A stretch of 57,100 nt of DNA, taken from Mongoliibacter sp. (GTDB lineage: Bacteria; Bacteroidota; Bacteroidia; Cytophagales; Cyclobacteriaceae). The notes under the pieces are model-generated. The model made no database searches, was not told the DNA's origin, and saw nothing but the letters and a program-made list of their open reading frames with translations. The stretch lies in contig NZ_REBN01000176.1 in assembly GCF_007692705.1 (NCBI RefSeq), forward strand, positions 1 through 57,100. Direction: 5' to 3'. Positions within the stretch are counted from its first letter, which is position 1. The number at the start of each line of letters is the position of its first letter. This document shows positions 1-57,100 of the stretch, in pieces. The position numbers were made by a program, and so were the translations under genes.

Positions 1-235
1 AGAGGGAAAAACTTGAGGATAGAATTATACAATAAATCAATAAGGCTTTTTTCACACTTGTGTTTATGATTATTTGGTCATCTGATTTCTTGTCAGTATC
101 CGCAATAGCTAATGCCTGTTCTTATACAATATCTACAAATATCAATTAGTATCGAATGAATAAGCGTAATTAGTATTTACATCAATACGGGTCTTGTCAC
201 AGATAAACATATACGGTTTTATACCTTAAAGCAGA
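1..235. other. Gene-free 3' flank
   Basis: No convincing reading frame, tRNA or strong hairpin is visible. The stretch is AT-rich and lies downstream of the last gene of the minus-strand cluster that ends at 236. Any gene further left lies outside the window. Confidence 0.5.
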
Positions 236-1825
236 TTAACTCCTGAATCTCGGCTCTATCCATATCAGGCTTAAGGTAAACAATAGCAATAAAAACCAAA
301 GCCAATCCGGAACAAACTCCTTTGCTTTCGCCTGGCTTCTCAATTCCTCAGAAAGACTTCTTCTTTCTTTTAAAAACTCAAACATCAAACTGTTCTTATA
401 TACTGATGTAAAGTCTCCAGAAGACTCTACATATATTTTAATTCCTTCTTCAGTCTCTTGCCAGCCTTCTTGATCTGAAATAAACTGGAATTTGAATAAA
501 CCATCATTTATTGGATCTCTTACCCAATTTTTTTCAAGTTCTATTTCCTCTAATGAATCTGTGTAGTAATATAAAGCAGTTGACTGCCCCTGGAAAATAG
601 GATAAGTTATAAAATGGAAGCTTTGGTCCATTGGGGACAACTGTTCCAAAATTGGCTCCCATATTTTTGCATAAGCTAGGCTATCTCCTGCAAACTGTAA
701 TTCATAACTGCTTTCCATCAACCCAACCCCAACGGAATAACCATCCATAATTTCAAATGCGGAAGAGAATAGGCTATCCTGATTATTTCTAAGTAAAAAC
801 TCGTATGGGAAAACGTTGACTCCTTGTTCTACTTCCAAAGAAATATCCCCTACTTTATTCAGCTCAAAACCAGTATTTAACTTTCTGTTAAGATTGAAAA
901 TATCCTGCTCAGGATTAGAAAGGTTAAATAAAAACAATCCTGAATAAACAGTCCCAATATCAGCTGCATTCAAATTAACCAATTGACTGGGATCTATAAA
1001 CAGTATGGGCTTCCTTCCATTTTCAACTTCTGATACAATCCTGGAATCTTTACTCACTTGAATACTTTGATTCGACCGGTCTCCTCTTTTTATAAGATAA
1101 TCTCTGAGAACCCTTGACTCTGGATTTGGAAAGCCTACCTTAATTTCAACATCTAAAGCCTCCGCCTCTTCCACATAAAATCTCATTTCCCCTACTTTTT
1201 CATTATCAATGAAAATCCCCAATTCATTTTCACCCAAAATCAAAGCTGGAAAATGTAAATCTACCATTCCCTCTTGATTCAATTCTTGGCTAGCCAGTAC
1301 TTCTTCGGAAAGCTTAACTTGAAGTTTTCCAGCAGCGCCAAATAATTTACCTTTTAAATGTTGTCGCTGCCCGTATCTTAAAATGCCTTTCCAGTTTACG
1401 GCTTCAAAATACCTTTCAGCATTGGTATTGGGAGTCCAATCTAAATCCACCATGGGAATGGCAAGCAAATCCTCTTTAGTGTAGTCTTGGCCATATAATT
1501 TTACCCGATTCGCAGCGCCGATTTTCTCTCCTGCATATAAGATTTTATCTACTCCCAATTCTTTGGCTATGTTACCAAAATCCTCTTTTTTGCTATTGCT
1601 TGGAATTAAAAGTGCAGTTTGCTCCGGTAGCTCTTTCTCCCAAAATGGCTGAACGATATACATCAGCAAAACAATAGTGAAAAAGGAATACAGTAAAGAT
1701 TTGAAAGTTTTCCGCTTGGTATTTTGGAAGAAAAAATAAGTGACTTGGGCAAAGCAAATGAGGAGTAAAGCCGAAACGACTAAATAAAAAATATATCCTT
1801 CCAAAATTGGTTCAAACTGCATCAT
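236..1825 (-). CDS. Membrane protein of unknown function, last gene of MoxR/DUF58 cluster
   Basis: About 529 residues. Two hydrophobic helices near the N-terminus (about residues 10-33 and 42-61) and one at the extreme C-terminus (WLWFLLLLFTLSLIW, followed by a short basic tail) leave a large central part, probably periplasmic. This resembles the layout of BatA/BatB-like proteins, but I see no DxSxS metal site. I chose the ATG at 1825 over an in-frame TTG at 1840 because it makes an ATGA overlap with the stop of the upstream gene, a sign of translational coupling. I do not recognise a named domain. By position it should be a membrane partner of the MoxR ATPase and DUF58 protein. Confidence is high that it is a gene and low on function. 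Confidence 0.8.
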   Translation of the reverse strand: MMQFEPILEGYIFYLVVSALLLICFAQVTYFFFQNTKRKTFKSLLYSFFTIVLLMYIVQPFWEKELPEQTALLIPSNSKKEDFGNIAKELGVDKILYAGEKIGAANRVKLYGQDYTKEDLLAIPMVDLDWTPNTNAERYFEAVNWKGILRYGQRQHLKGKLFGAAGKLQVKLSEEVLASQELNQEGMVDLHFPALILGENELGIFIDNEKVGEMRFYVEEAEALDVEIKVGFPNPESRVLRDYLIKRGDRSNQSIQVSKDSRIVSEVENGRKPILFIDPSQLVNLNAADIGTVYSGLFLFNLSNPEQDIFNLNRKLNTGFELNKVGDISLEVEQGVNVFPYEFLLRNNQDSLFSSAFEIMDGYSVGVGLMESSYELQFAGDSLAYAKIWEPILEQLSPMDQSFHFITYPIFQGQSTALYYYTDSLEEIELEKNWVRDPINDGLFKFQFISDQEGWQETEEGIKIYVESSGDFTSVYKNSLMFEFLKERRSLSEELRSQAKAKEFVPDWLWFLLLLFTLSLIWIEPRFRS

Positions 1826-4083
1826 TTGTAATTTTCCCAAAAAGACTTGGCTAGCCTTGTGTTACTGAAATCATTGGTTCGACTCCTTCTTTCCATTTGC
1901 AAAACGGCTTGCAACTGCTTTCTCAAAGACGCCATTTCTATGAGACTGAGACTACCTTGTCTCAACTTTTGAATCAACAATAAAGTATCCCAATCTTCCA
2001 AACCACTTTCACCAATCCGGAAAGCCCAAAGTTGGCCAAACCTATCCAAAACAGCTTTATCATCTTCTGATAAATCCTGCCCGGTGGTCATTCCTAATAC
2101 CTTACTTGCCAAGATTGGCAATTCAGACTGAGAAATGCTCATCTTTTTAGTATAAAGTGCATCCAAATCCTTGTCTTCACCTGTTAGGCGCTTCTCAGCT
2201 TCTTTTATTGGAGTTGGTTCAAAACCGGATTTCTTGACATAAGTCCTGGATTTCTGCTGAACTGTTTTGAGGTATTCCAATGCTTTCTCCTGAAAGGGTA
2301 AGGCCAGGTTTGGCTCAAACAGCCTCAGGTGTAATTCAGATTGCCACATTTGTTCAAGAGCCATTTTCAGCAGGTTACGGGTGGATTGCTCGTACAGGGT
2401 ATTCATTTCCTCTGAATCATGATTGTGCAAGTATTCTTCTAATAGACTGGCCAATTCATCATCTTCATCATGATCATGGTCATGGTGATCATGTGCATTT
2501 CCAGAAATTTCTTCCAACTGCTGCTTAAGCATTTCTTGGTTCTCATCATGATTTTCTCGGTATTGCTGCAATGCGGCATACCTGAATTTACTCAATGCAG
2601 GAGCACCTTCGTTTTCCCCCTCATGATCATGGTTATGGATAAAACTTTCCAGAATGTTTCGTCCCTCAGGTGAGCTCAAACTACCTCCTGGAGCACTTGA
2701 TTCAAACTCTTCTCCCAAGTACTGTCCATACCGCATCCTTAGCAATTTCTGTTCATGACCCAGCTCGTTTGATTGGCTCTGAAACTCTCGTTCACTGATC
2801 TTTCCTTTTTCTTTCAGCAGTTTTTCAGTATCAATGATAATCTGACGCTGACTTCTAAAATAATCCGGCAACACATGAATGGCCATTGACTCCAGTTGGC
2901 TATCAGATAAACCTGTCGAATCAACATATTGAATAAAGTAAGTATCCGATTTACTTATATTGGGTTCAGGCCTCTTATTATCTATAGCCAGCCAATAATA
3001 ATACAATTCATCACCTGGTTGAAAATCCATGGACTCCAAGTCCATTTGATATCCAACCATTTTCTCTTTAAAATCGGAATCAGTCAACTTAATCCTATTT
3101 TCTCTGAATTTCACATTCTCACCCCTACCCCTGGCCAAAGTAGCGACTAAATGAACCTGTTTGACCATGAAATCATCAGCTACTCTGGCAGTAAGATTTC
3201 TTTTCATTGGATCTTTTGTAAAATGATACAGGTACAACTCTTTTTCATCAGGTACAATGATAGGAGATTTGTCTCTTACAGCTTCCAACTTGTGGAATGT
3301 TGACTCAAAGACCATTGAATCCCCCGAAAAACCCTGAATTGTATACAAGCCTGATCCTTCAAGGCGATCTTCAAGAGTAAATGCATCTTCTTTTTGCTGA
3401 AATGGGACCTCAATACCCTGGGCATCTGATAAAAGTACCCTGTCCAATGAATTTGATGAAAAATTCAATTCCCACCTTATGATAGAACCTTCCAGTCCTT
3501 TGATATCCAAATCTGCCTGAGTCTTGGAACCCAAACCTGTGTAGCTGGGTGGAGAAATACTTAACTTAATTTTTGAAAGTACTATTGGCAGTTCTGATTT
3601 CTTCTCTAAGGCTTCTTTAGTTTTTATCTCGACATCACTTGAAGGTGAATTAGTTTGTGGTCCAATCAGATTTCCCATAGCAAAAATCCCTGTACTCAAT
3701 ACAAAAAAAACTGCTGCAGGAAAGATGTTTTTCCCAATCAAAACAGGAACTCTAGATTCTTTATACCGAACCTCAAGCCTTTTTAACTGTAAGATTTCGG
3801 CTAAGTTTTTTTCCTTTTTATCCAAAATAGCCAAGCTGAACTCCAAGTCAGGATATTTGAGATGGAGGAGCTGTTTTGCAGCTTGTCTATCACGTCGAAA
3901 ACCTCCAAAATACCAACCTGAAATTAAAAAAAACAGTACTGCCACACCCGTACTCAATGAAAATCTTATTCCGATTGTTGAAAAAATCAGGAAAAATCCA
4001 AGACCAATCAAAGATGCCTTGAGCAAAGCATTCAGCTGTTGCTGCAAAATTGTTTTCGATATAAGTCTTTCAAGTTTTTTCAC
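1822..4083 (-). CDS. DUF4175-like membrane protein with His/Asp-rich insert
   Basis: About 753 residues. The N-terminus (LERLISKTILQQQLNALLKA) is followed by two or three membrane helices, then a long soluble, partly helical region. This agrees with the large membrane proteins of the DUF4175 type often found beside MoxR/DUF58 genes; the family call is from general resemblance. At roughly residues 480-555 lie clusters of alternating His and acidic residues (HNHDHE; HDHHDHDHDEDDE; HNHDSEE), which look like a soft metal-binding or metal-buffering insert. The frame is open back to a TTG at 4128, but the GTG at 4083 gives a more natural N-terminus. The stop overlaps the next start (ATGA). A 91-bp or longer gap separates it from the BatA-like gene upstream, the widest junction in the lower half of the cluster. 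Confidence 0.8.
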   Translation of the reverse strand: MKKLERLISKTILQQQLNALLKASLIGLGFFLIFSTIGIRFSLSTGVAVLFFLISGWYFGGFRRDRQAAKQLLHLKYPDLEFSLAILDKKEKNLAEILQLKRLEVRYKESRVPVLIGKNIFPAAVFFVLSTGIFAMGNLIGPQTNSPSSDVEIKTKEALEKKSELPIVLSKIKLSISPPSYTGLGSKTQADLDIKGLEGSIIRWELNFSSNSLDRVLLSDAQGIEVPFQQKEDAFTLEDRLEGSGLYTIQGFSGDSMVFESTFHKLEAVRDKSPIIVPDEKELYLYHFTKDPMKRNLTARVADDFMVKQVHLVATLARGRGENVKFRENRIKLTDSDFKEKMVGYQMDLESMDFQPGDELYYYWLAIDNKRPEPNISKSDTYFIQYVDSTGLSDSQLESMAIHVLPDYFRSQRQIIIDTEKLLKEKGKISEREFQSQSNELGHEQKLLRMRYGQYLGEEFESSAPGGSLSSPEGRNILESFIHNHDHEGENEGAPALSKFRYAALQQYRENHDENQEMLKQQLEEISGNAHDHHDHDHDEDDELASLLEEYLHNHDSEEMNTLYEQSTRNLLKMALEQMWQSELHLRLFEPNLALPFQEKALEYLKTVQQKSRTYVKKSGFEPTPIKEAEKRLTGEDKDLDALYTKKMSISQSELPILASKVLGMTTGQDLSEDDKAVLDRFGQLWAFRIGESGLEDWDTLLLIQKLRQGSLSLIEMASLRKQLQAVLQMERRSRTNDFSNTRLAKSFWENYK

Positions 4084-4219
4084 CTTTTCATCATTGCATT
4101 TCAATTGCCATCTATAACCCCAAGTCAAAGGCTGGGATAGTTAACCTTTAATATAAGCTCCTGATTTGAGCTGCTTTTTTCATTATATATTCGCCATGCC
4201 TATGATCTGCATTCTAAAT

Positions 4220-5380
4220 TTATAAATTGGATTTATTGGCAACTATTCTCTCTGCTATCAATACTAACAGGAACATAACCCATATAATTTCCTGAGCATT
4301 GGCTTTCTGTGTTTGAGGAGAGAGATGATTTCCTTTTCCTACCACAAATTTCTGCTGAACTTCTTCTTTATCCATCCGGACTTCTTGTCCACTCAGATGG
4401 TGAAAATCCAAAACTGCACCAAGGATTTCCGATGGGAGTTGTTGCCTTGCTTTTAAGTCTTTTTCTCTAAAAGATCTTAGAAAATAAACATTGGGATATT
4501 GGGCATTAGTCCAGTCATAAGAAAGGTCAAATACCACCATATTTTCTTTTAGATCCTTCAAATTATCTGAAAACAGCATATCAATCTCCTCACTTTCCTT
4601 TATTTCAAAGCTTAACTCAAACACCTCTTCGATTGCTTTTAGGGCAGACAGGATTTGTTTTTCCCATTCCGAATACTGTACCTTAACCCCTACTCTCAGG
4701 TTTCCTTTTTCCAATTCATCAAAAGTAAGGTTACCGTTTTGGGAAAGTGTCAACTCATTGTCCTTATCGATAAATAAAAACTTACCTCTATGGGTCTCAA
4801 AAGCTTTTTTCGAAAAGTTTGGCTTTGCCATCTCAGCTATAAAAACCTGTGGGACGCTGTCAACCAAGTATTCTGAACGATCGAAACTACTTTTAAATCC
4901 AGTCAAATAAAGACTTATCCTCGAGCCTAGATTATCTTGCAGTGCCCTATAAAGGTTCATCTTTCCTTTCACCGATTCTAATTCAAATGATTCCAAATCA
5001 AGCAGATCCAGACCCTCATTCAGCAAAATTACCTTATCTCCATTCTCAATGGCTTGGTTCAATTCAAACCTGAATTCCTGCAACAACTCCTGATCCGGTT
5101 CTACCAAATGTACTTTTTGGACAGTACTATCTTCACTGAGGAAATCAAAAAATAACTGAACCATCAATATGACCAACAACGATATCAAAATCATTCTTAA
5201 TATCATCAAAATCCATTGTTCTAACCTTATATGCCTTATCGGTTTGTTGTCATTCTCTTCCAAAAAACGAAATGCTGCCCAATATACTTTATCACCTTTC
5301 CTGCCATTCCAAAGGTGAATCAACAAAGGCACGGAAATAGCCAAAAGACCCCAAAACATATATGGCGCGAGAAAACCCAT
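4220..5380 (-). CDS. BatA-like membrane protein (aerotolerance N-terminal domain)
   Basis: 386 residues. The N-terminus (GFLAPYMFWGLLAISVPLLIHLW) followed by a second helix at about residues 55-78 is the double-transmembrane segment characteristic of BatA-type proteins. A third helix near residues 366-380 closes the protein. The segment after the second helix (VHLVEPDQELLQEF...) sits where a von Willebrand A domain would start, but the metal-site DxSxS motif is absent, so this is a degenerate or non-metal version. Its ATG shares one nucleotide with the stop of the DUF58 gene (TGATG), so the two are probably translated in a coupled way. It is likely the membrane anchor or partner of the DUF58/MoxR pair. 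Confidence 0.85.
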   Translation of the reverse strand: MGFLAPYMFWGLLAISVPLLIHLWNGRKGDKVYWAAFRFLEENDNKPIRHIRLEQWILMILRMILISLLVILMVQLFFDFLSEDSTVQKVHLVEPDQELLQEFRFELNQAIENGDKVILLNEGLDLLDLESFELESVKGKMNLYRALQDNLGSRISLYLTGFKSSFDRSEYLVDSVPQVFIAEMAKPNFSKKAFETHRGKFLFIDKDNELTLSQNGNLTFDELEKGNLRVGVKVQYSEWEKQILSALKAIEEVFELSFEIKESEEIDMLFSDNLKDLKENMVVFDLSYDWTNAQYPNVYFLRSFREKDLKARQQLPSEILGAVLDFHHLSGQEVRMDKEEVQQKFVVGKGNHLSPQTQKANAQEIIWVMFLLVLIAERIVANKSNL

Positions 5381-6297
5381 CAGCTTAAAAACTTTTGTTT
5401 GAGTACTTTTTCTAACACCTCTGCAATCGGTTCTTCTAAACTGACCCGGTGGAGATTGACTCCCGGAAATTGTAAAGCCAAGTCCAGCCCTTTCAAATAG
5501 TCAGTCATTTTCAGGTTGTACTCCTTAACTAAATCAGAAGCATTTGCATGAATAGAATTTCCTGATTCCAGATCCACAAATCTTCTATTTCCCTCCAAAT
5601 TCATTTCTATTTCATTAGCTCCCAGTATTTGAAACAAGAGGATATTTTTCCTGGGATGGACCATAGACTTGACAATGCTAGTCCATTCATTCTCTTCCTG
5701 CAAAAAATCAGACACCATGATCACCAATTCTTTTTCCTTTGACTTTAATTCAGGAAATGTATTTACCTCAATAGGCCAATTCCCCTTAGCCTCTGCGGAC
5801 TCCAAATGATATAGTATTGCATGGAAACTTTTAGCATTGACAGAAGTCATTTGTTCCACTTTCCCATTTTTCAAAAAATACAGAGAGAGCCTGTCCTCCT
5901 GCATATAGGCTAAATAGGCAATGGAAGCCAATAAGATTTTAGCATATTTAAGCCTTTTAATGCCATCTTCCTCATAATTCATAGATCCGGAAAGATCCAA
6001 AATCAACTTGACATTGAGGTAACTGTCCACAGGAGACTCTTTGATCAGGTATTTTTCAGATCGCGCAAAAAGCTTCCAATCCAGACGTTTTAAATCATCT
6101 CCCGGTTCATAATGCCTATACTGCTCAAATTCAGCTCCCGAACCAACTCTTTTGCCAAAATGGTTTCCCTGTATCAGTTTTTCACTGATTATTTTGGCTG
6201 CCAAGCGAAGATTCTGCAGCTTGATGATTTCAAGATGTTCCTCTTTATGCTCCAATTTGCGTGGATTTGAGAATTTCAGCGATAACCTTATCCGCAT
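5380..6297 (-). CDS. DUF58 (von Willebrand A-like) protein
   Basis: 305 residues as drawn. Residues about 45-75 carry the DUF58 signature (GSGAEFEQYRHYEPGDDLKRLDW). LILDLSGSMNY at about residues 98-108 is a MIDAS-type DxSxS motif, so metal-dependent ligand binding is plausible. No membrane helix is seen, so it is probably cytoplasmic or peripheral. The ATG at 6297 makes the gene overlap the MoxR gene by 53 bp. An in-frame TTG at 6255 would shorten the overlap to 11 bp and starts nearer the conserved region, so the start is uncertain. MoxR ATPases and DUF58 proteins are known as a paired chaperone/adaptor module; the client here is unknown. Confidence 0.92.
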   Translation of the reverse strand: MRIRLSLKFSNPRKLEHKEEHLEIIKLQNLRLAAKIISEKLIQGNHFGKRVGSGAEFEQYRHYEPGDDLKRLDWKLFARSEKYLIKESPVDSYLNVKLILDLSGSMNYEEDGIKRLKYAKILLASIAYLAYMQEDRLSLYFLKNGKVEQMTSVNAKSFHAILYHLESAEAKGNWPIEVNTFPELKSKEKELVIMVSDFLQEENEWTSIVKSMVHPRKNILLFQILGANEIEMNLEGNRRFVDLESGNSIHANASDLVKEYNLKMTDYLKGLDLALQFPGVNLHRVSLEEPIAEVLEKVLKQKFLS

Positions 6298-7237
6298 TTA
6301 CCCCTTCAGCTTCTGCTCTGAAATGCATGGCCAATCTATGCCTCATAACAGGAAATACCAGTTGACTGATATCTTCAGGAGTAACAGAAAATCTTCCGTG
6401 GATAATCGCCCGTGCTTTAGCACATAAAATAAGTGCCTGACCGGCTCTGGGTCCCGCTCCCCATTCTACATAGGTTTTGACCCCTTCAATAGCAGATTCA
6501 GCAGGACGGCTTTGTCGGATCAACTGATTGATACTAATTAGGAGATTTTTGTCAATGTGTACTTGCCTGGTGAGTTCCTGTAATTTTTGGATATCATTGG
6601 CATCAAAGACCACTGCGACACTTTCTTGATACAAGCCGGTCGTTCTTTCCAGCACTTCCAATTCTTCCTGCTCTGATGGGTAACCCAATTTGATATACAA
6701 TAAAAACCTGTCCATTTGTGCTTCGGGAAGTGGGTAGGTTCCAGATTGTTCTATCGGGTTTTGGGTGGCAATAATCAAAAAGGGATTCGGTAAGGAGTAA
6801 TTCTTTCCTGCATATGTGACCTTTTTCTCCTGCATGGCTTCTAAAAGAGCCGCTTGGGTTTTGGGTGGAGTTCTATTGATTTCATCTGCCAAAACCAAAT
6901 TGGAAAAAATTGGCCCCTTATTAAATTGAAAAAAGCGCTTGCCTGTACTGTGGTCTTCTTCCAGTACCTCCGTTCCTAAAATATCTCCCGGCATCAGATC
7001 GGGAGTAAACTGAATCCTCTTGAACTGAAGATCCATTGCTTCGGATAATGTCTTGACCAAAAGGGTCTTTGCTAAGCCTGGAACGCCTTCCAACAAGCAA
7101 TGACCACCTGCAAGCAAGGTAATCAAGACTTCCTCCACAGCCTCCTGTTGTCCCACTATCACTTTGGCAATTTCCTTTTTCAAAGAAGGCAGCCTATCCA
7201 ACAAGGCCTCGTAAGCTTCTGTATTTATATTTTCCAA
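6245..7237 (-). CDS. MoxR-family AAA+ ATPase
   Basis: 330 residues, the usual length. The P-loop is GVPGLAKT (residues 51-58), Walker B is LVLADEIN (about 114-121) and sensor 1 is ATQNP (157-161), followed by the C-terminal lid with an arginine-containing PRAGQAL segment. MoxR ATPases act with VWA/DUF58 partners in folding, activation or cofactor loading of specific protein complexes. The stop lies inside the start region of the DUF58 gene, and the DUF4159 gene ends 6 bp upstream of the ATG, so it sits in the core of the operon. This is not the classical bat aerotolerance operon: the neighbours are DUF4159 and TldD/TldE, and the batB-E order is missing. Confidence 0.95.
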   Translation of the reverse strand: MENINTEAYEALLDRLPSLKKEIAKVIVGQQEAVEEVLITLLAGGHCLLEGVPGLAKTLLVKTLSEAMDLQFKRIQFTPDLMPGDILGTEVLEEDHSTGKRFFQFNKGPIFSNLVLADEINRTPPKTQAALLEAMQEKKVTYAGKNYSLPNPFLIIATQNPIEQSGTYPLPEAQMDRFLLYIKLGYPSEQEELEVLERTTGLYQESVAVVFDANDIQKLQELTRQVHIDKNLLISINQLIRQSRPAESAIEGVKTYVEWGAGPRAGQALILCAKARAIIHGRFSVTPEDISQLVFPVMRHRLAMHFRAEAEGVNADKVIAEILKSTQIGA

Positions 7238-7243
7238 AACTAT

Positions 7244-7858
7244 TTAAGTTAATGCATAAATAATGATATTGACTCCAAACTTGGTATTATCCTCTCTTAG
7301 AAAACGCTTATTTCTAAAATCATAATCCCATTCACATCCATAATCTTTATTGCTGTAAAGCACACCGATCCTTCCATTGATAATTATTGCCTTTAGGTAA
7401 TCATGGACAAGGTCGTCTCCCCAGCCATTGAGCTCGAAGGAAGTGGTCGGCGGGCCATCTTCAAATTTGAAGAAACAGTTATAGATTTCATGGTCATTGG
7501 GAATCTTTTGAAGGGCATTTTCTCCAAATATTTTGGACATCTCTTCTTCAAATGATGTGGCAAATAAGCCATCAATGTCATGGTTACAATCATCAGCAAA
7601 AAGAAAACCCCCATTTTGAATATAGGTTTTCAGGTTTTTTCTTTCATTTTCCGAAAATGAGACCAGCCTATGCCCACTGATATAGCAGAATGGAGACTTA
7701 AAGATTTCTTTACTGCCCACCTCCACAATCTTCTCCTTTTCATCTATAGGTATGGTCGTGTACTCTACCAATGAATTGAGGATATTGGATGGCATACGTT
7801 GATCGGTATCCCAATTTCCTGAATTGTACTTGAGTCTTGTGAAGAAAAAAGGCTGCAT
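7244..7858 (-). CDS. DUF4159 protein
   Basis: 204 residues, no signal peptide. The beginning (FFFTRLKYNSGNWDTD) and the core with YISGHRLVSFSENERKNL and GGFLFADDC are typical of DUF4159, whose fold resembles class I glutamine-amidotransferase or ThuA-like domains. The C-terminus has the expected pattern of a recurring GRIGVLYSNKDYGCEWDY segment. Enzymatic activity is not established for the family. It is 6 bp upstream of moxR, and DUF4159 genes often accompany MoxR/DUF58/BatA genes in Bacteroidota and Planctomycetes. A GC-rich hairpin separates it from the tldE-like gene. Confidence 0.88.
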   Translation of the reverse strand: MQPFFFTRLKYNSGNWDTDQRMPSNILNSLVEYTTIPIDEKEKIVEVGSKEIFKSPFCYISGHRLVSFSENERKNLKTYIQNGGFLFADDCNHDIDGLFATSFEEEMSKIFGENALQKIPNDHEIYNCFFKFEDGPPTTSFELNGWGDDLVHDYLKAIIINGRIGVLYSNKDYGCEWDYDFRNKRFLREDNTKFGVNIIIYALT

Positions 7859-7870
7859 ATAAGCATAAAC

Positions 7871-7900
7871 AATCCCCGAAACCCTAAGATTCCGGGGATT
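7871..7900 (-). terminator. Hairpin between tldE-like gene and DUF4159
   Basis: An 8-bp perfect stem (AATCCCCG / CGGGGATT) with a 14-nt loop lies 21 nt past the tldE-like stop and 13 nt before the DUF4159 start. On the minus strand it is followed only by GTTTATG, a weak T tract, so it may be a leaky terminator or an mRNA-processing or stability element separating two halves of the cluster rather than a full stop. Confidence 0.45.
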
Positions 7901-7920
7901 TGATTTTCAAGAGATTAAGT

Positions 7921-9237
7921 TTAAACGGCGTCAGAAAGACTTGTAAATGTAAAGTCCCTTATCTTCATGGGTGGAATAAGATTTCCTCCTGCACGTTGAG
8001 GTTTACCCATCGCTTCAATATTATTGAGCATGATAACAGGGCTTTCATTAAACCTGAAATTTTTCACTGGGAATTTGATCTGCCCATCTTCAATGTAGAA
8101 AGTACCATCCCGGGTCAAACCTGTATATAACAGTGTTTGCGGATCTACCGCTCGGATATACCAAAACCGGGTAACCAAGACACCTCTTTGGGTATTTCGG
8201 ATCATATCGGCTAGAGACTCATTCCCTCCTTCAAATATAATTCCTGTAGGTCTACCTACAGGTTCTACACCTTGCTTATCAGCCCAGTATCTGGAATAAA
8301 ACATGTTTTTCACAGCTCCGTTTTCTACCCAAGTGATTTTTTCACTTGGCAACCCTTCATTATTCCATGGTCTTCCCGGAAGTTCAGGATGCATGGGATC
8401 AGAGAATATATTCACTCTTTCATCAAATAACTTTTCACCCAACCTGGTACCTCCTCCTCTTTTACTCAAAAAACTTCTACCTTCATCGGCACTTCTTGCA
8501 TCCATATTGAAGGCAAGCAATCTCAACAAGTCATTGGCTGCTGTCGGCTCAAGAATTACCGTATATTTACCCGGCTCAATGGCCTGTGCATTAGTGGAAG
8601 CTTGTGCTTTTTGAGCTGATATTTCAGTGACATTTTTGGCATTGAGCAGGCCAGCGTCATTGAAGTCCCGAATAGCATATCCAGAGCCTGTTCCATCACT
8701 GGTCCTTACTGTAACAGAAAAATCGACTGAAGAATTTTTGTTGTATCCAAACATACCCCTGCTGTTACCCATTGCGGTAAAACCAGCAAAATCCTCCAAA
8801 TATCCCGCTGCTGTCAAGTTTCCGGTATTGGAAACTTCAATACTGTCCATTGCCGCTTTAGCCCTGTAGGTCGGATCAATATCAGCTGTTTTTTGTGAGA
8901 AATTCTTGGTTTCCGGATAATCCTGAGGGCCAAGCATGGGCATATACTCTGGGTTTTCAGGAGCAAGTTCTGCTATTTCCTCAGCTTTCTTTACAATCCT
9001 CTTCAGTGCTTCATCATCCAGTTCATTTCCAGTAGCTACACCTGATTTTTTCCCATATACCGATGTTACTGAAACGGTAATGGCATTAGATTCCCCACTG
9101 GTGTTGACTGTATTTCTTGCATACCTAATATTCCCTGTCCTGCCCCCACTTACACTGACTTGGGTTTCATCAGCGCTTGCGTATGAAAGGACTTTATCTA
9201 TAATCTGTTTTGCTTCTTCTTTTGATAAAATTGCCAT
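7921..9237 (-). CDS. TldE/PmbA-like subunit of TldD/TldE protease
   Basis: 438 residues, the usual PmbA/TldE length. The sequence has the family layout and lacks the HExxxH metal motif of TldD, which fits the non-catalytic partner that forms the active cleft. No signal peptide is seen: the N-terminus is AILSKEEAKQIIDKVLSYA. In E. coli the TldD/TldE heterodimer is a metalloprotease that degrades unfolded peptides and trims the microcin B17 precursor. The tldD-like gene is 19 bp upstream on the same strand, so the two are co-transcribed. The partner carries a Tat-type signal while this subunit does not, which raises the question of where the pair works. Confidence 0.92.
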   Translation of the reverse strand: MAILSKEEAKQIIDKVLSYASADETQVSVSGGRTGNIRYARNTVNTSGESNAITVSVTSVYGKKSGVATGNELDDEALKRIVKKAEEIAELAPENPEYMPMLGPQDYPETKNFSQKTADIDPTYRAKAAMDSIEVSNTGNLTAAGYLEDFAGFTAMGNSRGMFGYNKNSSVDFSVTVRTSDGTGSGYAIRDFNDAGLLNAKNVTEISAQKAQASTNAQAIEPGKYTVILEPTAANDLLRLLAFNMDARSADEGRSFLSKRGGGTRLGEKLFDERVNIFSDPMHPELPGRPWNNEGLPSEKITWVENGAVKNMFYSRYWADKQGVEPVGRPTGIIFEGGNESLADMIRNTQRGVLVTRFWYIRAVDPQTLLYTGLTRDGTFYIEDGQIKFPVKNFRFNESPVIMLNNIEAMGKPQRAGGNLIPPMKIRDFTFTSLSDAV

Positions 9238-9256
9238 ATTCTTTGATTTTAGGTGC

Positions 9257-10900
9257 TTAAATCTGCCTTCCGGTATTGATTACATTGACTCCATTAAACC
9301 TCGTAGTCGAGCTGCCATGAGATACAGCTGAGACTTGCGAAGGTTGTCCCTTACCATCAAAAAAGGTCCCGAACAACTTGTAATCATCCTTGTCACAAAT
9401 CTGAGCACAAGAATTCCAAAACTCCTGGGTGTTGGACTGATAAGCCACGTCTTCCAACATGCCTACTATTTCCCCATCTTGAATTTCATAAAACAGCTGG
9501 CCACCAAACTGGAAATTATACCGCTGCTGATCAATAGAATAAGATCCTCTACCTACTATGTAAATACCTTTATCCACTCCTTTGATCATCTCATTTACAC
9601 TGAGCTTCTCTTTTCCAGGTCTTAAGGAAACATTCGGCATTCTCTGGAATTGTACTGAATCCCAGCTGTCCGCATAGCAACATCCATGGGACTCCGGCTC
9701 ATCTATGATAGACGCCTGATCTCTAATGGCCTGATAATTCACCAAAACACCATCTTTGATCAAATCCCACTCCTTACATTTTACACCTTCATCATCATAT
9801 TGTGTCAAGCCAAGAGAATTAGGCTGAGTTTTGTCTGCTACTATATTCACCAGGTCACTGCCATATTTGAAGTCACCTGCACGCCATTTATCTAAAGTTG
9901 CAAAACTTGTCCCGGCATAATTCGCTTCATAACCTAAAACCCTATCCAATTCCAGCGGATGTCCTACTGACTCATGGATGGTCAAGCCTAAGTGGTCGGG
10001 ATCCAAAACAAGATCATACTTCCCGGGAGTGACAGATTTCGCTGAAAGTTTTTCTTTGGCATGTTTGGCTGCAGCTACTGCATCTTCTACCATATCGTAG
10101 GAATTCCTGTAGCTAATCAATCCTGCCGGACCATCAATTTTTTCTGAAGCAATCCCATCAAGGTATTCATAACCCATGCCCATAGGCGCACTCAATGCCT
10201 GTCTACTTCTAAATTTCCCCTCAGATTGATTGACAGCGGTTACATTAAATGTAGGCCAGATCCTGTGAATATTCTGATCGATATAGGACCCATCAGATGA
10301 AGCAAAGTACTTTTGTTCATTCACCATAAATAGGTTGGAGTTGACAAAAGTTGCTCCATTGTCCATAGCAGCAGCATTGACACTCAATAAAAGATCTATT
10401 TTGTCGGCGACTGGAATTTCAAATGGATTCTTGGTAATAGGGGTCTCCCAACTTACCTCTCCTGCACCTTGTACCGGAGCTAAGATGACAGGTTCTTTTT
10501 GCATAATGGAGTTTGCTTTGGCAATCGCAACTGCGGTTTCAGCACACTTTTTAATTCCATCAGGGCTAACATCATTAGTAGCTGAAAAGCCCCATGTACC
10601 TTCTGCAATCACTCTAATCCCCACTCCAAAACTTTCTGTGTTGGCGATATTCTGAACATTCTTTTCTCGTGTAAATAAGAATTGATTGAGGTATCTTCCT
10701 ATCCTTACATCTGTGTAAGTGGCTCCATTAGATTTGGCTGTATTCAAAGCAATGTCTGCCAAAACCTTTTTCTCAGCATTTTCGAGACCTCCATGGAGTA
10801 GTTGTTCTGCTGACACAGGATTGCCTGAGAGCAGAAATCCCGAGGTCATCATTGCGCCCATTCCAAGGCCTGACAAATGTATAAAGTCTCTTCTTTTCAA
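9257..10900 (-). CDS. TldD-like metalloprotease with Tat signal
   Basis: 547 residues, about 65 longer than E. coli TldD. The motif HESVGH near residue 306 (LGLTIHESVGHPLELD) matches the zinc-binding HExxxH of TldD, and a C-terminal Cys-containing segment (SCAQICDKDDY) is in the position of the third ligand region. The N-terminus begins KRRDFIHLSGLGMG and continues into a hydrophobic stretch and NPVSA, a good twin-arginine signal, so export is predicted. The start codon is TTG, supported by a strong GGAGG three bases upstream, unusual in this phylum. It is the first gene of the minus-strand cluster reaching to 236. A promoter is not clear in the 135 bp upstream. Confidence 0.92.
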   Translation of the reverse strand: MKRRDFIHLSGLGMGAMMTSGFLLSGNPVSAEQLLHGGLENAEKKVLADIALNTAKSNGATYTDVRIGRYLNQFLFTREKNVQNIANTESFGVGIRVIAEGTWGFSATNDVSPDGIKKCAETAVAIAKANSIMQKEPVILAPVQGAGEVSWETPITKNPFEIPVADKIDLLLSVNAAAMDNGATFVNSNLFMVNEQKYFASSDGSYIDQNIHRIWPTFNVTAVNQSEGKFRSRQALSAPMGMGYEYLDGIASEKIDGPAGLISYRNSYDMVEDAVAAAKHAKEKLSAKSVTPGKYDLVLDPDHLGLTIHESVGHPLELDRVLGYEANYAGTSFATLDKWRAGDFKYGSDLVNIVADKTQPNSLGLTQYDDEGVKCKEWDLIKDGVLVNYQAIRDQASIIDEPESHGCCYADSWDSVQFQRMPNVSLRPGKEKLSVNEMIKGVDKGIYIVGRGSYSIDQQRYNFQFGGQLFYEIQDGEIVGMLEDVAYQSNTQEFWNSCAQICDKDDYKLFGTFFDGKGQPSQVSAVSHGSSTTRFNGVNVINTGRQI

Positions 10901-10902
10901 AT

Positions 10903-10911
10903 TTCCTCCTT
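10903..10911 (-). promoter_or_regulatory. Strong Shine-Dalgarno before tldD-like TTG start
   Basis: On the minus strand the bases before the TTG at 10900 read AAAAAAGGAGGAAA. A full GGAGG is rare before Bacteroidota genes and probably compensates for the weak TTG start. It decides the start in favour of the Tat-signal form. Confidence 0.6.
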
Positions 10912-11035
10912 TTTTGTTTAGGTTGACAGTTTATAATTCAAGGTAAAATATTCTTAAAACACAAGTTATCCAAACCCCTTTACAAGGCTGGTAATATTCA
11001 TTGCTGTACTGATGATAGTATTCTTACCAAAATTC

Positions 11036-12934
11036 TTATTCGCTAAAAATTTCTGTTTCCTTATTTTTTAAATGAATGATCATTTCGGTTCCTTTGCCCA
11101 ATTCACTTTTAACTCTCAAAAAGCCTCCATTATAAACCAAAAGCTGCTTTACCAACAAAAGACCTAAACCTGTACCTTTTTCTTCCATAGTGCCTTTTTT
11201 TGATTTGATCATGGTAAAGTCATTTTCAATTTTGGCCCTTTGCTCAGGTTCTAAGCCCTCACCAGAATCCTTTACATGGATCATCAGATGGTCTTTATTA
11301 TTTTTAAAATAAATGGATATAAGACCAAATTCGGGGCTGAATTTGATCGCATTGCCAATAATATTTTGAAGAATTATCCTTAGGCTGCTCTTGTCCATAA
11401 AAACCATGTGCTTCAGATTATCATTTTCATCAAGGCTAACTTCAATATTTTTAAATTTCATCTGATATTCAAACTGATGTAATACTTCTAAAACTTCAGG
11501 TTTGACTTCAAATATTTCTGGCTTAGGATCAAAACCTTCTAATTGGGTTCTGGCCCATTGAAGTAGGTTCTCCAACAGGATGTCTGTCTTTTCTAATTGA
11601 CCTTCCAATAATTCCAATACCTGAAATTTCTCTTCTTTTGCAAAAACACCTTTTTTATCCAATTGAATAAAACTCTTTAAATTCCCTATCGGTGAGCGAA
11701 GGTCATGTGAAATGATTGAGAATAACTTGTTTTTTGCCTCATTGATTTGGTTTAGACTTTCATTTTGGCTGGCAATGGTATCTCTGCTTTCTTTTAATTC
11801 ATTATTTAGCTTTTCAAGTCTGGTATTGAAGCTTTCTCTCATCTTAAGGTTTCTCCTGTAAATGAGACTTATTCCGACAAGAAATAAAACGAAAACCAAC
11901 AATAACCAATTTAGCCAACTGCTAAGCTTTGACTTTTGACTTATCAGTTCCTTTTCCTGCTCGAGTTGTTCATTTTTAGATTGGGCTACTTGCAACTGCA
12001 AAAAGTTGATTTCTTGTTCCTTTTCTATATTATACAAACTGTCCCTGATAATTTTATTTCTCCTTGCAACTTTCAAGGCATTGGTAAAATCTCCTGATGC
12101 CTCCAAAGAATTTGACCAAATTCCAAGAGCACGTTCTAGATCCCAGAGTGCTTTCATAGAGGTTGCAAACTCAGCTGATTTCTCAGAGTATGATGTTGCA
12201 AGTGAAAAATTCTCCCTTTCAAACTCGAGTTCAGCAAGGCCTGCATAAAGGAAGGTCTTTTCCCATATACTTAATGAAGCTTCCCGGCCCTTCAATTCAT
12301 TATAATGAATATCAGCTTTTTCATAATCTCCTAAATCAAAATAAACCTTTCCTAATCGGTTTATAACCATATCTAAAAGTGTCGGGTTTTCTACTTTTTG
12401 AAGAATCTCACGAGCAATATTGAGGTTAAGAATCGCTTCATCAAATTGATTTACCTGCGAATATCCCAAACCAATATTAAAGCGAAGATTGGCCTGCATA
12501 CCAAGATCATTTTTATCCTGAAATACCTGTAAGGCTTGCTTCCATAGATCTAAAGCTTCAAAATATTTTTGCTGACCTAAAAAAATCAATCCTCTTCCAT
12601 TTAATACTCGCGCCAAGGCCGATTGGTCATTGTATTTTTCAGCTATTACATAAGAATCATCAAAACTGGCCTGTGCCATTACATAATCCCCTGCTATATA
12701 AAAAATAGATCCCTTTTGATATAAAACATCCGCAAGTTTTGAGGTTTCTCGGTCTCCTGAAAACATTTCCTCCAAATGCTCAATATAGTGCAAAGCAGAA
12801 TCAGTATGGTCATATTTCAGTCTGCTGACCACATTCATCAAAGAATCATATTTGGCATTGTCTTGAAATGCAGCCACATGGATTGACAGGGGAAACAAAA
12901 AAAATAAAAATGGGATAATAGGCCGATAAGTCAT
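11036..12934 (-). CDS. TPR-containing sensor histidine kinase
   Basis: 632 residues. After a signal-like N-terminus (PIIPFLFFLFPLSIHVAAF) comes a periplasmic tetratricopeptide region (about residues 60-290), a coiled coil (about 300-330), one membrane helix (about 338-357), a second coiled coil, a HisKA domain with FSIISHDLRSP (phosphorylated His near 409) and an ATPase domain with N box NIIGNAIKFS, G1 box DSGEGL and G2 box GTGLGLLLV. It should sense something in the periplasm through the TPRs and phosphorylate a response regulator. No receiver domain is fused and no response regulator is encoded nearby, so its partner is elsewhere. It lies 54 bp after arfB and may share its transcript. Confidence 0.92.
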   Translation of the reverse strand: MTYRPIIPFLFFLFPLSIHVAAFQDNAKYDSLMNVVSRLKYDHTDSALHYIEHLEEMFSGDRETSKLADVLYQKGSIFYIAGDYVMAQASFDDSYVIAEKYNDQSALARVLNGRGLIFLGQQKYFEALDLWKQALQVFQDKNDLGMQANLRFNIGLGYSQVNQFDEAILNLNIAREILQKVENPTLLDMVINRLGKVYFDLGDYEKADIHYNELKGREASLSIWEKTFLYAGLAELEFERENFSLATSYSEKSAEFATSMKALWDLERALGIWSNSLEASGDFTNALKVARRNKIIRDSLYNIEKEQEINFLQLQVAQSKNEQLEQEKELISQKSKLSSWLNWLLLVFVLFLVGISLIYRRNLKMRESFNTRLEKLNNELKESRDTIASQNESLNQINEAKNKLFSIISHDLRSPIGNLKSFIQLDKKGVFAKEEKFQVLELLEGQLEKTDILLENLLQWARTQLEGFDPKPEIFEVKPEVLEVLHQFEYQMKFKNIEVSLDENDNLKHMVFMDKSSLRIILQNIIGNAIKFSPEFGLISIYFKNNKDHLMIHVKDSGEGLEPEQRAKIENDFTMIKSKKGTMEEKGTGLGLLLVKQLLVYNGGFLRVKSELGKGTEMIIHLKNKETEIFSE

Positions 12935-12988
12935 TGAAGTTGGATCAAGTTTTCATTGACAAGGTTAAAATTATTTTAAATTAAGACA

Positions 12989-13405
12989 TCACCATTCTCC
13001 TCTACGGTTCTTTTTCTTTTCAGATCGTATTTTTTTTGATTTGAGTCGCTTTTCAATAGCTGCCTTACCCGGTCGGGTGGCCTTTCTTACTTTTTTCTGT
13101 CTAAATGCTCTATTAAGCAAATCATAGAATTTTTGAATAGCTATTTCTTTATTCTGGTATTGGGACCGCTTTTCTTCAACCTGAATAATGATATCTCCTT
13201 CGTTGGTAATTTTATTGGACAGTTTGTTTAGGATTATCTCCTTCTCTTCTTCGGACAAAATCCGGGAATTGCTTACTGAAAACCTGAGGGTAATTTTTGA
13301 ATTTACCTTGTTGACATTTTGGCCTCCAGGACCTGAACTCCTGCTAGCCTGAAAATCCAATTCCGAGTCCAATAGTCTTTTTCTTATTTTTTCTTTTATT
13401 CTCAT
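12989..13405 (-). CDS. arfB: Alternative ribosome-rescue factor ArfB (YaeJ)
   Basis: 138 residues, close to the 140 of E. coli ArfB. It carries the release-factor GGQ motif in SSGPGGQNVNKVNS (GGQ at residues 27-29) and a very basic C-terminal tail (KSKKIRSEKKKNRRGEW) that in ArfB enters the mRNA channel of stalled ribosomes. It hydrolyses peptidyl-tRNA on ribosomes stalled without a stop codon. It is the first gene of a minus-strand pair with the histidine kinase; the link is probably positional only. There is no codon-recognition domain, so it is not a truncated RF1/RF2. Confidence 0.95.
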   Translation of the reverse strand: MRIKEKIRKRLLDSELDFQASRSSGPGGQNVNKVNSKITLRFSVSNSRILSEEEKEIILNKLSNKITNEGDIIIQVEEKRSQYQNKEIAIQKFYDLLNRAFRQKKVRKATRPGKAAIEKRLKSKKIRSEKKKNRRGEW

Positions 13406-13527
13406 TGAAGGTTATATTGCTTTTTCCTTAGATAGTCTAAGCTATGTAAATACCTGTCAATTCCCAATTCAATTAGCCCATCAAAATCGTGAATCTTGCT
13501 TTAATTTAGAGGAAATCAATTTAAACC

Positions 13528-14022
13528 ATGCAGATAAGAACTATAGATAAAAAGGAACTTCATTTGGTGAGAGCCTTGGCACTGGATGTTTGGCCAAAAA
13601 CGTTTGCTGATGTCCTAACTCCTACCCAAATAGATTTTATGATGGACTGGATGTACAGTATGGAATCACTCACCGAACAAGTGAGTGAAAAAGGACATGT
13701 ATTTTTGTTAGCTGAGGAAAATGGCATTCCTGTTGGCTTTTGTTCATACCAGCTTGATGCCAAAGGGAATAAGACCAAAATCCATAAAATCTACCTGCTA
13801 CAAGAAACGCAAGGGAAAGGGTATGGAAAGCAGCTGATCGAAGAAGTCAAGTCAATAGCCAGACAAAACAAACAAAGCCATGTATACCTCAATGTAAATA
13901 GACACAACCACAAAGCCATACAGTTTTATCTGAAAATCGGTTTATACGAGGACTTTAGAGAGGTAATTGACATTGGTAATGGTTTTGTGATGGATGATCT
14001 GGTGATGGAAATAGCTATTTGA
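13528..14022 (+). CDS. GNAT-family N-acetyltransferase
   Basis: 164 residues. The acetyl-CoA binding loop is QGKGYG (residues 95-100) within KIYLLQETQGKGYGKQLIEE, and the later RHNHKAIQFYLKIGLYE segment is the usual GNAT beta5-alpha4 motif. The substrate is unknown; small amines or protein N-termini are typical of the family. It stands alone on the plus strand, divergent from arfB and overlapping the 3' end of the S9 peptidase by 8 bp (convergent). Confidence 0.9.
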   Translation: MQIRTIDKKELHLVRALALDVWPKTFADVLTPTQIDFMMDWMYSMESLTEQVSEKGHVFLLAEENGIPVGFCSYQLDAKGNKTKIHKIYLLQETQGKGYGKQLIEEVKSIARQNKQSHVYLNVNRHNHKAIQFYLKIGLYEDFREVIDIGNGFVMDDLVMEIAI

Positions 14023-16270
14023 GTCCTTCCGGATGCCAATTTCTGATTGGCTCCTCACCCATCAAGTGCTCAATAAAATAATCCCATCTTTTTTTAGTAA
14101 AATAATCTCCCGTTGCCCTTCCAAAACTGTGATTTCTACTTGGCCATATAAAAAAATCAAAATCCTTCCCGGCATCAATCAGCGCTTCGGCAAATTTGTA
14201 AGAGGCTGAAGGGTTGACATTTTCATCCATAGCCCCATGTGCAATCAGCAATCTTCCCTGAAGTTTGTCTGCATTGGTTATATTGGATTGTTCATGATAA
14301 TAATCCTCCACAGGATATCCCATAAACATTTCCGGCCACCAGGCTTTTTCCATCCTATGGTCGTGGTCACCTGCTGAACTTACTCCAACCTTGTAAAATT
14401 CCGGATGCAGTAACATTGCTCTTGCCGCATCATACCCTCCCGCAGAATGTCCATAAATACCAATTTTATCGATATCAATAAAATTGACTTTTTCTGCAAG
14501 TTGCTTGATCGCCAAGACATGATCAGTAGTCCCATCTCCCAAGTTTCTATAGGAATGATTTTGAAAAGCCTTTCCCCTGCCAGCAGTACCCAATCCATCT
14601 ACCATTACAACAATAAAACCCAATTCGGCCATTTGCTGAGGGTGGTTTAAAATTGCAGACTTGAAGGTCTTGGGCGTACTTGCAGTATGTGGACCCGTGT
14701 ATGTGTAATCGATCACAGGGTATTTGCGATTAACATCAAAATCCGAAGGGACAAAATACAAACCATGAATTTCTGTCTTTCCGTCTTTGGCAGTAGCAGA
14801 AAAGGCATCAGGAAATTTATAATTCCTTTTATTCAGGTTAGAAATGTCCGCTTTTGAAATTTCATGTAGAATCTTGCCATCTTTTGCTGACCTCAGTACA
14901 GAATGGCCAGGTAAATCAGGTCTCGAATAGTTGTCTACAAAGGTGCTGTAATCCGGTGACAGGGAGACTTCATGGTAGGCATTTTCCGGCGTCAATAAAG
15001 TCAAACCTGTCCCATCCAACTTGATTTTATAAAGGTGATTGAAATAGGGATTCCTGTTTGCTTCTTTTCCGGAAGCCTCAAAAAACAGCAATTGCTGTTC
15101 TTCTTGAACGCCGGCAATCTTGTTAACTACAAAATCACCATTGGTCAATTGCATGATCAATCTTCCATTGTCATCATAGTAGTAAAGGTGGTTCCAACCT
15201 GATTTTTCGGATGAAATGATAAAATTTCCATTCTGAAACTGATGGAAAAGCAAGTCCCTATTGACAAAAGTATCTTCAGCATCGCTGAATAAGTCTCGAA
15301 AACTCCCATCCAAACCAACTTCTAAAATATGTACCTTTTTAAATCCCCTTTCGAAATACAAACCCCGAAGGGCTTTACTACCCTTTTGCCACCTAAGATT
15401 GGTAGACATAAAATGTGGCCTTTTCAGTGATGTTAGAAGCAATTCCTTTTGATTTTCAACATCAAAAAGTACTGGAATGACCTGAACAGTAGTGGTATCT
15501 CCCGGAGAAGCCCTGTAATAACTATAGAGATCTGGCCTGAACTTATCTTCCTGACTGAAGTCAAGCAGATACATTTTTTCGGCAACCCTCAGGTCTATCA
15601 CATTGGTCAATATTTTTTTGGAGTCAGGGGACCAAGACACATTGAAATGCTCAGGTCTGACACCATCTTCACCTTTGATCAAATCACTCCAACCGTATGA
15701 GGAAGCGTATTCCAACCCTTTTTTTCCTGCATGACTCAGCTGTATAGTTTCACCTGTGTTCAGGTTTTCCACAAATAGGTTATATTCTTTCGAAAAAGCT
15801 CGCCATTGACCATCAGGTGAAATTCCTGTTACGGGTTTTTTATGGTCCTTGGGACTGAAATCTAATTTCCCTTCATTGATACGATACGTCCAATCCCTGT
15901 TCCTCCATTCAAATTCGATCACATTCTTTTCCTTCACCTGAAGCTTTTCAAAGGGTAGATTTGATGGAGAAACCTCTTCTCCAGATTGAGTACTCAGCAA
16001 TGCAGCCAGCTTTTGATGATCAAAAAATTCAAGTGTTTTCCGACCTTTCGTATCGGTAAGGAAAAAACGCTTCCCATTTTCAGTTTGACTTATATGCCAG
16101 AAATCAGAACTACCTTTGATCCAATTTGGCTTTACCTCTAAATGGTAAATTTCCTTTTCCAAATTATTGATAAGGTAATATGAAGCTTTTTCATACCGCT
16201 CCTCAGGAAATTGCGCAAAGCTTAAAACAGTGGATATTACTGTAAAAATCAATGTAAATAAAACTTTCAT
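14015..16270 (-). CDS. S9 family (DPP-IV-like) serine peptidase
   Basis: 751 residues with a signal peptide (KVLFTLIFTVISTVLSFAQ). The N-terminal half is a beta-propeller of the DPP-IV type, and the C-terminal alpha/beta-hydrolase domain has the nucleophile elbow GIYGHSAGGYDAA (Ser near 610), an Asp in AHGAMDENVNP (near 678) and a His in PSRNHSFGR (near 714), a complete catalytic triad. It probably removes dipeptides from peptides in the periplasm or on the surface. It is monocistronic, with no clear promoter matching the phylum consensus in the 100 bp before the ATG. Confidence 0.93.
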   Translation of the reverse strand: MKVLFTLIFTVISTVLSFAQFPEERYEKASYYLINNLEKEIYHLEVKPNWIKGSSDFWHISQTENGKRFFLTDTKGRKTLEFFDHQKLAALLSTQSGEEVSPSNLPFEKLQVKEKNVIEFEWRNRDWTYRINEGKLDFSPKDHKKPVTGISPDGQWRAFSKEYNLFVENLNTGETIQLSHAGKKGLEYASSYGWSDLIKGEDGVRPEHFNVSWSPDSKKILTNVIDLRVAEKMYLLDFSQEDKFRPDLYSYYRASPGDTTTVQVIPVLFDVENQKELLLTSLKRPHFMSTNLRWQKGSKALRGLYFERGFKKVHILEVGLDGSFRDLFSDAEDTFVNRDLLFHQFQNGNFIISSEKSGWNHLYYYDDNGRLIMQLTNGDFVVNKIAGVQEEQQLLFFEASGKEANRNPYFNHLYKIKLDGTGLTLLTPENAYHEVSLSPDYSTFVDNYSRPDLPGHSVLRSAKDGKILHEISKADISNLNKRNYKFPDAFSATAKDGKTEIHGLYFVPSDFDVNRKYPVIDYTYTGPHTASTPKTFKSAILNHPQQMAELGFIVVMVDGLGTAGRGKAFQNHSYRNLGDGTTDHVLAIKQLAEKVNFIDIDKIGIYGHSAGGYDAARAMLLHPEFYKVGVSSAGDHDHRMEKAWWPEMFMGYPVEDYYHEQSNITNADKLQGRLLIAHGAMDENVNPSASYKFAEALIDAGKDFDFFIWPSRNHSFGRATGDYFTKKRWDYFIEHLMGEEPIRNWHPEGLK

Positions 16271-16373
16271 TGTCTCTGATGATTGGTTAAAGTCAACTTA
16301 AATATTAAAAAAAATTTAAATACTTCTTATCTTACTTTGACAAACGGAATTTTAACTTTCAATTTTTTTTCCA

Positions 16374-17141
16374 ATGGAATCTCAAAAGCCCAAAGAACCC
16401 ATTATCGGCATTTACAATTGGTGCGATAGGTGGTGTGAAAGGTGTGACTTTACTGATCGGTGCACGCTTTATGCCAAAGACCAAGAAAAGAGAGAAGAAT
16501 ATGAGGATCCTGATTCACCTGAGGCTTTTATGGAGATGATAAAAGAATCCTTGGCAGAAAGTATGGAAGCCTTGGGGAACTTGGCCGAAGAAATCGGTTT
16601 TGAACCCGAAGAAGAAGAGGAAAAGATAGAGGCAAACTTTGCTTCATGGAAAGAACAGGACGAGCTTATTTCTAAATCAGAATTGGTAAAATTAACTGGG
16701 GATTATACCAAAAAAGCCCATCAATTGATCAGCAGTTCTCTACATTCCGAGCTCACTGAAGGGCTCATTCAACAGACAGAAATGGGGATTTTGGATGAAG
16801 ATACTTCCTCTGCCAAATTGAGTGAAATAGAGGAAGCCTGTGATGTGATACAATGGTATATGTTTATGGTCCACGTCAAATCCAAAAGTGCCATGCAAAG
16901 TTTTCATTCAGACAGTTGGGATGATTATCCAGAGGAAGAAAAACATTACAATGGCACTGCTAAAGTTGCCAATTTAACAATTGAAAAAAGCATCGGTGCC
17001 TGGGAAAAATTGTTTGCCATTTCTGGAAATGAAATGGAGGAAATCCTGGATATTTTGGCTTTGCTGCAAAAAGCTAAAAAAGAACTTGAATCCAAATTCC
17101 CAAATTTTCAGTCATTTATCAGACCGGGTTTTGATGAGTAA
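16374..17141 (+). CDS. Conserved protein with N-terminal Cys4 cluster
   Basis: 255 residues, no signal peptide. The N-terminus carries four cysteines in IYNWCDRWCERCDFTDRC (C17, C21, C24, C30), a possible zinc or iron-sulphur site. A very acidic helical region follows, then a helical C-terminal half. I do not recognise a named family, although similar Cys-rich openings occur in uncharacterised bacterial proteins. The gene is alone on the plus strand, 103 bp from the divergent S9 peptidase, and followed by the repeat island. A metal-binding regulatory or scaffolding role is only a guess. Confidence 0.8.
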   Translation: MESQKPKEPIIGIYNWCDRWCERCDFTDRCTLYAKDQEKREEYEDPDSPEAFMEMIKESLAESMEALGNLAEEIGFEPEEEEEKIEANFASWKEQDELISKSELVKLTGDYTKKAHQLISSSLHSELTEGLIQQTEMGILDEDTSSAKLSEIEEACDVIQWYMFMVHVKSKSAMQSFHSDSWDDYPEEEKHYNGTAKVANLTIEKSIGAWEKLFAISGNEMEEILDILALLQKAKKELESKFPNFQSFIRPGFDE

Positions 17142-17184
17142 AAAAATAAATATTGGTAACTACAATTCTGCTTGTGCTGAGATC

Positions 17185-17206
17185 AAGCCATTCGTGGAGA
17201 CACGAA
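17185..17206. repeat. Palindromic 22-bp repeat, copy 1
   Basis: Identical to the copy at 17457-17478. The core TTCGTGGAGACACGAA folds as a 6-bp stem closed by a GAGA tetraloop. Confidence 0.75.
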
Positions 17207-17295
17207 CGGCGGCAAGGGAATTGTCAAAAGGCTCTAAGACACATAGGATGCACAAAGGTAAAGTTTAGAAATGCTTCAGGTATTTGGGCTTCGCC

Positions 17296-17319
17296 TCGGT
17301 TAGTGTCGCCACTAACCGA
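17296..17319. repeat. 10-bp stem palindrome
   Basis: TCGGTTAGTG and CACTAACCGA form a perfect 10-bp stem around a TCGC loop. No T tract follows on either strand, so it is unlikely to be a simple terminator. It is probably part of a dispersed repeat. Confidence 0.65.
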
Positions 17320-17456
17320 AATTTAAGAGGAACCCGCAAGAGATATAAATTTACCTCCCGCAGAACTTCTAAATTATCTGTGTTTTAACGTCTCGATAAT
17401 TATCGGGATCGTGGTTAAATATATTTTTACCAAAGATGAAAAAAATCTACAAGGAT

Positions 17457-17478
17457 AAGCCATTCGTGGAGACACGAA
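17457..17478. repeat. Palindromic 22-bp repeat, copy 2
   Basis: Perfect second copy of the element at 17185-17206, 272 bp away and in the same orientation. Both copies are preceded by GAT or related bases and followed by different sequence, so the conserved unit is short. Confidence 0.75.
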
Positions 17479-17641
17479 TAGATGGGCAGGATTATTAAAG
17501 CTTGTCCGAATAAATAGCCATCATTTTTGCAGGTGGTTTTTTGCTGCTAAGTCAGAAAGATGCAAGACTCATAAAGTCCTTGGTGTTTCCTTCGTGGCTT
17601 AGAGCCTTTGTGGCAATTAATAAAGCTCTTCGTAGTAGTTT

Positions 17642-18301
17642 TTACCTAAACCTAAACTTCAGGTACTTGATTTTTTCTCCCTTCTCACTAAAAATCTTTT
17701 CGTATCTGGTCTTAATCCCATGATGCTCGTCTTTCAGTTCAGAAGCATAAAAATCATGCGTATGGAAATTCAGTTCTATATCTTCCCTACTTTGCAATAA
17801 TTCTAAAGTATAATCAAAAAGCCCTGTATTGTCCGTTTTGAAGTGAACCATACCATCTTTTTGAATCATGGGCTTGTACAATTCCAAAAACCTAGGAGAG
17901 GTAAGTCTTCTTTTTTCATCTCCATCTCTGGGAAAAGGATCGGGAAATGTGATCCATAACTCAGAGATTTCACCTTCTGCAAAAAACTTTTCCAGCATCT
18001 GTATTTGGGTCCTAAGGAAAGCTACATTCTCCAAACCTTCTTCAATGGCAATAGTGCTTCCTTTCCAGATCCTTGAGCCCTTGATATCAACTCCTATGAA
18101 ATTCCTGTCTGGAAATTGCCCTGCCAAACCTACTGTAAACTCTCCTCTACCACAGGCCAATTCAACTGTGATGGGATTATCATTTTTAAATTGAAGGGTC
18201 TGCCAATTGCCTTTGACATTTTCAAAAATCTCTTTTCCTTCTTGGACAACATTTCTGTTTTCCTCGTTTTCCTTGAATCTTTGCAGCTTTTTTCTGCCCA
18301 T
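17642..18301 (-). CDS. trmB: tRNA (guanine46-N7)-methyltransferase
   Basis: 219 residues from the ATG at 18301 (MGRKKLQRF). This start leaves one base after the folC stop and is preferred to an upstream start at 18331 inside folC. Motifs are VELACGRGEFTVGLA (SAM binding), GVDIKGSRIWKG and the TrmB signature WITFPDPFPRD. It methylates G46 in the variable loop of tRNAs, using SAM. It is the last gene of the SPOR-exbB-exbD-tonB-folC operon. The length is normal and no key motif is missing. Confidence 0.96.
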   Translation of the reverse strand: MGRKKLQRFKENEENRNVVQEGKEIFENVKGNWQTLQFKNDNPITVELACGRGEFTVGLAGQFPDRNFIGVDIKGSRIWKGSTIAIEEGLENVAFLRTQIQMLEKFFAEGEISELWITFPDPFPRDGDEKRRLTSPRFLELYKPMIQKDGMVHFKTDNTGLFDYTLELLQSREDIELNFHTHDFYASELKDEHHGIKTRYEKIFSEKGEKIKYLKFRFR

Positions 18302-18302
18302 G

Positions 18303-19592
18303 TTATAATTCCTTGATTTCAGCGACCACAAAGGTACTCCCTCCGATGAAAATCATATCCTTTGGCCCTGCTTTTTTCATCGCTTTTTCTATGGCTTTAT
18401 TCACGTCCTTTTCAACCTCTCCCTCCAAACCCGCTGCAACAGCCATTTCTGAAAGTAAGTCAACACCCAAAGCACGGGGTATATTGGCTTGACAGAAAAA
18501 ATAATAAGCATGTTGCGGCAAAAGCGCTAAGACCTTGCTTAGGTCTTTATCATTCACCATACCAAGAATAAAGAACAGTTTGTCATGTGGTGTATTCCTG
18601 ATCTGTTCCACCAACATTTTCATCCCATCTTCATTATGCCCTGTATCACAAACCATTAATGGTGACCGAGAAAGGACCTGCCATCGGCCTTTAAGTCCAG
18701 TGAGATTTACAATTTGCATGAGCCCACTTTTAATATGGGTATCATTGATATTGTAACCCAAGCTTCTCAATACATCTATGCTTTTCAAAATACCAGGGAG
18801 GTTTTTTATTTGATATACTCCCAAAAGATCTAAATATAAAGAATAGGAAAATGCTCCTTTTCTAATGGTATAGCTCCTTAATGAATTATCGGAAATCGTA
18901 GAGCTATTCACTTCAAATTCTTGATCAGCAAAAAATATAGCAGCGTTTTTACTATGGGCAATTTCTAGGAAAACATCTTCTATCTCCTCTTGTTTTTGAC
19001 TAATCACTACAGGAGTATTCTGTTTTATAATTCCTGCTTTCTCTCCAGCTATTTCCTTTAAAGTATTCCCAAGGTATTGCATGTGATCCATGCTGATATT
19101 CGTAATCACACTGACTTTGGGCTGAATGATATTAGTACTGTCAAGTCTTCCACCCATACCGACCTCCACAACAGCAATATCCACACGGGTCTTGGCGAAG
19201 TACCAGAATGCCATTCCTACTGTCATTTCAAAAAAACTGGGGTGTAGCTCTTCAATAAACTCCTGATTTTGGGCTACGAAATGAACAACTTCGGCTTCTG
19301 GAATTTCTTGCCCATTAACTTTGATGCGCTCGGTGAAGGATTTCAGGTGCGGTGAGGTATATAAACCAACCTTGTACCCTGCTTTCATTAATACTGCACA
19401 TATGGCATGGGAAGTACTCCCCTTACCATTTGTTCCTGCAACATGTACAGACTGGAATTTGTCTTGAGGATTTCCCAAATGGGAACAAAGCTTTATGGTA
19501 TTGCTGAGGTCTTTTTTAAAAGCGGATGCACCGACTCTTTGAAACATCGGCAGGGCATTGAACAGGTAGTCCAACGTTTCCTTGTACGTCAT
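18303..19592 (-). CDS. folC: Bifunctional folylpolyglutamate / dihydrofolate synthase
   Basis: 429 residues from the ATG at 19592 (a TTG at 19601 would overlap the previous gene). It has the Mur-ligase-type P-loop HVAGTNGKGSTSHA, the region GGRLDSTN, and DTGHNEDGM in the C-terminal glutamate-ligase domain. It adds glutamates to folates and, in most bacteria, also joins dihydropteroate with glutamate. It starts one base after the tonB-like stop and ends one base before trmB, so it is clearly co-transcribed with an envelope-energy module to which it has no obvious functional link. Confidence 0.96.
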   Translation of the reverse strand: MTYKETLDYLFNALPMFQRVGASAFKKDLSNTIKLCSHLGNPQDKFQSVHVAGTNGKGSTSHAICAVLMKAGYKVGLYTSPHLKSFTERIKVNGQEIPEAEVVHFVAQNQEFIEELHPSFFEMTVGMAFWYFAKTRVDIAVVEVGMGGRLDSTNIIQPKVSVITNISMDHMQYLGNTLKEIAGEKAGIIKQNTPVVISQKQEEIEDVFLEIAHSKNAAIFFADQEFEVNSSTISDNSLRSYTIRKGAFSYSLYLDLLGVYQIKNLPGILKSIDVLRSLGYNINDTHIKSGLMQIVNLTGLKGRWQVLSRSPLMVCDTGHNEDGMKMLVEQIRNTPHDKLFFILGMVNDKDLSKVLALLPQHAYYFFCQANIPRALGVDLLSEMAVAAGLEGEVEKDVNKAIEKAMKKAGPKDMIFIGGSTFVVAEIKEL

Positions 19593-19593
19593 T

Positions 19594-20553
19594 CTAGTCA
19601 ACCTTTATGATAAAAGTGATTTTACCTTGAGAATAGTCTGCTGTAGCAGCACCTCCCTGTCTTTTGAAATTGATCTGATTCACAACGGTACGGTAATAAG
19701 CCAAAACCTCATTGGATACGTTATACTCCAAAGGAACTGCCTGCACAATTTTACCGCTATCATCTACTGTAATTCTAAAAACTATCCTTCCGCTTCTTGT
19801 AGAAACATTGTCATTGATGTTGGGTTTATTCGCAAAATCCCAACCCGCTAATTCCAAGTTATAACCTGATGCAGGTCCTGGGTTCCCTTCACCTGAGCCA
19901 GAACCCATAATTGCACGGCCATCTACTGTACCTTGGGGCTTACCTTCATCCCCTTTTTGATTGGAGGAGCCTTGGGCTGAACCTTGAGCAGGCTGATTTC
20001 CAGTACCGGATGTACCTCCTCCACCAAAAATTGCTCTCTGATCTATTTTTGGTTTCTCTTCTGCCTTAGTTGTAGTTTTTTCCGCCTCGGAAGTAGCCGG
20101 CTTTGTAACCGGTGTACTTTCTTTTTTCACAGGACTTGGCTCTTTGGGAGCAGGCTTGGGCTGTTCACTGCCTTTGACTGGACTAGGCGTTTTGGAAAGT
20201 GCTTCCACGGAAGGTTTAGCCGGTGTTGTCTGAGGCTTGGCTGCTTCCGTTTTTGGTTGTGTAATGGGAACTGTTGCTTCGGTAGGCTTTGGAGCTTGTT
20301 CACCTGGGGCTGGCGCTTGTGTATTCTGAGTTTGGGTTTCTGAAGGAGGAGCAGTAGTTTGAACGTCACCACTTCCAAAATCAGAAAAACCAAGATTTAA
20401 CTCCATACCATATTTTGGTAAGGGTGGAATTTGTTCTTTCCACACTACAATGAAGAAAATAGCCAAAAACACCAAGACATTGACTATCAATGTGATGACG
20501 GCAGCTTTCTTTTTGTTTTCTGCTTCTTGGCTATCTGTTTCCCAAATTTGCAT
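19594..20553 (-). CDS. TonB-like periplasm-spanning protein
   Basis: 319 residues. A short cytoplasmic start is followed by one membrane helix (about residues 18-38), a long Pro/Lys/Thr/Glu-rich linker (about 60-175), a Gly/Ser-rich stretch, and a C-terminal domain of about 75 residues (SGRIVFRITVDDSGKIVQA...) that looks like the TonB/TolA C-terminal fold. It should carry proton-motive energy from the ExbB/ExbD pair to the outer membrane. Its start shares a base with the exbD stop. The repetitive linker is AP/KP-rich and compatible with an extended rod. It could equally be TolA-like; the partner at the outer membrane is not proven. Confidence 0.88.
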   Translation of the reverse strand: MQIWETDSQEAENKKKAAVITLIVNVLVFLAIFFIVVWKEQIPPLPKYGMELNLGFSDFGSGDVQTTAPPSETQTQNTQAPAPGEQAPKPTEATVPITQPKTEAAKPQTTPAKPSVEALSKTPSPVKGSEQPKPAPKEPSPVKKESTPVTKPATSEAEKTTTKAEEKPKIDQRAIFGGGGTSGTGNQPAQGSAQGSSNQKGDEGKPQGTVDGRAIMGSGSGEGNPGPASGYNLELAGWDFANKPNINDNVSTRSGRIVFRITVDDSGKIVQAVPLEYNVSNEVLAYYRTVVNQINFKRQGGAATADYSQGKITFIIKVD

Positions 20554-20945
20554 TACTTGTATGGTTTGGTCGCAATAGTAACATTAGCTTCCAGTCCTGC
20601 GGCAATTCCGCCAATTTCGACAAGATGTTCAACAGGTACTTCTTTATCAATATGAAGGACTACTTGACCTTTTTTATCTTTGAGTAAATTGGAAAGTTCT
20701 GTCTTTACCTGTTCTCTTGAAACAACCTTATCGTTAACTGAAAACTTAAGGTCCTTAGTAACTGTAACGGTAATTTCCTGCATAACGATATCGGAAGACT
20801 CACTTGAAGGTAAGTTTACAGGTAATCCCGAAGGGGTGATGAATGAGGAAGTCAGCATGAAAAAGATGAGCAACAAGAAAATAATGTCAGTCATAGAAGA
20901 CATACTGAATGCAGAATCTACTTTATGTTTGGATTGCAGTCCCAT
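20553..20945 (-). CDS. ExbD/TolR family proton-channel subunit
   Basis: 130 residues. One N-terminal membrane helix contains the essential Asp (SSMTDIIFLLLIFFML, D20), and a periplasmic domain of ExbD/TolR type follows (SDIVMQEITVTVTKD ... VVLHIDKEVPVEHLV). It forms the proton channel with ExbB. Spacing to exbB is one base and the end overlaps the tonB-like start by one base. ExbD and TolR cannot be told apart safely from sequence alone. Confidence 0.94.
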   Translation of the reverse strand: MGLQSKHKVDSAFSMSSMTDIIFLLLIFFMLTSSFITPSGLPVNLPSSESSDIVMQEITVTVTKDLKFSVNDKVVSREQVKTELSNLLKDKKGQVVLHIDKEVPVEHLVEIGGIAAGLEANVTIATKPYK

Positions 20946-20946
20946 A

Positions 20947-21636
20947 TTATTTGTCTTGCAATAAATCGATGAATTCTATAGAGGAATACTCCATACTATG
21001 CACAAGTTTTGATACCTGAGTTACCAGGTAATTGTAACCTAAGTAAGCAATAATACCTACCACCAATCCTGTGGCAGTTGTGATCATGGCTTCATAGATA
21101 CCGGTAGAAAGTAACTTAGGGCTTACCATACCTTCTTCCTGCGCTACTCCTATAAATGCCCGAATCATCCCTGCAACTGTCCCTAGAAACCCGATCATTG
21201 GTGCAGCACCAGCTACGGTTGCAAGTAGGCCAAGATTTTTCTCAAGCTTGTAGATTTCTATCTTTCCTACATTCTCAATGGACACTTCTATATTTTTCAA
21301 AGGACTTCCTATTCTTTCGAGCCCTTTCGCTATCATATTGACTACAGGGGTACTTTCCTGCTGGCAAAGCATTTTTGCTTGCTCTATTTTTCCCGTCTGA
21401 ACCAAAATTTTGACCTGATCCATAAGGTGTTTTGGTGATTTAGATGCTTTTCTAAGGGTGATTATTTTTTCAACAAAAATAAAAATGGCCAAGACAAACA
21501 AAATGTATAAAGGAATCATCATATATCCCCCTTTGATCATAAGGTCCAAAAGACCTATACTTTCGGGAGCTTTTTCCATAACGGAAAGGGAATCGGCCAT
21601 CATCTGGCCATCAGTGCTGATTTGCGTAATTGTCAT
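20947..21636 (-). CDS. ExbB/TolQ/MotA family proton-channel subunit
   Basis: 229 residues with three membrane helices (about 34-54, 136-160 and 176-200). The signature ATVAGAAPMIGFLGTVAGMI and TTATGLVVGIIAYLGYN define the MotA/TolQ/ExbB family. An N-terminal extension of about 30 residues precedes the first helix. It works with the ExbD subunit encoded next. The ATG is one base after the SPOR gene stop, consistent with a single transcript. Confidence 0.95.
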   Translation of the reverse strand: MTITQISTDGQMMADSLSVMEKAPESIGLLDLMIKGGYMMIPLYILFVLAIFIFVEKIITLRKASKSPKHLMDQVKILVQTGKIEQAKMLCQQESTPVVNMIAKGLERIGSPLKNIEVSIENVGKIEIYKLEKNLGLLATVAGAAPMIGFLGTVAGMIRAFIGVAQEEGMVSPKLLSTGIYEAMITTATGLVVGIIAYLGYNYLVTQVSKLVHSMEYSSIEFIDLLQDK

Positions 21637-21637
21637 A

Positions 21638-22408
21638 TTAGTATTTCAAAATCCAAGTTGATTCATCGAATTCAGTTTTGGCTTCTTCCAATGCTTGAGA
21701 GGCCGAACTGAAGGTAGTATAACTCCCTATAGAAAGCCTATAATTTTTGGTTTCGCCATGTGGCATTAACAAATAAAGATTTTTTCCTTTTTGAAGCAGC
21801 TTATCTGCCTCTTCCCTTGCCAATCTTTCATTTGGCATACTTCCCACTATGATGAAATAAACAGCTCTATCTCCTGGAGAGGATACTATCTCTAAATTGC
21901 CGGGGGAAATACTGCTACTCGAAGCAGGTGTAGATCTTGGGATGCTTTCTTCTTCCACTGCTTCATCAGGTTCTTCTGTCATAGTTTCCTCATCGATCAC
22001 TTCTGTGGGTTCTTCCACGGCTTCCGGGGTCGAAGGTTCTACTACCGTTGGAAATGAGTTTTCTTGAGCGAATCTTTCCTGAGAATCTGTTTTTTCAGTT
22101 GCTGGCATGTAGTACAAGAAATATGCCATCACTCCCAAAATCACAAGAATCAACAACACCAGAGATAATAAAACAGGAGATTGTTTCCTTGGCCTTTTCG
22201 GGCTACCCGTACTTGGATTTATCAAGCCTTTTCCGACCGATGCTTTTACCACCTCCACATTATCTTTAACTGGCTTAGGATCAGTTATTTTATCCAGTTT
22301 CTCTTCCTTTTTAGGAGTAGCTGAAGATAAGGGAGTTACCTCTACAAAAGGGAAACCATAATCTTTATCATCAACAGGTATATTTTTATCGGGTTCTTTG
22401 GATGACAT
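21638..22408 (-). CDS. SPOR-domain membrane protein
   Basis: 256 residues: cytoplasmic N-terminus, one membrane helix (about 77-97, VLLSLVLLILVILGVMAYFLYY), an acidic Glu/Pro/Thr-rich periplasmic linker, and a C-terminal SPOR domain (about 183-256: AVYFIIVGSMPNERLAREEADKL ... YRLSIGSYTTFSSASQALEEAK). SPOR domains bind denuded peptidoglycan glycans at division sites. It opens the operon with exbB, exbD and the tonB-like gene, suggesting that the motor is tied to the septum or cell wall. A good -33/-7 promoter lies upstream. Confidence 0.93.
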   Translation of the reverse strand: MSSKEPDKNIPVDDKDYGFPFVEVTPLSSATPKKEEKLDKITDPKPVKDNVEVVKASVGKGLINPSTGSPKRPRKQSPVLLSLVLLILVILGVMAYFLYYMPATEKTDSQERFAQENSFPTVVEPSTPEAVEEPTEVIDEETMTEEPDEAVEEESIPRSTPASSSSISPGNLEIVSSPGDRAVYFIIVGSMPNERLAREEADKLLQKGKNLYLLMPHGETKNYRLSIGSYTTFSSASQALEEAKTEFDESTWILKY

Positions 22409-22432
22409 AGTTCTGGGATTTAAATTAACCTA

Positions 22433-22463
22433 CGAAGCTAAAAGAATTGGAGCAATTGGCAAA
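22433..22463 (-). promoter_or_regulatory. -33/-7 promoter of SPOR-exbBD-tonB-folC-trmB operon
   Basis: Read on the minus strand: TTTG at 22463-22460, a 19-nt spacer, then TAGCTTCG at 22440-22433, one mismatch from the Bacteroidota consensus TAnnTTTG. Transcription would start about 20 nt before the SPOR gene ATG. Confidence 0.6.
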
Positions 22464-22593
22464 CCATATTGCGCTTGCATTCTTCGGTTTCCTGATTAAA
22501 TACTCAAATTATAATTTCACCATTATGCTTAAATCTTACCTTGGGTATAAATCCTCTTTACTTTTTGCTTTCAGCCTAGAGGATACCTATTGA

Positions 22594-24306
22594 TCAATAC
22601 CCAAACTTATAAGTCAATCCTGCAATTCCCTGAATTCCCCTTACAGGATAGTTCAGAAATCGCTGATTGGTTCGATTCAATAAATTGTTCCCGATGGCAA
22701 AAACCGAAAATTGATCATTGATCTGATAGTCTGCTTTCAATTGCAGGTCTATGATTACCGGTAGAGTTTCGCTCCTAAATGAGGAAGATTCTAATTCGTT
22801 TTGTGGTATGTTCGAGTCAAAAACACCTCCTACTATTCCTCCCATGACATTGGCATTGAATTGCAACAACCACTTATCATCCAGCATAAAATTATTATTT
22901 AGACTTAATTCCCATTCGGGTCTTTGAAAGGCAGCTTCGAGAGTAGAAGTGTTGTAGAAATAGTAATTCGCTTTTCCTATTAATCTGTACCATCCTTCAT
23001 AATTCCAACTGACTTTGGCATTATAATTCAAGACTCTAGTATCATCATCATAGAAAATATTGAATCTGGTACTATCCAATTCAGAGTTGGCAAAGAAGTG
23101 CATGTTTCTAAATCTTCCATAGCCAACCCCAGCTTCGTAGGTAAGCTCATTGTTCAAAACTCCCTTTACCCCACCTTTGATTTCGAAATTCTGAATGGTA
23201 TTCAGTAGATTCATACTTGGTCCTAAAAATGGATTTTCCATGACAAAATCCATATAGGTTTGCCTTATGACATCACCTTCAAATCCTGCATAAATACCAA
23301 ATTCATCCTGTATCATATACTCACCAACTAATTGTGGAAATACCACGAAATCAGATTCTTTATTTTGAGTAACATCATTTTCGAATACAATATTGGCTCC
23401 AGCCCTAACCTTTAAAGCTTCATTTTGATAGCCTACATATGGATTTACTTTTAAATAGTTACGGTTGATATTAGAGTAAAACACATCCTTGGGCTGTGTA
23501 AGTGACATGTCCAAATCAATTCCGGACTTGATTGTATTGTCAAACCAATAGCCCGATTTGATCCTAAGTGCCAATTCTGTTTCTGCTGCTTCGAAATTAT
23601 CATTGAAGGCACGCATACCCAAGTTAACATCGTAATTAAAACCTTCCACCTTATCCAAATCCTGAATCCCAGCAGTAATCTTAAAAGTATTCAGGATGTT
23701 TTGGTTAGGTACAAAATTTTCCAAAACAGGGTTTTCAGTATCATATCCATAGAAATTGAACTTGTGCCTGTAATAATCTACTCCACCATATACTTGGAAA
23801 AAATCCCTGAAAAGGCTTCCATTTAACCCAACATCAGTAAAATTTTCTCCTGAATTCCTTCCATCAACAGGGCCTGTATAAAAACCTTCATGCTTTATTT
23901 TAACGCCATAATTATAATCACCCTCCTCCCAATTGTTGTACCTGCCTTCTATCAAAGGAGAACTGTAATTACCAAATCCAAATCGGGCAAAACCAGGGTA
24001 TAAATCTTCTCTTTTTCTTGGCCATTGCTTTTGGGCAGCCTCAGGCTCTATAACTTCTGGAGCCAATGAAAGGAAGTAAGGATTGACAAAGTAATTGAAA
24101 CTCCCATCACTTTTAGGAACAGGCAATACAGGAGTTCTTTCAAACTTTCTGGGCTGTTGTGGTAAGGTGAGTACCCTGTCTTTTCTGATTACAAATTCCT
24201 GATCTGTCACTTCACCTGCTTGTTGGGAAAACACGGGTATTGATGCAGACATTAAGATCAATCCTGCCAATATTCTGATATTCATATGCTTTTTGACAAT
24301 ATTCAT
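22594..24306 (-). CDS. Outer-membrane beta-barrel protein, TonB-receptor-like without plug
   Basis: 570 residues with a signal peptide (NIRILAGLILMSASIPVFSQ; an internal ATG at 24285 is an alternative start). From about residue 95 on the chain is a series of amphipathic beta strands rich in Tyr, Phe and Asn, ending in GIAGLTYKFGY with the terminal aromatic residue expected of an outer-membrane barrel. The C-terminal segment NQRFLNYPVRGIQG resembles TonB-dependent receptors, but there is no room for a plug domain. It starts 10 bp after the 996-aa TPR gene and so probably works with it. Substrate unknown. Confidence 0.85.
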   Translation of the reverse strand: MNIVKKHMNIRILAGLILMSASIPVFSQQAGEVTDQEFVIRKDRVLTLPQQPRKFERTPVLPVPKSDGSFNYFVNPYFLSLAPEVIEPEAAQKQWPRKREDLYPGFARFGFGNYSSPLIEGRYNNWEEGDYNYGVKIKHEGFYTGPVDGRNSGENFTDVGLNGSLFRDFFQVYGGVDYYRHKFNFYGYDTENPVLENFVPNQNILNTFKITAGIQDLDKVEGFNYDVNLGMRAFNDNFEAAETELALRIKSGYWFDNTIKSGIDLDMSLTQPKDVFYSNINRNYLKVNPYVGYQNEALKVRAGANIVFENDVTQNKESDFVVFPQLVGEYMIQDEFGIYAGFEGDVIRQTYMDFVMENPFLGPSMNLLNTIQNFEIKGGVKGVLNNELTYEAGVGYGRFRNMHFFANSELDSTRFNIFYDDDTRVLNYNAKVSWNYEGWYRLIGKANYYFYNTSTLEAAFQRPEWELSLNNNFMLDDKWLLQFNANVMGGIVGGVFDSNIPQNELESSSFRSETLPVIIDLQLKADYQINDQFSVFAIGNNLLNRTNQRFLNYPVRGIQGIAGLTYKFGY

Positions 24307-24316
24307 TATGGAATGA

Positions 24317-27304
24317 TTAATTGATCTTATTCAGTTTCTCTTTAGCCAATTTGACTATCTCTTCATTATTAGAGTTAGCTATTATGGATTCCAAAGTAGC
24401 TTTGGCTTGGAAATCCTCATCTAATTGGATATAGTTTTCTGCCAGTAACACAAAAGTTTTTCCGTACCAATATCCATATCCGGAATATGGTCCAGACTGA
24501 TCAAATATGGTTTCATTGGACTTTTCAAATTGTCCTGCCTTGTTTTGAATTTCTGCCAATAAGAACAATGCCTCAGCCCCATGGACAGTTTTGTATTCAT
24601 CAATCAAGTCCTTAAAAACCTTTTCAGCCTGATCGGTATTACCTGTTTTCAGTCTGGATTTTCCTTTGATCAACATGGCAGCCGGCACAGCATCTACAGT
24701 TACATTACCCAATGCAATCACCCTATCTGAATAATGTGCAGCAGAGTCGAAGGTTTCTGTTTCAAAATGCGCGATCATCAAACCTCTTTTGGCTTCATAT
24801 TCTTCAATCTGATTTCTGGCATTTTTGGAGGCTTCCCTAAGAAATGGCAAGGCCTTTCCATAGTTTTTATTCTCCATTTCTATGGCTGCTATCCTTTGTA
24901 TTGCCCGCAGACGCTGATTGGAGTCCCTCTCTCTTTCAATATTGTAGAAGTTTTCCAAAGCAAGGTCTTTTCTTCCTGCTTTATAATGCGATTCTGCAAT
25001 GAAATAAACCGCTTCAATCCTATTGGATGCTTGAGGGTAGTTTCTCATGTAATTTTCAAAAGCCTGTATAGCTTGTTGCCAGCTATTATCAAAATAAAGT
25101 GCTTTTGCAGCTTCAAACTCAAGATTCTGCAAGCTTTTATTATCTGGATTGGCTCCCCTGAATCTTGAAAGGTATTGTGAAAACTCAGCAGATCTACCTT
25201 CTATGGCCAATGCTTCCTGAAGTCCTACCAAAGCGGCTTCAGAATTGGATGAATTGGGGTGGTTCTCTAAAATTTTCTTGTAATCATCAATGGTGGCACT
25301 ATAATTTTGAAGTGAAAAACTTGCTACAGCCCTACCTTCCAGAGCAAATGGAATAAATGGACTATTAGGCCTGCTAGAAATCAACCTGCTAAAGCCATCT
25401 CGCGCGTCAGCGTACCTCATTTCCTCCATGTTGATTTGAGCTTTTTGGTAAATCGCATCTTCCAAGTGCAGGCTGTTTGGGTAATTGTTGATGAGCATGG
25501 TCATTTGCTGAATTGCTTCATCATTCCTGTTTTGAAAATTATAAACAACTCCACTTCTGAAATATGCATAGTCTACGAAGTCATTACTTTCTCTAATGGC
25601 TCTTTGGAAAATATTCTGGGATTCAGAAAACTTCTTCTGCACATAGTAAACATCTCCCAGGCGTATCAGGGCCTCATCATAATTTTCAGGCTCTGTACTC
25701 CCCTGTTTGCGGTCTACATAGCTTCTGAACTGGGTCTCCGCCTTGGCGTATTGTTCTGTGTTGAAAAAAGCATAGCCTAAACCGTAATAAGACTTAATGA
25801 GATAAGGGTCATTCGGATTGGGTCTTTGAGCCTGCAAGGCCTCATAGGCTCTTATAGCTGTCGGAAGGTCACCATTGGCAGAAAGGGCTTCCCCTTTCCA
25901 GAAATACGCCTGAACAACTAGCTCTTTATTGACAGGCGTGGAAATGGATTTATCAAAATAATTGGTTGCCAGTTCGTGCCTGTTATCCCTGTAATAGACA
26001 ATACCTTGGTAAAGTGTTATTTTTTGATAAGCTTCCCGTATACGTGGAGATTTATTTGGCATTCCCTCAATATGCTCAATAGCCCTAAGGTAATTGTTGG
26101 TATTGATCAAGGCATCAGTGAGTAGATTTTCTGCTTCCTTGGCATGTTTACCATTGGGGAAATTATCTAGGTAATTATCCAAAGCACCAACGGCATCCTG
26201 AAAACTTCCCCGCTCTAGATTTACTTTGGCAAAATTGATCAATGCATCTTCACGGATTTCAGGATTGACATCACTCTTGTAAGCAGCTGAAAAACTATTG
26301 GAAGCAAATTGAGGGTTATTCAGTTTGACGTAGGCGTGACCTAAATAATATGATGAAACTTGTCCAATCTCATCATTTTGACCTGCCGAAACTTTAAAAT
26401 AATCAGTAGCCCTTTGGTAATTTTCTATCTCAAACTGAGAAATACCAGCCTTATAAACTTGCGAACGGTTCAAATCCCCTTTTCTTGCATTGACAAAGGC
26501 ATCGTAATTTTCGGCAGCTTTCCCGAAATTCCTTTTTTCAAAGTAAGCTTCAGCTAAGTATAGGTGGATTTCCTCTTTCCGGTCTAAATTCTTTCTATTT
26601 TGAAGTACATTTTCTGCATAGCCAATCAAATCATCATATTGGGCCTGGCGATAATAGATTCCCGACAACATGTAGGGTACCCGCGTAGAATAAAACTGGG
26701 ATTTATCAGCTGCAGAAAAATCTCGGGATGCTTGTTCATAATTACCTTGGTTCATAGCTATAAAACCAGCGTAATAAAATGCATCTGCTGAATACTCACC
26801 ACTTTTTCCTTTGACTTGATTGAATTGAGTAAGAGCCCTTGGGTAATCCCCGAGTTGAAAATAGGAATAACCTGTTTTAAAAATGACCTCTGAGCGTTGT
26901 GCATCAGAAATATTATCGGTTCTTACTTTTTCAAATGCCGGTATGGCCTCACGGAAATTCCTGTTTTCAAAAAAGAAATTACCCAAGACATGTGCTGCCT
27001 CATTAGTTTTAGGATGGTTTCGGTAATCTCTAATAAAAGCATATACCAAATCAGAACTTCCGGGATTATCAATTTTAATGGAGGAAATTGCATAATAAAA
27101 ATCACTTAAAATTCTTATCTCTTCCTCATCGGTAGAAGCTTTAAGGTCTTCAAACTCATATTTAGAAGCGCTGAAAAGGTGTTTTTGAAAAAGTTCGAAA
27201 TGATCATCCAGCTGTTTGAATTCACTGGTTTGGTATAAGCTTGATTGTGAATAGGCCAATTGACCCATGCCCAATATCAAGAGCAAAACAAGGCTTTTTT
27301 TCAT
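24317..27304 (-). CDS. Long periplasmic TPR protein
   Basis: 995 residues from the ATG at 27304 (KKSLVLLLILGMGQLAYSQ signal peptide; a start at 27316 would not improve it). Almost the entire mature chain consists of tetratricopeptide repeats of the BamD/YbgF type (for example AAHVLGNFFFENRNFREAIPAF), more than twenty by eye. There is no lipobox, so it is a soluble or barrel-associated periplasmic scaffold. It lies between holA (15 bp upstream) and the barrel gene (10 bp downstream). Such a huge TPR solenoid next to a barrel suggests assembly or secretion across the outer membrane; function is not known. Confidence 0.9.
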   Translation of the reverse strand: MKKSLVLLLILGMGQLAYSQSSLYQTSEFKQLDDHFELFQKHLFSASKYEFEDLKASTDEEEIRILSDFYYAISSIKIDNPGSSDLVYAFIRDYRNHPKTNEAAHVLGNFFFENRNFREAIPAFEKVRTDNISDAQRSEVIFKTGYSYFQLGDYPRALTQFNQVKGKSGEYSADAFYYAGFIAMNQGNYEQASRDFSAADKSQFYSTRVPYMLSGIYYRQAQYDDLIGYAENVLQNRKNLDRKEEIHLYLAEAYFEKRNFGKAAENYDAFVNARKGDLNRSQVYKAGISQFEIENYQRATDYFKVSAGQNDEIGQVSSYYLGHAYVKLNNPQFASNSFSAAYKSDVNPEIREDALINFAKVNLERGSFQDAVGALDNYLDNFPNGKHAKEAENLLTDALINTNNYLRAIEHIEGMPNKSPRIREAYQKITLYQGIVYYRDNRHELATNYFDKSISTPVNKELVVQAYFWKGEALSANGDLPTAIRAYEALQAQRPNPNDPYLIKSYYGLGYAFFNTEQYAKAETQFRSYVDRKQGSTEPENYDEALIRLGDVYYVQKKFSESQNIFQRAIRESNDFVDYAYFRSGVVYNFQNRNDEAIQQMTMLINNYPNSLHLEDAIYQKAQINMEEMRYADARDGFSRLISSRPNSPFIPFALEGRAVASFSLQNYSATIDDYKKILENHPNSSNSEAALVGLQEALAIEGRSAEFSQYLSRFRGANPDNKSLQNLEFEAAKALYFDNSWQQAIQAFENYMRNYPQASNRIEAVYFIAESHYKAGRKDLALENFYNIERERDSNQRLRAIQRIAAIEMENKNYGKALPFLREASKNARNQIEEYEAKRGLMIAHFETETFDSAAHYSDRVIALGNVTVDAVPAAMLIKGKSRLKTGNTDQAEKVFKDLIDEYKTVHGAEALFLLAEIQNKAGQFEKSNETIFDQSGPYSGYGYWYGKTFVLLAENYIQLDEDFQAKATLESIIANSNNEEIVKLAKEKLNKIN

Positions 27305-27319
27305 AGTGTGGCACAATTA

Positions 27320-28342
27320 TCAGTGCATGATTTTAAATATCATTTCCCGTAAAATCTCGGTTTGTTCCATTCCACCGGAATTGACTCCTTTAGAACGCAA
27401 ATCACCCTCACGGACGTATGTGAGGCAATCAATAACCTTGCCTAAGTGATAATTTCGGGCCGCTACCCGATATTCTTTTAAGAAGTAAGGGTGTACCCCG
27501 ACTTTTTTGGATAACTCGGCATCCCCCATATTGGAATTGTAATGTATAAGGGCAATTTTATTGAAATACGTGTAAATGAGGGCAATGATTGGAATCAATG
27601 GATGACTTTTCGGATTTTGAGAAAAATAGTGCACAATTTTATTGGCCTTGATCACATCTTTAAAGCCTATCGCTTTTGTCAGCTCAAATGTATTGTATTC
27701 TTTATTTATACCAATATAGCGTTGAATATGGTCTTTGGTGATTTTGGTAGGCTCATTGAAATTGATGAACATTTTGCCCAATTCGTTTGCAATTACTTCC
27801 AGGTTATTGCCAATACTATCGGCCAAAAAAGTTGCCGTTTGACTGTCAATTTGATGTTCTTTTTCACCAACATATGCTTCTATCCATTTCCCTAAATCCC
27901 AGTCTTTGATCTTATCGCTGTTGACCAATATTGCTTTTTTGTCAAGCTCTTTGGTCAAAGGCTTTCGCCCATCCAATTTTTTGTATTTATGTGCAAAAAC
28001 AAGTATTGTGCTGGGCAGTGGATTTTGAACATATTGAATCAGAAGCGTATCTACATCTTCTTTTCCAAGACCTGATATATTCTGAGCTTCTTTCACTATG
28101 ACCACCTGACGGTCTGCCATCATCGGAAACCGGCGGGCATTACTAAGAACATCATTCATCTGGGCATCTTTCCCATACATGACCACTTGGTTGAAACCTT
28201 TTTCATGCTCAGGAATAGCATTTGCTTCTATAAAATCACTGATTTGGTCAATAAAAAAGGGCTCCTCTCCCTGCAAAAAATAAACAGGTGCATATTTACC
28301 TGCTTTTAAATCTTTAAATATAACTTCTGCTTTGCTGGCCAT
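27320..28342 (-). CDS. holA: DNA polymerase III subunit delta
   Basis: 340 residues, the length of HolA. Landmarks: the N-terminal PVYFLQGEEPFFIDQI, the FNQVVMYGKDAQMNDVL segment, RRFPMMADRQVVIVKEAQ, and the C-terminal collar region with SKKVGVHPYFLKEYRVAARNY. It opens the sliding clamp within the clamp loader. The P-loop is absent, as usual for delta. It is first in a minus-strand operon followed by the long TPR and barrel genes, and a strong promoter match lies 16 nt upstream. Confidence 0.94.
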   Translation of the reverse strand: MASKAEVIFKDLKAGKYAPVYFLQGEEPFFIDQISDFIEANAIPEHEKGFNQVVMYGKDAQMNDVLSNARRFPMMADRQVVIVKEAQNISGLGKEDVDTLLIQYVQNPLPSTILVFAHKYKKLDGRKPLTKELDKKAILVNSDKIKDWDLGKWIEAYVGEKEHQIDSQTATFLADSIGNNLEVIANELGKMFINFNEPTKITKDHIQRYIGINKEYNTFELTKAIGFKDVIKANKIVHYFSQNPKSHPLIPIIALIYTYFNKIALIHYNSNMGDAELSKKVGVHPYFLKEYRVAARNYHLGKVIDCLTYVREGDLRSKGVNSGGMEQTEILREMIFKIMH

Positions 28343-28358
28343 ATTCCGTTTTTCAACC

Positions 28359-28387
28359 CAAATATATAAAGAATTGCATTTTTCAAA
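28359..28387 (-). promoter_or_regulatory. -33/-7 promoter of holA operon
   Basis: Minus strand: TTTG at 28387-28384, a 17-nt spacer, TATATTTG at 28366-28359, a perfect match to TAnnTTTG. The leader to the holA ATG would be about 10 nt. Confidence 0.6.
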
Positions 28388-28434
28388 AGCTGATACTACA
28401 AGCTTTGAGATTTAATTTTAAACTTTATCTGTAC

Positions 28435-28442
28435 TATTTTTG
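28435..28442 (+). promoter_or_regulatory. -7 element before short TPR gene
   Basis: TATTTTTG fits TAnnTTTG and lies 29 nt before the GTG start at 28472. A TTTG upstream is 27 nt away, too far for the usual spacing, so only the -7 box is supported. Confidence 0.35.
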
Positions 28443-28471
28443 TATTTTATTTATAACCAACAAAGTGAACC

Positions 28472-29200
28472 GTGAATAATTTCGATAAATCAGTAGCTTT
28501 TTTTAAAGAAGGAAAATTTGATGAGGCTTTAGATGCCATAAACCTGAGCATACAGGAAGACAATACCAACCCGGAATTTTACTTTTTCAGGGCCAGGGTA
28601 CAAACACGACGTGGAAAGTTTGAGAATTCCCTCAGCGATTTTGACCACTTAATATCTTTAGAGCCTTTTAACCCAACCTATATCAGTGACAGAGCCGTAG
28701 TGTTGCACTTACTCAAAAGAGATGATGAAGCCATGAGTGAGTTTGACAGAGCGATAAACTTAGAACCGCAAAATCCCTACCGATACTCAAGCAGGGCCTA
28801 TTTCAAAGATAGAATCGGTGACTTGAAAGGCGCGATCGAAGATTATGACAAAGCCATAGAGCTAGATCCAGAGGATGCTGTTGCCTATAATAATAAAGGC
28901 TTGATTGAAGAAAAAATGGGTTACCAGAATAGATCCAAAAACAGTTTTAAAAAAGCAGATGACCTGGTAGGATACAAACCAATCAATTCTGAAAACAATG
29001 ATTTACCAAAAATCGGTGAAAAGAAAGGCCAAGATCCAGAACCAAGAGTAACTATGGAGCCAATGGACCCAAATGAAGTGCCCCGTAAAATTACTTTGAG
29101 TGGCTATCTGGACACTATATTGAAAGTGTTCACAGATAAAACCACTCAAAAGGAATTCTTTGGCTTTATTTCAAACGGCTTTAAAAAGAAAGACAGCTGA
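28472..29200 (+). CDS. Short cytoplasmic TPR protein
   Basis: 242 residues with a GTG start and no signal peptide. Residues about 1-160 form four TPR units (for example AMSEFDRAINLEPQNPYRYSSRA, AIEDYDKAIELDPEDAVAYNNKG). The last 80 residues are a polar linker and a short helix region (ITLSGYLDTILKVFTDKTTQKEFFGF) without known domain. Probably a protein-protein adaptor in the cytoplasm. It is divergent from holA and convergent with the universal stress gene. Confidence 0.87.
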   Translation: MNNFDKSVAFFKEGKFDEALDAINLSIQEDNTNPEFYFFRARVQTRRGKFENSLSDFDHLISLEPFNPTYISDRAVVLHLLKRDDEAMSEFDRAINLEPQNPYRYSSRAYFKDRIGDLKGAIEDYDKAIELDPEDAVAYNNKGLIEEKMGYQNRSKNSFKKADDLVGYKPINSENNDLPKIGEKKGQDPEPRVTMEPMDPNEVPRKITLSGYLDTILKVFTDKTTQKEFFGFISNGFKKKDS

Positions 29201-29209
29201 TGAGCTATA

Positions 29210-30052
29210 TCAGGCTCTTTTTAAAACTAAGAGAGGTTTATTAATAAAATAAGACATTTTCTTAGACAGGTTATTGGTAAATATTTGTTCAAACCATACT
29301 TTCTTTTTACTTAAAGTAACTAGAATATCGCCTTTAGCTGTAATCAAATAATTCTCCAAGCCAAGTCCCGGTTCGTCTCTATATGACTTGAGTACATAAT
29401 TTACCCTGTCATATTTGACAAATGGACTTAATTCTTCTACCATGGTTTTATGTAGAGACTTGTCTATGGATGTATTTTTGGAAGACACGTGAACAACATC
29501 TATCTCGGAGTCAAAAAAACCAGCCAGCTCTACAATTTTCTGAATAGCTATCTTGTCTTCCTCCATATAATCTGTCGCATATACAAACTTCCTTGGTGGT
29601 TTGAAGTAAACTTTTCTTGGAATCACAAAAACATCTATGCTAGATTTAGATACAATTTTACTAGCCTTGGTGCCTATGTAGTTATTTTTAAATTCATTGA
29701 CACCCTCAGTACCCAAGACAATCAGATCAGCATTGTTTTCATTGGCAAAGTCAAGGACTGTGCTGACAATTTTACCTTCTTGTATGTGTGATTGACATGA
29801 GACAAGTCCTTTAGACAAACTCTCTACTTCCACTGTTTGAACGAGACTATCAAGTTTTTTCTTGATAAAGGCATACTGATCACCACCATGCCTGTCCACA
29901 GCTGCTAACTTCTGATAATCATCCTTGTCGGGGACGTGGATAAGTATCAGGTCTGCCCTATATTTTTCGCCCAACCTTGCTGCATATTCTACAGCATTAA
30001 GTGAGCATTCTGAAAAATCTACTGGGCAGACGATTTTAAAATTTTTTTTCAT
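29210..30052 (-). CDS. Tandem universal stress protein
   Basis: 280 residues with two UspA-like domains (about 1-145 and 150-280). The first holds the ATP-binding pattern G-x2-G-x9-G-T (G114, G117, G127, T128); the second lacks it. USP proteins bind ATP and help survival under stress. It is 5 bp after the 2-hydroxyacid dehydrogenase gene, so the two are co-transcribed. Confidence 0.92.
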   Translation of the reverse strand: MKKNFKIVCPVDFSECSLNAVEYAARLGEKYRADLILIHVPDKDDYQKLAAVDRHGGDQYAFIKKKLDSLVQTVEVESLSKGLVSCQSHIQEGKIVSTVLDFANENNADLIVLGTEGVNEFKNNYIGTKASKIVSKSSIDVFVIPRKVYFKPPRKFVYATDYMEEDKIAIQKIVELAGFFDSEIDVVHVSSKNTSIDKSLHKTMVEELSPFVKYDRVNYVLKSYRDEPGLGLENYLITAKGDILVTLSKKKVWFEQIFTNNLSKKMSYFINKPLLVLKRA

Positions 30053-30057
30053 CGTCT

Positions 30058-30978
30058 CTAGTATCCTCTTTTTCTGTTAATTTGATTAATGAATGGTTGA
30101 CTTTTTTGTACTCGGTGGTAGTTTTCAATGATTTGCGGGGCTGCTGCCCCAGGGTTTGTCACACTCGCAATATGCGGGGTGATGGTGATTTCATTTCTGT
30201 TCCAAAAAGGGTGTTCTACCGGTAAAGGCTCTTTTTGGAAAACATCAAGCATAGCTCCTGAAATATATCCCTCGTCTAAGGCTGTCAATAGGTCCTCCTC
30301 TATCAAATGCTTTCCTCGGGCTACATTAATCAGGTATGTACCTTTCTGACATTTTCTGAAAAACTCAAGATTCAATATCCCTTCTGTTTCAGGTGTCAGC
30401 GGTAACATACAGACCAATATATTAATTTTAGATAAAAATTTATGTATTTGGTCACCAAAATAATATTCATAATCAAGGTTCTCTTTTGGTGAATTACCAA
30501 TACCAATTACTTCAAACCTCAAATTGAGCAGTTTATCAGCAATATCACCACCCAACTCCCCTACTCCTAAAACACCCACGGTAACAGGAATTTCAGGATT
30601 TGACATGTCCCATATCCTCCTAAGCTGATCTGCCTGATACCGTTTGATCTGACGGTGATGGTTAAGAACTGCCATTACCACGTAATTGGTCATAGAAATG
30701 GTCAATTTGTCGTCAATGATACGTGTAATGGGAATGTCACTAGGTATGCTTTCATCCGTAAGAATGTGATCAACTCCAGCCCCCATGGAACATATCAATT
30801 TTAGATTAGGGAAATCACTCAATATGCCACTTGGATGGTTCCAAAGAGTTACTACCTCCACCTTCTCCGGAGAAGAAATATCAGGATATACCTGTATATC
30901 TATAGAGGGATCAAGTTTTTTAAAATTTTCCACCCAGACAGAGGCATCTCTCCCAGGTGATATGATTGCTAAGCTCAT
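30058..30978 (-). CDS. D-2-hydroxyacid dehydrogenase, GhrA-like
   Basis: 306 residues. NAD(P)-binding GVLGVGELGGDI (about 134-145), catalytic Arg in NVARGKHL, Glu in DVFQKEPLP and His in TPHIASVTNP form the expected Arg-Glu-His set of the family. The short catalytic domain resembles glyoxylate/hydroxypyruvate reductase A (GhrA), so reduction of glyoxylate or hydroxypyruvate is likely. First gene of a pair with the universal stress protein. The exact substrate cannot be fixed from sequence. Confidence 0.9.
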   Translation of the reverse strand: MSLAIISPGRDASVWVENFKKLDPSIDIQVYPDISSPEKVEVVTLWNHPSGILSDFPNLKLICSMGAGVDHILTDESIPSDIPITRIIDDKLTISMTNYVVMAVLNHHRQIKRYQADQLRRIWDMSNPEIPVTVGVLGVGELGGDIADKLLNLRFEVIGIGNSPKENLDYEYYFGDQIHKFLSKINILVCMLPLTPETEGILNLEFFRKCQKGTYLINVARGKHLIEEDLLTALDEGYISGAMLDVFQKEPLPVEHPFWNRNEITITPHIASVTNPGAAAPQIIENYHRVQKSQPFINQINRKRGY

Positions 30979-31173
30979 GGGCTAAATTTTGAAAATAAAA
31001 TTAGCATACTCCTAATCTTTAGGAACAACAATTGCTATTTTGCAACATGCGGAATATACAAGTAGTTTAAATGGGTACTTAAACGTTTTAAATAACAAAG
31101 TTAACATTCGAACTAAGTTTAGCAAGTAATTAACTATCAGTATAATCAAATTAGATTAATAAAAACCTGTTTT

Positions 31174-32025
31174 ATGAAAACAAAAATCAATTTCCTATTC
31201 ATGTTTTTGCTCGCCTGCTGTATTTCAAGAGCCGAAGCACAACAAATCCAAATGCCTCAGGCTAGTCCCTCAGCTCAGATCAGCCAAAAAGTCGGCTTAA
31301 CTGATGTAACTGTGGATTACAGCAGACCAAGTATGCGAGGACGAAAAATCTTCGGTGAACTTGTACCTTTTGGAGAAGTGTGGAGAACAGGAGCCAATGC
31401 TGCAACAACCATAACTTTTTCCACTGATGTGATAATAGAAGGAAATGATTTGAAAGCGGGTACTTATGCCCTTTATGCAATTCCGAATAAAAATGAGTGG
31501 ACCATTATCATTTCATCAAACACCAAACTCTGGGGAGCTGTTGGATATACATCTGAAGATGATGTGATGAGATTCAAAGTAAAACCCGGTAAGACTGGCC
31601 AAAGGTATGAAACAATGGAAATCAACTTTGTTGATATAACTGATACCGGTTCATCACTGGCAATCAAATGGGAAAATACTAGAGTAAAATTCAGAATTGA
31701 AACTGAAGTGGATGGTATTGTAATGTCTCAGATAAAGGAATTGGTTTTGGATCAGGAACCCAAAAATCCAGGACTCTACTATCAGGCCGCTAACTATTAC
31801 TTCACAAACAACAAAGACATGGATCAGGCTTATGAATGGATCAATAAATCTGTTGAGGATGATGCAAAATACTGGACAATGCATCTTAAAGCTAAAATCG
31901 AGTTGGAATTAGGTAAGAAAAAAGAGGCTATTTCTTCTGCTCAAAAATCTATGGAAATGGCAAGAGAAGCTAAAAATCCCGATTATGTAGGACTAAACGA
32001 AAGATTGATCAAATCTATCAGGTAA
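31174..32025 (+). CDS. DUF2911 exported protein with TPR-like tail
   Basis: 283 residues with a signal peptide ending near AEAQ. Residues about 30-170 are DUF2911 (VTVDYSRPSMRGRKIFGELVPFGEVWRTGANAAT is the family hallmark region), predicted beta-rich. The C-terminal 95 residues are helical, with TPR-like repeats (NPGLYYQAANYYFTNNKDMDQAYEWI). Family function is unknown. Its stop TAA overlaps the next ATG by one base (TAATG), so it is translationally coupled to a CAT-fold protein. Confidence 0.9.
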   Translation: MKTKINFLFMFLLACCISRAEAQQIQMPQASPSAQISQKVGLTDVTVDYSRPSMRGRKIFGELVPFGEVWRTGANAATTITFSTDVIIEGNDLKAGTYALYAIPNKNEWTIIISSNTKLWGAVGYTSEDDVMRFKVKPGKTGQRYETMEINFVDITDTGSSLAIKWENTRVKFRIETEVDGIVMSQIKELVLDQEPKNPGLYYQAANYYFTNNKDMDQAYEWINKSVEDDAKYWTMHLKAKIELELGKKKEAISSAQKSMEMAREAKNPDYVGLNERLIKSIR

Positions 32026-32651
32026 TGGGTTACAAATATTTGAATATAGAAAAGTGGTCAAGAAAAGACCACTTTCTTTTTTTCTCCAAGTTTGAAGAGC
32101 CATTTTTCGGAATATGTTCTCGGGTAGATTGCACCAAGGCAATACAAACCTGTAAAAATAATGGGTATTCGTTTTTTCAATTTTACTTACACGCCTGTCT
32201 ACAAGCAGTAAATTCTATAATAGACTTCAGGTATAGAATTCAAGAAGGAAAAGTCTTGGTGTATGATGAAATTGGTGCTTCAAGTACAGTGAATAGACCC
32301 AATGGAACATTTGGTTTTTCCTATATCCCTTTTGAACGGGATTTTATCCAATTCTCATCTCAAACCACAACTATACTGGAAGAAGTGAGAAATTCAAAAG
32401 AGCTGCTTCCTTCCGGTTCTGCAGATAATGTCATTCATTTTTCGGTATTGCCTTGGCTGGATTTCACTTCAGTCTCCCATGCAAGACCTTTTTCTGCTGA
32501 AGATTCCTGTCCTAAGATCACTATAGGCAAAGTAATAGAGCACAATGGAAAATCAAGCTTTGCAGTTTCAATTCATGCACATCATGCTTTAATGGATGGT
32601 TACCATATAGGACTTTTTGTAGAAGCTTTTCAAAATCAATTGGACTCCTGA
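32025..32651 (+). CDS. Chloramphenicol-acetyltransferase-fold protein
   Basis: 208 residues, close to the 213-220 of type A CAT. The catalytic motif is HAHHALMDGYH (HHxxxDG, as in CAT). The N-terminus (WSRKDHFLFFSKFEEPFFGICSRVDCT) and VNSIIDFRYRI, HFSVLPWLDFTS also align with CAT by eye. It should use acetyl-CoA. Whether it acts on chloramphenicol cannot be told: it is chromosomal, coupled to a DUF2911 gene and without mobile-element flanks, so a house-keeping acyl transfer is as likely as resistance. Confidence 0.88.
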   Translation: MGYKYLNIEKWSRKDHFLFFSKFEEPFFGICSRVDCTKAIQTCKNNGYSFFQFYLHACLQAVNSIIDFRYRIQEGKVLVYDEIGASSTVNRPNGTFGFSYIPFERDFIQFSSQTTTILEEVRNSKELLPSGSADNVIHFSVLPWLDFTSVSHARPFSAEDSCPKITIGKVIEHNGKSSFAVSIHAHHALMDGYHIGLFVEAFQNQLDS

Positions 32652-32688
32652 TCTCCTAATCTCCTACTCAATCGATTGCAAAAAAATA

Positions 32689-32735
32689 ATCCGACAATTA
32701 GAAAGTATTTTATTCAATAGATCGGATATTTTTTT
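32689..32735 (+). terminator. Possible terminator after CAT-fold gene
   Basis: ATCCGA (32689-32694) pairs with TCGGAT (32722-32727), followed by a run of T. The stem is only 6 bp and the loop is 27 nt, so support is weak. Confidence 0.3.
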
Positions 32736-32745
32736 AATAATATTC

Positions 32746-32753
32746 TAATTTTG
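32746..32753 (+). promoter_or_regulatory. -7 element before SerB-like/SerA fusion gene
   Basis: TAATTTTG is a perfect TAnnTTTG, 31 nt before the ATG. No clear TTTG is found at -33 spacing. Confidence 0.4.
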
Positions 32754-32784
32754 AACAGCCAATAACAAAAACTTTATAACAATA

Positions 32785-34677
32785 ATGCCCAATATTAAGA
32801 AATTCATCATTGATTTTGACAGCACATTTACCCAAGTTGAAGCCCTGGATGTATTAGGGGAAATTAGTTTGGATAAAGACCCCAAAAAAGCTGAAAAGCT
32901 TCAAGCCATCAAAGACATTACCGACATGGGTATGGAAGGTAGCCTTAACTTTCGGGAGAGCTTGGAAAAAAGACTGGAAATACTCGAAGCTACAGAAACT
33001 CAAATCTCCACTTTAGTGGAAGCATTGAAAACCAAAGTATCCAAGTCCTTTCAGCGCAATAAGGAATTTTTTGAGGAAAACGCTGAAGATATTATTATCA
33101 TTTCAAATGGATTCAAGGATTTTATCACACCGATAGTCGGGGAGTATGGCATCAAAGCTGAGAATGTCTACGCAAATGAGTTTATTTATGATGAATCAGG
33201 AAAGATTATTGATTTCAATAGGGAAAACATCCTTTCTAAAAACGGAGGTAAGCCTGAAACTATTAAAAATCTTAACTTAGAAGGAGATATTTATGTAATT
33301 GGAGATGGCTACACAGATTATGAAATTAAAGCGTCCGGATTGGCTAATAAGTTCTATGCATTTACCGAAAATGTAGATAGGCCAAAAGTCACTTCCAAAG
33401 CAGACCATGTCGCTCCTAGTTTAGATGAAATCCTTTATGTGAATAAAATGAACAAAAAATTCTCCTATCCAAAAAGCCGTATCAATGTATTGCTTCTGGA
33501 AAACGTTCACCCAATCGGTGTTGAACTAATGAAGCAGGAAGGTTATAATGTTGAAATAATTGCATCTGCCCTTTCCGAAGAAGAGCTGGCCGAAAAGATA
33601 AAAAAAGTATCCATACTCGGTATCCGCTCCAAAACCAATGTCACCAAAAAAGTATTGGAAAATGCCAATAGACTTATTTCTATCGGTGCATTCTGCATAG
33701 GGACCAATCAGATTGATTTGGAAACCTGTACCGAAAAAGGAATTGCGGTCTTCAATGCCCCCTTCAGCAATACCCGTTCTGTAGTAGAAATGGCCATCGC
33801 AGAAATCATTTTCCTGATGAGAAATTTCCATGACAAAAGTTTGGGCATGCATAAGGGAATTTGGGATAAATCTGCAAGCGGTAGTTTCGAAATCAGAGGA
33901 AAGAAACTAGGGATTGTAGGCTACGGAAATATCGGTGCCCAACTCTCTGTATTGGCTGAAAGCATGGGTTTAGATGTGTATTATTACGACGTTATCGAAA
34001 AACTGGCACTTGGAAACGCGACCAAGGTTGAATCTTTGGAAGAACTTATCAGTACAGTAGATGTACTTACGCTACATGTGGACGGAAGGAAAGAGAACAA
34101 AAACCTTTTGGATGAGAGTAAAATCAAATTGATGAAAAAAGGCAGTTACCTACTGAATTTAAGTAGAGGACATGTAGTGGATATAAAGGCCTTGAAAGAT
34201 GCGCTTGAAAGCGGCCATATCGCTGGTGCAGCGGTGGATGTTTTCCCTGAAGAACCAAAGAATAACGATGAACCTTTTGTTTCCGAACTCATCGGATGCA
34301 AAAATGTAGTCCTAACCCCACATATTGGAGGATCTACTTCAGAAGCACAGGTGAATATAGCCAGGTTTGTACCCGGTAAGATCATGGAATACATCAATAC
34401 AGGAAATACATATAATTCTGTCAATTTCCCCAATATACAGTTACCATTCCTTCAGAATGCGCACAGATTGATACATATACATCAAAACGAACCTGGAATC
34501 CTTGCCAAGATCAACCGTATTTTGGCAGATTTTGAAATCAATATTGTTGGACAATACCTGAAGACCAATGAAAAAATAGGGTATGTGATTTCTGATATTG
34601 ACAAAGCCTATTCACCTGAGGTTATAGATGCCATGAAACAGATTCCGGGAACGATTAGATTTAGGGTATTATATTAA
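32785..34677 (+). CDS. serA: Phosphoserine phosphatase-like / phosphoglycerate dehydrogenase fusion
   Basis: 630 residues, about 220 longer than E. coli SerA. Residues 1-215 form a HAD phosphatase of the SerB type: IDFDST (D10, D12), ISNG near 106, GDGYTD near 173. After about residue 228 comes a D-3-phosphoglycerate dehydrogenase: GYGNIG near 377, Arg in LSRGHVVD (near 459), Glu in VFPEEP (near 487), His in PHIGGSTSEAQ (near 512), then an ACT domain (about 560-630) that usually gives serine feedback. It would catalyse the first and last steps of serine synthesis from 3-phosphoglycerate; the middle transaminase (SerC) is not in the window. The gene is alone on its strand. Confidence 0.9.
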   Translation: MPNIKKFIIDFDSTFTQVEALDVLGEISLDKDPKKAEKLQAIKDITDMGMEGSLNFRESLEKRLEILEATETQISTLVEALKTKVSKSFQRNKEFFEENAEDIIIISNGFKDFITPIVGEYGIKAENVYANEFIYDESGKIIDFNRENILSKNGGKPETIKNLNLEGDIYVIGDGYTDYEIKASGLANKFYAFTENVDRPKVTSKADHVAPSLDEILYVNKMNKKFSYPKSRINVLLLENVHPIGVELMKQEGYNVEIIASALSEEELAEKIKKVSILGIRSKTNVTKKVLENANRLISIGAFCIGTNQIDLETCTEKGIAVFNAPFSNTRSVVEMAIAEIIFLMRNFHDKSLGMHKGIWDKSASGSFEIRGKKLGIVGYGNIGAQLSVLAESMGLDVYYYDVIEKLALGNATKVESLEELISTVDVLTLHVDGRKENKNLLDESKIKLMKKGSYLLNLSRGHVVDIKALKDALESGHIAGAAVDVFPEEPKNNDEPFVSELIGCKNVVLTPHIGGSTSEAQVNIARFVPGKIMEYINTGNTYNSVNFPNIQLPFLQNAHRLIHIHQNEPGILAKINRILADFEINIVGQYLKTNEKIGYVISDIDKAYSPEVIDAMKQIPGTIRFRVLY

Positions 34678-34889
34678 AACGAGTGTTTGATAAAACTCCT
34701 GAGAATTTAATGGTTTGCATAAAAAAATAAAGGTGTAAACTCGGTTGAAACTAAAACTTAAAGACAGTTTTGGTATCTGTTGTTTTCGATTCTTGGTAAA
34801 AATTAATTTATAAATTAAGAATTAGATTGCTGGAAAGATAAGTGTGAAAATTGACCTGTAATTTATAAGATATATTACGCAAACCTTTA

Positions 34890-35444
34890 TCAGGGAACTT
34901 TCCAAAAGAAGAGCACATGCTCTTTACCGTCTTTGAGAATAACCTTTCTTTCTTCGTCAGGAACCCAATCACCCATATCAAAGCGATGGGAAATAACTCT
35001 TGTTCCCTTGGGTAATTGCAATATTTTCGGTCTTAGTTTGAGGTTGATATCCGGAAATAGGTATAGCACTAAAACAGTAGCATCTGTAAAATCCAATTCA
35101 AATAAATCTCCCTGGATAATTGTCACCAAATCATCTACTCCCTTTTCTATTGCATTTTCATTTGCCACATCGACTAAATCCGCATCTATTTCCACCCCAA
35201 CAGCTCTAATTCCAAATCTTAACGCTGCCTGAATAGGAATCCTTCCATCACCCGACCCCAGATCATACAGGACATCCCCTGCCTCAATGTCAGCCAATTC
35301 CATCATCGCATCCACTACCTCCATTGGAGTAGTTACAAAAGGAACCAAATCTGCAAATCCAGGCGGATCATCTTGAGCATGAACTGCCGTAAAGATCGTA
35401 AAGCAAAAGCTTAAACAAATGATTATTTTGTTTCTATATGACAT
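34890..35444 (-). CDS. SAM-dependent methyltransferase with signal peptide
   Basis: 184 residues. The N-terminus is a clear signal peptide (NKIIICLSFCFTIFTAVHAQ), followed by PFVTTPMEVVDAMMELA and the class I methyltransferase motif I DLGSGDGRIP (about 60-69), an acidic motif II (VGVEIDADLVDVAN) and LVLYLFPDINLKLR. The fold points to a small methyltransferase with an unusual exported location; SAM is normally cytoplasmic. Substrate unknown. Isolated minus-strand gene, with a 450-bp empty stretch upstream. Confidence 0.85.
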   Translation of the reverse strand: MSYRNKIIICLSFCFTIFTAVHAQDDPPGFADLVPFVTTPMEVVDAMMELADIEAGDVLYDLGSGDGRIPIQAALRFGIRAVGVEIDADLVDVANENAIEKGVDDLVTIIQGDLFELDFTDATVLVLYLFPDINLKLRPKILQLPKGTRVISHRFDMGDWVPDEERKVILKDGKEHVLFFWKVP

Positions 35445-35898
35445 TTACAATATTCAATTTCTGGTTTTAACTTCTTTTTTAATTCGAATTTATATTTTCT
35501 TACTGTTAAACCTTCAATATTAAAGTAATTAATAAATTCATGGTTTAGCCTGGATAGAAAAAGCACTAGGGTTACTTTCAAAATTGGTGTAAAAACTAAC
35601 CTGTTAATATGCTGCAATAAATGGATAAGTTAGTCTATTCCTAATAAAAAATTTCATTGTAAAAACACTTTTATTATTTCATAATCAACATTTTACGTCT
35701 CCGATGTATAAAAACACTTGAAGGATAACCCATATACTGCAAAAGGTCTGGATCCCGAAATATGTTGTTGTAAAATTCTTTTCAATCTGCTGTAGACAAA
35801 AAGAAAAAATGAATGCTAAGTAAAAAAAGGCTTTTATATCTGAGGAGGATGTTGTTAATTTTCACTTAATTCATTTTAATCATCATTATAAACCCGTC
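35445..35898. other. 454-bp stretch without gene
   Basis: The minus-strand frame at 35423-35617 has no homology that I recognise, overlaps the methyltransferase start and shows no promoter, so I do not count it. The region is very AT-rich. It must hold the promoters of the divergent methyltransferase and M24 genes, but neither shows a good TAnnTTTG box. Confidence 0.45.
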
Positions 35899-37242
35899 AT
35901 GAAATTCAAACTTAATCGTTTCCAATTCCTGCTATTATTTGCTATTGGAGCAATGTTTTTAGTCTCTTGCCAAAACAATGAAGTGTCCGAAAAAGTCTTA
36001 GACAATCCTTTTAGCGGACCGAGCCCATGGCCGGAGATCAGAAAGGAAAGATTGGAAAAGCTTCTCCCTCAGGCCATGAAAGCATCTGGTGTAGATGCTT
36101 GGATAGTGATTTGCAGAGAAAACAATAATGATCCAATTGCCCAACATATTGGAGGTGAAAATGCAGGAGGAACAGCCTTATTTCTTTTCTATTTGGAAGG
36201 AGAAAAAGCAATCTCAAAGGTTTTTTCTCCTGTAGGAGAAGCTACTGCTTTGACAGAATTACAAATCCATGATGAAGTAATTCCTGTAGAAAGAGGTGCT
36301 TCAGCAATAGAACAGGGTGCTGAATATATCAAAGGGCAGCAGTTCGAGAAAATAGCCATCAATAGTTCTTATGGTGAGCTTTTAGCTGATGGGTTGAGCT
36401 ACACACAGAGGAAAAGTCTTGAAGAGGCTCTAGGAAATCATGCCAGTAAGCTGGTTTCCGCAGAAGAATTGATTTATGAATTCTTAGCGATAAAATTACC
36501 ATCTGAGGTTGAAATCATGACTAAGGCTGCTGAGCTTACAGCACAATGGCAAGTCGAAGCCTATCAGCAAGTGGTTCCTGGAAAAACCACTGATGCAGAT
36601 GTAGCCAAGTTTTTAAAGAAAAAAATGGAAGAGTATGGTGTCAAGGATGGTTGGTCTCCAGACCAAAACCCAAGTGTGAACTCAGGACCTGACAGAGGCC
36701 ACTCTCATCCGACGGATAAGGTAATCATGCCTGGAGATGTTATACAGACGGATTTTGGCATCAGGGTGTATGATATGTGGGTTTCTGATATACAAAGATT
36801 CGCCTATGTTCTCAGAGAAGGAGAAACAACTGCACCTGATTCTGTTCAATTTTACTTTGAATCTTCTATTGGTGGCAATAGGATTGCGCTTGAAGCGATG
36901 AAGCCTGGTGTATTGGGTTACCAGGTAGATAAGGCCCAGAGAGACTGGATGGATGAAAGAGGCTCTGAATACGTGATGTGGAGCACAGGCCATCCTGTAG
37001 GTTATGTTGCCCATGATATCGGTCCTAATCTTGGTGCAGGCAACCTTCCTGACCCAAGTGTAAGACCTGCTGCTATGAAGCCACTCAAAGAAGGAATGCT
37101 TTTCGCTTTTGACGGATTCCATGCCTGGAAACTACCCGATGGAGGAACCAAAACCATGTCTGTAGAAGAAACTGCTGTGGTAACAAGCGATGGAGCAAGA
37201 TACCTTATCAAGCCCCAAGAAGAATTGATCTTGATTAAATAA
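35899..37242 (+). CDS. M24 (aminopeptidase P-like) lipoprotein
   Basis: 447 residues with a lipobox (AMFLVSC, Cys near 25). After a creatinase-N-like domain (35-195) comes the pita-bread M24 domain: metal Asp residues in QTDFGIRVYDMWVSDIQRF, His in TGHPVGYVAHDIGP, and Glu in MSVEETAVV. Where the family has a Glu (VLTVEPG in PepP) this protein has Asp (LFAFDGF), a conservative change in one metal ligand. It may be a Xaa-Pro aminopeptidase-like enzyme on the envelope, or a family member with altered activity. It is followed by a strong terminator. Confidence 0.88.
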   Translation: MKFKLNRFQFLLLFAIGAMFLVSCQNNEVSEKVLDNPFSGPSPWPEIRKERLEKLLPQAMKASGVDAWIVICRENNNDPIAQHIGGENAGGTALFLFYLEGEKAISKVFSPVGEATALTELQIHDEVIPVERGASAIEQGAEYIKGQQFEKIAINSSYGELLADGLSYTQRKSLEEALGNHASKLVSAEELIYEFLAIKLPSEVEIMTKAAELTAQWQVEAYQQVVPGKTTDADVAKFLKKKMEEYGVKDGWSPDQNPSVNSGPDRGHSHPTDKVIMPGDVIQTDFGIRVYDMWVSDIQRFAYVLREGETTAPDSVQFYFESSIGGNRIALEAMKPGVLGYQVDKAQRDWMDERGSEYVMWSTGHPVGYVAHDIGPNLGAGNLPDPSVRPAAMKPLKEGMLFAFDGFHAWKLPDGGTKTMSVEETAVVTSDGARYLIKPQEELILIK

Positions 37243-37374
37243 TGATTCTTTAATAATTTGATATTAGATATTCATGGATATCCTGTCCCGGTTTATTGGG
37301 GTTGGTTTTAGATCATATGATAATTCTATCAAACAGGTCCTTCTGGTAAGATTAAGGAAAATCATTAAGTAAAA

Positions 37375-37410
37375 ACACAGCCACTGAAGATCAGTGGCTG
37401 TGTTTTTTAT
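37375..37410 (+). terminator. Rho-independent terminator after M24 gene
   Basis: Perfect 13-bp stem ACACAGCCACTGA / TCAGTGGCTGTGT with an AGA loop (37375-37403), flanked by A and T tracts so that it can work on both strands. It ends the M24 gene and may also stop the minus-strand small gene at 37452. Confidence 0.9.
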
Positions 37411-37451
37411 TTCTTTTTCTTTAATTTAATTTCTTCTTAGATGCATGCATC

Positions 37452-37682
37452 TTATTGGTCCTTAGAAGCAATCTGAGACGTTTTTTTGAGTATGACTGGC
37501 TCTTTCAATTTAGCTGTTACCATGCCAAAGAAATATTTCAGTTCAGGATAATTAGTTGTTACATTTTCATAATCACCTTCATAATTATTTTTATAAACAA
37601 GCCGAAAATAATTTTCACCGGTAATTGACATAATCCACATTTTGAAACTTTTATCTTTATCCTTGCACACTATTTGTTTCAA
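37452..37682 (-). CDS. Possible small protein (76 aa)
   Basis: 76 residues, ATG start, no signal peptide. The sequence (SFKMWIMSITGENYFRLVYKNNYEGDYENV) has normal amino-acid composition and lies between a terminator and a divergent promoter. I do not recognise it. Its first codons overlap the putative -33 box of the EEP-family gene. Could be real or chance. Confidence 0.45.
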   Translation of the reverse strand: MKQIVCKDKDKSFKMWIMSITGENYFRLVYKNNYEGDYENVTTNYPELKYFFGMVTAKLKEPVILKKTSQIASKDQ

Positions 37683-37704
37683 AAGCGTTTTACATCTAAT
37701 TTCG
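37673..37704 (+). promoter_or_regulatory. -33/-7 promoter of EEP-family gene
   Basis: TTTG (37673-37676), a 20-nt spacer, TAATTTCG (37697-37704, one mismatch to TAnnTTTG), 17 nt before the ATG at 37722. Confidence 0.55.
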
Positions 37705-37721
37705 CTTTAAACAACCCTTAA

Positions 37722-38798
37722 ATGGTAAGATTCATCACCACACTATTTTTCATCATTTCCCTGGCATTATTTTACAGTGTGTATATTTCCCCTGAATTTT
37801 TTCCCTATGTAGGATTGATTACGCTGACTATCCCTCTACTACTGGTAATCAACGGAATATTACTTTTCAGCTTACTTTTAGCAAGAAGGTGGCTTGCCCT
37901 ACTTCCCTTGATCGCCCTCGCGTTAGGATGGAAATTTGTTGGAGTTACCTTTCAAATCCCAAATACTCAAACCACTACAGAACAGGAAAAACTCTCTATC
38001 CTGAGCTATAATGTTGCGCTATTCTCTTATGTGAGAGATAAAAGCACTCAACCAAACACTCAAAACATCATAAAGTGGATACAGGAATATGAAGCAGACA
38101 TCAAATGCTTTCAGGAATTCTACCAGGATTACTCCACTCCCTCCAGAAATGCAATAAAACTGCTTGGTACAGAAAGCGGTTACGAGCATACATATCAGAT
38201 CATTGAAGGAAGTCCCAAAAACAAATCCTACGGCATGGCCATTTTCAGTAAGCATCCCATAGTCAATGAAGGTAGGGTATTCGATACAAAAAGAAATAAT
38301 GGAGTTATTTTTGCCGATATTAAAGTAGGCAAAGACACCGTCAGAATTTATAATGCTCATCTGGAATCCATGAGCATACAATCCGAAACACTTAATAACC
38401 TAGACGGAATCAAGGAAAATTACCGGGAAACATTAGGTAAGCTTAAAAGAGGTCAGGTGACAAGGGCCTCTCAGCTTGGTATTTTGGAAGAGCATATGAA
38501 AAACAGTCCTTACGTGAATATTTTGGTGGGAGACTTCAACGATGTTCCTTATAGTTATACCTATTTTACCTTAAGGAAAATTATGGAAAATGCTTTTGAG
38601 AAAGCAGGGAAAGGTTTTGGGTTTACCTATAACCGGGTTTTGTTTTTCCTCAGGATTGACAATATATTTTACGAAAAACCGCTCAAGGTCCTAAATTTCA
38701 AAACACATAAGGAAGTAGATTATTCCGATCATTATCCTATTTCGGCAACTTTTGATTGGGATTCTCCACTCAGGAATAAGCCTCCTGCCGAAGACTAA
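37722..38798 (+). CDS. Membrane-anchored endonuclease/exonuclease/phosphatase-family protein
   Basis: 358 residues. Two or three N-terminal membrane helices (about 5-75) are followed by an EEP domain with the catalytic pattern: Asn in ILSYNVALF, Glu in KCFQEFYQ, NAHLES, GDFNDVPYS (Asp, Asn) and the final SDHYPI. The family includes nucleases, sphingomyelinases and inositol-phosphate phosphatases; the membrane anchor suggests the active side faces the periplasm. Substrate unknown. It converges with the RND gene with a 4-bp overlap. Confidence 0.9.
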   Translation: MVRFITTLFFIISLALFYSVYISPEFFPYVGLITLTIPLLLVINGILLFSLLLARRWLALLPLIALALGWKFVGVTFQIPNTQTTTEQEKLSILSYNVALFSYVRDKSTQPNTQNIIKWIQEYEADIKCFQEFYQDYSTPSRNAIKLLGTESGYEHTYQIIEGSPKNKSYGMAIFSKHPIVNEGRVFDTKRNNGVIFADIKVGKDTVRIYNAHLESMSIQSETLNNLDGIKENYRETLGKLKRGQVTRASQLGILEEHMKNSPYVNILVGDFNDVPYSYTYFTLRKIMENAFEKAGKGFGFTYNRVLFFLRIDNIFYEKPLKVLNFKTHKEVDYSDHYPISATFDWDSPLRNKPPAED

Positions 38799-41077
38799 TC
38801 CTGTTTTTTATCCCATATCTTTTTTAGGGGAATCAACATCAAAGGCAATAGCAGCAAATCAGCCAACAATGCAAAAACCAATGCCAGACTGATGAGCAAT
38901 CCCGAATAGAAAGTAACACCAAATTGACTTAAAGTCAATATAGAGAAGCCAGAACCCAAGATCAGAGTAGTCAGAATGATAGCCTTTCCTGTCTCTAAAT
39001 AGGTTCTTTTTAGTGCATATAGCCAAGACTTTCCTTTGGATAATTCTATCCTCATTTTAGACATAAAATGAATGCTGTCATCTACTGCAATACCAAATGC
39101 TACAGTAAAAATTATTGCTGTAGTAAGTTTTAACTCTATTCCGAGCAACCACATCACTCCGCACATCCATAGTAAGGGAATTATATTTGGTACCAAAACT
39201 ACCATAGAAATTCTCCAAGATCTGAATAGAAAACCTGCAACGACAGCCACTATCAAAAAAGCAAGTCCCAATCCTCTTGCCGTTTGTTTGGTAACACTTT
39301 CATGACTGATATCTATAAGGTTTGAGGTACCGGTTAACCGGACTTTTAGCAAATCTTGATTGATCTTTTCTTCCAAAAAATTCTCTAACTCCTTTCTCAG
39401 TTCTTTGCTTTTTAGGCTTCCCATATCCGAAGTCCTAGTAGAAAGTCTTCCTTCTTGATAAGATTTTGACAGCAATGTAACTGGACTTTCTTCTATTGCT
39501 TTAGGTATAAACTCTTTGACCTTAGACATTTGGGCTGGAGAAGGGAGCCTGTAGGCATTTTCATTTCCTGCATTCTGGGCTTTGTTGATACCTTTAACAA
39601 GACTTAAAGGTGAAAGGACCACTGCGCTTTGGTAATTATCCAACACAAACGCTTCTAGTTTTTCTATTTCCAACAAAACTTCTCTATCCAGCAAATCTTC
39701 TCCCTTCTCCCCTACTGAAAGTGACAATTCCAGGGGTTTGGAACCTCCAAAGAAATCATCAAAGAATTCGAATTCCTTTACCAAAGCATGGTGCCGAGGG
39801 AGGTTATCCAGGATATATCCATTGACTTTGAGTTCGCTAAGGCCAATTGCGGAAGCTATTGAAATCAACACAAAAGCTATTACTATCGGTGTTCTTAGAG
39901 AAGTGACTTTCAGGAAAGCGTTCCGCATTCCGATCCGCCATCGTTCAGTCAACCTTTCACTATTTGCAATCTTGAGAGGGGCAAAAAGGTAAAGTAGTCC
40001 CGGGGCGATGCTTATTACTGCCAAAAACATGATCATCACCCCAATACCAGTATGCAATCCAAAAAATTTCAAACTAGGTACTGTCGTCAGGTACAGACTT
40101 AAAAAGCCTAAAGAAGTCGTCAATGCAGTAAGGAATACTGCTAAAATAAGTTCTGAAAAGGACGCATTGATGGCCTCCTCCTTCCCTTTCCCTTCTCGTA
40201 ACATGTTTAGATAATGGTTGAAAAAATGAACCAAAGCAGCCAAACCTATCACAGACAAAATAGTAGGCTTCATGACGGACATGACATCAAGGGGATTCCC
40301 CAAATATAGAGATAAGGACAGCGTCCAAAATATCCCAACTCCCAAAATCAACAAGGGAGTCAATACTCCCCAAAAACTCCTGAATATAGCATATAACAAG
40401 ATGACGATGAGCACAAACGAAATGCTAAGAAAAAATGCAAACTCCTCCTGCAACAATTCTACAAACTCGCCCTGAGCTTTTATCTTACCGGCAGTTTTGA
40501 TTTCTTTGATAGTGCTGTCCTCAAGAATAGCCGAAATCTCTGCATACAATTCATCTCCACCCTCTTTGCTGATCTGTTGTTTGTTATTGACCACAATCAG
40601 CAGGTATTTACCATCTTGATCAATCAGATTATCAGACCACTGGGCTGAATTCAAAATTTTTTCCCTCTGTTTCTCTAAATCCCCATCAATATCCAGCACC
40701 TCCCTACTCCTTACACCAAAGGCTCCAATCACCGGCTCCTTCAAATCCAAAAGAGAAACGGTGCTTTCAACCAATTCCAATTCTTTGAGCTTAGAATTGA
40801 TTTTCTCGGCTTCTTTCAAGAAACTGGATTCAAATATCTCCTGACCTCCTAAAGCTACGAGCAAGTAATCATTGTCATTTCCAAACTGCTCTCTGAAGTC
40901 CAAAAAATAGGACAACTCCTCATCATCCTGAGGGAAAAAGCTTTCAAAGTCGTAATCAAATACCACTTGAGGTGGAAAAACTAAAATAACTGAAGTGACC
41001 AAAATGGCTATAGCCAAGGCCCAAAAAGAGTTTCTTTTTTTGAACATATCTTGTGAAAGATACAGTCCTAAATTCAA
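38795..41077 (-). CDS. RND/MMPL-family transporter
   Basis: 760 residues in two similar halves, each with one helix, a large periplasmic loop and five further helices (FFLSISFVLIVILLYAIFRSFWG; GLGLAFLIVAVVAGFLFRSW). The GDxxxx-type Asp of the second half is in FGIAVDDSIHF, a proton-relay position in MMPL proteins. The N-terminus is either a TTG at 41077 (adds an amphipathic LGLYLSQDMFKKRN helix) or the ATG at 41047. It probably exports lipids or hydrophobic compounds (the family includes MmpL and HpnN). No adaptor or OMP gene adjoins it. Confidence 0.9.
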   Translation of the reverse strand: MNLGLYLSQDMFKKRNSFWALAIAILVTSVILVFPPQVVFDYDFESFFPQDDEELSYFLDFREQFGNDNDYLLVALGGQEIFESSFLKEAEKINSKLKELELVESTVSLLDLKEPVIGAFGVRSREVLDIDGDLEKQREKILNSAQWSDNLIDQDGKYLLIVVNNKQQISKEGGDELYAEISAILEDSTIKEIKTAGKIKAQGEFVELLQEEFAFFLSISFVLIVILLYAIFRSFWGVLTPLLILGVGIFWTLSLSLYLGNPLDVMSVMKPTILSVIGLAALVHFFNHYLNMLREGKGKEEAINASFSELILAVFLTALTTSLGFLSLYLTTVPSLKFFGLHTGIGVMIMFLAVISIAPGLLYLFAPLKIANSERLTERWRIGMRNAFLKVTSLRTPIVIAFVLISIASAIGLSELKVNGYILDNLPRHHALVKEFEFFDDFFGGSKPLELSLSVGEKGEDLLDREVLLEIEKLEAFVLDNYQSAVVLSPLSLVKGINKAQNAGNENAYRLPSPAQMSKVKEFIPKAIEESPVTLLSKSYQEGRLSTRTSDMGSLKSKELRKELENFLEEKINQDLLKVRLTGTSNLIDISHESVTKQTARGLGLAFLIVAVVAGFLFRSWRISMVVLVPNIIPLLWMCGVMWLLGIELKLTTAIIFTVAFGIAVDDSIHFMSKMRIELSKGKSWLYALKRTYLETGKAIILTTLILGSGFSILTLSQFGVTFYSGLLISLALVFALLADLLLLPLMLIPLKKIWDKKQD

Positions 41078-41208
41078 ATTGTTTTGATTTAGGTATCAAA
41101 AATCATTTTCCCGAATGCCTTCCTACACTTTAATAAATAAATACGCCAAATTTTTCAATCGCCAAATAATTAAAAATTCCCATACCATTTTATATCTATC
41201 AGCTTTCC

Positions 41209-41216
41209 TATTCTTG
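41209..41216 (+). promoter_or_regulatory. Possible -7 element of thyA
   Basis: TATTCTTG, one mismatch to TAnnTTTG, lies 42 nt before the thyA ATG. The -33 box is poor. Confidence 0.3.
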
Positions 41217-41257
41217 GATATCTTCATAAATTGCCAGGAATAAAATCCCTGAGAAAA

Positions 41258-42052
41258 ATGAAGCAATACCACGATTTGATGCAGCATATTTTGGATAATG
41301 GTGTCAAGAAGGAAGACCGTACAGGTACAGGTACCTTAAGTATCTTTGGTCATCAGATACGCTTTGACTTGCAGGAAGGATTTCCATTGGTCACCACCAA
41401 AAAACTGCACCTAAGGTCAATCATTATTGAATTGCTTTGGTTTTTGAAGGGTGACAGCAATATCAAATACCTCAATGAAAATAAAGTACGTATTTGGGAT
41501 GAGTGGGCTGATGAAAATGGGGACCTAGGTCCTGTCTACGGTTACCAATGGAGACATTGGCCGGACGGCAAAGGCGGTGAAATCGATCAGATCAAAAACC
41601 TGATTGAGCAAATCAAAAACAAGCCTGATAGTAGAAGACATATTGTGAGCGCTTGGAATGTAGCTGACGTTGACAATATGGCCTTACCTCCCTGCCATAC
41701 AATATTTCAGTTTTATGTAGCAGATGGTAAGCTTTCCTGCCAATTGTACCAAAGGAGTGCGGATGTGTTTTTGGGGGTACCCTTCAATATTGCCTCCTAC
41801 GCACTCTTTACCATGATGGTCGCTCAAGTTTGTGGACTTCAGCCTGGTGATTTTGTGCATACATTCGGAGATGCTCACCTATATAGTAATCATCTTGAGC
41901 AGGCCAAGTTACAGTTGAGCAGAGATATTAGACCACTGCCTACCATGAAAATCAATCCTGAGGTGAAAGACATCTTTTCTTTTAACTATGAGGATTTTGA
42001 ATTGCTTAATTACGATCCTCACCCTCATATAAAGGCGGAAGTAGCTGTATAA
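41258..42052 (+). CDS. thyA: Thymidylate synthase
   Basis: 264 residues, exactly the E. coli ThyA length when started at the ATG 41258 (the open frame begins at 41231 with TTG). Active-site Cys in [12 protein letters not shown], dUMP-binding [22 protein letters not shown] and the DAHLYSNH segment are all present. It makes dTMP from dUMP using methylene-tetrahydrofolate, releasing dihydrofolate. The usual partner folA (DHFR) is not beside it; instead it converges, one base apart, with a pabC-like gene, which also belongs to folate metabolism. Confidence 0.97.
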
Positions 42053-42053
42053 C

Positions 42054-42872
42054 TTATTTGAAAAGCATAAAAAGTTCAGGAGGCAGCCCCGATGTTTTAA
42101 AGGTGTTGCCTTCAATATTTTCAATCATGCAGATTCCTGTCACATTGGAAGTAAATACCCTTTCTGCTTGCATCAAATCTGTTTTTAGGAATATTCCTTC
42201 CCCCACCTTTTTACCTAGATCTTTCAACTTTTCTAAAATGACCCTTCTGCTCACCCCAGCTATACAGGAAGACTCCAAAGAAGGTGTATAAAACACCCCT
42301 TCTATTTCCCAAAAAATGTTACTCGAACCTGCCTCGGAGACATATCCTTTGTCATTCAATAAAATGATTTCATCTAAGGACTTCTCAATCCTCTCCAAAT
42401 TGGCCATCACATAATGAAGTCCATTTATGGTCTTACAATGGCTCCAGATTGTAGAAGGGACGCGGAAAGTACTTGAAAATGCTGCTTTAGACTTGAGCGG
42501 ATTAGCCATGGAAAAAGCACTTATTTGGAGGGTCTCTTGAATTCCGTTCTCTACGGGAGTGTATTTACCCTGTCCGCTTCTATAAACGTTCCAACGGATC
42601 CTTTTCGAAACCCCTTGAAAACCATTATTGATGAGTAATCTTTCGATTTCAGCAATATCAGAAAGCTGAGAAGTATTCAATTGAAGCGTGGCACATCCCA
42701 TGACCAACCTTTCTTGGTGGTAATCTGAAAATCTTATCATATTGTTTTCAAAGACCATCGTTTCAAATAAACCATCACCAAAAAGAAAGCCGCGGTTATG
42801 AAATTCCTTGGGAGTTTCCTCCCAAAAGCCTTTGGTATTCTTAAAAAATGAGTGTGTACTATTTTCGTTCAT
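42054..42872 (-). CDS. Class IV aminotransferase, probably aminodeoxychorismate lyase
   Basis: 272 residues. The start of the fold (NRGFLFGDGLFETMVF) and the PLP Lys in HCKTINGLHYVMAN match aminodeoxychorismate lyase/D-amino-acid transaminase proteins; SEAGSSNIFW and TSNVTGI are the phosphate-binding segments. Aminodeoxychorismate lyase (PabC) makes p-aminobenzoate for folate, which would agree with the neighbouring thyA, but branched-chain transaminase-like activity cannot be excluded. Minus strand, convergent with thyA. Confidence 0.85.
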   Translation of the reverse strand: MNENSTHSFFKNTKGFWEETPKEFHNRGFLFGDGLFETMVFENNMIRFSDYHQERLVMGCATLQLNTSQLSDIAEIERLLINNGFQGVSKRIRWNVYRSGQGKYTPVENGIQETLQISAFSMANPLKSKAAFSSTFRVPSTIWSHCKTINGLHYVMANLERIEKSLDEIILLNDKGYVSEAGSSNIFWEIEGVFYTPSLESSCIAGVSRRVILEKLKDLGKKVGEGIFLKTDLMQAERVFTSNVTGICMIENIEGNTFKTSGLPPELFMLFK

Positions 42873-42985
42873 CTAATCGTTCGTTTTCGGACATACTCCA
42901 TATTTGGATATTTGTATCTGGGTTAAAAATAATTAAATCTTTAAGAATTTATCTTCATTTCCTGTCTATTCGTCGATTTTAATGG

Positions 42986-43013
42986 TTGGCTTTAAATTTA
43001 GTTCTTACTTTAG
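42986..43013 (+). promoter_or_regulatory. -33/-7 promoter of sdaAB-tolC-hlyD operon
   Basis: TTGG (42986-42989), a 16-nt spacer, TACTTTAG (43006-43013, one mismatch to TAnnTTTG), 24 nt before the ATG at 43038. Confidence 0.5.
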
Positions 43014-43037
43014 CACAGTAATTGAAAATTAATAAAT

Positions 43038-43715
43038 ATGGGTACAAAAAGCAGTGTTTTTGATATGATAGGACCGGTTATGATAGGACCTTCATCATCC
43101 CATACGGCAGGTGTAGTAAGAATAGCAAGATCCAGTATCAAAATTCTCGGTGGTATTCCGGATGAAGCAATTATTACATTTTACAATTCATTTGCCCGGA
43201 CTTACGAAGGTCATGGTAGTGATTTGGCTATCCTTGGTGGCCTATTGGACTACAAAACTGACGACGCTAACATTAAAAAATCTCTTGAGTTGGCCAAGGA
43301 GAAGGGACTAAAATACACCTTCAAATCAATCGGAAATGCTTCTGTGTATCATCCTAATACAATTAAGCTGAATTTGATTAAAGACGATAAAAAGATCGAG
43401 GTCATAGGTGAAAGCTTAGGAGGTGGCATCATTAATATTGCTGAGGTAGATGGTTTTCATGCTAATTTTTCTGCACAGTCTCACACCTTAATCATCAAGG
43501 CTCAGGATATCTCTGGTGCGATTGCATTTATTTCTGCCGTTATCACCCAGGAAAAAGCCAATATCGCAACCATGTCCGTTTCAAGAAAAGGAAAAAATGA
43601 CATTGCTTGCCACGTTATCGAGATGGACTCAGGAATTGCACCGATAACCATTCAATATTTAAAGAGTCTTTCTTGGGTCAAAGAACTCATTTACCTTCCA
43701 GATATAGATTTATAA
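43038..43715 (+). CDS. sdaAB: L-serine dehydratase, iron-sulphur type, beta subunit
   Basis: 225 residues. The N-terminus (SVFDMIGPVMIGPSSSHTAGVVRIAR) is the signature of the SDH beta domain, and residues about 150-225 form an ACT-like domain (THTLIIKAQD..., EKANIATMSV). The beta chain works with a separate alpha chain (with the Fe-S cluster cysteines), which is not in the window. It would convert serine to pyruvate and ammonia. The stop is one base from the tolC-like ATG, and it shares a promoter with tolC-hlyD, an unexpected combination. Confidence 0.92.
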   Translation: MGTKSSVFDMIGPVMIGPSSSHTAGVVRIARSSIKILGGIPDEAIITFYNSFARTYEGHGSDLAILGGLLDYKTDDANIKKSLELAKEKGLKYTFKSIGNASVYHPNTIKLNLIKDDKKIEVIGESLGGGIINIAEVDGFHANFSAQSHTLIIKAQDISGAIAFISAVITQEKANIATMSVSRKGKNDIACHVIEMDSGIAPITIQYLKSLSWVKELIYLPDIDL

Positions 43716-43716
43716 T

Positions 43717-45060
43717 ATGAAAAAAATTTACGCCTTTGGGCTAGTATTAGTTTACCTATCACTCTTTGAGACAGTGGCACAGGTAACCGACTACCGTTCC
43801 ATGGACTTAGAAGGAGTCATCGAAACAGCTCTCGAAAACAACCTACAGCTACAGAGAAGCCAAGTCAACCTAGCAACGCAGGAAGCCAATCTGATTGGTA
43901 ATATAGGCCAGAGAATCCCAAGTTTTTCAACAGGTGGAAGCTCTGGATACAGGTGGGGACGATCAATCAACCCGGTAACAAACCTTTTCGAAAACAATAG
44001 GATAGGAAATATCAATTTATTTGCAAACGCCAATATGACTTTGTTTGCAGGACAACAAATTGATAATACCATCAAGCAAAATAGAATAGAGATTGAGGCT
44101 GCCCAATACAATGTATTGGCTACTGAAAATAACATTACTTTAAATGTTATCAATCTTTTTATCAATGTAGTTTTTGCAAAAGAACAATTGAAAATAGCTG
44201 AAAATCAATTATCTACAACAAAAGAACAAGTTAATAATACCATTCGACTGGTAGATGCAGGCGCACTTCCTTTGGCAAATAAGCTTGATATTGAAGCCCA
44301 AAATGCTACCAATGAACTCGAAGTGGTAAATGCAATCAATAACCTTAGGATAGCCAAATTGAATTTGGCTCAAGCCATGCAGATACCCTTCAGTGAAGAC
44401 ATGGATATTTTAGCTCCAGAACTTGAACCGGAAAACTTCAGTATGACTGACAGAAATGTAGATGAGATATTTGAGGTTGCCTTGGAACTTATGCCGGAAA
44501 TAAGAGCGGCAGAGCTAGGTATTGAAAGTGCTGACTTTGGAGTCAGAATTGCCAAAGGTGGTTATCTGCCTACATTGGGTATAGGGGCTAGTGCTTTTTC
44601 AAACTATATAGATCAGTTTTTCCTAGGTGAGAGACTAGAATTTGGCACCCAAATCAGGAATAACTTCTCCAATTCTGCCAACATACAACTGAATATCCCT
44701 ATTTTATCAAATTTTCGGAACAGGTCAAATGTGCAAAGAGCAAGACTGCAAAAAAGACTTTCTGAAATACAGGAAGTGGAAACCCGCAACCAATTACGGC
44801 AAGATATTGAATCCGCTTACACTAACGCCAATGCTTCAAGACAATCTTATAGAGCTTCTCAGCAGAGAGTATCATCGCTAGAGGAAGCCTTTAGAATTTC
44901 TCAGCAGCGTTTTGATGCTGGAGCTATCAACTTTGCTGATTATCAATTAGCCCAAAACAACTTCTTCAATGCACAAGCTGATTTGATCACCTCAAAATAC
45001 ACATACATTTTCAGGGTAAAAGTACTTGATTTTTACCTAGGCAACCCACTAACATTATAA
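43717..45060 (+). CDS. TolC-family outer-membrane efflux protein
   Basis: 447 residues with a signal peptide (YAFGLVLVYLSLFETVAQ). Two TolC-type repeats of long helices (for example NLATQEANLIGNIGQRIPS and QQRFDAGAINFADYQLAQNN) and beta strands rich in Asn, Tyr and Phe. It forms the outer-membrane channel of a tripartite exporter. Downstream, 9 bp away, is the HlyD-type adaptor. The inner-membrane pump of the system (ABC or RND) is not in this operon. Confidence 0.93.
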   Translation: MKKIYAFGLVLVYLSLFETVAQVTDYRSMDLEGVIETALENNLQLQRSQVNLATQEANLIGNIGQRIPSFSTGGSSGYRWGRSINPVTNLFENNRIGNINLFANANMTLFAGQQIDNTIKQNRIEIEAAQYNVLATENNITLNVINLFINVVFAKEQLKIAENQLSTTKEQVNNTIRLVDAGALPLANKLDIEAQNATNELEVVNAINNLRIAKLNLAQAMQIPFSEDMDILAPELEPENFSMTDRNVDEIFEVALELMPEIRAAELGIESADFGVRIAKGGYLPTLGIGASAFSNYIDQFFLGERLEFGTQIRNNFSNSANIQLNIPILSNFRNRSNVQRARLQKRLSEIQEVETRNQLRQDIESAYTNANASRQSYRASQQRVSSLEEAFRISQQRFDAGAINFADYQLAQNNFFNAQADLITSKYTYIFRVKVLDFYLGNPLTL

Positions 45061-45069
45061 TACTCAGAA

Positions 45070-46374
45070 ATGGCAAAGAAAAAATCAAATAAGCTGATTT
45101 ACATCTTATTGGGAGTACTCGGCATTATCATCGTTTTCGCTATCATAGGAAAATCCGCAGGTTGGATTGGTGGTGAAAAAGAAGTTGCTGTTGAAGTGAA
45201 AAAAGCTTCAAAACTGTCCATTACCGAAAAAGTAAGTGCTTCAGGAGTCATTGAACCTGAAACAGAAGTAAAGCTCAGCCCTGATGTGGCTGGTGAAATC
45301 ATCGAGCTAAACGTAATGGAAGGAGACTCTGTCAAAGTAGGTGACCTTTTGGTAAAAATCCGTCCTGACAATTTTATATCTGCATTGGATCGGGCACGCG
45401 CAAACTTAAATCAGAATCAGGCTAACCTCGCCCAGTCTAAAGCTAATCTTAAAAGATCAGAAGCGCAGTTTGTAAGGGCTGAACTAGAGTTTAAAAGAAA
45501 TGAAAAACTTCATAAGGATAAAGTTATATCTGATGCAGACTGGGAACAGATCCAATCTACTTTTCTTACTGCCCAAAATGACCTTGATGCAGCTGAACAA
45601 TCAGTCTTGGCTGCTGAATACATCATCAAGTCAGCTCAAGCTACTGTCAATGAAGCTGCAGAAAACCTAAGGCTAACCAATGTGTATTCTCCTTTCAATG
45701 GCGTAGTATCCAAGCTCTTGGTAGAAAAAGGTGAAAGGGTTGTAGGAACTCAGCAGATGGCTGGAACAGAAATGTTGAGATTGGCAGACCTCACCCGTAT
45801 GGAAGTAAGGGTAAACGTGAATGAAAATGACATCATCCGGTTAAGCTTGGGAGATACAACATTGATTGAAGTTGATTCTTACAGTGCTTCCAATAAAAAG
45901 TTTAAAGGTATCGTAACCAGCATTGCCAATTCTGCAAATGAAAAAGCAAGTTCTGATGCAGTTACGGAATTTGAAGTTAAAATCAGGATCCTCAATGAAT
46001 CCTATGCCGAACTGATCACTGAGCGTAATAGGTATCCCTTTAGACCGGGAATGACTGCGAGCGTGGATATCATTACCCAAAAGAAAGATAACATTCTGGC
46101 CGTTCCTTTGGCATCTGTGACCACAAGGGAAGACGAAACCACAACCAATCCTGATGGAGGCACAAGAACCAAAGAATTGGTTTTTGTAAATGATAATGGC
46201 AGAGCAAAAATGATTGAAATCAAAACTGGAATTTCTGATTTTGACAATATAGAAGTTTTGGAAGGTATCTCTGAAGGTCAGGAAATCATATACGGTCCCT
46301 ATTTCGTGGTCAGCAAGCAATTGAAAGATGGCGATTTGATCAAGGTGATGAAGGAAGAAGACAAAAAGAAATAA
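45070..46374 (+). CDS. HlyD/MacA-type periplasmic adaptor
   Basis: 434 residues: one N-terminal membrane helix (about 8-29), a lipoyl-like start (VSASGVIEPETEVKLSPDVAGEI), a helical hairpin (about 98-205), a barrel-sandwich domain (VYSPFNGVVSKLLVEKGERVVG) and a beta-barrel/membrane-proximal end. This is the MacA/RND periplasmic adaptor architecture linking a pump to TolC. A MacB-type ABC permease would be expected next, but a strong terminator follows 35 bp after the stop. Confidence 0.93.
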   Translation: MAKKKSNKLIYILLGVLGIIIVFAIIGKSAGWIGGEKEVAVEVKKASKLSITEKVSASGVIEPETEVKLSPDVAGEIIELNVMEGDSVKVGDLLVKIRPDNFISALDRARANLNQNQANLAQSKANLKRSEAQFVRAELEFKRNEKLHKDKVISDADWEQIQSTFLTAQNDLDAAEQSVLAAEYIIKSAQATVNEAAENLRLTNVYSPFNGVVSKLLVEKGERVVGTQQMAGTEMLRLADLTRMEVRVNVNENDIIRLSLGDTTLIEVDSYSASNKKFKGIVTSIANSANEKASSDAVTEFEVKIRILNESYAELITERNRYPFRPGMTASVDIITQKKDNILAVPLASVTTREDETTTNPDGGTRTKELVFVNDNGRAKMIEIKTGISDFDNIEVLEGISEGQEIIYGPYFVVSKQLKDGDLIKVMKEEDKKK

Positions 46375-46408
46375 GCCACTTTTTCGTAAAAATTTCAAGT
46401 CTCTTAAG

Positions 46409-46444
46409 TCCCTGTAAAGAATAATTCTTTACAGGGATTTTTTT
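46409..46444 (+). terminator. Rho-independent terminator of sdaAB-tolC-hlyD operon
   Basis: Stem TCCCTGTAAAGAAT / ATTCTTTACAGGGA with very short loop, followed by seven T (46438-46444). A near-perfect intrinsic terminator. Confidence 0.92.
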
Positions 46445-46464
46445 GATAGTGGTTGTTGGGATTT

Positions 46465-46938
46465 TCACTCCGGATCTTGACTACCTTTGATCGCTATTAT
46501 ATCCTCATCAGTTTCAAAATACAAATGATAGTGATTGCTGCATCCTGGATTAAAACTGGCTTTACAATGTGGGCAGGTATTGTCTGATGCCATATAATCT
46601 TCAATACTCAGTTCTTCACCACAGACACCGCATAAAATTGCTTTTTGGTCAAACTCCTCCTTTGCCCAAACTTGATGCTCGTGATCAGCTTCTTCCTCAT
46701 GGCAGCTAAAACAGGGGTAGTATTTATCGCAGCACTTGAATTTAATCGCAATAACGTCAAGCTGAGAATGCCAATGCACACAGCGGGTTTGCTTGTCTAC
46801 TGGCTTTCCAAATACCCTTACTTCTCCGACCTTTACGAAATTGAACGGACTGGCTTCTTTCTCCTGAGCAAAGGCACTGCTAGATACAAACAAAAACAGA
46901 AGGAAGACAATAATATATTTTGCTTTCATACTTTTCAA
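46465..46938 (-). CDS. Exported CHY zinc-finger protein
   Basis: 157 residues. After a signal peptide (KAKYIIVFLLFLFVSSSAFAQ) the Cys/His spacing matches the CHY zinc finger: TRCVHWHSQLDVIAIKFKCCDKYYPCFSCH, CGVCGEEL, CPHCKASFNPGCSNHYHLYF. Known bacterial CHY proteins are usually about 110 residues and cytoplasmic; the eukaryotic relative Hot13 handles zinc in the mitochondrial intermembrane space. An exported version suggests zinc binding or redox work in the periplasm. Single gene, with a possible -7 box TATCTTTA upstream (46954-46947). Confidence 0.9.
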   Translation of the reverse strand: MKSMKAKYIIVFLLFLFVSSSAFAQEKEASPFNFVKVGEVRVFGKPVDKQTRCVHWHSQLDVIAIKFKCCDKYYPCFSCHEEEADHEHQVWAKEEFDQKAILCGVCGEELSIEDYMASDNTCPHCKASFNPGCSNHYHLYFETDEDIIAIKGSQDPE

Positions 46939-46946
46939 TAACTGTG

Positions 46947-46954
46947 TAAAGATA
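46947..46954 (-). promoter_or_regulatory. -7 element of CHY zinc-finger gene
   Basis: Minus strand TATCTTTA, one mismatch to TAnnTTTG, 9 nt before the ATG; only TTTT at 19-nt spacing as -33 box. Confidence 0.35.
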
Positions 46955-47085
46955 GGCTTTCAGTCATGGAAATAAAAAGTGAATACCTGATCTCAAAAAA
47001 GTTTGGTGATTTCATGGGATCTAACCTTAAAAACAGAAGGAATTACTAATTTTAAAAACCCAAGGCTTTTCACCTCGTTAGGGAA

Positions 47086-47093
47086 TAGATTTG
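47086..47093 (+). promoter_or_regulatory. -7 element before small lipoprotein gene
   Basis: TAGATTTG is a perfect TAnnTTTG, but lies only 11 nt before the proposed TTG start, which would leave a very short leader, and no good -33 box is present. It is either fortuitous or indicates a different start. Confidence 0.3.
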
Positions 47094-47104
47094 AAACACA
47101 TAAT

Positions 47105-47482
47105 TTGAAAAAAATAACTACCATAAAGGCAAAAATAACTACACTTCCCTTAATTGGTCTTGTACTCTTGCTGCTGCTTACTTCTTGCAAGATCAGAAAT
47201 TTTGTTGAAGCTGAATTTGGTTTAACCAAAACCACAGTAATCAATAAGAATAAAGCAACTTTGCCTTCATCATCCTGTCAGGTTACTGATGCATCAGAAG
47301 CTTTCTCTTCAAATGAAAGACATCAGTTTATCCACTTTGATTTTTTTGCAAAAGATAATTTTTCAACAAAAAGTTTTAATAGGTCAGGTTTAGGGGGAAA
47401 CTCAATTTTACCAGAAAGACGCCAATCACTTTTCTCCGTACCGCTTTATATTTTGTTTCAAAATTTCAAAATTCACCTTTAG
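47105..47482 (+). CDS. Small predicted lipoprotein upstream of doxDA
   Basis: About 125 residues from the TTG at 47105 (a TTG at 47003 gives 159). The stretch LPLIGLVLLLLLTSCKIRNF is a type II signal with lipobox TSC. The mature part is polar, with a second Cys (SSSCQV) and no known domain. Small Cys-containing proteins like this occur near oxidoreductase or metal genes in Bacteroidota. The start is uncertain because no ATG is available. Possibly functionally linked to the DoxD-DoxA gene 340 bp downstream. Confidence 0.6.
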   Translation: MKKITTIKAKITTLPLIGLVLLLLLTSCKIRNFVEAEFGLTKTTVINKNKATLPSSSCQVTDASEAFSSNERHQFIHFDFFAKDNFSTKSFNRSGLGGNSILPERRQSLFSVPLYILFQNFKIHL

Positions 47483-47824
47483 TTTTTCTTAAAAATCATA
47501 GCTGGAGAAATTTATGAAAAAATCAATTACGCGGTTGGAACACCAATTTTTGATTTTGTTCCATTAAGGGTGTATTCTGTTTTTTTCAATACATTCTCAG
47601 CTAGCAATTTACTTCCAAGATTAATTGTAACCCCACCCGATGGTACTATTGGATAGTCTGACTGCGTTCAAAACGAAATTCCATCTAATAAGCAGGGTTT
47701 CATTAATTCAAATCATTCAAAAATCCTAAAGAGGAAAAACACCGATAACAGATGGTGTTTAGTAGTCGGCATGCCCTTGATAAGGAAGCATGCTGAGAAT
47801 CCTCGAATTAAACAAAAATTAAAG
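47483..47824. other. 342-bp gene-free leader with two hairpins
   Basis: No plus-strand gene is present. A minus-strand open stretch (47527-about 47670) reads as coherent peptide but lacks a start codon. Two hairpins lie close before the doxDA start: a 7-bp stem AAACACC/GGTGTTT at 47737-47760, and an imperfect stem GCATGCCCTT...AAGG(AA)GCATGC at 47769-47793. They may be a regulatory leader of doxDA or remains of a repeat. Confidence 0.45.
47737..47793 (+). promoter_or_regulatory. Tandem hairpins in doxDA leader
   Basis: Hairpin A: 47737-47760, 7-bp stem with 10-nt loop. Hairpin B: 47769-47793, 10-bp stem with a 2-nt bulge and GAT loop, ending 31 nt before the ATG. Neither is followed by a T tract. 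Confidence 0.35.
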
Positions 47825-48859
47825 ATGAAAAATATAAGTTTGAAAAATGATGCGGGACTACTAGCCCTTTCAATCCGGTTAGTAATTGGCTGGACTTACT
47901 TTTCAGCCTTTTGGCGAAGGACTGTTTTAGCAAATAAATTGGATCCCGAAACAGCAGGATATATTGGCGAAAAATTCAACAACTTTCTACCAAATGCCTT
48001 AGGCATAAAGCCAGTTATTCAATTTCTTTTGGAAAATCCTGATATTTTGTGGTTTAGCATGGTTGGTTTTACCATCATTGAAGGTATTGTAGGTCTATTC
48101 ATTATGTTTGGACTCTTTACCCGAATTATGAGTATTGGAGTGTTTGGTCTGGCTTTGGGAATCCTTTTAGGAGCTGGATGGATAGGCACTACTTGCTTGG
48201 ATGAATGGCAAATTGGAGTTTTGGGGATTGCTACAGGTTTCATGCTTTTCTTGACCGGCAGCGGAAAGTACTCTTTGGACCACTACATTTTAAAAAACGA
48301 AATCCCCATTTCCAAAAAGAAATGGTTCCCTTGGATTGGTTCAGGTCCACTTCCGATCAAAGAATCTCTTTTCCCAAAGTTTGTACTTCTTGGTTCACTA
48401 CTCATCTTAGGAACTACTCTTATGACTAACCAAATATTTCATGGAGGGCTCTGGGGCGTTCTTCATAATAAATCAATTCAACCAAAAATTGAAATAAGCA
48501 AAGGTGACATTAAAAACGGAGTCCTATCTTTTGAAATTTTCAGAACGGAAGGTGTCGATGTATATGGTTCTTGGGCAATTGGTATAGAGTTGAATGATGA
48601 AGAAGGAAACTCTATCATAACCTATGGACCGGAAGATTTAGCTTCTCTAAATTCTGCAAGTATTTACAATTACTACATCGCTGAAGTTAAACCTGGCCAA
48701 CACAGCTTAGTCATTCCCTTGGGAGCCAAAGCAACGATCAAATTAAATGAAGATAGACTTAAGGAGCTACCAAAAGGAAATTACAAAGTTAAAATTATCG
48801 ATATCAGTGGTGTATTTTGGGAACACGAAATAGCATATTTACCCAAAACACATCAATAA
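47825..48859 (+). CDS. doxDA: Thiosulfate:quinone oxidoreductase DoxD-DoxA fusion
   Basis: 344 residues from the ATG at 47825 (MKNISLKNDAG); the longer start at 47771 falls inside a hairpin. The N-terminal half is DoxD/DoxX-like with four or five membrane helices (LALSIRLVIGWTYFSAFWRRTVL, GMVGFTIIEGIVGLFIMFGLFTRI, GWIGTTCLDEWQIGVLG) and the C-terminal half (about 235-340, ISKGDIKNGVLSFEIFRTEGVDVYG...) is DoxA-like. In the archaeon Acidianus DoxD and DoxA are the two subunits of an enzyme that oxidises thiosulfate to tetrathionate with quinone as acceptor. The family assignment is from memory and activity in this organism is unproven. Confidence 0.85.
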   Translation: MKNISLKNDAGLLALSIRLVIGWTYFSAFWRRTVLANKLDPETAGYIGEKFNNFLPNALGIKPVIQFLLENPDILWFSMVGFTIIEGIVGLFIMFGLFTRIMSIGVFGLALGILLGAGWIGTTCLDEWQIGVLGIATGFMLFLTGSGKYSLDHYILKNEIPISKKKWFPWIGSGPLPIKESLFPKFVLLGSLLILGTTLMTNQIFHGGLWGVLHNKSIQPKIEISKGDIKNGVLSFEIFRTEGVDVYGSWAIGIELNDEEGNSIITYGPEDLASLNSASIYNYYIAEVKPGQHSLVIPLGAKATIKLNEDRLKELPKGNYKVKIIDISGVFWEHEIAYLPKTHQ

Positions 48860-48996
48860 AAAATTAAAAACAGCGAAACTTTTACGCGAGTTTGGGTTTA
48901 TTTTGATCGAATAGGTGGATTCCTAAGCAAAAAAATATGCTATTGATTTATAAAAAAAAATTCAAATTTGTTAAAAGTATTCAAGCCACATCAAAG

Positions 48997-49031
48997 AAAA
49001 AAAGCACGTCAATTATAACGTGCTTTTTTTA
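48997..49031. terminator. Bidirectional terminator between doxDA and M14 gene
   Basis: AAAAAAAGCACGT (48997-49009), loop CAATTATA, ACGTGCTTTTTTT (49018-49030). The A and T flanks allow termination in both directions, between the convergent doxDA (+) and M14 (-) genes. Confidence 0.88.
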
Positions 49032-49035
49032 GATT

Positions 49036-51789
49036 TTACCTCAATTTATCCCAATTGATCAAAGTATTCCATACCATTGGAGAATCCGAATGATTCAAAT
49101 ACCTATGCAGGGGATCAAAAGTGAAAGCCACAACTGAACCTTTGCCCAAAGGAAGGTTGAACACAGAACCGTGACCGATTATTTCCTGCTCGTTTCTGAC
49201 CATTCCGGCGATCACATAGTCAGGATTTTTCTCTTTTTTATCTTCCTTCTCTACTTTTTCTCTTTCCGGCATACCCATGATATGTCCTTCATACTCCACC
49301 TCATCTTTCAAAGGCTCAAATCCATATTGCGCCACCATCAAATCCCTGTTGTACTTATTCGTCTGCAACAAAGGTCCATTTCCTCTGAATAATGGAAAGC
49401 TTTCTCCATAACCATACAAAACGGGAGAATCTGATTTTCTTGCTTTGGCCCGGATGATAGAACCTGGATGAAACAATCCTGAGGCATTTACGGGAGATAA
49501 TTCTGAGGCGATACCCAGTTCTGCCAAAATCGCAGAGGTATTGTCAAAACTGATCAAGACCCCTCCTTCTTCTGCAAATTTTCTCAGGTTGTCAATTCCC
49601 GAAAATCCCGGTCCACCTGTCATGTCATTGGTAGACGCAGGGAATCCATGAGATGGAAATTCCGCTGTCTTGGTGAAAGGCATAGGACCGAATTTCCTGT
49701 CTACTCCATTTACAAAGTTTGTAGCATTCCCTCTGACCCTAGGAAGGATTATCACATCATACTTAGATTTCAGACCACCTGCCTTGAGGTCATCTTTATC
49801 TATTGATGTGTAGGGAATTCCTCTTTCTTCAAAAGTATATCTTGTCCACCCCTCATCTTGGGTATTGTACCAAGTATGATACACAGCAACTCTTGGTAGG
49901 TTGACAGTTTTCATTTGATCCGCGCTGATGTTAGCTGCACTGCCCTTGATGTCAAGCCCAAATTCCTCTGCTATTTTAGAAGCCTGATTGGTATTGATTT
50001 TCCTGAAAACAAGGGTCCCTGCACTTAGCGTTTCGCTATCTACAACTGTCTCCTTTTGGAGAATTGATATTTCTGCATTTCTATTCTCCTTTTTCAACCA
50101 ATACAGGGCTGGTAAAACGGTGTTCTGGGCATGATAAGGTAAAATAAAGGTACTTCCACTACCTGAAACTTTTCCTTTATAAACCGCATCTTCTGTCAGC
50201 ATTTTGAGGGAGGCAGTATCAAAATCCACTTCCTCCTTGGCCTCTACATCTACTCCATATAAATAAGGTAAGGTCCATGCAATGGCATCATAAGGAGGAT
50301 ATTTCGCATCCTTCGGATAAGACTGTGGTGTCAAAAGGGAAACTAAGAGGTTCCTGTAAGGTTGCTCAGAAAGCACCACATAATGACTGTCATTCTCATG
50401 CACCTCTATACCCTGAACTTTCAACTGATTGGCCAAGTAAGCCACCATAGCAGGATCTTTTTGGTCTTTAGCGATGGTGAAAGCCTTCGGGCCTTCTTTC
50501 CTTCCTTTTTCTACACTGTTAAAACCTTTTTTATAGAAATTCCTCAATAACAACTGCCCATTAGTAGCGGCATAATATAAAGAGGCCAAAACACCTACTT
50601 GGGTATAATTGATATTATTTCTGAAAGACCAATTGACCAAAGGTGTGGCAGGATCAGGTCGGTACCATTCCTTAGAAGATGCCAAATCCCCTGCAAATTT
50701 TGCGGTAGAATAATCTCTCAAATAGGTGTCCGCCCCGGCATTGCCGTAGGTTTCATAGAAGCGTCCATTGGAATTGTGGTTGTTTGCTACCCAGATACCA
50801 TATCCAGGCCACCAGCCGTCATAAAAAGCCCAGGTAAAGGCGCCTGGCATTCCCTGTGCGGATACTTCTGCTACATCATGATTTCCCATTACCTGCCATT
50901 CAGATTGGGTGATGGGATCTACAAAATCATTGTAAGGACCTGTTCCTGTGGAAATATACAGCAAAGGCACTGACTCATGCAGGTCAAGCATCACTGTAGG
51001 GTGAAACTCAAAAAACCCTTTGAATATGGATTTGGTGATTTGCTGGGAGACTTGGAGTCCATCCCTGTTATTGTCGTGGAACACATACTTCGCCCAATAA
51101 GGCGTAGAACGTGGGAATCCATCATCAAATAATTCTCTTCCTTTGGTATACCTGAAATACCAGTCCACCTGCTTATCCCAACCATCTGGCTCGGATATTG
51201 GATTGATGACAGTGATGACATTTTCTCGGATAGCTTTGATGTCGTTCGCTTCTGAAGTGACTAGCCTGTAGGCCATCTCCATCAACATTTCCGGAGCTCC
51301 CATCTCAGTGGCATGCATTCCAGCTGACACATAGTAGACAGGCTTGCTGTCCATGATAATCTGCTCAGCTTGTTCCTGGCTCGTTTTTCGAGCATCAGCC
51401 AATTTGGCCAATTGCTCTTTGTAGTGATCAAGTCTATCAATAGACTCCTGATTGCCAATAACAATCAGGTAAAATGGCCTATCCTCTTCTGTCCTACCCA
51501 TTTCCTGCATGTGTACCAAAGGGGAAGAATCTGCAAGTTTTTGGTAATAGCCATAAATCTCGGTAGTACGGTGGACTATACCTTCCGTGCCTATAATATG
51601 GCCAAAATGCTTGAGTGGTGAAGGAACTGTGGGATGATCAACAATGTCCAATAAGGACTGGGGTAAAAAACGATCATCGGTGGTAAATTCTTTGATTTTG
51701 TCAATGTAAGCTTCATCTACTTGTTGTGCTTTTAGTCCAAAACTGAAAAGCACCAACAGGGAGAAGAGCATCTTAAAGGTTAGCTTCAT
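49036..51789 (-). CDS. M14-family zinc carboxypeptidase-like protein
   Basis: 917 residues with a signal peptide (KLTFKMLFSLLVLFSFGLKAQ). Zinc ligands HATE (H159, E162, in SAGMHATEMGAPEML) and a third His in LDLHES (near 268) match M14. About 550 further residues with a beta-rich and a Rossmann/GATase-like region follow (VILPRVRGNATNFV, EEGGVLISFDN), an arrangement found in long Bacteroidota M14 proteins. It likely trims peptides or amino acids from a peptidic or glycopeptidic substrate outside the cytoplasm. The stop abuts the terminator; a class V aminotransferase gene is 62 bp upstream. Confidence 0.9.
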   Translation of the reverse strand: MKLTFKMLFSLLVLFSFGLKAQQVDEAYIDKIKEFTTDDRFLPQSLLDIVDHPTVPSPLKHFGHIIGTEGIVHRTTEIYGYYQKLADSSPLVHMQEMGRTEEDRPFYLIVIGNQESIDRLDHYKEQLAKLADARKTSQEQAEQIIMDSKPVYYVSAGMHATEMGAPEMLMEMAYRLVTSEANDIKAIRENVITVINPISEPDGWDKQVDWYFRYTKGRELFDDGFPRSTPYWAKYVFHDNNRDGLQVSQQITKSIFKGFFEFHPTVMLDLHESVPLLYISTGTGPYNDFVDPITQSEWQVMGNHDVAEVSAQGMPGAFTWAFYDGWWPGYGIWVANNHNSNGRFYETYGNAGADTYLRDYSTAKFAGDLASSKEWYRPDPATPLVNWSFRNNINYTQVGVLASLYYAATNGQLLLRNFYKKGFNSVEKGRKEGPKAFTIAKDQKDPAMVAYLANQLKVQGIEVHENDSHYVVLSEQPYRNLLVSLLTPQSYPKDAKYPPYDAIAWTLPYLYGVDVEAKEEVDFDTASLKMLTEDAVYKGKVSGSGSTFILPYHAQNTVLPALYWLKKENRNAEISILQKETVVDSETLSAGTLVFRKINTNQASKIAEEFGLDIKGSAANISADQMKTVNLPRVAVYHTWYNTQDEGWTRYTFEERGIPYTSIDKDDLKAGGLKSKYDVIILPRVRGNATNFVNGVDRKFGPMPFTKTAEFPSHGFPASTNDMTGGPGFSGIDNLRKFAEEGGVLISFDNTSAILAELGIASELSPVNASGLFHPGSIIRAKARKSDSPVLYGYGESFPLFRGNGPLLQTNKYNRDLMVAQYGFEPLKDEVEYEGHIMGMPEREKVEKEDKKEKNPDYVIAGMVRNEQEIIGHGSVFNLPLGKGSVVAFTFDPLHRYLNHSDSPMVWNTLINWDKLR

Positions 51790-51851
51790 GATAATGGTTT
51801 TTATTGTATGGATTGAAACTACAAAAAAAGATTGTATGGCATTACAGAAAT

Positions 51852-53006
51852 TTACTTGGATGGTCGATCCAATACATCCATTAAACTTTCAAGGTCTTCT
51901 GAAGTATTGTAAAGGTGCAGAGATAGCCTGATTGCTTCTCCCCGTACTGAAACATATATTTTTCTATCTTCCAATTTTTTCAGTAAAGTTGTTTTGTCAA
52001 GATCTTTTGGCAAATGAATTCCAAAGAGATGGGGAGACCTAAAATTATCCTCTTCTATCCCGTACCCATTAGACTCGAAAAAAGGCCTCAAAGGTATGGC
52101 TAGGTTTTTTACATACGCCTGAATAGTTCCTTCCCCCCAATCCAGAATTTGTTGAATAGCGGTGTGAAGCATAGGGAGCAGGACAAAATTGCTGAACTCT
52201 CCCATATTGTACCGGCCTGCACCGGCTGAGTAATCATGAGCATAATTGGTTAATCCTGAAAAATCTGTAGAATTTGATCTGTTCATCCAGCTTTCTTCCA
52301 AAGGTCTCCCCTCATTGAATTTCTCTGCATAGTAGACCAAACCTATGCTATAAGGCCCCAAAAGCCACTTATACCCTGCACAGATCAGGGCATCTGCCTT
52401 GATAGCATGCACATCTATAGGTATTGCCCCTACTGACTGGGTACCATCCAGAATAAAGTAAGCGCCATGTTCTTTACATTTTTCCCCGATTTCTTCCAGC
52501 AGAAATCGTGTTCCGTCCGTCCAATGCACCGTGGACATCAGCACTACAGCAGTATTCTGATTGATACTTTCAAGAATTTGTTCATTCCAAGAGCCTCCTA
52601 CTGCCCCTCTTCCTGAAGGTCTTTCGATGACTTGCAGTGTTTTTCTATTTTCTTCGCACCAACGGGCTATGCTGAAGTAACCACTGGGAAACTCTTCCCC
52701 AACCACAATCGCCGTATTCCCATTATTCAAGGGAAGGTTGTTGACAGCTGCCATCATGCCGTAGGATGCTGAAGGGATAATGGCCACCTGCTTGGCATTG
52801 GCATTGACCAATTGTCCGAAAGCTTTCCTCAAAGCTTCTGCCTCTTCAAAAAAATGATCTGGTTTGATTTGGATGGGGTTATTCTTTTTTTGAATTGCAG
52901 CTATTCCTGCTTGCTCCACTGTTTTGAGCTGCGGTCCCATATAGGCACAGTTCAGGTAGTGAATGTCTTCGGGTAAGGAGAAAAGGGATTTTTGGTTGTT
53001 CAGCAT
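51852..53006 (-). CDS. Class V aminotransferase
   Basis: 384 residues, no signal peptide. PLP-binding Lys in ALICAGYKWLLGPYSIG (near 213), the His in STVHWTDGTR and the Asp in FILDGTQSVGAIP (PLP pyridine contacts) match class V enzymes such as cysteine desulfurases, isopenicillin-N epimerase-like and kynureninase-like proteins. The catalytic Cys loop of desulfurases is not evident, so an epimerase/aminotransferase type is more likely. It is followed by the M14 gene on the same strand and may share its transcript. Confidence 0.88.
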   Translation of the reverse strand: MLNNQKSLFSLPEDIHYLNCAYMGPQLKTVEQAGIAAIQKKNNPIQIKPDHFFEEAEALRKAFGQLVNANAKQVAIIPSASYGMMAAVNNLPLNNGNTAIVVGEEFPSGYFSIARWCEENRKTLQVIERPSGRGAVGGSWNEQILESINQNTAVVLMSTVHWTDGTRFLLEEIGEKCKEHGAYFILDGTQSVGAIPIDVHAIKADALICAGYKWLLGPYSIGLVYYAEKFNEGRPLEESWMNRSNSTDFSGLTNYAHDYSAGAGRYNMGEFSNFVLLPMLHTAIQQILDWGEGTIQAYVKNLAIPLRPFFESNGYGIEEDNFRSPHLFGIHLPKDLDKTTLLKKLEDRKIYVSVRGEAIRLSLHLYNTSEDLESLMDVLDRPSK

Positions 53007-53039
53007 GTCATGAATGATAGAAGATTGGGGGATTTAAAA

Positions 53040-53127
53040 GATACTGATGGATACTGGTTGATATTATTGGATAATAATACTATTGGATACTCGTAGATAT
53101 TCGTTGATACTATTGGATATTGATACT
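53040..53127. repeat. Degenerate decamer tandem repeat array
   Basis: About nine units beginning with GATA(C/T)T, mostly spaced 10 bp apart. The units vary at positions 7-9, so this is not a simple microsatellite. Confidence 0.65.
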
Positions 53128-53156
53128 AAGTTGACTTTGTCATATGTGGATCGAAG

Positions 53157-53177
53157 AAAAAACCTGACAGGTTTTTA
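53157..53177 (-). terminator. Terminator of sulfatase-CE15 operon
   Basis: Perfect inverted repeat AAAAACCT-GAC-AGGTTTTT (53158-53176), on the minus strand followed by further T. It lies about 105 nt after the stop of the CE15-like gene. Confidence 0.75.
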
Positions 53178-53281
53178 ACCAATACTTTCAACTTGGCAAG
53201 CTAGGTCTAATAGTATCCAATATCAATCTAATCATTCAGTTAGATGTATATTCAAGTTTCTGAAGATTTAAAGATTTGAAT

Positions 53282-54478
53282 TTACTTTTTAAATCTCTTT
53301 TCAGCAAAGTCTAAAAACCGCTCCCAATCATAAGCACTGAGGTCATGTGCTCCTTCCCTAAGATGGTATCCTAGGTGTTCCAGTTGCACAGTATTCACCT
53401 CGGAATTGAAGGTTTCAGGCAATTCCTGTAGCGTCTGATAAATTTCTCCATACACCCGGGAAGCAAAAAGAAGGGACAGATACTCCCCCTTTGGGTCAGC
53501 CCATTGGTCATCCTTGGAAGAGGCCACATATAGCCCTCTAGGTGCAATCAAGGAAAGAAGCATGTGTTGGTCTAAGGGCAAAGATTCCTCCCTTCCATTG
53601 TACTTTTTAAAGTTATCGGTAAACCAAAATGGAAAAGTGGTATTGATTCTTTCCACCGTTTCTCCAAATTTTCTTTTCGAAAGTGCAGCTCCACCACAGC
53701 CGGATTCGTTGGCAACGGTAATTGCCCAACGGGTATCATTGGCACCACACCAAAGTGCAGCTTTGCCTCCCCTTGAATGTCCCACCAACATGGCTCTTTT
53801 GTCATCGATTTCAGGATTTTGCTCAAAATAATCCATTGCCCGCATGGCTCCCCAAGCCCATGCACCCAAACCTCTCATGCCATTGGTCATTTGGAGCTGC
53901 TCAGGATAAAGCCTGCCCAAAATGCCTTGGCTGAACCTTTCCTTATCGTCTGGAGAGACATCTTCCACATCAAATACAGCCGCCACCATTCCTTTGCCTA
54001 TGATTTCATCTATAGGAAAAAACCTGTCAGCAGTATCTTTCAACAATTCCGAGACATTCCTATGGCTGATCACCAAAACCACAGGAAGTACTCCTGTAAA
54101 GCCCTTTGGAAAAAATAAGTGAAGCTTCACTGTATTTTGCTTCCCCGACCTTTCCACTTGGATTTCCACTGTTTTCATGTTGGAAAAATCACTGTATGGA
54201 TGTTCCGAAACTACTTGTTCCTCAAAACTAATTTTATCAAAATCCTGAGGTAATTCTCCATAGACCTCATCTGCGAAAAGCTGGAGTATTTCTGTTCTCC
54301 TGACCTTTTCCCAGTCATTTGCATCTTTGATAAGCTTTCCATCCTGGCTGATAAATACATCCGGAATGCTCAAAGCCGGTACTTTACTTTCGTCATAATT
54401 AGGTTCCTGTTGGGCCATGGTCATAGTCGCGGTTAGGCTAATTAGGGTAATGCATGCAAAAACAGTTTTTTGGAGCAT
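53282..54478 (-). CDS. CE15-like glucuronoyl esterase / alpha-beta hydrolase
   Basis: 398 residues with a signal peptide (LISLTATMTMAQQ). Nucleophile elbow MLVGHSRGGKAALW (Ser near 234), the flanking ANESGCGGAALSKRKFGETV, the LIAPRGLYVASSKDDQWADP acid region and a His in REGAHDLSAYDW match glucuronoyl esterases of CE15 (motif GCSRxG there; GHSRGG here). Such enzymes split ester links between lignin and glucuronoxylan, or act on other uronates. Ten bp after the sulfatase gene and last in the operon, so it probably acts on the same polysaccharide. Confidence 0.87.
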   Translation of the reverse strand: MLQKTVFACITLISLTATMTMAQQEPNYDESKVPALSIPDVFISQDGKLIKDANDWEKVRRTEILQLFADEVYGELPQDFDKISFEEQVVSEHPYSDFSNMKTVEIQVERSGKQNTVKLHLFFPKGFTGVLPVVLVISHRNVSELLKDTADRFFPIDEIIGKGMVAAVFDVEDVSPDDKERFSQGILGRLYPEQLQMTNGMRGLGAWAWGAMRAMDYFEQNPEIDDKRAMLVGHSRGGKAALWCGANDTRWAITVANESGCGGAALSKRKFGETVERINTTFPFWFTDNFKKYNGREESLPLDQHMLLSLIAPRGLYVASSKDDQWADPKGEYLSLLFASRVYGEIYQTLQELPETFNSEVNTVQLEHLGYHLREGAHDLSAYDWERFLDFAEKRFKK

Positions 54479-54488
54479 AACTTTTCAA

Positions 54489-56180
54489 TTATTTCAGGGA
54501 AGTATCTTTCTTTAAAATCTCCTGAAGCTGCGAATCCTTGAACCCTTGAGCACCCACTTTTTCAAACTGACGGAGATACTCCTCCAGCAAACGCTGACTG
54601 ATCTCTGAGGAGTCTCCATACTTTTCCCTCATAGCATCAAGTTCTCCATGGAGTTTTTCCCTAATTCCGGCATATTCTGGATCATCGTAGACATTCTTCA
54701 ATTCATAAGGATCATTCATCCTGTCATACAATTCCCATTCATCCACATCAAAGTAAAAATGGATCAACTTGTACTCCTTGGTAACAATGGCATAATGCCG
54801 CTTGACCATGTGAATAGATGGGTATTCGTAATAATGGTAATAAACAGCTTCTCTGTCCCATTTTTCAGTATCCCCTGTCAGCAGCGGAATAAGACTTTCT
54901 CCCTGCATGTCTGCAGGAGTTTCAATACCTGCAGCTTCCAGAAATGTCTGGGCAAAATCCAGGTTTTGAACCATTTCATCCGATCTGCTCCCAGCCTTGA
55001 TTTTTTCCGGCCAAGCCACCAAAAGCGGAGTCTTGAAGGATTCATTGTACACAAATCTTTTGTCAAACCAACCATGTTCGCCCAAATAGAAACCTTGGTC
55101 TGAGGTGTAAACGATAATTGTATTTTCCATAAGACCATTGGCTTCCAAGTAATCCAAAACCCTACCCACATTTTCATCCACCGAAGCAATGGTCCCCAGA
55201 TAGTCCTGCATATAGCGTTGGTATCTCCATTTCATTTTTTCTTCCTCAGACATATTTGGATATGCAGCCTTGAATTCTTCATTTAAAGGCATATACACCC
55301 TATCCCAATTTTCGCGCTGTGCACTATTCATCCTGCCAACTTCTCTTTTGAAAGCGCCCTTATCCCAGCCAGAAGCATCCGGTATTCCCAATTCATCCAT
55401 TACTTCCGGATATACTTTGGAATCTCCGGCCCAATTCATATGATGTAACAGGTTCATTTCTGCCTCCTTGGCAGCAGTTCCCCTGCCGGAATAATCATCA
55501 AAAAGCGTAACCGGCTCAGGATATTCATTTTGGGCAAATTCGGTTAAATGCCTCTCAGCAGGGAGCCATTCTCTGTGTGGCGCCTTATGCAGGTACATCA
55601 GCATAAAAGGCTTATCATCAACCTTTTCATTTTCAAGCCAATCCAAGGTCATATCTGTAATAATATCCGTCACATAACCTTCTACTTTAATATTGCCTTC
55701 ATTTTTGGTGATGAAATCCGGGTTATAATAATTCCCCTGACCGGGAAGGATTTTAAATTGATCAAAACCCTTTGGGTTGTTGCCAAAATGCAACTTCCCA
55801 AACATGGCTGTCTGGTATCCCGCATCTTGAAAAAGTTGTGGAAAGGTGACATTGGTGGTATCGAAGGGGAAATGGTTATCCGTTTTACCGTTGAGATGGG
55901 AATGCTTGCCCGTGAGTATGGTCGCCCGTGAGGGAGCGCAGATGGAATTGGTCACAGAAGCATTGGTGAAAAGCATGCCCATTTCCGCAATCCGATCAAT
56001 GTTCGGTGTATGAATCAGGCGTGTATCATAAGCCGAAATCGCCTGATAGGCGTGATCATCTGACATGATAAAGACGATATTGGGCCTCTTTTTTTGTTCA
56101 TCCTCTTTCTTTTGTTCACAAGAAAAAATAACGAAGACAATTAAGCTGCAAATAAAAAGATGGAAGCTTGGTTTGTGCAT
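54489..56180 (-). CDS. Type I sulfatase lipoprotein (S1 family)
   Basis: 563 residues. Lipobox at VIFSC (Cys21); MSDDH (metal Asp 41, 42); formylglycine signature CAPSR (C81) followed by ATILTGKHSHLNG; TSDQGFYLGEHGW provides further metal ligands. The pattern resembles GlcNAc-6-O-sulfatase/iduronate-type S1 enzymes, but the substrate cannot be fixed. The Cys has to be turned into formylglycine by a maturase that is not in the window. It lies 23 bp after the truncated sulfatase gene and 10 bp before the CE15-like gene. Confidence 0.93.
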   Translation of the reverse strand: MHKPSFHLFICSLIVFVIFSCEQKKEDEQKKRPNIVFIMSDDHAYQAISAYDTRLIHTPNIDRIAEMGMLFTNASVTNSICAPSRATILTGKHSHLNGKTDNHFPFDTTNVTFPQLFQDAGYQTAMFGKLHFGNNPKGFDQFKILPGQGNYYNPDFITKNEGNIKVEGYVTDIITDMTLDWLENEKVDDKPFMLMYLHKAPHREWLPAERHLTEFAQNEYPEPVTLFDDYSGRGTAAKEAEMNLLHHMNWAGDSKVYPEVMDELGIPDASGWDKGAFKREVGRMNSAQRENWDRVYMPLNEEFKAAYPNMSEEEKMKWRYQRYMQDYLGTIASVDENVGRVLDYLEANGLMENTIIVYTSDQGFYLGEHGWFDKRFVYNESFKTPLLVAWPEKIKAGSRSDEMVQNLDFAQTFLEAAGIETPADMQGESLIPLLTGDTEKWDREAVYYHYYEYPSIHMVKRHYAIVTKEYKLIHFYFDVDEWELYDRMNDPYELKNVYDDPEYAGIREKLHGELDAMREKYGDSSEISQRLLEEYLRQFEKVGAQGFKDSQLQEILKKDTSLK

Positions 56181-56203
56181 GGAATAGATATTTAGTGTAT
56201 AAT

Positions 56204-57100
56204 TTATAGGGAAACCTTTTTAAATATTAAGCCTTTGATTGACGGACTGTTATCATCTTTTTCTGCTATGCCTAATTTAAGATTCAATTCCCCTTTTTCA
56301 AATTTAATTTTGCCCAATGGTAATTCCGGCCATATATATTCCTCGACCTCACCACGGGGAACCCTATCCTGATTCGGCACAAGTTCTGCAGTATTGACCT
56401 CATCAAACGGAATTTCCAATAGCTCATTGTTTAGGGAAAGCAGGAGGGTAAAAGGAGAATCATTACTCATTTGAAGAAAGACCTCATAAGTCATGCCCTC
56501 CACCACCTCTAAGTCCCATTGCACATAATCCTCCTGAGATTGAAATCCAACAAACCAATCATTGGCCCAACCCATTTCACCTTGAAAAGCTACACTGCCA
56601 AATCTCTTCCCATCCGGAGCGGGCAATTCCACGATTGGCACAGCTTGATGCCCCACCTGAATCAAGGGTGGTTCTATTCCCCGTTCTGTCATTTTTTTCA
56701 ACCAAATAAGGTATTGCCCTTCCATTTCAGCAGCCTTAGTCAATTCATTTTCCATGATATTGTGTTTTTGGGACGGGTCTTCAATGAGGTTGAAAAGCTC
56801 TTTTTGCTTGTTTTTCATGGTCAGCAAATATTCCTGATCGCGTACTGCCCCCGGAATAGTATCGAATTTGAAATTCACGTGGTGGGTGAAAAAATACCGG
56901 TCTTCCCAATCATAATTCCCATCTATGAGAGGCTTCAAACTTTTCCCGTGGATCTCCAAATTTTCCGGTACAGATATGTTTAAAAAATCGGCTAAGGTCG
57001 GTAAAATGTCAATATGTGCAGCCCATAGTTTTACCAATTGAGGGCCATATTTCGGGATTTTCATAAAAAAAGGCACTCTCACACCTCCCTCATCAAGATC
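56204..57100 (-). CDS. Sulfatase, C-terminal part (truncated by window edge)
   Basis: The frame runs off the right edge; about 299 residues are visible (the first GTG at 57082 is inside the gene and is not the start). It begins DLDEGGVRVPFFMK, equivalent to the conserved EGGxRVP of arylsulfatases, then IDILPTLADFLNI and HGKSLKPLIDG, and KELFNLIEDPSQ. The last 130 residues form a beta-sandwich-like extension (WDLEVVEGMTYEVFLQMSND). The catalytic half with the CxPSR motif lies outside. It is upstream of a second sulfatase and the CE15-like gene in one operon. Confidence 0.85.
   Translation of the reverse strand, partial: DLDEGGVRVPFFMKIPKYGPQLVKLWAAHIDILPTLADFLNISVPENLEIHGKSLKPLIDGNYDWEDRYFFTHHVNFKFDTIPGAVRDQEYLLTMKNKQKELFNLIEDPSQKHNIMENELTKAAEMEGQYLIWLKKMTERGIEPPLIQVGHQAVPIVELPAPDGKRFGSVAFQGEMGWANDWFVGFQSQEDYVQWDLEVVEGMTYEVFLQMSNDSPFTLLLSLNNELLEIPFDEVNTAELVPNQDRVPRGEVEEYIWPELPLGKIKFEKGELNLKLGIAEKDDNSPSIKGLIFKKVSL

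Follow-up and report, generated by a model that had tools for sequence, protein, structure and literature searches.

The window analysed here, a 57,100-nucleotide stretch of DNA from Mongoliibacter sp. (contig NZ_REBN01000176.1), codes for a two-part protein of 630 residues. Its open reading frame (ORF) starts with the ATG at position 32785, runs as a single unbroken frame and ends with the stop codon at position 34677. The following features were assigned to it.

32785..34677, + strand: whole ORF, 630 residues, SerB-like phosphatase fused to a Type II phosphoglycerate dehydrogenase (PGDH)
32785..33450, + strand: HAD-IB phosphoserine-phosphatase-like domain, residues 1-222, with PF12710 and TIGR01488 above cut-off
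32812..32820, + strand: motif I, DFD, with D10 as nucleophile and D12 as acid/base, aligned to E. coli SerB D116 and D118
32839..32841, + strand: E19, equivalent of the amino-group-binding Glu, aligned to E. coli SerB E125
32971..32973, + strand: R63, equivalent of the carboxylate-binding Arg, aligned to E. coli SerB R161
33103..33111, + strand: motif II, S107-N108-G109 (SNG), with N108 variable
33250..33252, + strand: motif III, K156, aligned to E. coli SerB K249
33304..33318, + strand: motif IV, D174...D178, aligned to E. coli SerB D272 and D276
33472..33792, + strand: N-terminal part of the PGDH substrate-binding domain, residues 230-336 (R281 is E. coli R60); its exact limits are our choice
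33796..34332, + strand: PGDH NAD-binding domain, residues 338-516, with GxGxxG at 379-384, R461, E490 and H513
34333..34455, + strand: C-terminal part of the PGDH substrate-binding domain, residues 517-557
34456..34674, + strand: ACT domain, residues 558-630, with the serine contacts H566, N568 and N586

The initial annotation had described this ORF as a fusion of a SerB-like HAD phosphatase with SerA, and profile and structure searches of the intact frame confirmed this. In Pfam, the HAD family PF12710 matched residues 8-179 (29.2 bits against a cut-off of 27), followed by PF00389 (2-Hacid_dh) at 235-547, PF02826 at 339-515 and the ACT family PF22629 at 562-625. The NCBIfam model PRK11790 (phosphoglycerate dehydrogenase) covered residues 223-630 along positions 2-410 of its 410, with 652.9 bits for a cut-off of 404, and the closest solved relative of the C-terminal part was E. 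coli SerA (1yba; 448.9 bits over residues 225-630). Among the best 80 of 137 relatives, all of them named loci, all 80 matched from residue 1 or 5 to residue 630, at 77-95% identity. As near end-to-end matches are kept in all of these relatives and, across the order, in 182 of the 241 genomes sampled, the fusion is neither a product of chance nor a misassembly.

R461, E490 and H513, which we take to be the catalytic residues of PGDH, align with E. coli R240, E269 and H292, and G379, G381 and G384 with the glycines of GYGHIG. These equivalents and the GxGxxG glycines are shared by 132 of the 133 full-length homologues; locus L189 alone departs. In the ACT domain, H566, N568 and N586 correspond by alignment to H344, N346 and N364, and all 133 full-length copies keep them. 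The domain set, the PRK11790 score and the catalytic, GxGxxG and ACT residues are all those of a Type II PGDH. In the ACT domain of E. coli PGDH, serine is described as held by His344, Asn346 and Asn364 (PMC6300728), and alanine at positions 344 and 346 is reported to relieve feedback (PMC9612172). The Gly336-Gly337 hinge of E. coli SerA reads Asn-Ala in the window protein, and its second Gly is absent from all 133 full-length copies. Without a Gly-Gly hinge, serine binding may be coupled to catalysis in another way than in E. coli SerA.

The HAD part scored 48.7 bits with the model of the HAD-IB subfamily, TIGR01488 (cut-off 45). With the SerB equivalog model, TIGR00338, it obtained 53.5 bits, or 57.2 in the search of the genome. 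Because this is below the cut-off of 144.15, we keep it out of that equivalog and say that it works like SerB. We aligned 156 distinct homologues, taken from 175 whole-genome and named loci, with E. coli SerB as the reference. Both Asp of motif I, the Ser of motif II, the Lys of motif III and both Asp of motif IV were found in 154 to 156 of the 156, the rest being gaps. In phosphoserine phosphatase, a Glu binds the amino group of the substrate and an Arg its carboxylate (PMC6321591); this Glu is kept in 153 sequences (one Asp, two gaps) and the Arg in 154 (two gaps). The complete D, D, E, R, S, K, D, D set is therefore conserved at each position in at least 153 of 156, and the alignment gives the HAD part the active site of a phosphoserine phosphatase (DxDxT, Ser, Lys, Asp and the Glu/Arg pair). 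The only departure at these positions that is not a gap in an incomplete copy is the Glu to Asp of L217 (genome G438). This protein is full-length, its HAD part is only 39% identical, and Glu19 has become Asp, Phe56 Val and Gly109 Ser; here the phosphatase rather than the dehydrogenase may be altered. Position F56, next to the Glu/Arg pair, is less strictly conserved, with F in 144 sequences, L in 8, V in 1 and Y in 1 (two gaps).

The catalytic motifs of both enzymes were therefore present as first read. The Asn in the SNG of motif II, which had raised a doubt about phosphatase specificity, is real. That doubt falls away, since position 108 varies freely across the 156 homologues (N 100, G 18, C 14, A 11, S 9, Y 1, L 1, two gaps).

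The closest PDB relatives of the HAD part were a phosphoserine-phosphatase-like protein from Francisella, at 102 bits, and the human phosphoserine phosphatase, at 58 bits; the HAD domain of a Dunaliella enzyme, 6iuy, matched with 39.1 bits. The AlphaFold model of the full-length protein (pLDDT 75, pTM 0.42) was too weak for the packing of the HAD domain, and its listed Foldseek and VIA matches were dehydrogenase chains, with VIA aligning over about residues 229-552. For these reasons the HAD domain was modelled alone, which gave a pLDDT of 88. Human PSPH was the best match to the model of residues 1-219 (Z 18.0; 202 residues at an rmsd of 3.3), while ThrH scored 15.2, MtnX 15.0 and Dunaliella 6iuy 14.1. 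The algal match raises the possibility of another substrate. The algal PSP-GPDH enzymes, in which a HAD domain is fused to the maker of its substrate, are described as making glycerol directly (PMC7468427), so that family likeness is no proof of a phosphoserine substrate. By analogy, the phosphatase could hydrolyse 3-phosphoglycerate or 3-phosphohydroxypyruvate, which the attached dehydrogenase uses and makes, in place of phosphoserine. This appears improbable, as both metabolites lack an amino group and the Glu that would bind one is almost invariant; moreover, phosphatase and ACT domain persist where the dehydrogenase is dead (see below), and the genome holds no other full-span match to the SerB model.

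We looked for the remaining serine genes in the same genome. The fused protein was the only full-span match to TIGR00338; five others were partial (13.7-26.6 bits, in frames of 254-905 residues) and none spanned the domain. This search covers the family of that model, metal-independent phosphoserine phosphatases of other superfamilies lying outside it. No short SerA was found in the genome at E<=1e-50. A SerC-like aminotransferase gene, with scores below the SerC cut-offs, is located on another contig directly after an ORF of 141 codons that looks like aroQ, and no serC adjoins the fusion gene in the window. At E<=1e-10, the HAD part had no plasmid-borne relatives.

Taken together, these features make it likely that the fused protein is a bifunctional enzyme of the serine pathway, with PGDH and phosphoserine phosphatase activities and a serine-sensing ACT domain. 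The proposal that one polypeptide carries the first and last steps of serine synthesis together with an ACT domain is thus, on sequence grounds, the best reading of the locus. The C-terminal Type II PGDH would oxidize 3-phosphoglycerate with NAD+ to 3-phosphohydroxypyruvate, a separate SerC-like aminotransferase would convert this to phosphoserine, and the N-terminal Mg-dependent HAD phosphatase, with D10 as the nucleophile, would release L-serine. L-Serine would bind where two ACT domains pair, held by H566, N568 and N586, and would inhibit the dehydrogenase in the first instance and probably the phosphatase too, so that entry and exit of the pathway would share one sensor. We infer both activities, as well as assembly through the ACT and NAD-binding domains, inhibition by serine and its extension to the phosphatase.

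The initial annotation regarded such a fusion as unusual, which holds against textbook pathways and fails within the order, where the HAD part was found in 202 of 241 sampled genomes. The whole protein had matches in 217 of the 241 at E<=1e-5, with E below 1e-200 in 182 of these; among the latter matches listed, alignments ran from residue 1-8 to 630, except in G157, where the match stops at 587. In 14 genomes of family f8 that have a HAD match, the whole-protein match reached just about 1e-152 to 1e-164, and the HAD and dehydrogenase parts may lie in separate chains. Family f21, whose genomes are small, accounts for 17 of the 20 listed genomes of the order without a whole-protein match. Short frames were seen in G111, G120 and G123 among the listed HAD matches of the order. 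In the sample of the class, the HAD part was found in 60 of 295 genomes, and in the phylum sample end-to-end matches (7/128) and a form without the NAD-binding domain (4/128) all fell in the same class. L061 (1492-2784) is an example of a homologue of this latter form.

For a separate short SerA, 217 of the 295 class genomes gave a match at E<=1e-50, compared with 3 of 241 in the order, namely G002, in which the HAD part was not matched, and G113 and G138, which carry the HAD part as well. In three f23 genomes (L230, L231, L232), this protein has 315-317 residues and no ACT domain, and its gene lies directly after serC. As so few genomes of the order have a short SerA, the fused protein is probably their main pathway PGDH, and probably serves as both SerA and SerB.

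The flanks searched for neighbouring genes measured about 1.5 kb at many unnamed loci and reached 6 kb at the named ones. At 8 of the 175 loci, the fusion gene is followed in the same orientation by a SerC-like gene, at gaps of about 8 to 960 bp, six of them within about 190 bp; all eight are in the order and none is among the 80 named loci. In three more genomes (G019, G078, G064), a SerC-like match lies downstream at a distance of about 1.2 to 2.8 kb. This bears on the possibility that the HAD domain is some other metabolic phosphatase, for example one for histidinol phosphate, as has been proposed for annotated phosphoserine phosphatases of four bacteria (PMC5764234). We regard this as most improbable. 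Both the fusion partner and the downstream gene in the eight loci look like serine enzymes, and in the genome of the window the N-terminal phosphatase domain of hisB, which scored above its cut-off, supplies the histidine phosphatase step.

Echinicola vietnamensis is listed in the GapMind study among 35 bacteria making all 20 amino acids, and the available text names just SerC as diverged in its serine pathway (Echvi_1811, essential), with no SerA or SerB gap (PMC7311316). The fusion is present in three other Echinicola species (L123, L140, L158), and these data fit a prototroph with a SerB-SerA fusion and a diverged SerC. Pathway tools may, judging from that entry, already cope with the arrangement.

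To characterize the fused dehydrogenase across the class, we read the ORFs of the 60 HAD-bearing genomes in the sample of 295. Full-length proteins with all checked dehydrogenase residues were found in 37 (11 in the order and 26 elsewhere), dead dehydrogenases, i.e., point-mutated, degenerate or devoid of the NAD-binding domain, in 17, split copies in four and cut copies in two. The point-mutated case is L189, from one f71 genome, in which the core is well conserved but Arg60 and Arg240 have both become Gly. Three f60 genomes have a degenerate core with Arg240 changed to Tyr and His292 to Arg or Asn, and in one f87 genome the core is just 17% identical in the NAD-binding domain. That domain is missing altogether in nine f23 and three f63 genomes, where a substrate-binding remnant leads into the ACT domain; these proteins have 424-446 residues where complete (G415 and G447 are fragmentary). 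In the split copies, a HAD gene and a SerA gene lie side by side in the same orientation (L207, L208 and L210, as well as L209, whose SerA frame is shortened), and the cut copies, G524 and G610, are truncated by contig ends. Every dead copy that extends over the phosphatase residues keeps them (the N-terminal part is lacking in L212 and L213), and the three serine-binding ACT residues are present in 16 of the 16 degenerate copies tabulated and in L189.

The dead dehydrogenases were accompanied by a short SerA without exception (17/17), compared with 22 of 37 intact fusions, none of the four split and both of the cut ones. Fisher's test of dead against intact gave p = 0.002, which is not a clean probability as the genomes are related. 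The matches in five f61 genomes, G325 and G415 were weaker (E about 1e-60 to 1e-77) and may represent a different gene. This direction is consistent with the fused PGDH being lost solely where a backup SerA exists, as would be expected if the fused PGDH is otherwise needed. This argues against a role of some other 2-hydroxyacid dehydrogenase as the PGDH of the cell, for which the genome of the window offers two further matches (C41:2816-3760 and positions 30151-30615 of the window). Since the fused protein also keeps all catalytic and serine-binding residues of a Type II PGDH, we consider it very unlikely that its dehydrogenase half is not the PGDH used. Outside the order, the fused dehydrogenase may be redundant, as 22 of the 26 genomes with an intact fusion also have a short SerA.

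We built an unrooted tree of 57 rows from the HAD and C-terminal columns, leaving out L211, L212, L213, L215 and L216. On the best tree, the intact, split and dead states need five changes, one to split and four to dead; dehydrogenase death arose about four times independently on that tree. Families f23 and f60 form a sister pair (91/88), and a single inactivation may account for both. The placement of L214 (f63) and L225 (f87), both on long branches, was flagged as unsure by the program. Given the starred branches, the full-length label must have changed at least three times. The split copies L207-L210 fall within groups of fused copies in this unrooted tree (supports 97/84 and 90/73), which makes fission likelier than a pre-fusion state.

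Because synonymous sites were saturated in most pairs, we expressed divergence relative to the HAD part instead of as dN/dS. The ratios are medians over pairs with a HAD difference of 0.1-0.5, with only 3 pairs for f60, and exclude rows L189, L217, L212, L213 and L214. The dehydrogenase part had ratios of 1.7-2.4 in the dead proteins of f23 and f60, 0.88-1.14 in full-length proteins of genomes with a short SerA and 0.53-0.84 in full-length proteins. For the ACT domain, the corresponding values were 1.2, 1.01 and 0.80. The ACT domain is thus somewhat freer in dead lineages, with its serine contacts unchanged.

With a dead dehydrogenase, both these contacts and the phosphatase are still conserved, which points to regulation of the phosphatase, too, by the ACT unit. 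In the copies without the NAD-binding domain, the phosphatase is the sole recognised catalytic domain left, so that a conserved ligand site argues for its control. Tentatively, and with the case fairly balanced, we propose that one ACT pair gates both steps and that in some descendants the dead dehydrogenase has become an allosteric adapter that keeps the phosphatase sensitive to serine. The PGDH substrate-binding and ACT domains would then have been kept after a separate, ACT-less SerA took over step one, the NAD-binding domain being lost in two family groups.

The chief rival to phosphatase control is a role of the ACT domain in dimerisation. Both activities would be real, with the ACT domain regulating the dehydrogenase alone and the fusion just equalising enzyme amounts, while the substrate-binding and ACT remnants of dead dehydrogenases would only help to fold or dimerise the phosphatase. 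The two parts of this explanation, taken jointly, seem possible but rather doubtful. The E. coli Type II PGDH is inhibited through its ACT domain and extra domains of PGDHs are not always functional (PMC6300728), and relative to the HAD part the ACT domain diverges somewhat faster in dead copies. Against this explanation, the serine contacts, beyond the mere ACT fold, are kept in every degenerate copy tabulated and in L189; in mammalian PGDHs, ACT domains that do not sense serine are described as having altered serine-contact residues (PMC6300728). Regulation of both steps by the ACT pair predicts that serine inhibits the phosphatase even where no dehydrogenase remains.

We consider the series of dead dehydrogenases more interesting than the fusion itself. 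From intact through point-mutated and degenerate to NAD-domain-less forms, it amounts to a natural experiment on an enzyme turning into a regulatory part. The fusion also locates the SerB step in organisms with a phosphatase that falls far short of the cut-off for the SerB equivalog. A search of the titles and abstract beginnings of openly accessible papers returned no named SerB-SerA fusion, and the available portions of PMC7311316, PMC5764234, PMC9026213 and PMC6303947 make no mention of one. As far as this search showed, a probably bifunctional enzyme common in a whole bacterial order has gone undescribed.

Several known systems share parts of this design. Residues 223-630 have the domains, the catalytic residues and the ACT serine residues of E. 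coli SerA, at 51% identity in the structure search; the window protein differs in its added N-terminal phosphatase and in lacking the Gly-Gly hinge before the ACT domain. With E. coli SerB, human PSPH and M. jannaschii PSP, it has in common the HAD-IB fold, motifs I-IV and the Glu/Arg pair, but its HAD part scores below the TIGR00338 cut-off and is fused to a PGDH. The oomycete SerA-SerC protein is also a fusion within the serine pathway, but it joins steps 1 and 2 and leaves the phosphatase separate (PMC2705460). Algal PSP-GPDH likewise has a PSP-like HAD domain N-terminal to an NAD dehydrogenase; there, however, the partner is a glycerol-3-phosphate dehydrogenase and the steps are consecutive (PMC7468427), whereas the dehydrogenase of the window is of the D-2-hydroxyacid type (PF00389/PF02826). 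Mycobacterial SerB2 (ACT-ACT-PSP) similarly has a serine-responsive ACT unit on a phosphoserine phosphatase, and serine is reported to affect both its oligomers and its activity (PMC10564941). Its two ACT domains are N-terminal, in contrast to the single C-terminal one found here (residues 562-625) within the PGDH or its remnant. SerB2 thus differs in layout and provides a precedent for control of a phosphoserine phosphatase through ACT domains.

At four loci of family f61 (L207, L208, L209 and L210), the HAD phosphatase and the Type II SerA dehydrogenase are encoded by adjoining genes on one strand, separated by 5 to 64 bp at three of the loci; at L209, the SerA frame lacks its initial part. 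In an unrooted tree, these split copies are nested among fused relatives. The two-gene arrangement is the fusion in its split form. Family f8 of the order possibly has a further form, split or altered: in 14 of its genomes, of 1.0 to 1.6 Mb (e.g., G007, G026 and G042), the HAD part and the dehydrogenase are both matched, but the whole-protein match reaches E values of only about 1e-152 to 1e-164.

In L217 (genome G438, family f51), the fusion is full-length with an intact dehydrogenase, and its HAD part has diverged (39% identical), with the substitutions Glu19 to Asp, Phe56 to Val and Gly109 to Ser. L217 is perhaps the reverse case, in which the phosphatase rather than the dehydrogenase is altered. 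At L213 (family f63; G415, a genome consisting of a single contig), the reading frame of the homologue without the NAD-binding domain is broken, leaving one piece of 103 aa and another of 291 aa; this break may reflect either decay or a sequencing error.

Stand-alone Type II SerA proteins, 50 to 53% identical, were found in four genomes of family f24, G247 (L048), G273 (L049), G351 (L056) and G362 (L052), in which the SerB model had zero matches at E<=1e-8. Among the no-match genomes listed in the whole-protein search of the order, 17 of 20 belong to family f21 (e.g., G022, G038 and G053). These 17 genomes measure 0.7 to 1.9 Mb, and both halves of the fusion are absent from them at E<=1e-5; they are perhaps those of serine auxotrophs.

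Two neighbours of the fusion in the window and one gene elsewhere in the source genome are as follows.

Window 30058-30978, - strand: second D-2-hydroxyacid dehydrogenase, 306 aa; NAD-binding Pfam domain over cut-off
Window 32025-32651, + strand: protein with chloramphenicol acetyltransferase family fold, 208 aa; PF00302, 97.5 bits
Contig C157 (locus L227), 2728-3783: SerC-like aminotransferase; SerC-model matches, all below cut-offs

The second dehydrogenase lies 1.8 kb upstream of the fusion ORF, and the catalytic-domain model is not among the matches reported for it. The PF00302 gene is immediately 5' of the fusion ORF and shares its strand.

The SerC-like aminotransferase was matched in 30 of the 295 sampled class genomes (E<=1e-30), and it perhaps represents a separate SerC subfamily. 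It can be compared with the SerC of Echinicola vietnamensis, noted as diverged in PMC7311316.
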